From an uncultured Arenicella sp. (GTDB taxonomy: Bacteria; Pseudomonadota; Gammaproteobacteria; Arenicellales; Arenicellaceae), in the NCBI GenBank assembly GCA_937973905.1, contig CALJJR010000195.1, forward strand, positions 1 through 33,497: a DNA stretch of 33,497 bases, given 5' to 3'. The translations under genes and the position numbers were made by a program. Shown one piece after another: positions 1 through 33,497 of this stretch; positions within the stretch are counted from its first letter, which is position 1, and each line of letters starts with the position of its first letter. The notes under the pieces were generated by a model. The model made no database searches, had not been told where the DNA came from, and saw only the letters and a list, made by a program, of their open reading frames with translations.

Positions 1-1
1 C

Positions 2-847
2 ATATTGAACGTGTCGTTTCTGGTTCCCCAGATGCAACGTTTTCAAGGTGGATGTGCTGGCAATATTGCCTATAACTTGAAGATGCTCGGTGGCGATCCA
101 ATCATGATGGCGACGGTTGGCGAAGACTTTACACCCTACGCAAATTGGTTAAATGAGCATGGCTTCAATATGGATCATGTAACCACCATTGATGGTCAAT
201 TTACCGCGCAAGCATTTATCACGACCGATATCGACAATAATCAAATTAATGCGTTTCACCCGGGTGCAATGAATTTCGCACATCACAACAGTGTGAATGA
301 TGCTCAAGGATTAGAATTGGCCATCGTTGGGCCGGATGGTCGTGACGCAATGATTCAGCACAGCGCTCAACTCGCAGAAGCAGGCATTCCGTTCTTTTTT
401 GATCCCGGTCAGGGAATGCCCATGTTCGACGGCGCAGAACTCCTGACCTTTTTGGAGCAGGCTAACTACACTGTTCTAAATGACTATGAGAGTCAGTTGT
501 TACAGGATAAAACTGGCCTGTCTCTTGCAGAAGTCGCGGCCCAGGTAGAACTATTAATTGTCACGCGTGGCGCTGCGGGCTCAGAGATTTACCACAATGG
601 AACAATGGAACAAGTACCGAGCGCGCCGATCAGTAAGGCCGTGGACCCGACGGGCTGTGGGGATGCTTATCGTGCTGGTTTACTGTTTGGGGTTTCGAAA
701 GGCTTGGACTGGGTTACTTGCGGCAAGCTTGGCGCCTTGTGTGGCGCGATCAAAGTTGAGCACAGTGGTACTCAACAACATCAGTTCACTGTAGACGAGT
801 TTGCGGCGCGCTACCAAGAGTCATTCAACGAATCTTTTCCAAGCTAA
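2..847 (+). CDS. PfkB-family carbohydrate/nucleoside kinase, 5' truncated by window edge
   Basis: A ribokinase/PfkB-fold kinase that would phosphorylate a sugar or nucleoside with ATP in the cytoplasm; this subgroup is often annotated as adenosine kinase. The frame is open to the left edge (the codon before the TTG at 5 is ATA, giving I-L-N-V-S-F), so the TTG is not a real start and the N-terminal beta strand lies outside. Visible motifs are the Gly-rich substrate segment FQGGCAGNIAYNLKMLGG and the C-terminal anion-hole/catalytic signature DPTGCGDAYRAG, whose Asp is the catalytic base in the family. The stop is 13 bases before lgt, so the two may be cotranscribed. The family is firm; the substrate is not determined. 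Confidence 0.85.
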   Translation: MLNVSFLVPQMQRFQGGCAGNIAYNLKMLGGDPIMMATVGEDFTPYANWLNEHGFNMDHVTTIDGQFTAQAFITTDIDNNQINAFHPGAMNFAHHNSVNDAQGLELAIVGPDGRDAMIQHSAQLAEAGIPFFFDPGQGMPMFDGAELLTFLEQANYTVLNDYESQLLQDKTGLSLAEVAAQVELLIVTRGAAGSEIYHNGTMEQVPSAPISKAVDPTGCGDAYRAGLLFGVSKGLDWVTCGKLGALCGAIKVEHSGTQQHQFTVDEFAARYQESFNESFPS

Positions 848-860
848 GCAGAGCTGATCG

Positions 861-1646
861 ATGCTGCACCATCCCAATTTTGACCCAGTTGCTCTGAGCC
901 TCGGGCCGTTGGATGTGCATTGGTATGGTCTGATGTACGTGTTTGGTTTTCTAGGTGTTTACCTGCTCGGCAATCGACGCACCAAGCAATACCCTGATGC
1001 GGTACGTGGGGATTGGAATAGCGAACAGATCTCAGATTTAATATTTTATGGTGCGATTGGCGCTGTTGTCGGCGGCCGATTGGGATACGTATTATTTTAC
1101 AAACCCGGCGACTATCTAACTAACCCCTTGGAGATATTTTTTATTAACCAAGGCGGTATGTCGTTTCACGGTGGTCTCTTGGGTGTCATCGTTGCCTTGG
1201 TTTTATTCGCCCGTAAAGGCCAAAAAACATTATTAGACGTTGGTGATTTTGTTGCACCTATTGCCCCGATCGGTTTGTTCTTTGGCCGCATGGGGAACTT
1301 TATTAATCAAGAGCTGTGGGGAAAACCGACCGATTTGCCTTGGGGAATGGTGTTCACCACCGCGGACTCGCAGCCGCGACACCCCTCAATGTTGTACGAA
1401 GCGGCCTTAGAGGGATTGTTACTATTTGTCATTTTGTGGATTATCGGCCGACACAGGCGCGCTAGAGGGGTATTATCAGGGTTATTTCTCATTGGCTACG
1501 CCCTCGGCCGAATTGTGGTCGAATTCGTGCGCGTGCCTGACGCCCATCTTAACTATTTGTTATTTGACTGGGTCACTATGGGGCACTTGCTAAGCTTGCC
1601 GATGCTAATGTTAGGGGCGTATTTAGTAATTCGCGCCCGCCATTGA
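861..1646 (+). CDS. lgt: Prolipoprotein diacylglyceryl transferase
   Basis: Inner-membrane enzyme that moves diacylglycerol from phosphatidylglycerol to the lipobox cysteine of prolipoproteins, the first step of lipoprotein maturation. The 261-residue product has about seven hydrophobic segments, the family signature GRMGNFINQELWG near residue 140, a GGMSFHGG segment carrying the conserved His, and RHPSMLYEA just after. The ATG start gives the usual N-terminus with an HWYG motif soon after. It follows the kinase by 13 bases. Lnt, the last enzyme of the same pathway, is encoded 750 bases downstream, and many lipoprotein genes are in this window. Confidence 0.97.
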   Translation: MLHHPNFDPVALSLGPLDVHWYGLMYVFGFLGVYLLGNRRTKQYPDAVRGDWNSEQISDLIFYGAIGAVVGGRLGYVLFYKPGDYLTNPLEIFFINQGGMSFHGGLLGVIVALVLFARKGQKTLLDVGDFVAPIAPIGLFFGRMGNFINQELWGKPTDLPWGMVFTTADSQPRHPSMLYEAALEGLLLFVILWIIGRHRRARGVLSGLFLIGYALGRIVVEFVRVPDAHLNYLLFDWVTMGHLLSLPMLMLGAYLVIRARH

Positions 1647-1665
1647 TACTGAAAGAGGTGATTTT

Positions 1666-2307
1666 ATGAAAACAACTTTCTCCACTACTCGCGTTACTTA
1701 TCGCATTACGACAGCAATCGCTGTTGTGCTTGCCGCACTGGTGATGAGCTCACCTGCCCACGCCATTAAAAAATGCAAAGATGCGGACGGCAAAATGCAT
1801 TACGGCGATACTGCGGTTGAGGAATGTGAGAACTCTAAAGTCACAACCTTGACTGATCGTGGTTTTGTAAAAGAAGAAGAGGAAGCTCCTAAGACTGACG
1901 AGCAGATTCGTTCTGAAGCTGAAGAGTTGGCGCTTATCGAGCGCGAGCAGCGTGAAAAAACTGAAGCCGAAGAAGAGAAGCGTCGCATCCTCAGTATTTA
2001 TGAAAGGGAAGAAGACATCGATCGTCAACGCGACAACCAGGTTCGATCAGTGCAAAGTAATATTGACGTGCACGAGTCTTACCTCAATAACATGGAAAAA
2101 CGCGTAGCCAGGTTTAAGCAAAAGCTGGCCGAGACCGACAATAAAGTACTCAAAGGTCAACTTGAAGAAAGCATCGCACAATCCAAAACTCGAATGGAAG
2201 AATACTCCTTGCAACTCGAATCATTAGAGCAACAAAAAGCCGAGATATTGGAACGGTTTAAAAAGGAAAAAGAAACGTATTTAGCGCTGAAAAACGAAGC
2301 AGGTTAG
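1666..2307 (+). CDS. Periplasmic DUF4124 coiled-coil protein
   Basis: A 213-residue protein of unknown function. A signal peptide is clear (hydrophobic stretch at about residues 15-33, ending SSPAHA), so it should be exported. The mature N-terminus IKKCKDADGKMHYGDTA matches the short DUF4124 pattern (K-C-x-D-x-x-G-x-x-x-Y-x-D), with a second Cys about 17 residues later that could form a disulfide. From about residue 60 to the end it is a charged, Glu/Lys/Gln-rich predicted coiled coil. AGAGGTG sits 6 bases before the ATG as a good ribosome site. It lies between lgt and lnt, but no lipobox is present, so it is not itself a lipoprotein. Confidence 0.8.
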   Translation: MKTTFSTTRVTYRITTAIAVVLAALVMSSPAHAIKKCKDADGKMHYGDTAVEECENSKVTTLTDRGFVKEEEEAPKTDEQIRSEAEELALIEREQREKTEAEEEKRRILSIYEREEDIDRQRDNQVRSVQSNIDVHESYLNNMEKRVARFKQKLAETDNKVLKGQLEESIAQSKTRMEEYSLQLESLEQQKAEILERFKKEKETYLALKNEAG

Positions 2308-2395
2308 CAGTCCACCACTCAAGTAAGCGGCGCCGCTATTTCCAAAATCCCATCATCATTAGGCTACTAACTTTGGGGCTAGTAAAACGCAAACA

Positions 2396-3895
2396 ATGAA
2401 TGTACGGGAGCCAGTACGGCTGCTCATCGCGTTGGTCGCCGGCGCTAGTTGTGTCGCTGCATTTGCACCGCTGGGATATTGGTGGTTGGTGTGGCCATCG
2501 TTATTCACCCTTTTATGGCTGCACGCCGATCTTGAGCCGGGAGCCGCATTCCGATTAGGTTATGCCTGGGGGATGGGGCTGTATCTAGCTGGCATCTCTT
2601 GGATTTACGTCTCGCTGCATGTTTATGGCGGCATGCCTTTATGGATGGGGTCTATCGCTGTTTTGTTGTTCTCCAGTGTATTGGCGTTATTTGTGGCAGC
2701 ACCGCTTTCTCTTGCGGCCGTCATCGCTCCAGCTAATTCTCAATTTTGCGGATCTCGTCTTATCGTTGTAAGTGCCCTTTGGGTCGTGTTTGAGTGGGGC
2801 AAGAGTTGGGTATTAACTGGGTTTCCCTGGCTTGATCTTGGGTACACGCAAACGCCTTCCTTCTTGTTTGCGTTGGCGCCAGTAGGTGGTGTGTACCTCA
2901 TTAGTACGTATCTATTGTGTTCTACTGCCTCGTTGGTATTTGTTTGCCGCTCGTCAGCACATCGATTGCGCGCTGCCTTTATTCTAGCCCCGATGATTTT
3001 AATTGCGGTGGCGTCCAACTTGCTCACGAGTGTTGAGTGGTCTAAGCCGGTTGGTCAGCCCGTGCAAATAGGCGTTGTGCAACCGAATACCGCCATTGAG
3101 ACCAAATGGCAGCCTGAGTATCGCGACCGTACAATGCAGCGTTTGGCCTCTCTAACGGCGGAACTGGCTAGTGATCAGGGTCGTGCAGCGGAATTGGTAG
3201 TGTGGCCCGAAACAGCGCTTGCGCTCTACTATCAACAAACTGATCGAAAATTTTGGCAGGACCTTTTACCCAGCAACACTTCTCTGCTTACTGGCTTGGT
3301 TGATAGTCCAGACTACGAGCAAAGCTATAACGCGGCGCTTTTGGTATGCCAAGGCGAGCACCAACTTTACCGCAAACGACATTTAGTACCCTTCGGCGAA
3401 TACCTGCCGCTTAGATTTTTATTTAATTGGGTATTGGAATATCTGGAATTGCCCATGTCCGATTTTTCATCTTGGTCTGAGCGCCAAACGCTTGATTGCG
3501 GCGAAAATTTGAAAATCGGTCTATCTATTTGTTATGAAGATGCCTTTGCAGGCGAGCATCGCAGGTTTAATGCTGATTCGACGCTACTCGTAAATATCAG
3601 TGAAGACGCGTGGTTTGGTGATTCTCTAGCGCCTTGGCAGCGTTTACAGATGGCGCAAATGCGGGCCTACGAGTTGGCTCGCCCGATGGTGCGAAGTGCC
3701 AATTCGGGGCCATCTGCAATCATTAGCGAGGCTGGTGAAGTGCTGGTTGAAACGCCGCAGTTTGAGGCTGCCACCATCAATCAAACGGTGCAACCCAGAA
3801 CAGGTGACACACCGTTTAGCCGATTTGGTAATTGGATTGTCTGGCTCGCTTTAGCGGTCGCGCTCGGCTTGGCGGGCTTGCGAATAAAACGCTAG
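2396..3895 (+). CDS. lnt: Apolipoprotein N-acyltransferase
   Basis: Inner-membrane enzyme that adds the third acyl chain to the N-terminal cysteine of lipoproteins, which allows their sorting by Lol. The 499-residue protein has an N-terminal half of about six membrane segments, a periplasmic nitrilase-like domain from about residue 220, and a final membrane segment (residues 475-495). The nitrilase triad can be placed at Glu272 (VVWPETA), Lys327 (LYRKRHLVPFGEY) and Cys379 (SICYEDAF), the spacing expected for the family. Its ATG follows an 88-base gap after the DUF4124 gene, with no strong ribosome site. It converges on prc. Confidence 0.97.
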   Translation: MNVREPVRLLIALVAGASCVAAFAPLGYWWLVWPSLFTLLWLHADLEPGAAFRLGYAWGMGLYLAGISWIYVSLHVYGGMPLWMGSIAVLLFSSVLALFVAAPLSLAAVIAPANSQFCGSRLIVVSALWVVFEWGKSWVLTGFPWLDLGYTQTPSFLFALAPVGGVYLISTYLLCSTASLVFVCRSSAHRLRAAFILAPMILIAVASNLLTSVEWSKPVGQPVQIGVVQPNTAIETKWQPEYRDRTMQRLASLTAELASDQGRAAELVVWPETALALYYQQTDRKFWQDLLPSNTSLLTGLVDSPDYEQSYNAALLVCQGEHQLYRKRHLVPFGEYLPLRFLFNWVLEYLELPMSDFSSWSERQTLDCGENLKIGLSICYEDAFAGEHRRFNADSTLLVNISEDAWFGDSLAPWQRLQMAQMRAYELARPMVRSANSGPSAIISEAGEVLVETPQFEAATINQTVQPRTGDTPFSRFGNWIVWLALAVALGLAGLRIKR

Positions 3896-3932
3896 GGCGA
3901 AGACCAATCGATCATCACCCTTGGTTTTCTGT

Positions 3933-6095
3933 TTAATTGGTAGCAGTCTCTGTTCCAGCCGTCGCAGCCGTTTGTTGCGTGATCATTGAGTTTTTCCACG
4001 CGATAGCATCGTTTAGTACTCGCGCTGCTTCAGTATGGTAAACCACGTTCCAATGCTCGTCTTCTCCCGGCAAGGGGTTGTCAGAGCGGGTTTCACTCGT
4101 AACTGACTCTAAGCCCAGGGAGGCACGATAGGCGTTGAGCTGATCAATCGATTCTTGCTCGAGTTGATCGCGCGTTGCTTTACGCTCCTTTAAGTTTAAT
4201 GACAATTCCTTGATATCTTTGTTCCGGGCGATGCGTTGTGAGTTTTGGCGCAGCAATTCAAAGGCCGGAGATTTTTCTGAACGTTGTACGTGCTGTGAAC
4301 CAACTGCTTGAATTTTATCTACGGGTATAGAGCTTGATTCATACTTTGCTGCCGCCGTTTGCGACCAAGGCAATGCGTTGTCGTAAGAGCGCTCACCAAA
4401 CTCTTCGTCTTCTTCTCCTGAATTTAACACGATGTCAGGCATCACACCTTTGTACTGAGTGCTGCCGCCATTGACGCGGAAGAATTTTGCCGTGGTAAAT
4501 TTAATTTGGCTTTCATGCTCGACCTTATTGCCGTAGCGCAGTGGCGCTACGCGCTGCACTGTGCCTTTGCCGAAGCTGCGCTCCCCAACGATGATCGCTC
4601 GACCATAGTCTTGCAGGGCAGCAGCGAAAATCTCTGAAGCAGATGCGCTGTATCGATCGATAAGCACTACCATGGGGCCATCGTAGGCCACCGCATTGTG
4701 CTTATCACGCAGCACTGAGCGCTTGCCATTTTGCTGCAATACTTGCACCACCGGTCCTTGCGGTATGAACAAGCCAGTTAAATTTATAGCCTCGTTCAAA
4801 TAGCCACCACCATTGCCGCGAAGATCAATAATCAATCCCTCAGAATCAGATTCATTGACCTCTTCAAGCAACTTGCCAACGTCGTGCGCAGTGGCCGTAT
4901 ATTTAGTGCCAGACTTCGCTTGCCCCGAGTTGGAGTAGAAAGATGGAATGCTAATCACCGAATACTTTTTGATATCGTCGCCTTCGGGTAGCTCAACGGA
5001 GCTGAGCTGTGCAGCTTGGTCTTCAAGTTGAATCACATCTCGTACAAACTCAACACGTTCAGGTGGCGAACCAGGTACGGCGCCTTCTTCTTCAATATCA
5101 AGCTTTACTTTGGTGCCTTTGTCGCCGCGAATCATTTTAACCACGTCCATCAAGCGCCAACCGATCACATTGATCATGTCTTCATCTTCCTGACCAACGG
5201 CGATAATTTTGTCCTCTTCGCCAAGCAAGCCGCTGCGTTCCGCGGGTCCGCCTGGAAGAATACGGTTGACCACGGTGTAATCATCTTTGGATTGCAGCGC
5301 AGCGCCGATGCCTTCAAGAGATAAGGACATGCTGATACGGAAATTTTCAGCTGTAAGATCCGACATGTATTGGGTATGCGGGCCGACTTCTCGCGCATAG
5401 GCGTTCATAAACCATTCGAACACTTCATCAGCTTTGAGCTGATAGATCACGTCCCGCTGACGTTGGTAGCGCCGCGCTAAGTTCTCTCTAATCTGCTCCA
5501 GCTCGGTTTCTGCCATCAGCTGTTGCAAGGTGTCGTTCTTAATGCGCTTGCGCCATGTCTCATCCAGCTCAATCTGATCTTGAGCCCAGGTGAAACTGTC
5601 ACGGTCGATATTGATGCTTTCTTGCGCTTCAAAATCAAAGTCGGTTTTTATGAGCGCCATGATTTTTTCAGTGCGATCATCAAGACGCTGTCGGTATATT
5701 TTAAAAATGTCGAACGCCAGTTCTGCGTCGCGTTTCTTCAGCAGATCATCAATTTTGTAACGGTACGGCTCGAGCTCATCAATATCTTCTTGTGTGAAGT
5801 AAGTCTTGTTGGGGTCTAAGAGATCGAGATAGCTGTCCAATGTGCGTGCAGAATATTCATCGTCTAATTCATTAGGCGTGTAGTGTTGGAGACGAAGATG
5901 GTAGAGGGTTTGATAGATATCTTCCCTGAGCTCGTCATTCATTGTGAGCTGTGCGCTCGGCACGTCAATGACTTCAGCATGGCTGACCTTTACCTGACCA
6001 ATCAAACCAACTAAACCAACAACGCCAAACAGCGCAAGCGAGGCACATAAAGTCGTGGTTTTACTTGCGCGGCAGGCCATACTTGAAAACGTCAT
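3933..6095 (-). CDS. prc: Tail-specific (C-terminal processing) protease
   Basis: Periplasmic S41 protease that cuts proteins from exposed C-termini; in E. coli Prc processes FtsI and degrades peptidoglycan hydrolases with its adaptor NlpI. The 720-residue length fits Prc rather than the shorter CtpA group. It has an N-terminal signal/anchor (hydrophobic residues about 17-40), a helical region, a PDZ domain near residues 250-350 (LEGIGAAL, then GPAERSGLL) and the catalytic domain. Ser485 (SASASEIFAAALQDYG) and Lys510 (SFGKGTVQ) are 25 residues apart, exactly as Ser452/Lys477 in E. coli. It is transcribed divergently from the ZapG-like gene across a 394-base gap. Confidence 0.96.
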   Translation of the reverse strand: MTFSSMACRASKTTTLCASLALFGVVGLVGLIGQVKVSHAEVIDVPSAQLTMNDELREDIYQTLYHLRLQHYTPNELDDEYSARTLDSYLDLLDPNKTYFTQEDIDELEPYRYKIDDLLKKRDAELAFDIFKIYRQRLDDRTEKIMALIKTDFDFEAQESINIDRDSFTWAQDQIELDETWRKRIKNDTLQQLMAETELEQIRENLARRYQRQRDVIYQLKADEVFEWFMNAYAREVGPHTQYMSDLTAENFRISMSLSLEGIGAALQSKDDYTVVNRILPGGPAERSGLLGEEDKIIAVGQEDEDMINVIGWRLMDVVKMIRGDKGTKVKLDIEEEGAVPGSPPERVEFVRDVIQLEDQAAQLSSVELPEGDDIKKYSVISIPSFYSNSGQAKSGTKYTATAHDVGKLLEEVNESDSEGLIIDLRGNGGGYLNEAINLTGLFIPQGPVVQVLQQNGKRSVLRDKHNAVAYDGPMVVLIDRYSASASEIFAAALQDYGRAIIVGERSFGKGTVQRVAPLRYGNKVEHESQIKFTTAKFFRVNGGSTQYKGVMPDIVLNSGEEDEEFGERSYDNALPWSQTAAAKYESSSIPVDKIQAVGSQHVQRSEKSPAFELLRQNSQRIARNKDIKELSLNLKERKATRDQLEQESIDQLNAYRASLGLESVTSETRSDNPLPGEDEHWNVVYHTEAARVLNDAIAWKNSMITQQTAATAGTETATN

Positions 6096-6489
6096 AATTC
6101 TGTAATCCCCTAGGGTCTCTTCTGATTTAGTCTTTACTTGAGAGTTGTTGCTTTGTACTCGTTTGTCGATATCGCCGTAAAGAGTTATCTAACTGTGTTC
6201 TAAATAAACTCGAAACAAGCGCCTCGCAAGCGCTGCAACTGTTAAGAAGTGCAAAAATTTGGTTATCTCTGCGCATCTCTCGCGTAGTCATGATTAGTAT
6301 AGATCATATAAAAACATGGGTTAAAAATTCGTGGCCTAAAATTAATTCGCTGACTTTTCAGGATTTATCATCAAACACTGGGTTTTTAACTTAGCCATGA
6401 TAGACTGCTGGCCGCTCTGAGAGAGTGAGCTTTTTACAAACCTCCTCCTATCCTGCACTACAACCCTGCATAACAACTTGTATTAAATA
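6096..6489. other. Divergent intergenic region between prc and the ZapG-like gene
   Basis: About 390 AT-rich bases that must hold the promoters of both flanking genes. I find no open frame with a ribosome site and no RNA gene. A TATACT hexamer on the minus strand (within 6296-6305) could be a -10 for prc, but no good -35 lies 16-18 bases upstream, so I do not call a promoter. The 50 bases before the ZapG-like ATG are CT-rich and lack a Shine-Dalgarno sequence. Confidence 0.5.
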
Positions 6490-7107
6490 ATGACCGAGAC
6501 AAATCTTATTCCCTTACTGCTTATCTTCACCGGTGGCGTATTTAGTGGCATTGTATTGACATTGCTGTTCAATAAATTACGCAGTGGGAGCGCTTCACCC
6601 GAGACCGTAAAGCGCGAACTCGAAGAGTACCAAAAACAAGTTGAATCTCATTTTGATGAGACTTCCGATAAATTTAAGGCGATGGCCGAGCAGTATAAGG
6701 ATTTATATCAACACCTCTCGGTAGGTGCGACTACCTTATGCCGCCCTGAACACGTTGTTGCCGGCTTGACCGATGAGAGCGATCCGCTGCAAAGCTCGCC
6801 AAAAGCAATAGCAGCGAAGCCTGAGCCTAAAAAGGGCGATGCTGAAAAGGAAGATAAAAAACCAGTCCGAGACAGTGCAAAGAATAGCGCTGATAAATCC
6901 GCTGGTTCTGCCACTAAAGCCAAGGCGTCGGCGGATAAACCCGCCCCGGCAAAAGACGGACCGGCAACAGCGAAGGGTACAGACAGTGATGTGGCTAAGA
7001 AGGCCAAGTCAGAACCGTCTAAATCAGCAAGCGCAGCTCAAGATAAGGGCGCAAAACAGCCAAATCCGGCATCTCAAGACAAGGCTAAAGCAGCAGGGTC
7101 AAAGTAG
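6490..7107 (+). CDS. zapG: ZapG/YhcB-like (DUF1043) membrane protein with long Lys/Ala-rich tail
   Basis: YhcB (ZapG) is an inner-membrane protein that ties cell division to envelope growth in E. coli. Here residues 7-25 form a single membrane segment with a GGVFSGI motif, followed by a coiled coil (about 35-75) and the conserved DUF1043 ending around DLYQHLSVGATTLC. E. coli YhcB is about 130 residues; this protein has 205, the extra being a disordered tail (about 95-205) rich in Lys, Ala, Ser, Pro and Asp. Prc is divergent and xthA converges on it. The family call is good; the tail is unexplained. Confidence 0.82.
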   Translation: MTETNLIPLLLIFTGGVFSGIVLTLLFNKLRSGSASPETVKRELEEYQKQVESHFDETSDKFKAMAEQYKDLYQHLSVGATTLCRPEHVVAGLTDESDPLQSSPKAIAAKPEPKKGDAEKEDKKPVRDSAKNSADKSAGSATKAKASADKPAPAKDGPATAKGTDSDVAKKAKSEPSKSASAAQDKGAKQPNPASQDKAKAAGSK

Positions 7108-7149
7108 AGTGGTGTTGCTACTGACCTGCGGTCGGAGCTCCAGGTAGGT

Positions 7150-7950
7150 TCAAGCGGCGGCTTTATCGCTGACGGTTGGCTTGTAACTTGCGATCACGGG
7201 TGTGTGGTCAGAGGGTCGTTCTCGTTGCCTTGGAGTTTCGTCTATACGGCAGGTTTCTGCTAAGTCGAGGCTCGCTGAGGAAGAGAGGATTAGGTCGATG
7301 CGTAAGCCTTCATTGGCACGATAGCCGCCACCGCGATAATCCCACCAAGAAAACAGATCGCCTTGCGAATTGAAATGACGAAACGTGTCGTATAAGCCTT
7401 CAGCCATCAAGTTCTGAAGCATCAGGCGTTCGACCGCGCTGCAGTGAATTTTGCCACGCCATTTAGCCGGGTCATGCACATCCAAATCACTCGGCGTGAT
7501 ATTGAAGTCGCCAACCAATATTACTTTCTCATGCGCAGCAAGATCGCTTCTCATCGCGCGCTGCAGATGGGCAAACCATTGCTGTTTGTAAGCGAATTTC
7601 TCCGAGCCCAGTTCTTGTCCATTCGGTACGTAGACATTGACGATCTTAATGCCCTCGTAAGTGCCGCTGATATACCGTCGTTGTGGGTCTTCAAAGCCTG
7701 GTAAGTCAGTGACCACGTTGTCTAATTTTGCTTTGCTTAGAATGGCGACACCGTTATAGGTTTTTTGGCCAGTGAAAACGCTGTGGTAGCCAATCGCTTC
7801 GAATTCCGCGCTGGGGAATTCTTCATCGGTCATTTTAAGCTCTTGGAGGCACAGCAGGTCGACCGGGTTCTTGTTCAACCATTCCAATACGTGCTCCAGA
7901 CGAACCCGCAGCGAGTTGACGTTCCAACTCGCTATTTCAATGGTGTTCAA
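7150..7950 (-). CDS. xthA: Exodeoxyribonuclease III
   Basis: A Mg2+-dependent AP endonuclease and 3'-5' exonuclease of base excision repair. The 266-residue sequence begins with the normal N-terminus (IASWNVNSLRVRL, with catalytic-site Asn10), has the metal-binding Glu37 in LCLQELKM, then YVPNG, GDFNITPSDLDVHDP, RIDLILSS and the C-terminal SDHTPV carrying the catalytic His. The start is TTG; no in-frame ATG fits the family. It lies 2 bases after the stop of the upstream DUF4124-glutaredoxin gene, so translation is probably coupled. MutM, another oxidative base-repair enzyme, is encoded elsewhere in this window. Confidence 0.96.
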   Translation of the reverse strand: MNTIEIASWNVNSLRVRLEHVLEWLNKNPVDLLCLQELKMTDEEFPSAEFEAIGYHSVFTGQKTYNGVAILSKAKLDNVVTDLPGFEDPQRRYISGTYEGIKIVNVYVPNGQELGSEKFAYKQQWFAHLQRAMRSDLAAHEKVILVGDFNITPSDLDVHDPAKWRGKIHCSAVERLMLQNLMAEGLYDTFRHFNSQGDLFSWWDYRGGGYRANEGLRIDLILSSSASLDLAETCRIDETPRQRERPSDHTPVIASYKPTVSDKAAA

Positions 7951-7952
7951 GG

Positions 7953-8489
7953 TTACGAACCGGAACTATCTTGATCTAAATCGGCTTGCTCAGCATCGTC
8001 TGCATCTGCATCTGCATCTGGCGCTGGAGCTTCAACCTTGGTGGGCACACCCGCTTCTTGCAGGGTACGGATTAAGGTGCTATCGGTAAAATCATTGACG
8101 TAGCGACTCCCCACTTTAAGAGCAGGTGCCGCGATGGCTTCACCAATACTAAGTATTTCCGCTTGAATATCCTTATTCAGCAAAGATTCTTCTGAAAACG
8201 GCACTTCCAGCTGTCGTAAACGCAGCAACAACATCTCACAACTGTCGCAATCGTCGACCGTGTAGACCACAACCGGTACTGCTTCTGCCGGTTCGGTTTG
8301 CGCAGCAACCGTTCCAGAACTGTTGATGGTGCTTTCTTCCAGCACTTTTGCATTATTTGGCGGTGGCGTGTCTTGGTAGGAGATATTGCCGTCGGCGTCG
8401 ACCCATTTATAGAGTTTTCCAGCCGTTACTTGGGTGCTCACACTGACAATAAGCAGTAGTAAGCCACATATTTGGAGCAGTGCTTTCAT
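7953..8489 (-). CDS. Exported DUF4124-glutaredoxin fusion protein
   Basis: Two small domains are joined here. After a signal peptide (KALLQICGLLLLIVSVSTQVTA) comes a DUF4124 segment, KLYKWVDADGNISYQDTPPP, and then a glutaredoxin-like domain from about residue 75 with a CxxC active site (DDCDSCEML) and a cis-Pro motif (AAPALKVG). A thiol-disulfide role in the periplasm is inferred, not shown. The last 20 residues are Asp/Ala-rich. I chose the ATG at 8489; an in-frame ATG at 8534 would place 15 extra residues before the signal peptide, and neither start has a strong ribosome site. It lies between lysA and xthA in a minus-strand run. Confidence 0.78.
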   Translation of the reverse strand: MKALLQICGLLLLIVSVSTQVTAGKLYKWVDADGNISYQDTPPPNNAKVLEESTINSSGTVAAQTEPAEAVPVVVYTVDDCDSCEMLLLRLRQLEVPFSEESLLNKDIQAEILSIGEAIAAPALKVGSRYVNDFTDSTLIRTLQEAGVPTKVEAPAPDADADADDAEQADLDQDSSGS

Positions 8490-8597
8490 AAAAGTACGGG
8501 TTAGGCGTGGGTTGATTTGCGATATTTGCATCAATTAATAGCTCAGATGCCGACAAATTGCCAGCCTCTATGCTGGTCTTTAACACCAGCTTTCATT

Positions 8598-9872
8598 CTA
8601 GTTGTCCAGTTCAACCAGCCTCTCCCCAGACACTAAATCCGTGAAAACCTCGCGTTCGCGAATGATATGTGAGCTGCCACCATCCACTAGGATTTCAGGC
8701 GGTCTCGGCCGAGAGTTGTAATTAGAACTCATGACAAACGAATACGCACCGGCCGATTCAACGCACAGCAGGTCTCCCGCAGTAACCGAGAGTTCGCGCT
8801 CAGTGCCCAACACATCGGCTGACTCACAGACTGGACCTACGATTTCCCACTGCTCGCTGTTATTATGTTGCGCTCGGTCGATGACCGTGGAGATGCGGTG
8901 AAACGCTTGATACAGGGAAGGGCGCATAAGGTCGTTCATGCCGGCATCGACAATGGCAAAGTTTTTCCGCTCGGTTCGTTTAATATATTCCACTTGGGTC
9001 AACAGAACCCCTGCGTTGCCAGCGATAAATCGACCAGGCTCAATTGCTACCGGTAAATTAATGTCGTGATCACGCAGTTGCTTGAGAATATTGTCTACGT
9101 AAGCCTGGGCAGAAGGTAGGGATTCGCCTTGGTAGTCAATGCCTAAGCCGCCACCGAGATCGAGTTGTTGGATGGCAATTCCATGCTCAGAAAGCTCTAA
9201 AACCAATTCAGCGATTCTTGCTACCGCATCGGCGAACGGTTGTAGTTCGGTAATCTGCGAGCCAATATGGCAGGCCATGCTGTGCACGCTAACGTTGGGC
9301 ATTTTGCTCGCGGCTTTGTAGGCATCGAGTGCCGCAGGTACGGCCAAGCCAAACTTTGCGGTTTCAAGCCCAGTGGCAATATACGGATGGGTACGGGCAT
9401 CAACATCAGGATTAACCCGAATACCAATCCGCGCAGTTACGTTCAGATCGGCGGCGATGTATTGAATTCTCTCTAGTTCTTCATGTGACTCGATGTTGAG
9501 GCAACGAACGCCCGATTCGCCACACTGAAGAGCCATGCGAATTTCTTCTTCACTTTTGGCAACACCGGAAAACACAATCTTGTCGGCGTCGCCTCCTGCT
9601 GCGAGTACTCGTTGTAATTCGCCCCCAGACACAATATCAAAGCCTGAACCCAAACGAGCGAGCACATTCAAAATAGCGATATTGGAGTTAGCCTTAACCG
9701 CGTAGCAAATTAGATGTGGGTAGTCGTGAAAGGCTTCATCAAGTGCTCGCCAATGTTGTTCAAAGGCTGCGCGTGAGTAAATGTAGCAAGGCGTTGCATA
9801 GTCCGCTGCGAGGCTGGGCATAGCGACATCTTCAGCGTGCAACACGCCATTTCGATAATTAAATACAGACAT
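8598..9872 (-). CDS. lysA: Diaminopimelate decarboxylase
   Basis: PLP enzyme that turns meso-diaminopimelate into lysine, the last step of lysine synthesis. The 424-residue protein has the PLP lysine Lys60 in CYAVKANSN, the glycine-rich phosphate loop LDLGGGLGIDY, the EPGRFIAGNAG segment and the substrate/partner-site Cys in GPVCESADVLG. The length is normal. It lies 39 bases downstream of the small lipoprotein gene lptM, the usual lptM-lysA pairing. The dapF gene that often follows is absent; the DUF4124-glutaredoxin gene takes its place. Confidence 0.97.
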   Translation of the reverse strand: MSVFNYRNGVLHAEDVAMPSLAADYATPCYIYSRAAFEQHWRALDEAFHDYPHLICYAVKANSNIAILNVLARLGSGFDIVSGGELQRVLAAGGDADKIVFSGVAKSEEEIRMALQCGESGVRCLNIESHEELERIQYIAADLNVTARIGIRVNPDVDARTHPYIATGLETAKFGLAVPAALDAYKAASKMPNVSVHSMACHIGSQITELQPFADAVARIAELVLELSEHGIAIQQLDLGGGLGIDYQGESLPSAQAYVDNILKQLRDHDINLPVAIEPGRFIAGNAGVLLTQVEYIKRTERKNFAIVDAGMNDLMRPSLYQAFHRISTVIDRAQHNNSEQWEIVGPVCESADVLGTERELSVTAGDLLCVESAGAYSFVMSSNYNSRPRPPEILVDGGSSHIIREREVFTDLVSGERLVELDN

Positions 9873-9911
9873 TTTATTGCTGCTCTCAAGGTCGCAGCCT
9901 TTTGGTTTTGC

Positions 9912-10040
9912 TTAGCGCGTACCTTCTGGATCTTCTTCTTGCTGTACCTGCGGTCGTTCCACTTCAAGAGGGCCTTTTTGACCACACGCCTGAAGCGTAC
10001 CGAGAGCAATAAGCAGTAGAAGGAAAGTGAGTTTGTTCAT
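9912..10040 (-). CDS. lptM: Small lipoprotein LptM (YifL family), 42 residues
   Basis: A short gene between argH and lysA, easily missed. It encodes M-N-K-L-T-F, a hydrophobic signal, the lipobox LQAC (Cys19), then GQKGPLEVERPQ and an acidic tail. The C-G-Q-K-G-P-L start of the mature protein is the hallmark of the YifL/LptM family, which in E. coli helps LptD fold and form its disulfides in the LPS export complex. AGGT lies 7 bases before the ATG as ribosome site. Position next to lysA is conserved across gammaproteobacteria, which supports the call strongly. Confidence 0.93.
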   Translation of the reverse strand: MNKLTFLLLLIALGTLQACGQKGPLEVERPQVQQEEDPEGTR

Positions 10041-10084
10041 TTTTAAAACCTATGATGTAGCTTAGTCGAACGCCAACTGTGGCG

Positions 10085-11488
10085 TTATGTTTGATCATTG
10101 CTGAGGCGCGCCAGCGCTGCCGCCAGCGCCGCAGCGACTTGAACCGGTGCAGTACCGCCAAAATGGTCACGCGAGTTAAGTGAGCCTTCAAGCGACAGTA
10201 CTTCAAAAACATCTTCATCTATCATGCTGCCGAATTCTTGCAGTTGTTGCAAACTCAGATCCGCGAGTGGGACTTTATTTTCTATCGCGAAATTAACGGT
10301 GGAGCCAACGATTTCATGCGCATCTCTAAAAGGAACTCCGCGGCGTACCAAGTATTCCGCCAAGTCAGTTGCAGTGGCGTAACCTTGTAGCGCCGCTTGG
10401 TACATGGCCTCGCGATTGGTTTTGATGCTAGGCAGCATTGCTGCAAACACTCGTAAAGATGTGGTTAGGGTATCGACCGTATCAAAAATCGGTTGTTTGT
10501 CTTCTTGATTGTCGCGATTGTAAGCCAGCGGTTGACTTTTCATGAGCACTAACAGAGCTTGGAGATTGCCGATAACACGCCCGCTCTTACCGCGAATTAA
10601 TTCAGCAATATCAGGGTTTTTCTTCTGCGGCATGATGCTGGAGCCAGTACAGAAGGCATCACCAATGTCGATAAATTTGTAGTTCTCAGAAGCCCACAAA
10701 ATGATTTCTTCGCACATTCGAGAGAGGTGCATCATGATCAGGCTGGCGGCCGAGTTAAACTCGATCAAGAAATCGCGGTCCGACACCGCGTCGAGGGAGT
10801 TGCGCGCTGGTCGTTCAAACCCAAGCAGCTCGCAGGTGTAATCTCGATCAAGCGGAAAACTGGTTCCAGCCAACGCGGCTGAACCAAGCGGCATAACATT
10901 GATGCGTTTTCGTCCATCGGCTAGGCGTTCCGCATCGCGCTCGAGCATTTCGTTCCAGGCTAATAAGTGATGGGCGAAACTAATTGGTTGAGCGACTTGT
11001 AAGTGAGTGAAGCCTGGCAGAATCGTGTTAACTTCGCGCCCGGCAAATTCTAACAACTCTGCTTGTAAGGCCTTGATCAGGGCTATGCAATCGTCCGTCG
11101 CTTCGCGCAGGTAGAGCCGGATATCAGTCGCTACCTGATCATTACGCGATCGGCCGGTATGAAGTTTCTTACCAGCTTCACCGATGGCTTCACTAAGGTG
11201 CGCTTCGATGTTCATATGCACGTCTTCAAGTGCTGCAGACCAGCTAAAGTCGCCGTTTTCGATTTCAGTCTGCAGGTTTAATAACCCTGCTTTGATTGCA
11301 TCGGCTTCCTCTTCGGTGAGGACGCCGATCTTAGCCAACATTTGGCTATGCGCAATCGAGCCTTGAATGTCATGGCGGTATAAGCGTGCGTCAAAACTTA
11401 CCGATTCTGTGAAAGCCTCAACGAGTTCGTTGGTCGGTTCATTAAAGCGCCCGCCCCAGAGTTTTTTATTGTCAGCTTGATCGGCCAT
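10085..11488 (-). CDS. argH: Argininosuccinate lyase
   Basis: Splits argininosuccinate into arginine and fumarate, the last step of arginine synthesis. The 467-residue protein starts with the family-typical KKLWGGRF near residue 9, contains HTGRSRNDQ (about residue 114) and the fumarase/aspartase superfamily signature [12 protein letters not shown] (about residue 281), whose Ser lies on the catalytic loop. The length is normal. It is transcribed away from hemCD over a 260-base gap that holds several inverted repeats, and lptM lies 44 bases downstream. Confidence 0.97.
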
Positions 11489-11519
11489 GGATGAATCGGG
11501 TGTGGTGATGGCCCGTGTT

Positions 11520-11614
11520 GTAAGCGCGCCAAATTCAAGCGCGCAATTATAGCCTGTGGCTCGCGGCTAAGCGAGGCTCGCAATCGAGAATTGGTGGTCT
11601 TTTAATTCTCGATT
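11520..11614. repeat. Inverted repeats in the argH-hemCD divergent region
   Basis: Three symmetric elements are packed into 95 bases. The strongest is AATCGAGAATT (11582-11592) facing AATTCTCGATT (11604-11614), an exact 11-bp inverted repeat with an 11-base loop. Just left of it, CTCGC (11560-11564) faces GCGAG (11571-11575), flanked by direct copies of GGCTCGC. Near 11523-11544 AAGCGCGC occurs twice. None is followed by a T-run on either strand, so they do not look like terminators. They could be operator sites or a folded argH leader; this is inference. Confidence 0.6.
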
Positions 11615-11748
11615 TAGTGATCAGTGAGTGCAATGATTTGTAAAATTCGAGCTGCTTAATCAACGGCTATGCTAAAGTCGGGATGCAAGCGACAGTACAC
11701 CTCAAACCCCCTTCTCAAGACCTTTTTTCTGGAGCATTAAACCGGTCA

Positions 11749-13461
11749 ATGGCAACCCTAAGGATCGCAACCCGCAATAGCCCATTAGCGCTATGGCAAG
11801 CTGAATACATCAAGCGTCGATTGCTCGAGGTGCATGCGCAGCTGAATGTGGAAATTATCGGTATGACTACGCAAGGTGACGTCCTGTTGGATCGCAGTTT
11901 GGCGACCGCCGGAGGCAAGGGATTGTTCTTAAAGGAGCTCGAAGTATCGTTGCTCAACGGTGAAACCGATATTGCCGTTCATTCCATGAAGGATGTACCA
12001 GTAACGCTGCCTGATGGTTTGGAGATTCCAACCGTCTGCATGCGCGAGGAACCTCGCGATGCGTTTGTTTCTAACCGTTATCAAAATTTATACGCGTTGC
12101 CAGATGGTGCTAAAGTCGGCACCTCGAGTTTGCGCCGTGTGTCGCAGTTGCTGAGTGCATTTCCGAAGCTTGAGTTCGTGGCATTGAGAGGAAACGTGAA
12201 TACACGTCTCGGCAAGCTTGATGACGATGAATACGATGCGATCATTCTCGCCGCTGCTGGCCTGAAGCGATTGGGATTTGAGCATCGGATCAAGCAATTA
12301 ATTACGCCAGAACTTTGTTTGCCCGCCGTCGGGCAAGGGATTGTCGGTATTGAATGTCGGTCTGACGATGTCGACACGAAGGCTTTGATCGAACCCTTGC
12401 ATGATTTGGAAAGCGCAATGGTGTTAGCTGCCGAGCGTGGCATGAATGCAGCGCTGGACGGAGGTTGCCAGGTGCCGGTTGCTGGGTTTGCTGAGATTAG
12501 TAAGGGCCGCTTACGCATGCGTGGCATGGTTGCCTCGGTCGATGGTGAGAAGATTATTTACAGCAATCAAACTATTGAACAATTGTCCGTTGAATATGCA
12601 CAACGACTTGGTACTGAAGTGGGTAAGGAATTGCTCGACCAAGGGGCTGCGAAACTCCTTGCCGCCGTCACCGGTAAAACCCCAGTTGCAGCGTATGTTG
12701 AACGCCCGGTGGTGTTGCTGACCCGTCAACAACGTTATCGCGGAAACGTCAGCGAGCTGCTGATGCAACTTGATTGTGAGGTAGAGAATATCGAAACCTT
12801 GCAGATCGACCCGCTGGTTAATGACAAGTTGATCGAGCATTTGCGTAATTTGGATCAATTTACTGATGTGTTGTTTGTGTCGCGTAATGCGGTAGAGATT
12901 GGTATGGCATTGCTGAAGGATGAAAATGTCGCCATACCGGAGTCGGTGAATGTAATGACCGTGGGCGCGGAAACGGCGAAGCAACTGCGCGCGTTTGGAA
13001 TTTCAGCCCTTTTCCCAAATCGAGGGACAGGTGCTGATGCCTTGTTAGGTGTGTCAAAATTAAAAGAACTAACCGGGCGCAAAATATTGATATTTCGTGG
13101 TACCCATGGATTGGCCTGGCCAGCCGAAGAGATGCGGACTCGAGGTGCGGTTGTTGAACATGCTGATGTGTACAAACAGAGCACACCGGCAGGCGGCTTA
13201 CGTCAATTTAGAGAAATGTTTAAACGCCATGAGCGCATAGACGCGGTGTTCATTCATAGCGCGCAGAGCATGACAAACTTTATGCATTTTGTGCGCGACG
13301 ATTTGCACCGATTCGTGGATGGTCGGTTAATTGTAGGGAGCGAACGCATCGGCGATGTGGCCCGCCAACTTGGTTGGTTGCATGAGATTAACGTAGCGCA
13401 GTCTCCCTCCAACAAACATATGCTAATGGCATTCACGGCCAATCAAAAACACACTGGCTAG
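11749..13461 (+). CDS. hemCD: Fused porphobilinogen deaminase-uroporphyrinogen III synthase
   Basis: One open frame encodes two successive tetrapyrrole enzymes that are separate proteins in most gammaproteobacteria. From the ATG at 11749 the HemC half (about 1-310) starts LRIATRNSPLALWQAEYI, has the family motifs MKDVPV and AVGQGIVGIECR, and carries the dipyrromethane-cofactor Cys240 in DGGCQVPVA. The HemD half (about 318-570) starts RPVVLLTRQQRY and ends near NVAQSPSNKHMLMA. There is almost no linker. The frame is open back to an ATG at 11683, but the extra 22 residues do not look like HemC; GGAG at 11731 could serve the later start, though 14 bases is a long spacing. HemX follows 53 bases on. 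Confidence 0.92.
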   Translation: MATLRIATRNSPLALWQAEYIKRRLLEVHAQLNVEIIGMTTQGDVLLDRSLATAGGKGLFLKELEVSLLNGETDIAVHSMKDVPVTLPDGLEIPTVCMREEPRDAFVSNRYQNLYALPDGAKVGTSSLRRVSQLLSAFPKLEFVALRGNVNTRLGKLDDDEYDAIILAAAGLKRLGFEHRIKQLITPELCLPAVGQGIVGIECRSDDVDTKALIEPLHDLESAMVLAAERGMNAALDGGCQVPVAGFAEISKGRLRMRGMVASVDGEKIIYSNQTIEQLSVEYAQRLGTEVGKELLDQGAAKLLAAVTGKTPVAAYVERPVVLLTRQQRYRGNVSELLMQLDCEVENIETLQIDPLVNDKLIEHLRNLDQFTDVLFVSRNAVEIGMALLKDENVAIPESVNVMTVGAETAKQLRAFGISALFPNRGTGADALLGVSKLKELTGRKILIFRGTHGLAWPAEEMRTRGAVVEHADVYKQSTPAGGLRQFREMFKRHERIDAVFIHSAQSMTNFMHFVRDDLHRFVDGRLIVGSERIGDVARQLGWLHEINVAQSPSNKHMLMAFTANQKHTG

Positions 13462-13514
13462 TGTGCTACTATTTTTGCCCCCGAAGTGGGGCCTAAACTT
13501 TGTGAAAATGAAAC

Positions 13515-14639
13515 ATGACAGACAGTAAATCAGACAGCGAACAAAGCCCAGCGGTACCCGCTGAAATTGCGACCCCAAGCACGAGTGAGCCGGCCGCTGC
13601 GCCAGTGGTTGTAAAAAGCGCTGGTAAAGGATTGGGGATTTTCGCTATTTTGATCTCACTGGCGGCGCTTGGCGGTAGTGGATACACCTGGTTTGAAACG
13701 CAGGTGAAGGGTGTGCAGCAAGAATCTCGGCTGGCCGTTGGCGTCAGTGAAATTGGCGCTCAAGTATCGCGTTTGGGTGACAGCATTACTCGGATTAAGC
13801 AAGATCAAGCTGATGTTGTGACCGGTGCCGAGCTCGAGTCTAAAATCCTCGGGGTGACCAGTTCGGTTGAGTCGCAGTTGCGTGATATGAGTGCTGAACA
13901 AAAGGCAGTGCAGGATTCGGTCACCAAGTTAAATGCTGAACTGCAACGCGGCGTGGATCAATTCACCATTGAAGAGGTCTCCCAGCTGTTACGTATTGCC
14001 AACAACAGTGTGCTGTTCAGCGATGATATTGAGGCCGCGACCAATGCGCTGACTTTGGCCGACAATCAATTGAAGACCCTCAGAGACCCAAGGTTTGCCC
14101 GCGTAAGAACTGCGATCAATAGCGAACTTGCCGCATTGCGCGGTGTAACGCTACCAGATACAGAAGCGATTAGTGCGCAACTCAATAGTTTAGCGAAAAC
14201 GGTGGTGGGTTTGCCATTGGCTAATGAGCCGGATGAGCGCACCCCAGAGCCCGTTGCTGTAGAGCCAGAAGCAGAGATCACGGTGCGTGGAGAACTGGTT
14301 AAGATCTGGCGCGACTTAATCGGATCAGTTTCGATCCAGCGCGTTGATCAGCCTCCCAAACCATTGTTAGTGCCAGAACAACGTTACTTTCTCAACGAAA
14401 ATATTCGACTCTCAATCGCCAAGGCCGAGTTGGCATTGTTGCAGGGTGAGGCCCGCGTGTACAAACGCAGCCTAAATGATGCGCGTCGTTGGCTGCGTGA
14501 GTATTTCGATCTAAAAGATGCCGAAGTGAAAACCACTTTAAAGCAATTAGATGCGCTCTCATCGGCTTCAATCAAAAGTGAAGTGCCTAGCATTACTGGG
14601 TCGTATCAAGCTCTTCAAACTATTTTGGGTGGCCAGTAG
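13515..14639 (+). CDS. hemX: HemX-family membrane protein
   Basis: HemX is a single-pass inner-membrane protein found beside hemC/hemD/hemY in proteobacteria; despite older names it has no shown methyltransferase activity. The 374-residue product has a disordered Ser/Ala/Pro-rich cytoplasmic start, one membrane segment at about residues 38-57 (GIFAILISLAALGGSGYTW), a coiled coil, and the conserved C-terminal region with EEVSQLLRIANNSV and LNDARRWLREYFD. HemY starts 2 bases after its stop. Its exact job in heme synthesis is not established. Confidence 0.9.
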   Translation: MTDSKSDSEQSPAVPAEIATPSTSEPAAAPVVVKSAGKGLGIFAILISLAALGGSGYTWFETQVKGVQQESRLAVGVSEIGAQVSRLGDSITRIKQDQADVVTGAELESKILGVTSSVESQLRDMSAEQKAVQDSVTKLNAELQRGVDQFTIEEVSQLLRIANNSVLFSDDIEAATNALTLADNQLKTLRDPRFARVRTAINSELAALRGVTLPDTEAISAQLNSLAKTVVGLPLANEPDERTPEPVAVEPEAEITVRGELVKIWRDLIGSVSIQRVDQPPKPLLVPEQRYFLNENIRLSIAKAELALLQGEARVYKRSLNDARRWLREYFDLKDAEVKTTLKQLDALSSASIKSEVPSITGSYQALQTILGGQ

Positions 14640-14641
14640 TT

Positions 14642-15886
14642 ATGCGTTTGATATTACTTTTTGCCCTAGCCAGCTTGCTCGGCTACGGAATTTTACAGGT
14701 CGATAAATTAGACCCAGATAATTACGTCAAGATGTATCTTGGCAACTATGTTGTCGAACTAAAAGTGGTGTCGTTTTTAGTTCTGGTTCTGTTGCTGGTC
14801 ATGTTGTTGTACTTTTTATTGTGGTTGTTTCGTGCGCTTTGGCGATCGCCCAAATCAATGTCGCGTTGGTGGCACCGTCGCAGCAGAAATATCGCAGAAG
14901 AGCAGTTTGGCGCCGGTTATTTGTCGTTAATCAAAGGTGATTGGCGACGTGCCGAAACCCAATTAACCAAGAAGACCAAGCACAGTCATATTTCTTATGT
15001 GAATTATCTAGCCGCAGCGCGGGCAGCTGCTGAACAAGGTCGGCTTTCGAAACGTGATGAATATCTCACCGCAGCGTATGAGGCTGCGCCGGAAGAACGC
15101 TTGGCCATAGGTCTGACTAAAGCGCGCTTGCACCAAAGTGCAGGTCAGCTCGAGGAGGCCGAGGCAACGCTGGCTGATATCGAACAGCTCGGAGTTAACA
15201 ACCCTCAGTACACGGCGATGTCATTGCAATTGTTTGAACGCAAACGTAATTGGGAGAAGGTTGATACGCTTCTACCTGCCGCGCAAAAGCAACACGCTTT
15301 GCCACCTGAAATGCTAAGCGCTCTAGAAGAACAGGTCACCACTAATCAATTACTTACAGCCACCGATAAATTAGCAGCCTATAAGTCCTTACCTAGAGCG
15401 CAACGCAAGACCTCTGGCAATATTGCGATCTACACGCAGGCGCTGGTCGATAACGGCGATCATGGTGCTGCAGAAAAGGCTATTCGTGGGGCTCTAAAGA
15501 ATGAATGGAGCGACGAGTTGATTGATATCTACGGTCAGTTGCAAAGTGAAAAGCCGGCCAAATTACTGCGGCAGGCCGAAGGTTGGTTGCTTGCTCGGCC
15601 AGAAAATGCCCATTTGAATCTCGCCGCTGGCCGATTGGCTAAGCAGGCCAAATCATATGATCTTGCCAAGGAATATTTGCAAGCTGCCATAACGCAAGAG
15701 CAATTGCCGGCCGCCTACTCCGTTTTGGGTGAGGTATACGAGGCGAATAGCGAAAGTGGCAAAGCTCTGCAACTCTATCGAGTTGGGATGCAGGCGCTGT
15801 CTGGCAGTGAAACAGTCGCCTTAACTGCGCCCCTAAAACCTGAATTGATTGTAGCGACAGAAGATAAGCAGGAAGCGAACTCTTAG
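14642..15886 (+). CDS. hemY: HemY-family TPR membrane protein
   Basis: A 414-residue inner-membrane protein with two N-terminal membrane segments (residues 1-17 and about 40-65) followed by TPR-like helical repeats to the end. This is the proteobacterial HemY of the hemCDXY cluster, not the Bacillus protoporphyrinogen oxidase of the same name. Conserved pieces include the N-terminal LDPDNYVKMYLGNYVVEL and FGAGYLSLIKGDW. It starts 2 bases after hemX, so the two are translated as a unit. MutM follows 10 bases later. Confidence 0.92.
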   Translation: MRLILLFALASLLGYGILQVDKLDPDNYVKMYLGNYVVELKVVSFLVLVLLLVMLLYFLLWLFRALWRSPKSMSRWWHRRSRNIAEEQFGAGYLSLIKGDWRRAETQLTKKTKHSHISYVNYLAAARAAAEQGRLSKRDEYLTAAYEAAPEERLAIGLTKARLHQSAGQLEEAEATLADIEQLGVNNPQYTAMSLQLFERKRNWEKVDTLLPAAQKQHALPPEMLSALEEQVTTNQLLTATDKLAAYKSLPRAQRKTSGNIAIYTQALVDNGDHGAAEKAIRGALKNEWSDELIDIYGQLQSEKPAKLLRQAEGWLLARPENAHLNLAAGRLAKQAKSYDLAKEYLQAAITQEQLPAAYSVLGEVYEANSESGKALQLYRVGMQALSGSETVALTAPLKPELIVATEDKQEANS

Positions 15887-15896
15887 ATCTCGAGAC

Positions 15897-16724
15897 GTGC
15901 CTGAACTTCCTGAGGTTGAAACCACGCGTCGCGGGCTAGAGCCGTGGGTGACTAATGCTGAAATTCTGTCAATCACTGTTCGCAATCCTTCGCTGCGATG
16001 GCCTGTGCCAACTCAAGAGTTATTAAAGCTCACCGGTCAAAGAATCGATCGAATAGAGCGGCGTGCCAAGTATTTGTTGGTTCATTTACCGAGCAAGGTT
16101 GTCCTTCTTCATCTCGGAATGTCGGGCAGTATGCGGGTGTTGGAGCCTGATGAGACGCCTAGAAAGCACGACCATCTCGACTTTTTAATTCGAACTCATA
16201 AAAACGGCAATAGGGTAGTTCGGTTCAATGATCCGCGTCGTTTTGGTTGCTGTTTGGTTCTAAGCGAGCCTATCAGCGAGCATTCCTTGTTAGCCAATTT
16301 GGGTCCGGAGCCTTTGACCGATGATTTTGACGGCGCCCATTTGTTCGCGCTATCTCGGCGCAGAAAGCTTGCCGTTAAGAATTTCATTATGGATGGCAAG
16401 GTCGTGGTTGGGGTGGGTAATATCTACGCGAGCGAAGCACTTTATGAGGCCGGAGTTCGACCAGGAACCGCGGCCGGTAGGGTGAGTCGTGCAAAATACG
16501 ATCTCCTGGCTGGCACGATCAAAGAGGTTCTGGGCAAAGCAATTAAAGCGGGTGGAACGACGCTCAATGACTTCACTCAGAGTGATGGCAGCCCCGGTTA
16601 CTTTCGTCATGAACTGCAGGTGTACGGTCGCGCCGGTGAGGCTTGTTATCGCTGCGAGAGCACCATTAAGTCGCGCACGCTTGGGCAACGCAATACATTT
16701 TACTGCACGAACTGCCAAACCTGA
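15897..16724 (+). CDS. mutM: Formamidopyrimidine-DNA glycosylase
   Basis: Removes 8-oxoguanine and formamidopyrimidines from DNA and nicks the site (beta/delta lyase). The start is GTG and must be, because the product needs Pro as its first mature residue: the sequence begins MPELPEVETT, giving catalytic Pro1 and Glu2. The beta-elimination Lys is at position 57 of the mature form (RRAKYLLVHL). The C-terminus carries a zinc finger with paired Cys (CYRC and CTNC) and the DNA-contact segment LGQRNTFYC. It lies 10 bases after hemY, probably on the same transcript. Confidence 0.97.
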   Translation: MPELPEVETTRRGLEPWVTNAEILSITVRNPSLRWPVPTQELLKLTGQRIDRIERRAKYLLVHLPSKVVLLHLGMSGSMRVLEPDETPRKHDHLDFLIRTHKNGNRVVRFNDPRRFGCCLVLSEPISEHSLLANLGPEPLTDDFDGAHLFALSRRRKLAVKNFIMDGKVVVGVGNIYASEALYEAGVRPGTAAGRVSRAKYDLLAGTIKEVLGKAIKAGGTTLNDFTQSDGSPGYFRHELQVYGRAGEACYRCESTIKSRTLGQRNTFYCTNCQT

Positions 16725-16777
16725 GTACGACGATTTAGGTTAAGTTCGCAGTTAGCAGATGCTAATCGAGGCAAAGC

Positions 16778-16987
16778 TCATTGCATTGTCCACCATGTAA
16801 CACCGCCCATAAAAATACTCATCAACACCAAGCCCACGCCCCATACGCGCATCCACATTTGGTCACCTAGGCGGCCAAGGTAGACCAAAACAAAGCCGAT
16901 AAAAAAGCCCAACACCGCCGTCAGTATCAACATCTCGTCGCTGGCGTTTTGTGCCAGTGGTGCGGCTTCGCCTTCTTTGTAACGCAT
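16778..16987 (-). CDS. Small two-pass membrane protein downstream of gor
   Basis: A 69-residue protein I do not recognise. Residues about 19-37 (MLILTAVLGFFIGFVLVYLG) and 47-67 (MRVWGVGLVLMSIFMGGVTWW) are hydrophobic and should form two membrane helices, with a short N-terminal cytoplasmic or periplasmic acidic stretch. Its ATG is 7 bases after the gor stop, so it is very likely cotranscribed and perhaps coupled with gor. No function can be given. It converges on mutM. Confidence 0.65.
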   Translation of the reverse strand: MRYKEGEAAPLAQNASDEMLILTAVLGFFIGFVLVYLGRLGDQMWMRVWGVGLVLMSIFMGGVTWWTMQ

Positions 16988-16994
16988 AGCGTTG

Positions 16995-18347
16995 TTAGGT
17001 TTGGTCTTTGACTCTCATGGTGCAAAATTCCTCAGCTGAGCTCGGATGAATGCCTACTGTGGCATCAAAATCAGCTTTCTTAGCACCGGCTTTAATTGCA
17101 ATGGCAATACCTTGCATGATCTCAGCGGCGTCCGCCCCGACCATATGCGCACCTACTACCTTATCGCTATCGGCATCAACGATGAGCTTCATCAAAGTTC
17201 TTTCTTGATTCTCGGTGAGTGTGTGCTTGAGAATTTTGAATTCAGAGCTGTAGGTATCAACGTGCTCGAATCGAGCGCGCGCGTCTTCTTCACCTAGTCC
17301 GACGCTGGCCACCGGTGGTTGTGAGAAAACTGCCGACGGAACATTTTCATGATCCGCCAAACGCGGTTTGTTACCAAACAATGAATCCGCAAAGGCATGG
17401 CCTTCCATGGTGGCAACAGGGGTCAATGCAATTCGGTCTGTCACATCTCCAACCGCGTAAATATTTTCGACGCTAGTTTGAGACTCAGCATTCACTATAA
17501 TCTCGCCCTTAGTGCCGAGGTTAACGCCAGCTCCTTCAAGGTTGAGCCCAGCTGTATTTGGTTTGCGGCCGGTGGCGTATAAAATACAATCAACCTCTAA
17601 CTCGGAACCATCGTTCAATGCCACCAGTTTACGGCCAGCTGCATTGACTTGAATCGATTTGACGTCGGTTTCAACTTGCAAATTGATGCCTTTTTTGGTG
17701 ATTTCATTGGCCAAGTGCTCACGGATCGAACCGTCAAAACCACGTAAGATTTGCTCGCCTCGGTACAACAAGTGTGTATCTACGCCGAGACCATTGAAGA
17801 TTCCCGCGAATTCCACGGCTATGTACCCACCGCCAACCACGATTGCAGATTCTGGCTTTTCATCGAGATGAAAGACCTCGTTGGATGAAATCGCGTGCTC
17901 GATACCAGGAATCTCGGGCAGGAAGGGTGTGCCGCCGGTGGCGACGAGAATTGTCTTTGCAGTCAACTCCCGGCCATCGATGGCGACCGTATTTTGATCA
18001 ACAAGGCTCGCGGTGCCATACAGTATCTCTACGCCAGCATTGTCGAGTAAGCGTTCATAGATTTTATTTAGGCGGTCGATTTCTCGATCTTTATTGCTGA
18101 TCAAAGTCTGCCAGTCGAATCCGGTCACGTTCGACGACCAACCAAAGTGTTGGCTGTCGGTGAACTCTTCATGAAAATGAGCCGCGTATACCATGAGCTT
18201 CTTAGGTACACAGCCTCTGATCACACATGTGCCGCCATAACGAAACTCCTCGCATATGGCTACTTTTGCGCCGTGGGTGGCAGCGATTCGTGCCGCTCGA
18301 ACACCGCCGGAGCCACCGCCAATAACTATTAAGTCGAAATCATTCAT
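16995..18347 (-). CDS. gor: Glutathione-disulfide reductase
   Basis: Cytosolic flavoenzyme that reduces oxidised glutathione with NADPH. The 450-residue protein has the FAD-binding GGGSGGVRAAR (residues 10-20), the redox-active pair Cys41/Cys46 in GGTCVIRGCVPKK, a second nucleotide-binding GGGYIAVEFAGIF followed by Arg residues in LLYRGEQILRGFD that favour NADPH, and the C-terminal active-site HPSSAEEF. These set it apart from lipoamide dehydrogenase and mercuric reductase. It sits 75 bases downstream of the rpoH terminator and so needs its own promoter; AGTATA on the plus strand at 18381-18386 (TATACT on minus) is a possible -10. Confidence 0.95.
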   Translation of the reverse strand: MNDFDLIVIGGGSGGVRAARIAATHGAKVAICEEFRYGGTCVIRGCVPKKLMVYAAHFHEEFTDSQHFGWSSNVTGFDWQTLISNKDREIDRLNKIYERLLDNAGVEILYGTASLVDQNTVAIDGRELTAKTILVATGGTPFLPEIPGIEHAISSNEVFHLDEKPESAIVVGGGYIAVEFAGIFNGLGVDTHLLYRGEQILRGFDGSIREHLANEITKKGINLQVETDVKSIQVNAAGRKLVALNDGSELEVDCILYATGRKPNTAGLNLEGAGVNLGTKGEIIVNAESQTSVENIYAVGDVTDRIALTPVATMEGHAFADSLFGNKPRLADHENVPSAVFSQPPVASVGLGEEDARARFEHVDTYSSEFKILKHTLTENQERTLMKLIVDADSDKVVGAHMVGADAAEIMQGIAIAIKAGAKKADFDATVGIHPSSAEEFCTMRVKDQT

Positions 18348-18425
18348 GCTGTCAGTCTTCCAGGGCCGATTAGTCGCCCGAGTATATCGCTAAAAAGTTG
18401 GTGTCTGAGCGGGTCTTTTGCGCTC

Positions 18426-18453
18426 AATAAAAAACCCCGTCGATGACGGGGTT
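18426..18453 (-). terminator. Intrinsic terminator of rpoH
   Basis: On the minus strand AACCCCGTC, loop ATC, GACGGGGTT forms a perfect 9-bp stem (18433-18453), followed directly by TTTT then ATT. It lies 50 bases after the rpoH stop and points the right way, so it ends the ftsYEX-rpoH transcript and insulates gor. Confidence 0.93.
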
Positions 18454-18502
18454 AGTCGTCCAGTTTTAGACCGGACATCTGAGTTGAGGCTTACTCGTTT
18501 TA

Positions 18503-19351
18503 TTAGGCTGCCAGCTGCACCTTCATTTTCTCCATTGCGCGCTTTTCGATTTGACGAATACGCTCCGCGGAGACTGAGTATTCAGCAGCCAGCTCATGTA
18601 ATGTCGCTTTACTTTCAGATAACCAGCGACGTTGTACGATGTCTTTACTGCGTTCATCCAAGGCATCTATAGCAGCGACCAACGAAGTTTGGTTGTTCGT
18701 GCTGGTTTGCGTTGCAATGGCAAGCTCTTCCGGGTTGTAGCGCATATCAGGCAAGTACGCAGAAGGGCTGGTATTGAACTCGTCATCATCTGAGTCTACG
18801 CCGTCAAAAGCTACGTCTGAACTCGTCATACGAAGTTCCATTTCACGCACCGTTTTTACTGGCACGTCGAGGTTTTCAGCCAATGCATGCGTCTCATCTT
18901 CAGTCATCGCTGACAGTGATTTACGAGATTTGCGCAGATTAAAAAACAATTTGCGTTGCGCCTTGGTAGTGGCAACTTTCACCATTTTCCAATTTTTAAG
19001 CACGTATTCATAAATCTCAGCTTTAATCCAGTGCACGGCGTAAGACACTAAGCGTACACCGCGGTCTGGGTCGAAATTCTTGACCGCTTTCATGAGCCCA
19101 ATGTTGCCTTCCTGAATAAGGTCTGCAACCGGCAAGCCGTAACCAGTAAAGCCTTTGGCTACATGTACTACGTGTCGTAGATGAGAAACTACGAGCTCGC
19201 GAGCGGCATCAACGTCTTGCGTGTCGCGAAATCGGGTTGCGAGCGTGGTTTCTTTTTCAGCGGATAAAACAGGCGCAGAATTAGCCACTTGCAAGAAGCT
19301 GGCTAAGTTGGGTTCCTGATTTAAGGAGACGGCATAAGTTTTGTTCGTCAT
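18503..19351 (-). CDS. rpoH: RNA polymerase heat-shock sigma factor RpoH (sigma-32)
   Basis: Directs RNA polymerase to heat-shock promoters. Region 2 is clear (GLPVADLIQEGNIGLMKAV, then NFDPDRGVRLVSYAVHWIKAEIYEYVLKNW), followed at once by the RpoH box QRKLFFNLRK, which separates it from RpoD/RpoS. Region 4 ends with LHELAAEYSVSAERIRQIEKRAMEKMK. I chose the ATG at 19351 (282 residues) because GGAG lies 6 bases upstream; an in-frame GTG at 19363 would use that same ribosome site as coding sequence. A CIRCE operator lies 57 bases upstream and a strong terminator downstream. It follows ftsX with a 172-base gap, so it has its own promoter and may also be read from ftsYEX. Confidence 0.97.
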   Translation of the reverse strand: MTNKTYAVSLNQEPNLASFLQVANSAPVLSAEKETTLATRFRDTQDVDAARELVVSHLRHVVHVAKGFTGYGLPVADLIQEGNIGLMKAVKNFDPDRGVRLVSYAVHWIKAEIYEYVLKNWKMVKVATTKAQRKLFFNLRKSRKSLSAMTEDETHALAENLDVPVKTVREMELRMTSSDVAFDGVDSDDDEFNTSPSAYLPDMRYNPEELAIATQTSTNNQTSLVAAIDALDERSKDIVQRRWLSESKATLHELAAEYSVSAERIRQIEKRAMEKMKVQLAA

Positions 19352-19408
19352 CATATTCTCCACGGTTCTCAGGCAATAACATATCCACCTGATTTTGATG
19401 ACAGAATT

Positions 19409-19435
19409 TTAGCACTCAACGATTGAGAGTGCTAA
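19409..19435. promoter_or_regulatory. CIRCE operator (HrcA binding site) upstream of rpoH
   Basis: TTAGCACTC, nine bases, GAGTGCTAA: an exact match in both arms and in spacing to the CIRCE consensus bound by the heat-shock repressor HrcA. It lies between ftsX and rpoH, 57 bases before the rpoH start. CIRCE normally stands before groESL or dnaK/hrcA, so here HrcA should repress rpoH. A TATAAT hexamer on the minus strand (plus-strand 19482-19487) lies about 50 bases further upstream as a possible -10, without a clear -35. Confidence 0.95.
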
Positions 19436-19535
19436 TAAATTTGTTTAATTATGTAAAAACATATTTTTATAACCTTGAGTTATTATATCCATGTCCTTAT
19501 GTCTTTGATTTAAAACAATATATAGAGAGTTTGGG

Positions 19536-20450
19536 TTACTGAGGTTTAATTTCTCCGAGATGTTGGGCAACTGACAAGCGAGCAGCACACCACCCTAACG
19601 ATGTAGAAAAAAGCATTAAAAGACCAAATTCACGCAATGATGGCTGGTAAATTAAGCTGCTTTGTTGGTACAGCTGAGCCAGCTCACTGAGAGGCTCATG
19701 CAAAACACTTGCCGCGATGGCTAACAAAAATAGTGTCACCAGCGCACCAAGAAAACCATACAAAGCGCCAAAGTAAAGAAAGGGGCGGCGCACAAATCGA
19801 TTGCTGCCCCCTACCAACTTCGTTATCTCGATCTCTTGCTGGCGGTTCATGATGAGCAGCTTAATGGTATTGCCAGTAATCAAAATGAGTGCGATGGCGA
19901 GTAGGGCACTGAGTAATTGCGCGGCTCTATTAATATTGCCAAGAATGGAGTTAAATCGATCCGTCCATTCAAGATCTAAGCGAATTTCGTCAATACCATC
20001 GATTTTAACGAGCTCATCTCTGAGCAATGACAGCTCATTGGAGTTTTGGGCGAAGGTAATTGGCAAAATTACGATCGACGCAGGCAAAGGATTTTCATCA
20101 AGAAAATCCAGTTCCATTTCTAAGCCTGAAATTGCTCTAAATTCTTCTAAAGCTTGTCCTGGCGTCACAAATTCCGCGAGTGAGATTTTTGGGTGAAGTC
20201 GCAATTCATCAAAAATAAGAGTGGCTTCATTGTCGGCGAGATCCGGTTTCAGAAAAACCGACATCTGCGGCTGACCATGCCAAGACTCGGTGAGCTGAGC
20301 GCCGCTTTTAACGGTGATATACAGAATCATAGGCAACAGCAGGCTAATGCCAATAATCACTATCGTGGTAATGCTCGCTACCGGGCTGCGCCGCATATTG
20401 CCCAGCGTGGCAAACAACACTTGCAGATGCCGCACGAAGTAGGCCTTCAT
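19536..20450 (-). CDS. ftsX: Cell division ABC-transporter-like membrane subunit FtsX
   Basis: Inner-membrane partner of FtsE in the divisome; the complex activates periplasmic amidases through EnvC in E. coli. The 304-residue protein has a first membrane segment at about 25-47, a periplasmic domain (about 50-170), and three more membrane segments at about 180-205, 230-255 and 275-300, the FtsX layout. Its ATG overlaps the ftsE stop by 4 bases (ATGA), typical of tight coupling. RpoH follows. Confidence 0.95.
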   Translation of the reverse strand: MKAYFVRHLQVLFATLGNMRRSPVASITTIVIIGISLLLPMILYITVKSGAQLTESWHGQPQMSVFLKPDLADNEATLIFDELRLHPKISLAEFVTPGQALEEFRAISGLEMELDFLDENPLPASIVILPITFAQNSNELSLLRDELVKIDGIDEIRLDLEWTDRFNSILGNINRAAQLLSALLAIALILITGNTIKLLIMNRQQEIEITKLVGGSNRFVRRPFLYFGALYGFLGALVTLFLLAIAASVLHEPLSELAQLYQQSSLIYQPSLREFGLLMLFSTSLGWCAARLSVAQHLGEIKPQ

Positions 20451-21130
20451 TGCTGCTCCTCAGGCTCGGCTTGAGCAATAGGTACGATCTCGCCATTGGC
20501 CAGATGGATGGTGCGCTTCTTGAGGCGTTCTACCTGCTGCAAATCGTGCGTGGCGATTAATACGGTCACACCAACTTGGTTGAAATCACTGAAGATATCG
20601 ATGATCTCGCGCGAGAGATCGGTGTCTAGATTTCCAGTCGGTTCATCGGCTAGCAGTATATTTGGCCGGTTGATTACCGCACGCGCGATACCCACTCGTT
20701 GTTGTTCACCGCCTGAAAGTGTCTGCGGCATTGCGCGCTCTTTGCCGCTTAGCCCAACCTTACCTAATGCGGCGCGAACCCGTTTGCGAATCTCGTCGTC
20801 AGGCATGCCAATCACAATAAGAGGCAAAGCGACGTTATCGAAGACCGTACGATCGTAGAGTAATTTATGGTCTTGAAAAATGACTCCTATTTCCCTGCGC
20901 AATGCAGGAATTTTGCTTTCTTTGAGATGATGTAGCTCTTGACCATCAACTACGATACGACCCGTGCTCGGCCGTTCAATCATCGTAATCAGCTTAAATA
21001 GAGTGCTCTTGCCGGCACCAGAGTGACCCAATACGAAGGCCATTTCCCCTTGATCGAGCGTGAAACTGACGTCTTTCAGCGCTTGATGGCCGCCAGGGTA
21101 TTCTTTGCTGACGCGGTCAAGTTGGATCAT
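20447..21130 (-). CDS. ftsE: Cell division ATP-binding protein FtsE
   Basis: ATPase of the FtsEX divisome complex. The 227-residue protein shows Walker A (GHSGAGKST), the ABC signature LSGGEQQRVGIARA, Walker B (NILLADEPTGNLD) and the switch His (IATHD). Length and N-terminus (MIQLDRVSKEYPGG) are normal. It lies 16 bases after ftsY and overlaps ftsX by 4 bases. Confidence 0.97.
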   Translation of the reverse strand: MIQLDRVSKEYPGGHQALKDVSFTLDQGEMAFVLGHSGAGKSTLFKLITMIERPSTGRIVVDGQELHHLKESKIPALRREIGVIFQDHKLLYDRTVFDNVALPLIVIGMPDDEIRKRVRAALGKVGLSGKERAMPQTLSGGEQQRVGIARAVINRPNILLADEPTGNLDTDLSREIIDIFSDFNQVGVTVLIATHDLQQVERLKKRTIHLANGEIVPIAQAEPEEQQ

Positions 21131-21146
21131 AAGCCCTGTTCAGTTC

Positions 21147-22169
21147 TCATTCGGCTGCGATCAAGGCTGCAGCAAATTGGTTGGCATCGAAGCGGCGTAA
21201 ATCATTGACGCCCTCACCAACACCAACATAGTGAATCGGCAGCTTGAATTTCTCGCTCAGCGAGACCGCGACGCCACCTTTCGCGGAACCGTCGAGTTTG
21301 GTTAAGCATAAACCACTCACATTGACGGCTTTTTGAAAATGCTCGAGCTGAGAAAGCGCATTTTGCCCGGTACCTGCGTCCAATACTTGAATAACTTCAT
21401 GCGGTGAATCTGGGTCAATTTTTTGAATGACTCGAATCACTTTTTGTAACTGCTCCATAAGGTCAGTTTGGGTATGTAAGCGGCCCGCCGTGTCGATCAG
21501 AAGTACGTCGCAGTTTTTGGCTTTGGCGGCCATCAAAGCATCATGAGCCACGGCGGCGGCGTCGGCCCCGGAGCCCTGGCTGATTACCGGAATATCAAGT
21601 TTGCCGCCCCATTCTTGCAATTGTTCCACAGCGGCTGCGCGAAATGTATCTGCCGCTGCCAGCATCACAGAATTACCCTGAGCCTTTAGTTGGTTCGCGA
21701 GTTTTGCTGTGGTGGTGGTTTTACCAACCCCATTTACCCCCACCACCAAGATGACGGTTGGGCTATGTGTTAGATTGAGTTCACGTTGCGACGGCGCCAG
21801 CATTTCTGCAATTTCATGACGCAATGCTAAGAGCACACCACGTTGGTCCTGAATTTTCTCTGCCTCCACGCGGTCTCGAAGACGATCGACAAGCGCTAGG
21901 CTGGCATGCACGCCGATATCGCAAGTCATAAGCGTTTCTTCGAGTTCATCAAACAACACATCATCAAGATCAAACGTGCCCTTGAAAACTTGGCCGAGTT
22001 TACTCAGGAAGCCAGACCGGCTTGGTTCCAGCCCTTGTTCGATGGTAGCTCGCTCTTCGGTTGTCGCAGAGGAAGTATGCTGTTCCGGTTCGGCAACTGA
22101 TTTTTTACGGCCGAACCAAGACCGTTTCTCGTTCTTTGCTGCTTGTGAAGGCGGGTTCTGCTCGGTCAT
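21147..22169 (-). CDS. ftsY: Signal recognition particle receptor FtsY
   Basis: SRP GTPase that docks ribosome-SRP complexes at the membrane for cotranslational insertion. The 340-residue protein has a charged N-terminal (A) region of about 50 residues, shorter than in E. coli, then the NG domain: P-loop GVNGVGKTTTTAKLA, the SRP insertion with DTFRAAAVEQL, DTAGR, and TKLDGSAKGG. It is first in ftsY-ftsE-ftsX-rpoH and divergent from rsmD. Confidence 0.97.
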   Translation of the reverse strand: MTEQNPPSQAAKNEKRSWFGRKKSVAEPEQHTSSATTEERATIEQGLEPSRSGFLSKLGQVFKGTFDLDDVLFDELEETLMTCDIGVHASLALVDRLRDRVEAEKIQDQRGVLLALRHEIAEMLAPSQRELNLTHSPTVILVVGVNGVGKTTTTAKLANQLKAQGNSVMLAAADTFRAAAVEQLQEWGGKLDIPVISQGSGADAAAVAHDALMAAKAKNCDVLLIDTAGRLHTQTDLMEQLQKVIRVIQKIDPDSPHEVIQVLDAGTGQNALSQLEHFQKAVNVSGLCLTKLDGSAKGGVAVSLSEKFKLPIHYVGVGEGVNDLRRFDANQFAAALIAAE

Positions 22170-22214
22170 AGTCGAATAAGTGCAGGCTTTTGCTTGCGAA
22201 GTCTGAATTGTTAT

Positions 22215-22242
22215 ATTGTAGTGCCTCAGTACCAGATCACAA
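22215..22242 (-). promoter_or_regulatory. Candidate sigma-70 promoter of ftsYEX
   Basis: On the minus strand TTGTGA (plus 22237-22242) and TACAAT (plus 22215-22220) are separated by 16 bases and lie about 46 bases before the ftsY start, a sensible position. Matches to consensus are 4 of 6 and 5 of 6. No transcript data support it. Confidence 0.4.
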
Positions 22243-22268
22243 CCAACGAATGACCTTCGTTGAGACTA

Positions 22269-22856
22269 ATGCGAAACAAGGGCCATTCTCATCAAATCAG
22301 AGTTATCGCAGGGAATTGGCGTGGGCGCAAGTTGCCGGTGCTTGACGCCGAAGGTCTGAGGCCGACTTCTGACCGCGTTAGAGAGACCTTGTTCAATTGG
22401 TTGATGTTTGACGTTCAGGGGGCTTGCTGCCTAGACCTGTTCGCCGGCTCCGGAGCTCTCGGCATAGAATCATTGTCCCGGGGGGCGAGTTTCGTTCAAT
22501 TTGTTGAGCGTGACAAGCGAGTTGTAACACAGTTGAAGAACACTCTGCATGAATTAGCGGGTGCTGAGGAGCAAGATCGATTTTCCCTTACCGAAGCGAA
22601 TGGCGTCACGTGGTTGGATCGTCCGATGGATAACGCTTTCGATCTTATATTCCTCGATCCTCCTTATGCCGACAATCTGCTGCCTGAGGTGTTCGCTCGG
22701 ATTGAGCTAAATGGTTGGTTGGCTGCGGGTGGCAAAATTTACCTTGAGCAGGACTCATCGGCACAAGCTGTATCTGTTCCACCCAACTGGGAGCTGCTAC
22801 GTGACGGCAAGGCGGGCCAGATTTCGTACTCCTTATACCAACGAGTTGCTGCCTAA
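22269..22856 (+). CDS. rsmD: 16S rRNA (guanine-966 N2) methyltransferase
   Basis: SAM-dependent enzyme that methylates G966 of 16S rRNA. The protein has the N-terminal basic IRVIAGNWRGRKLPV, then LRPTSDRVRETLFNWL, the SAM motif DLFAGSGALGIESLSRGA and the catalytic DPPY. I chose the ATG at 22269 (195 residues), which gives the family-like start MRNKGHSHQIRVIAG; an in-frame TTG at 22260 is possible. It is divergent from ftsY and followed by coaD, an arrangement common in gammaproteobacteria. Confidence 0.95.
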   Translation: MRNKGHSHQIRVIAGNWRGRKLPVLDAEGLRPTSDRVRETLFNWLMFDVQGACCLDLFAGSGALGIESLSRGASFVQFVERDKRVVTQLKNTLHELAGAEEQDRFSLTEANGVTWLDRPMDNAFDLIFLDPPYADNLLPEVFARIELNGWLAAGGKIYLEQDSSAQAVSVPPNWELLRDGKAGQISYSLYQRVAA

Positions 22857-22908
22857 ATTGGGTGCGCCTTAAGGTATACTTGGCGGCCGTTTTTAGTGAG
22901 GCCCACGA

Positions 22909-23403
22909 ATGAAGAAGATTGCCATTTACCCTGGAACCTTCGATCCCATCACTAATGGTCATATAGACCTAGTTATGCGCGCTGCGCAGATATTCGATCG
23001 AGTCATCATCGCTGTCTCTAACAACCCAAGAAAGAGCCCCTTGTTCAATATTGAGCAACGTATGGGTATGGTCAATGCAGCCGTTGCTGAACTGGAACAC
23101 GTATCAGTGGAGAGCTTTGACGATCTCTTGGTTAGCTTTGTGCGTCGTAAAGAAGCGCGCTTTGTTATTCGTGGCTTGCGGGCGGTTTCAGATTTCGAAT
23201 ATGAATTTCAATTGGCTTCTGCCAACCGCCGAATGGATGAAAATGTAGAAACTATTTTTCTTACGCCTTCAGAGTCCAACTATTTTATTTCGTCGTCGTT
23301 GGTGAGAGAGATATCTTACTATCAAGGTGACGTTTCAAGTTTTGTGCCAAAAGCGGTTGAACAAGCTCTACTTGAGCAATGGGCAAAAGTAAAATCCAAT
23401 TGA
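22909..23403 (+). CDS. coaD: Phosphopantetheine adenylyltransferase
   Basis: Makes dephospho-CoA from phosphopantetheine and ATP, the next-to-last step of CoA synthesis. The 164-residue protein has the nucleotidyltransferase TxGH motif in YPGTFDPITNGHIDL, the RGLRAVSDFEYEFQLA segment and the ISSSLVREI motif. The length is exact for the family. The ATG follows rsmD by 52 bases; TATACT at about 22877-22882 could be a -10 for a promoter of its own. Confidence 0.98.
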   Translation: MKKIAIYPGTFDPITNGHIDLVMRAAQIFDRVIIAVSNNPRKSPLFNIEQRMGMVNAAVAELEHVSVESFDDLLVSFVRRKEARFVIRGLRAVSDFEYEFQLASANRRMDENVETIFLTPSESNYFISSSLVREISYYQGDVSSFVPKAVEQALLEQWAKVKSN

Positions 23404-23421
23404 TCTTCAAGATCTGATTAG

Positions 23422-23721
<300 letters not shown>

Positions 23722-23783
23722 CCGCGGCTTTCGATATTAACCAGTTGTTCAAACCCAGCAGCAGTTAAACGTCTAGATTGCGA

Positions 23784-24140
23784 TTACTGCTTCACCATAT
23801 TTGGCACCCAAACAATTTCGTTGGTTTGCCGGTATTCTTTTAAGAAGTCTTTTACGCTCCAAGTTTTCACCTGCTCGAAGAAACCAGGGCGGATAACTTT
23901 GAGTGACACTGTGCTGGCACCATCAAGCACCACTTCGCGATTGGTTACCACTGGAGTGGGGCCAAGGAAGACCCAGTCTGCTTGCTCATTGCCTTTCTGC
24001 GTTACCTGCATAAGGGCGTAAGCGCCTTGTGGGTCAGAGTGCAACTTCATGGCGATATTTTTCTTATTGCTGCCGCAAGCGGTTAGGCCGGCAAGGACAA
24101 CGAGCACAGTAAGGGTTTGAAAAGAGCGTGCGTAGTTCAT
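23784..24140 (-). CDS. Small PEGA-like lipoprotein, paralogue of its upstream neighbour
   Basis: A 118-residue predicted outer-membrane lipoprotein: a hydrophobic signal then lipobox LTAC (Cys22). The mature part reads like a degenerate PEGA beta-sandwich (HSDPQGAYALMQV, then FLGPTPVVTNREVVL, a charged turn and VIRPGFFEQV), a fold that binds envelope components in other proteins. I chose the ATG at 24140 over a TTG at 24152. It is 30 bases downstream of a similar lipoprotein gene, suggesting an old tandem duplication. Function unknown. Confidence 0.72.
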   Translation of the reverse strand: MNYARSFQTLTVLVVLAGLTACGSNKKNIAMKLHSDPQGAYALMQVTQKGNEQADWVFLGPTPVVTNREVVLDGASTVSLKVIRPGFFEQVKTWSVKDFLKEYRQTNEIVWVPNMVKQ

Positions 24141-24170
24141 GATGTTCTTCAATTTTTGGTTGGCGTTGAT

Positions 24171-24506
24171 TTATTTGTTGCGGCTATCCAGAACCACTTC
24201 GACGAGCTGTGTGCTCTTTTGCGCATCTTTGAGATTTTTGTGCCTCATGCTGAGCCAGAAGGGTGTGACCTTCTCGTAATAGCCATCCTTTTTGAATCGC
24301 AAGATGATGTTTTTGCGTCGTGAGCTGCTGTCCTTCCACCATGCGGTGGTCGGGGTTGTGCCAATAATTGTGCCGTCTTCGTCACTTATGACCTCGGCAC
24401 CCGGTGGGTTAGAAACGATCTGAGCGGCCCCATAGTGGGTGCTGCATGCACCAAGTAGTAAACTGCTGGCAAGAAGAAGAATAAGACGAGTTTGTTTATT
24501 TGTCAT
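24171..24506 (-). CDS. Small PEGA-domain lipoprotein
   Basis: A 111-residue lipoprotein with a clean signal and lipobox LGAC (Cys21, followed by Ser, which fits outer-membrane sorting). The mature protein shows the PEGA pattern: SNPPGAEVISDEDGTIIGTTPTT, then an ILRFKKDGYYEKVTPFWL strand pair and a final VEVVLDS. It lies between the dynamin-like GTPase gene and the second lipoprotein, all on the minus strand. A 7-bp hairpin stands 15 bases before the ATG. Function unknown. Confidence 0.75.
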   Translation of the reverse strand: MTNKQTRLILLLASSLLLGACSTHYGAAQIVSNPPGAEVISDEDGTIIGTTPTTAWWKDSSSRRKNIILRFKKDGYYEKVTPFWLSMRHKNLKDAQKSTQLVEVVLDSRNK

Positions 24507-24520
24507 GGTGGTTGTTTGTT

Positions 24521-24542
24521 ATCACCGGATTAATACGGTGAT
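24521..24542. repeat. Hairpin in the leader of the PEGA lipoprotein gene
   Basis: ATCACCG (24521-24527) and CGGTGAT (24536-24542) form an exact 7-bp inverted repeat with an 8-base loop. No T-run follows on either strand. Lying between the dynamin-like gene and the lipoprotein ATG, it could be an operator, an RNA processing site, or a weak terminator. Confidence 0.45.
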
Positions 24543-24674
24543 TTGAAAGTTTTGCCCAGAGCTTTGAGTGAGTGCGTCGAGTAAGGCGCTATCCTAGGTT
24601 GAATTGAAATGAAAGCCAAGCGAGAACCGTGAAAAAATGAATCGATCTGCGTACGCGACCTGATGCACGAGAAA

Positions 24675-26750
24675 TCAAAAGTTGATGCTGTGATCCCAAT
24701 ACAGAATATTGCTCGCATCCTGCTGCTTTTTGTCATTATTTAACGGAATTTCATCTTCAACAATCAGCAGTTCAGCGAGTTGTCGTTGTAAAGCGTTAAA
24801 GTCATCTTGCTGCTCTTGCAATTCCGTCTTTTGAAACGCGAGCTCACCTAATCTGGTTTCTACGGTATCAGTCGCTTTGTGGATTCTTTTAACGCTTTCG
24901 AGTCTTCGTCGTAGTTGTGAGTGATGTTCTCTCACATAAGTTTCCATTGGAACCATCAGATTGTTGTTCCAAGTGTTTGCATCTTGTAAGGCACGAGCAA
25001 AGACTTTGCGAGAAGCGGTACACACAGACTCGTAAAACCGATTGGTGATCGACATTTGCTCACGAAAGAACAGCGTTTTGGTTTCCTTAAAGTGACTGTA
25101 TTTTTGCTCCAAGCGCTCTACTTCCTGTTTGAATCTCTCCAGCCTCAGGCGGCGCACTTGAAAGTTTGCAATGCCGTGGTCGTGCTCAAAGTCACGCGTG
25201 ATGGTCTCGGACAGTGCGGCGATCTCATTTGCCTGTTGCATGGCTTGATCGAGATACCGATGCAACTTGTCGAAGTATTTCGTCATCGTTTTTTGCAGCG
25301 TAATTGATGACGCGCAACGGGCCATATTGTGTTTAGTTTGCGCTATCAAGCGCTCGAGTCGTTCACCGCTCAAAACCTTAACCAAACGGTGGGTTTCTTT
25401 GGCGTAAACCGACCTTAGGGCTTGATATTTTTTCATGTCTTCTTCTAATGAAGACTTTTCCGTGGTGACCTTCATCATGATGTGAGAAATCACATCGGTA
25501 TTCTTGCTGCTAATCTGCTCAAGTTCTTCTATGTGTGAACTCGTGTCTTGTAAGCGGTTGTCAATAATCGAACCAGCCGTATCAAGAATTTCTTCTAAAG
25601 AGCTTCGCACCTTATCAATTACGATGACGCGTTTCTGTGGCACTAACCGGTTGGCAATGGCGGCTTCAAGTTCGAGGATTCGGCTGCGTTGAATCAGTTC
25701 TTGATCGCCTCGTAAGCGCCCAACCAAACCTTTTTGTGCTGATACTGGGAAAATATTGTCAGGATCAATGCCTAAGGTTTTTGCAGTTTGCCAAACCTGA
25801 CGGTCTAGCTCAGATTGAATGTCGCTGTCGCTGCGGATGCCATCCCACATGGCATCGATTTTATTCAGGGCAACAAGGCGTCGTTGGCTTTTGCGAATGG
25901 CGTCGCGGGCTTCAGCCAAATCGCTGGTTTTTGAGTGTGCTTTATACGATTCCCCACGTCCCCCTAAGTGGTGTTCCCACAGGGCTAAATCCGTTTTGGT
26001 TACGCCAGTGTCATGCGAGAGAATAAATACAATGGCGTGTGCAGCCGACAGCTGGTCGATAGTCAGCTCTGGCTCAGAACCGATCGCATTTAAGCCGGGC
26101 GTGTCTAAGATAACCAAGCCTCGTTCCAGCAACGGATGTGGAATATTAATAATTGCATGGCGCCAGCTCGGGATTTCTACTTCGTCGTATTCGTTTAATG
26201 GCAGGCCATAATCTGAATCAGCTCCTTCCATTACATCGAAGCGTAATTTTTCAGCGTAGCTGCGACTAACGAGTTTGCTATCGGTCATGCCACTCAGTGC
26301 TTCAGCTACTGCGTCGGTGTCATCGGCATCGAACTGGATCTCGGTCCACTCCGCATCATCTTTCTTTAATTCATGCAGTGGGCGATTGTTGCTGCGCGAC
26401 TCGATGGGCAGCATGCGAATAGAGGTGGGTCGATCTGGGTCATAGAGCAGTTCAGTAGGGCACATCGTGGTGCGCCCCATGCCGGAAGGCAGCATTCGCT
26501 GCTGGTAGTCACCGAAAAAGATTGTGTTGATCATTTCGGATTTGCCGCGTGAAAATTCCGCCACAAAGGCAACTGAAAGGTTGTCGTCGCTTAACGCGCC
26601 GAGCACCAGCTCAAACTGATGGTGGGTGCGCAGGTCGGTCACGTGCTTGTCCTTGAGAAAATTACTCAAGGCCTGCACTGAGTCACTCAATTGCGCTCGC
26701 CACTCCGAGTACGCTTTAAGTTCAGAATCTAATTGCAGCTGGTCTGTCAC
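24675..26750 (-). CDS. Dynamin-like large GTPase
   Basis: A 691-residue bacterial dynamin-family protein. The G domain shows a P-loop (AEFSRGKS, residues 64-71) in which the first Gly is Ala, a switch Thr in GRTTMCPTE, DTPG (216-219) and NKID (296-299). After about residue 390 it is helical and coiled coil, the expected stalk. No membrane segment is evident, so membrane contact would be peripheral or through a partner. Bacterial dynamins elsewhere reshape or repair membranes, or act in phage defence; nothing here decides among these. Two lipoprotein genes follow on the same strand, after 168 bases. Confidence 0.85.
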   Translation of the reverse strand: MTDQLQLDSELKAYSEWRAQLSDSVQALSNFLKDKHVTDLRTHHQFELVLGALSDDNLSVAFVAEFSRGKSEMINTIFFGDYQQRMLPSGMGRTTMCPTELLYDPDRPTSIRMLPIESRSNNRPLHELKKDDAEWTEIQFDADDTDAVAEALSGMTDSKLVSRSYAEKLRFDVMEGADSDYGLPLNEYDEVEIPSWRHAIINIPHPLLERGLVILDTPGLNAIGSEPELTIDQLSAAHAIVFILSHDTGVTKTDLALWEHHLGGRGESYKAHSKTSDLAEARDAIRKSQRRLVALNKIDAMWDGIRSDSDIQSELDRQVWQTAKTLGIDPDNIFPVSAQKGLVGRLRGDQELIQRSRILELEAAIANRLVPQKRVIVIDKVRSSLEEILDTAGSIIDNRLQDTSSHIEELEQISSKNTDVISHIMMKVTTEKSSLEEDMKKYQALRSVYAKETHRLVKVLSGERLERLIAQTKHNMARCASSITLQKTMTKYFDKLHRYLDQAMQQANEIAALSETITRDFEHDHGIANFQVRRLRLERFKQEVERLEQKYSHFKETKTLFFREQMSITNRFYESVCTASRKVFARALQDANTWNNNLMVPMETYVREHHSQLRRRLESVKRIHKATDTVETRLGELAFQKTELQEQQDDFNALQRQLAELLIVEDEIPLNNDKKQQDASNILYWDHSINF

Positions 26751-27246
26751 GATTATTGTTATTTTCGCTCGTTTTAAGGCTCAACATATTTAAGCTTTTT
26801 GCATGCTCGCCGCGTGCTTGTACGCGGCCCTTTACTGTATACCTAAGGTTACTTTTGCCCTACGTTATCGCAGCAAGTAACGGTAAGTAGCAGCAAGCAC
26901 ATCGCAGTAAATCTCAGCAAAGAGCTTGCAGTAGAGTTCGCCAAAAATCTGCCAATGACCTTTCCGTTAGGCCTAGCACTAGGCGGTACCCTCCTCGCAA
27001 CTTTGATCATAGCGAACCACCCAGCTGCTTGTCAAAAATACTTAGTCCAAGTAACTTATTGAAATTGTTCTGTAAGGTCATGAATTAAAAGAATAATTAG
27101 AGTGACAATTATTGCCAGTTTGGTGTCTTGGATTGCCCGCATAGATTGGCATTTGGTAATCCAAAGGAAAACCCGCTGAAACGGGGTATTCGTTATAATT
27201 GCCAGTCACAGATTGAATCGCTTGCTCCTCTCGATCCCCGTAAATA
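26751..27246. other. Long intergenic region between the dynamin-like gene and mrcB
   Basis: Nearly 500 bases without a credible gene. It must contain the start regions of both divergent genes. From 26870 to 26940 there are several imperfect copies of a CAGCAAG/CAGTAA-type word at 10-20 base spacing. Near mrcB a TATAAT hexamer (27194-27199) is a good -10 candidate, 48 bases before the ATG, but has no recognisable -35. A small TTGG-TAAT-CCAA symmetry lies at about 27153-27164. I see no RNA gene. Confidence 0.5.
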
Positions 27247-29769
27247 ATGACCAAGAAAAAAACCAGTCGCAAAAAAGTGTCGCGCAAAGTCACGGGTAAG
27301 ATAACGGCAAAGACAGCGAGCAAAAAGAAATCGTCGAGAAATCAAATTAGTGCGCGCGGCGGGCTCAATAGCGCCAACTTGTGGGCTAAGGTTGGCGCAG
27401 CATTTAAGTTTTGGTGGTGGCGTTTAGCGCTGGTCTCGCTGGTTCTATTTGCCGGGTTGGTTGCTTATCTCGACGTCAATATTCGACAGAAGTTCGAGGG
27501 CCAGAAGTGGGCTTTGCCGGCGCATGTTTATACGCGCCCGATGGAGCTTTATATTGGCCAACAGATCGATCGAGGATTGGTCCAAGAAGAGTTGAAAGAA
27601 CTCGGCTACCAACAACGTAATAGTATCGATCGAGTGGGTAGTTACCGGTTCAGCACAGATGAGCTGGCGATACATCAAAGGGAGTTTCGATTTTGGGATC
27701 GGATGCAACCACAGCAACAAATACGCATTCGTCTTCGGCAGAACCAAATTGAGAATATCTCGGTGACGTCATTAGGGGCAGACTTAAGCAGCCAGAGCCC
27801 AACCGAAACTGAAATTGTTCGATTAGAGCCGCGCTTATTCGGTAGTGTTTCTCCACTGAGTCATGAAGATCGCTCCTTGCTCCGCCTCGAGGATGTTCCG
27901 CCACAGTTGATTAATGCATTGATTGCGATTGAGGACCGCTCCTTTTATTCGCATTTTGGCATAAACCCAATTGGTATCGCCCGCGCCTTGGTGCGAAATG
28001 TAAGCGCTGGGCGAGTTGTGCAAGGTGGAAGTACCTTGACTCAACAGCTAGTCAAAAATTATTACCTCACCTCTGATCGCACGATTCAGCGAAAGTTAAC
28101 CGAAATGGTGATGTCGGTATTGCTTGAAATTCATTACACCAAGGATGAAATTCTGCAAGCCTATCTCAACGAGGTGTATCTCAGCCAAGCCGGTAATCGA
28201 GCCATTCACGGCTTCGCCTTGGGCAGCCAATATTTTTTTGGTAGACCACTGAACGAACTAGACTTGCCCGAGATTGCGACGTTGGCGGGCATTATCAAAG
28301 GACCCAGTCTTTACAATCCGATGCGCAATCCCAGTCGTGCAAAAGAGCGGCGCAACCTGGTTCTTCAAACCATGTTGGAGGAAGAGTACATCGATCAAGC
28401 CCAGCATGACCAAGCGGTGGATACGCGCCTCAGGGTGAACTCTTCGGCAGAGGAGGTCGCGCCATTATCTTATCCCTCATTCTTGGGTTTTGTACGTCAG
28501 GGGCTGCAAGATGAGTATCAACAACAAGATATTCTCACCGACGGTTTACAAATCTACACCACTCTGAACCCCAGAATTCAGCGAAATCTCGAGAGCACCG
28601 TGCGTTCAGAGTTGGCGGCCATTGAGAAGGACCGTAGTATCGAGGCAAACACCTTGCAGGCTGCTGCCGTGGTTATTAGAACCGATAACGGCGAAGTTGC
28701 GGCCATGGTGGGCGACCGTAAATCCAGCTTTTCTGGCTATAACCGCGCCATTGCCGCGCGGCGACCGGTGGGTTCTTTGTTAAAACCTTTTGTTTACCTC
28801 ACCGCGCTCGAGCAACCTGAGCAATTTTCCTTAGCGAGTCGTTTAGAAGATCGAAGTATCACGGTTTCGCAACGCGGCAGCCCTGATTGGAACCCGCAAA
28901 ACTATGATGGTGAACAACATGGCGACGTCATGTTGGTTGAAGCGTTATCGCGTTCTTACAATCTCGCCACCGTACAACTAGGTATGCAGCTAGGTGTAGA
29001 GCAGGTTCTCAATACGCTGAGGCGTGCAGGCTATGAAGGTGATGCTTCGCCGTTGCCGTCATTGCTGCTCGGGGCGGTGCCGATGTCGGTGATGGAAGTC
29101 GGGCAGCTTTATTTAACCCTCGCTAGTGATGGCTTTAAAACGCCGATCAAAGGGATTCGCTCAGTGCTCAGTGGCGCCGACGAACCGTTGCAGCGATTTC
29201 CATTGTCGATCGAACAAGTGATCGAACCGCAACACAACACCTTGATTACCTACGCCCTGCAAGATGTTGTACGCAATGGCACGGCGCGTTCGGTGCTGCC
29301 TGGTTTTCGTTTTGATTACGGCCTCGCCGGTAAGACCGGAACCACAGACGATTATCGCGATAGCTGGTTTGCTGGTTTTTCGGGCAACTACTTAACGGTG
29401 GTTTGGATTGGTCGGGATGATAATAAGTCGACCGGCCTGACTGGCGCGAGCGGTGCTGCACGCGTGTGGGCTAAGGTAATGCAGACGATGCCTTTGCAGC
29501 GGCTAGAGTTACCGTTTCATGAAGATGTCACCGCGCAGCGAATTTACTATTCTGAGAATCCGGATCGTCAAGACTGCCGGCTGTATCGCCAGTTACCGGT
29601 GTTAGTGGATTCCTTGCCACTCGAAAGATTACCGTGTGCAGAATATATGCAGTATGATCTTGACGATGATGAATCCCAACATTTCGAGCCTTGGAATGGT
29701 ACTGACGAGCAACCGACTGCGCCACGACGCAAGCGTAAGAAGTCATTTTGGGAGCGCGTTTTTGGTTAG
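27247..29769 (+). CDS. mrcB: Penicillin-binding protein 1B, bifunctional
   Basis: Class A PBP that polymerises and cross-links peptidoglycan. The 840-residue protein has a strongly basic cytoplasmic tail (Lys/Arg/Ser, residues 2-37), one membrane segment (about 55-75), a UB2H-like region, a GT51 transglycosylase domain with Glu229 in EDRSFYSHFG and GGSTLTQQLVKN, and a transpeptidase domain with Ser510-x-x-Lys (SLLK), SYN and KTGTTDD. Catalytic positions almost equal those of E. coli PBP1b. The gene end overlaps the next gene, an LpoP-like lipoprotein that probably activates it. Confidence 0.97.
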   Translation: MTKKKTSRKKVSRKVTGKITAKTASKKKSSRNQISARGGLNSANLWAKVGAAFKFWWWRLALVSLVLFAGLVAYLDVNIRQKFEGQKWALPAHVYTRPMELYIGQQIDRGLVQEELKELGYQQRNSIDRVGSYRFSTDELAIHQREFRFWDRMQPQQQIRIRLRQNQIENISVTSLGADLSSQSPTETEIVRLEPRLFGSVSPLSHEDRSLLRLEDVPPQLINALIAIEDRSFYSHFGINPIGIARALVRNVSAGRVVQGGSTLTQQLVKNYYLTSDRTIQRKLTEMVMSVLLEIHYTKDEILQAYLNEVYLSQAGNRAIHGFALGSQYFFGRPLNELDLPEIATLAGIIKGPSLYNPMRNPSRAKERRNLVLQTMLEEEYIDQAQHDQAVDTRLRVNSSAEEVAPLSYPSFLGFVRQGLQDEYQQQDILTDGLQIYTTLNPRIQRNLESTVRSELAAIEKDRSIEANTLQAAAVVIRTDNGEVAAMVGDRKSSFSGYNRAIAARRPVGSLLKPFVYLTALEQPEQFSLASRLEDRSITVSQRGSPDWNPQNYDGEQHGDVMLVEALSRSYNLATVQLGMQLGVEQVLNTLRRAGYEGDASPLPSLLLGAVPMSVMEVGQLYLTLASDGFKTPIKGIRSVLSGADEPLQRFPLSIEQVIEPQHNTLITYALQDVVRNGTARSVLPGFRFDYGLAGKTGTTDDYRDSWFAGFSGNYLTVVWIGRDDNKSTGLTGASGAARVWAKVMQTMPLQRLELPFHEDVTAQRIYYSENPDRQDCRLYRQLPVLVDSLPLERLPCAEYMQYDLDDDESQHFEPWNGTDEQPTAPRRKRKKSFWERVFG

Positions 29770-30265
29770 GTGGCTGACCCTGTTATTGATGTGCATGTTT
29801 GCCGTAGGCTGCACAACGCCTCGCAGCCAGGCACCCGTAGCAAAGCCTGCTGAAGTGGAAGAACGTGCGGTCGTCGGTGGTGAGGCTTTGCCGCTGCCGG
29901 AGCAACGCGATATCTCGGTAAAACCGTTGCCTGGGCAACGCTCTGAATCGCCGGTAGTAAAACGTCTATTGGCATCAGCCGACACACAGCAACGCAGCGG
30001 CGATGTAGATGGCGCCGCAAACTCCCTAGAGCGTGCACTTCGTATCGAGCCCCGCAATGCCCTGCTTTGGAGTCGTTTAGCGAATGTGCGGTTTACCCAA
30101 AAGGATTGGCGCCAAGCCGTTCAATTAGCGGCCAAATCAAATACCTTAGCAGCTAATAATCGAAACCTGCGCCGGCAGAACTGGAATCTGATGGCCAGTG
30201 CTTATGATGCTCTTGGCGATGAGGCCTCGGCACAGAAGTTTCGCGAGAAGTTACGCAGCGAATAA
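29762..30265 (+). CDS. TPR lipoprotein, probable PBP1b activator (LpoP-like)
   Basis: A 167-residue predicted outer-membrane lipoprotein: signal LVRWLTLLLMCMFAV, lipobox AVGC (Cys17), a flexible Pro/Glu-rich linker, then two or so TPR repeats (residues about 70-160: GDVDGAANSLERALRIEPRNALLW, and DWRQAVQLAAKSNTLA). The TTG start at 29762 is inferred: GGGAG lies 7 bases before it and it overlaps the mrcB stop by 8 bases. In Pseudomonas, LpoP is a TPR lipoprotein encoded directly after PBP1b that switches on the synthase. Matching context and architecture support the same role; sequence homology could not be tested here. Confidence 0.8.
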   Translation: MVRWLTLLLMCMFAVGCTTPRSQAPVAKPAEVEERAVVGGEALPLPEQRDISVKPLPGQRSESPVVKRLLASADTQQRSGDVDGAANSLERALRIEPRNALLWSRLANVRFTQKDWRQAVQLAAKSNTLAANNRNLRRQNWNLMASAYDALGDEASAQKFREKLRSE

Positions 30266-30271
30266 CAATTC

Positions 30272-30943
30272 TTAAGCATCTAGCGGTAGTGCCTCGTGCC
30301 CCGCAGCAATGCGCGCTTGATTGGTGTTTTCCATCATCAACGTTTGAGCTCTGGCAATAACCGCGTCTTCATCAGCTTCCAATTCGTCGCGAGTGACGGT
30401 TGTAGAGTGACCAACAAAAGCATGAATTGTGGCGAAGGGTTTGGGCAATTTCTGGCCATCCCAACTGCGAAAACGCCATTGTCGATCGACCTCAATATGA
30501 AACGGAAGAATGGCCGTTCCGCCGAGCGCAGATAACCATAGAACGCCTGATTGCAGTTGATGCGCGGGGCCCCTTGGTCCATCCGGGGTAATAGACATCA
30601 CGCGTCCCGAGCGAATAAATTTCAGCGCTGCGCGAGTTGCCCGCAGTGCGCCTTTTGACGATGAGCCACGCACTGTTTCATTACCAAATAGTTCACCTAT
30701 TCGTGAAATATATGCGCCGTCACGACTGTCGCTGACCATGCATCCCCAATTTCGGTTGCGCAATAACCAAGGAATGATCAGCACGTTTTCATGCCAGAAG
30801 CTCAACAGCAAGCCTTGGTTTTGATCGGCAATTTGCTCTAGTGTTTCGCGGTTATGCCAACGCACTTTGCAAGTGGCGGTTAGCAGTATCAGAGCGCCCT
30901 TGTATAGGAGCGGTAACAACCACAGTTTGATTCGTTCAGACAC
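30272..30943 (-). CDS. DUF374-family lysophospholipid acyltransferase-like protein
   Basis: A 223-residue protein of the DUF374 group, related to glycerolipid and lipid A acyltransferases. Visible are an N-terminal hydrophobic segment, FWHENVLIIPWL with the His expected for the HxxxxD/E-type acyltransferase box, SDSRDGAYISRI, and the conserved TPDGPRGP. A role in acylating an envelope lipid at the inner membrane is likely, but the substrate is unknown. The start is GTG, with no clear ribosome site. It ends 6 bases from the stop of the LpoP-like gene (tail to tail) and is divergent from the TAXI gene. Confidence 0.82.
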   Translation of the reverse strand: MSERIKLWLLPLLYKGALILLTATCKVRWHNRETLEQIADQNQGLLLSFWHENVLIIPWLLRNRNWGCMVSDSRDGAYISRIGELFGNETVRGSSSKGALRATRAALKFIRSGRVMSITPDGPRGPAHQLQSGVLWLSALGGTAILPFHIEVDRQWRFRSWDGQKLPKPFATIHAFVGHSTTVTRDELEADEDAVIARAQTLMMENTNQARIAAGHEALPLDA

Positions 30944-31049
30944 GCTGTTTGGTAAGGTTCAGGCGACGTTTGGCAAAGTCTATCATCGTAGTAGCAACAC
31001 CACCTAGTTGTTGCTTTTGTTGGCACGTCAGATTGTTTATATTACGAGG

Positions 31050-32135
31050 ATGCTCGGATCGCCACACATACGCCGCACAAAACTGATTTTTGCCCTCATT
31101 ATGTTCGGCGTGTTTGCGGGTTGTGGAGAAAATTCATCAACTGTTTTGTCCTTGACCGCGCAGGCGGACGACGCTGAAGCGGCTGAAGCAGAACCGACCA
31201 CGGCGCTTGAGAAGCTCAATGTTCGGGGTAAAAAGAACACGCATCTCTTATTAGGTACTGGCAGTGTTCAAGGCGTGTATTTTCCAATCGGCGGGGTGAT
31301 TTGTCGTTTACTGAATCGGCACAAATATTTGCATCGTATCCGGTGTTCACTGGAGAGCACCGGTGGTTCGATTTATAACCTGCGCCAACTCCGCGAAGGC
31401 AACTTTGACCTCGTGTTTGCCCAGTCTGATTGGCAACATCATGCTTACCATGGCACCAGCACCTTTAAAGATGAAGGCGCAAATCCAGAGCTGCGTTCAG
31501 TATTCGCACTCGAGTCAGATCCTCTGGCATTAATCGTCAAATCCGACAGTGAAATTCAAAGCTTTGATGATCTGCCTGAGAGGGTTGTGAGCTTTGGTTA
31601 TGCGCGTTCACTGCAGCATCGGATTATTAATGATCTCTTGGCGGCTAAGGACTGGACTGACGATACGTTTAAGCAAGTGCGCAGAATGAGCGATACCAAG
31701 CAGGTTGGCGCATTGTGCAGCGACGAAGTTGAAGCAATTTTGTTGCTGGGCAGCAGTTTGGACGATTACTTGCGTGACCTAGACGATGAATGCAAATTGC
31801 GCCTCGTACCAATCGTGGGCCAAGAGGTTGATCAAGTGATTGGTGAAAAACCATTTTATCGCACTGGCGTGATCCCGGCCGGTTTACACTTGGATTCGCC
31901 TGAGGATATTAAGTCTTTCGGCTTGGGCGCTTCTTTTGTGGCGTTAGAGTCGACTTCACCTAAAGCGATATATCATGTGGTGAAAGAGATCGTTGAAAAT
32001 TTCAAAGATTTTCAGTCACTTCATCCGTCGCTGAAAACACTGAGTAAGAAAGAACTCCCATACGCAGGATTGTCAGCGCCACTGCACCCAGGTGCGATCC
32101 GTTATTACCGAGAAGCCCGGCTATTAAAGCAATAA
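31050..32135 (+). CDS. TAXI-family solute-binding lipoprotein
   Basis: The binding component type of TRAP transporters with an extra-long TAXI (TRAP-associated extracytoplasmic immunogenic) fold. From the ATG at 31050 the 361-residue product has a lipoprotein signal (KLIFALIMFGVFAGC, Cys25), a linker, then the family start LLLGTGSVQGVYFPIGGVICRLLNR, followed by CSLESTGGSIYNLRQLREGNFDLVFAQSD. The frame is open to TTG codons at 31008 and 31011, but those give an unlikely N-terminus. No TRAP permease (DctQM) gene is present nearby. The stop overlaps the carbonic anhydrase start (TAATG). TAXI ligands include glutamate; the ligand here is unknown. Confidence 0.85.
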   Translation: MLGSPHIRRTKLIFALIMFGVFAGCGENSSTVLSLTAQADDAEAAEAEPTTALEKLNVRGKKNTHLLLGTGSVQGVYFPIGGVICRLLNRHKYLHRIRCSLESTGGSIYNLRQLREGNFDLVFAQSDWQHHAYHGTSTFKDEGANPELRSVFALESDPLALIVKSDSEIQSFDDLPERVVSFGYARSLQHRIINDLLAAKDWTDDTFKQVRRMSDTKQVGALCSDEVEAILLLGSSLDDYLRDLDDECKLRLVPIVGQEVDQVIGEKPFYRTGVIPAGLHLDSPEDIKSFGLGASFVALESTSPKAIYHVVKEIVENFKDFQSLHPSLKTLSKKELPYAGLSAPLHPGAIRYYREARLLKQ

Positions 32136-32743
32136 TGAATTCACAACAAGCAATTGAAGTTTTGCGCAAAGCCAATGCAGACTTCGTCGAGCAGGTTGCT
32201 GATTCTGGCAGCATTACTACCGCTGTAACCGAGGCCAAAATGGGTGGCGATCAACGCCCCTTCGCGATCATCTTAGGTTGTGCAGATTCTCGCGTGCCGC
32301 CAGAGATTATTTTTGACCAAGGCTTTGGTGACTTATTTGTGGTGCGGGTAGCTGGCAATGTTGTAGCGCCGGTGCAAATCGGCAGTATTGAGTTTGCGTG
32401 TCAACAATTTGGCGCTGAGCTTATAGTGGTGCTTGGTCACACTCAGTGCGGTGCTGTAAAGGCAACCCTTGGCGGAATCATTAATGGTGGAGGTGATTTA
32501 TCACCAAATCTTGAATCCATTGTGCAAGCCGTAACACCTGCCGTCGCACCGATTGTTGCTGAAAATGCAGATGCCAGCGTAGAACAGCTAATGTCAGCAG
32601 CCGGCGAAGCGAATATAAAAAATTCCGTTACTAGCTTGCTAGAACAATCATCGGTTTTAAGTGCGCTGAGTGAGCAGGGTAAGCTAATGGTTGTTGGAGC
32701 AGAGTACGATATTCAATCCGGCAAGGTGCGGTTTTTGGATTAG
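32135..32743 (+). CDS. Beta-class carbonic anhydrase
   Basis: Zinc enzyme interconverting CO2 and bicarbonate. The 202-residue protein has all expected zinc-site residues: Cys49, Asp51 and Arg53 in LGCADSRVPPE, and His102/Cys105 in VLGHTQCGAV. There is no signal peptide, so it acts in the cytoplasm. Its ATG shares one base with the stop of the TAXI lipoprotein gene (TAATG), so its translation is coupled to that gene, which suggests a shared role, perhaps around bicarbonate or a carboxylated ligand. Confidence 0.94.
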   Translation: MNSQQAIEVLRKANADFVEQVADSGSITTAVTEAKMGGDQRPFAIILGCADSRVPPEIIFDQGFGDLFVVRVAGNVVAPVQIGSIEFACQQFGAELIVVLGHTQCGAVKATLGGIINGGGDLSPNLESIVQAVTPAVAPIVAENADASVEQLMSAAGEANIKNSVTSLLEQSSVLSALSEQGKLMVVGAEYDIQSGKVRFLD

Positions 32744-32860
32744 AGCGAATTTTGAGTATAAATGGACTTTATTGGACAATTTGATCGACATAATGCCCTT
32801 CTTTCCATTTAGGCCCGCCTCAGAGCTTAAATTATTAGACTAAAGTCTGAGTAAATTTCA

Positions 32861-32884
32861 CCCATATGGGGGATGTTTTACCCT
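32861..32884. promoter_or_regulatory. Palindrome and half-site upstream of the small 3' gene
   Basis: CCCATATGGG (32861-32870) is an exact 10-base palindrome within CACCCATATGGGGG; 20 bases further a second half-site TACCCT (32879-32884) follows on the same helical face. CACCCAT/ATGGGGG resembles the inverted heptamers bound by NarL/FixJ-type response regulators, though these usually have a 2-base gap. It lies 67 bases before the ATG at 32937, where an operator or activator site is expected. The regulator is unknown. Confidence 0.45.
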
Positions 32885-32936
32885 GTCCCCAGCGTTACTA
32901 TCTCCTCAGTCATTCAAGAAGTAGTAGGGGTTTGAA

Positions 32937-33137
32937 ATGAAAGTAACAGCAACACAGTACGAAGAGTCAGTGGTTTGCCGCCTTCCGCAAGGCCGGGAAA
33001 TCGAAATAATTATGGTGAGCGCTGAGGGTGATGAATACAGTGCAGAACCAAACGTTGAATCTGCGCCAAGCATTCTGGCAACGCTAGGAAAGTCAGGTGT
33101 ATCTAGATTCGAGACGATGTTAGTAGGGTCGGTGTAG
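32937..33137 (+). CDS. Small protein of unknown function, 66 residues
   Basis: A short frame with good signs of being real: AGGGG lies 7 bases before the ATG, a palindromic site stands upstream, and a terminator stands downstream. The product (start MKVTATQYEESVVCRLPQGRE, end ETMLVGSV) has one Cys, no signal peptide and no membrane segment; its first half alternates like beta strands. I do not recognise it. It could be a small regulatory or stress protein. An overlapping 98-codon minus-strand frame has less support. Confidence 0.5.
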   Translation: MKVTATQYEESVVCRLPQGREIEIIMVSAEGDEYSAEPNVESAPSILATLGKSGVSRFETMLVGSV

Positions 33138-33187
33138 GGTAGGGTAAAGCTCAGTGTTGATAGTTTCGCTGAGTTAGTTTTTCGAAA

Positions 33188-33225
33188 TAGCGCCGTTTGC
33201 ATCTAGGGTTGTGTAAACGGCGCTA
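33188..33225 (+). repeat. Long stem-loop downstream of the small gene
   Basis: TAGCGCCGTTT (33188-33198) pairs exactly with AAACGGCGCTA (33215-33225), and pairing continues inward with a GU, a CG and an AU pair, for about 14 bp. No T-run follows, so it is not itself a standard terminator. It lies between the small gene and a proper terminator and would fold in the 3' end of that transcript. Confidence 0.7.
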
Positions 33226-33255
33226 CTCCGAACTATTGGTTTTCTTTGGTAGTTG

Positions 33256-33283
33256 GCCGCTCTTAGGAGCGGCTTTTCTTTTT
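33256..33283 (+). terminator. Intrinsic terminator
   Basis: GCCGCTC, loop TTAG, GAGCGGC, then TTTTCTTTTT: a 7-bp GC-rich stem with a T-run, oriented plus. It closes the small-gene transcript and perhaps the TAXI-carbonic anhydrase transcript. Confidence 0.88.
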
Positions 33284-33497
33284 GTGGGCATTTTTAACAA
33301 CGAACACCTTATGTTGTCACCCATAATCTCGGCTTGAATCCGCACGTTGTTTTGATATCTGAGTTCACTGCTCCAGTCGCCAATCGGCAAGGTAGGACAC
33401 CTGCTTTCAATCGAGTTTTGGTTTAAGAAATCTGGTTTCTAATAATTCACACGCTTCAAACCGACAACCGACGACCCACCCAAACATAGTAAGCGGT
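33284..33497. other. Right-edge segment without a supported gene
   Basis: About 210 bases to the window end. I find no start codon with a ribosome site leading into an open frame on the plus strand. A 70-codon open stretch on the minus strand runs through the terminator stem and lacks a ribosome site. The segment may be the promoter region of a gene outside the window. Confidence 0.4.

Follow-up and report, generated by a model that had tools for sequence, protein, structure and literature searches.

A perfect CIRCE element before rpoH in an uncultured Arenicella genome and its association with hrcA across the Gammaproteobacteria

Results

The rpoH locus and its CIRCE

The window (the whole stretch of DNA that was analyzed, 33,497 nucleotides from an uncultured Arenicella sp.) carries the gene order ftsY-ftsE-ftsX-rpoH, and a CIRCE, the operator of the repressor HrcA, is situated between ftsX and rpoH (Table 1). 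The minus-strand gene at 18503-19363 was identified as rpoH using TIGR02392, an equivalog model (376.9 bits; cut-off, 323.1); the nearest named RpoH relatives were at best 58% identical among the matches listed. Two ATG codons are likely starts, and they place the gene 54 bases (ATG 19354) or 57 bases (ATG 19351) from the CIRCE. The latter value agrees with the distance given in the original prediction, which was made from the sequence of this DNA. Elsewhere in the window (24675-26750, minus strand), a 691-codon open reading frame had no match at E 0.001 in NCBIfam, the one collection searched.

Table 1. Positions of the features at the rpoH locus in the window
Feature	Position	Strand	Remarks
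rpoH (sigma-32)	18503-19354	minus	start at ATG 19354 or 19351; mechanical ORF from GTG 19363
Predicted extended -10, TGCTAAAAT	19406-19414	minus	right CIRCE arm plus three bases; consensus match only
CIRCE (HrcA operator)	19409-19435	minus	written toward rpoH; perfect match; CIRCE at rpoH in 18/18 genus genomes
Predicted -35 hexamer, TTAGCA	19430-19435	minus	within the left CIRCE arm; consensus match only
ftsX	19536-20450	minus	gene upstream of rpoH; NCBIfam equivalog model above cut-off
ftsE	20447-21130	minus	NCBIfam equivalog model above cut-off
ftsY	21147-22169	minus	NCBIfam equivalog model above cut-off

The CIRCE reads TTAGCACTC-N9-GAGTGCTAA in the direction of rpoH (from 19435 to 19409). 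It contains no mismatch, as originally claimed, and it was the only match in the window when as many as three mismatches were allowed. At the same tolerance, 100 dinucleotide shuffles of the window yielded a mean of 0.01 matches (a single shuffle contained one). With up to two mismatches, none of 750 base-shuffled rpoH upstream regions harbored a site. A chance origin was rejected on these results. The whole assembly (3.38 Mb) was also scanned with up to three mismatches. Two places were found, both perfect: the one at rpoH and one more before groES. A control pattern, made by reading the CIRCE backwards, matched this assembly at three places with up to three mismatches and at one place with up to two. 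Imperfect matches arise by chance at genome scale; the perfect ones at rpoH and groES are a different matter.

HrcA in the assembly and in its relatives

The HrcA model found no match in the window's own assembly, which is 88.75% complete and comprises 231 contigs. Neither grpE nor the NAD kinase gene (nadK) was found there, the latter belonging to a family that was detected in all 14 control genomes. The dnaK gene of this assembly begins mid-gene, at base 6 of its contig. A search of 100 genomes of relatives (the window's own included) located hrcA in 91, with the window's own among the nine misses; all 58 genomes having at least 90% completeness and no more than 5% contamination were positive. 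Within the genus, 16 of the 17 relatives carried the gene, and the sole exception was 78% complete. One HrcA of the genus scored 333.8 bits with TIGR00331 (cut-off, 197.2) and matched the solved HrcA structure 1stz with an E-value of 3.5e-22.

Fifteen hrcA loci of the genus (L352-L366) were fetched. A divergent NAD kinase gene adjoins hrcA in these loci, its motif being present in 15/15. NAD kinase models gave E-values below 1e-79 for L352 and L356, both of which are cut by the edge of the locus and score under the curated cut-offs. Neither grpE nor dnaK was observed beside hrcA in the 15 loci, one of which (L362) ends shortly past hrcA. This placement differs from the hrcA-grpE-dnaK order that loci L368 and L003 suggest. 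Because no CIRCE was detected at the 15 loci with up to three mismatches, hrcA seems to lie outside its own regulon in this genus. In some members of the order that belong to another family (L110, L117, and L121), a CIRCE precedes hrcA. Feedback of sigma-32 on hrcA was considered and rejected, as no sigma-32-like promoter before hrcA stood out among the 21 loci scanned (lowest shuffle P, 0.09).

The missing hrcA is likely an assembly gap, since the assembly also lacks grpE and nadK, the latter being the gene that neighbors hrcA in the genus. The completeness of 88.75% and the presence of hrcA in nearly all genus relatives make a gap the better reading. The contig break at dnaK was ruled out as the location of this gap, as hrcA in the genus adjoins the NAD kinase gene with no grpE or dnaK nearby; judged from this gene order, the absent NAD kinase is the better argument. 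The original prediction presupposed an hrcA gene in the genome. That gene was not matched in the assembly itself, but the positive genus relatives and the accompanying lack of nadK and grpE favor a gap over a true absence.

Conservation of the site

In the relatives search, CIRCEs were counted with up to two mismatches, and 99 of the 100 genomes, including the window's own, contained at least one. Sites were fetched for all 17 genus relatives, for three other members of the family, and for 10 of the 14 members of the order among the matches listed. Using tblastn, the CIRCE was located before rpoH in 18/18 genus genomes (the window's included), in 3/3 of the other family members, and in 10/10 of the fetched order members, a biased set that was reached through its own CIRCE sites. 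The conservation in relatives on which the original prediction depended was thus borne out. A second CIRCE, at groES, was present in 14 of the 18 genus genomes; the other four had the rpoH site only, and one of these is 78% and another 81% complete.

A class-wide survey was carried out on 184 genomes from about 150 families, all of which were searched with TIGR02392 and for HrcA. Gammaproteobacteria in the GTDB usage followed here takes in the betaproteobacteria. HrcA was detected in 132 of the 184. Upstream regions were obtained, all of them oriented, for every one of the 150 RpoH rows; these come from 148 genomes, the best 148 of the 184. The remaining 36 genomes (18 hrcA-positive, 18 not) had weaker RpoH scores, and one had no match; two of them, G000 and G006, are known to carry the rpoH site. 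With up to two mismatches, a CIRCE preceded rpoH in 100 of 114 hrcA-positive genomes versus 3 of 34 in which hrcA was undetected (Fisher P 9e-18, kinship ignored). The site was perfect in 59 of these 103 cases. The original prediction had taken the HrcA/CIRCE and sigma-32 circuits to be usually parallel; this premise was not supported, as the two are joined in 100 of the 114 hrcA carriers examined, the common state. From this distribution, the rpoH CIRCE appears to be a genuine and widespread connection of the two heat-shock systems and not an oddity of the present genome.

The exceptions were also inspected. Six of the 14 hrcA-positive genomes lacking the site have a three-mismatch match, two of these having a poor arm, and a three-mismatch match was present in two of the 31 hrcA-undetected genomes without a site. 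Completeness is 97-99% for the three hrcA-undetected genomes that do carry the site, and missing sequence does not readily explain these cases. In two genomes of one genus, G279 (locus L226) and G164 (locus L235), hrcA was undetected and a CIRCE-like sequence with three mismatches precedes rpoH; by its appearance, it is possibly a decaying operator.

Named genomes were collected by peptide-pattern matches, which do not constitute a fair sample; 78 loci had upstream DNA. Among the matches listed, 40 of these 78 had a CIRCE before rpoH (up to two mismatches), and the carriers include Dyella, Methylocaldum, Pseudoalteromonas, Nitrosomonas, Polynucleobacter, Pandoraea, Uliginosibacterium, and a Geobacteraceae MAG. 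None was found in the loci of Vibrio, Photobacterium, Shewanella, Aeromonas, Haemophilus, and Enterobacterales among the matches listed. Four loci (L187, L207, L137, and L130) drew attention for their arms. Matched changes in both arms (TTAGCAGTC ... GACTGCTAA) precede rpoH in a Lysobacteraceae genome and in one further genome; a near version of this pair occurs in Luteimonas, and Xanthomonas pisi has only a five-mismatch version. These sequences look as if the operator had drifted as a pair.

Overlap of operator and predicted promoter

A consensus scan of the window identified TTAGCA-18-TAAAAT, with TG before the second hexamer, as a candidate promoter spanning the CIRCE (Table 1). In the window alone such matches are not significant (two found; 1.4 expected). 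The survey data were more informative on the -10 element, whose last T is the third base after the site. In the class sample, 92 of the 103 rpoH sites were followed by this T, as were 38 of the 40 named sites among the matches listed. For genomes of the window's order in which both sites could be compared, it occurred at 22/27 rpoH sites versus 2/27 groES sites (P 4e-8, kinship ignored), leaving five rpoH sites without it; the triplet [AT]AT followed 20/27 rpoH sites and 0/27 groES sites in the same set.

The arms themselves are also asymmetric. At the third position of the left arm, 27 of the 103 rpoH sites have G, versus one of 103 with the mirror change to C in the right arm (P 3e-8, kinship ignored); in the order set, the respective numbers are 3/31 and 0/31. 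The resulting left-arm forms, TTGG or CTGG, are closer to the -35 consensus TTGACA, and the corresponding C on the right would spoil the -10. All of these P values overstate the evidence, because the genomes share ancestry. From these patterns, the arms of the rpoH CIRCE appear to double as the -35 and the extended -10, and both the conserved T and the one-sided drift fit a single sequence that would serve polymerase and repressor alike.

A different arrangement was noted at groES. A conserved TATTA stands directly before the CIRCE there, and the setting in the genus, read by eye, is TTGACT-N16-TATTAT; the groES operator thus seems to coincide with the -10 or to follow it immediately. The spacers of the rpoH CIRCEs in survey loci L202-L351 (99 sites) are biased in their first bases (T in 66%, then A or C, then A in 77%), a bias that is absent from the groES sites.

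Sigma-32-like promoters

Sigma-32-like promoters at groES were weak in 14 genus genomes (shuffle P 0.04-0.87), and that of the window's own genome had 10/13 consensus bases (shuffle P, 0.09). Strong sigma-32-like promoters facing rpoH were found in two of the ten genus genomes scanned, about 97 bases before the CIRCE: L062 (genome G015) has 13/13 consensus bases and L090 (genome G004) has 11/13, and 0/100 base shuffles were as good. They suggest feedback of sigma-32 on rpoH itself in these two genomes. No strong upstream promoter of this kind facing rpoH was seen in the window.

Discussion

The CIRCE before rpoH in the window is real and, given its sequence and distribution, most likely functional. 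Conservation strongly supports the predicted control of rpoH by HrcA: the claim made at the outset for this one genome has gained a site in every genus genome and, in the class sample, a site that follows hrcA. Very probably, the CIRCE functions as an HrcA operator and overlies the vegetative promoter of rpoH, such that HrcA and heat would gate rpoH and groESL, and the sigma-32 regulon in turn. Under this scheme, HrcA bound to the CIRCE would exclude RNA polymerase from the rpoH promoter, and rpoH transcription would be held low in unstressed cells. Once heat or unfolded protein had inactivated HrcA, the two CIRCE-bearing genes of this genome, rpoH and groESL, would be released together. The sigma-32 so produced would then drive its regulon, and GroEL, by analogy with Caulobacter, may restore HrcA and close the loop.

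The last part of this scheme invites a milder version, in which HrcA tunes only the basal level of rpoH and the heat response of sigma-32 is post-transcriptional, with no real cascade. This version, which is possible although it is the less favored, is a variant of the final step of the preferred explanation and is not exclusive of it. In E. coli, control of sigma-32 is mostly post-transcriptional (exercised through translation, DnaK, and FtsH), and by that analogy HrcA may influence no more than the basal level of rpoH here; the strong upstream sigma-32-like promoters of G015 and G004 also hint at additional rpoH promoters. The present observations fit the milder version and the cascade alike. 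An RNA thermometer, which may still operate here, received no support: the 160 bases comprising leader and first codons had no unusual fold (z -0.55), and no Rfam match was found in the window at the gathering threshold. It is quite unlikely that the operator is an orphan left behind by the loss of hrcA, whether as a relic or as a sequence kept only since its arms form a promoter. Such a loss would account for the assembly without hrcA, for the three of 34 hrcA-undetected genomes that retain a site, and for the relic-like sequences of G164 and G279. It is opposed by the simultaneous absence of grpE and NAD kinase from an incomplete assembly, by the truncation of dnaK at a contig start, by the prevalence of hrcA in the genus, and by the perfection of both CIRCEs, including the groES site, whose flank completes no -10. 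Least probable is that the palindrome acts in RNA, forming a hairpin or a terminator in the ftsX-rpoH interval. A perfect inverted repeat could indeed fold in transcripts reading through from ftsX, but a scan found no terminator-like site, the predicted start of rpoH transcription lies downstream of it, the conserved T beyond the right arm is not part of the palindrome and is not conserved at groES, and the presence of the site follows hrcA.

The preferred reading, an HrcA operator that doubles as the rpoH promoter, may extend to the class as a rule. We consider it somewhat more probable than the contrary that HrcA generally stands above sigma-32, that in most hrcA carriers the operator is the promoter, with the left-only drift to TTGG improving the latter and preserving the former, and that the HrcA-less state of E. 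coli (a control genome without an HrcA match) was derived after loss of hrcA and decay of the operator. Should gating of rpoH by HrcA be the normal state wherever a bacterium has the two, conclusions on sigma-32 control drawn from E. coli would transfer badly to many related bacteria. The overlap, if true, would moreover provide a clear example of a single stretch of DNA that a repressor and RNA polymerase both recognize.

Accounts of heat-shock control usually assign it to sigma-32 or HrcA, depending on the bacterium, or to the two in parallel circuits. In Agrobacterium tumefaciens, the roles of HrcA and RpoH were reportedly described as "differential and independent" in the title of a 1999 report by Nakahigashi. 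That organism is like the present one in having both regulators in one proteobacterium and unlike it in the parallel picture that its title conveys, which the original prediction had assumed. The same two regulons are said to have been treated for the beta-, gamma-, and epsilon-proteobacteria by Permina and Gelfand in 2003, and rpoH may already be listed there as an HrcA target.

In Caulobacter, HrcA represses groESL at a CIRCE, GroESL keeps HrcA folded, and the groESL promoter is believed to respond to sigma-32 as well (PMC8119881). This resembles the present proposal in that HrcA at a CIRCE represses a heat-shock operon; it differs in that the target is groESL, and a CIRCE at the gene for sigma-32 goes unmentioned in the parts of that account consulted (PMC8119881). 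The closest precedent is Geobacter sulfurreducens, in which a CIRCE lies upstream of rpoH and regulation by HrcA was predicted (PMC545781, Table 8). As in the window, that site is a perfect TTAGCACTC-N9-GAGTGCTAA, there at -51 of rpoH; unlike the window, it belongs to a deltaproteobacterium, the only one of the deltaproteobacteria in that table with an rpoH site (PMC545781). Neither an overlap with the promoter nor a wider prevalence of the rpoH CIRCE was found in the portions of that account consulted (PMC545781). In a partial survey of the literature, a CIRCE at rpoH was encountered in PMC545781 only, and not in the consulted parts of PMC1978210, PMC3224663, PMC10490939, PMC8119881, PMC11764788, and PMC3135505; the same survey located no earlier report of its prevalence or of the operator-promoter overlap. 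Compared with these systems, a CIRCE before rpoH is already known in kind, and the interesting parts of the present case are its prevalence and the overlap of operator and promoter.
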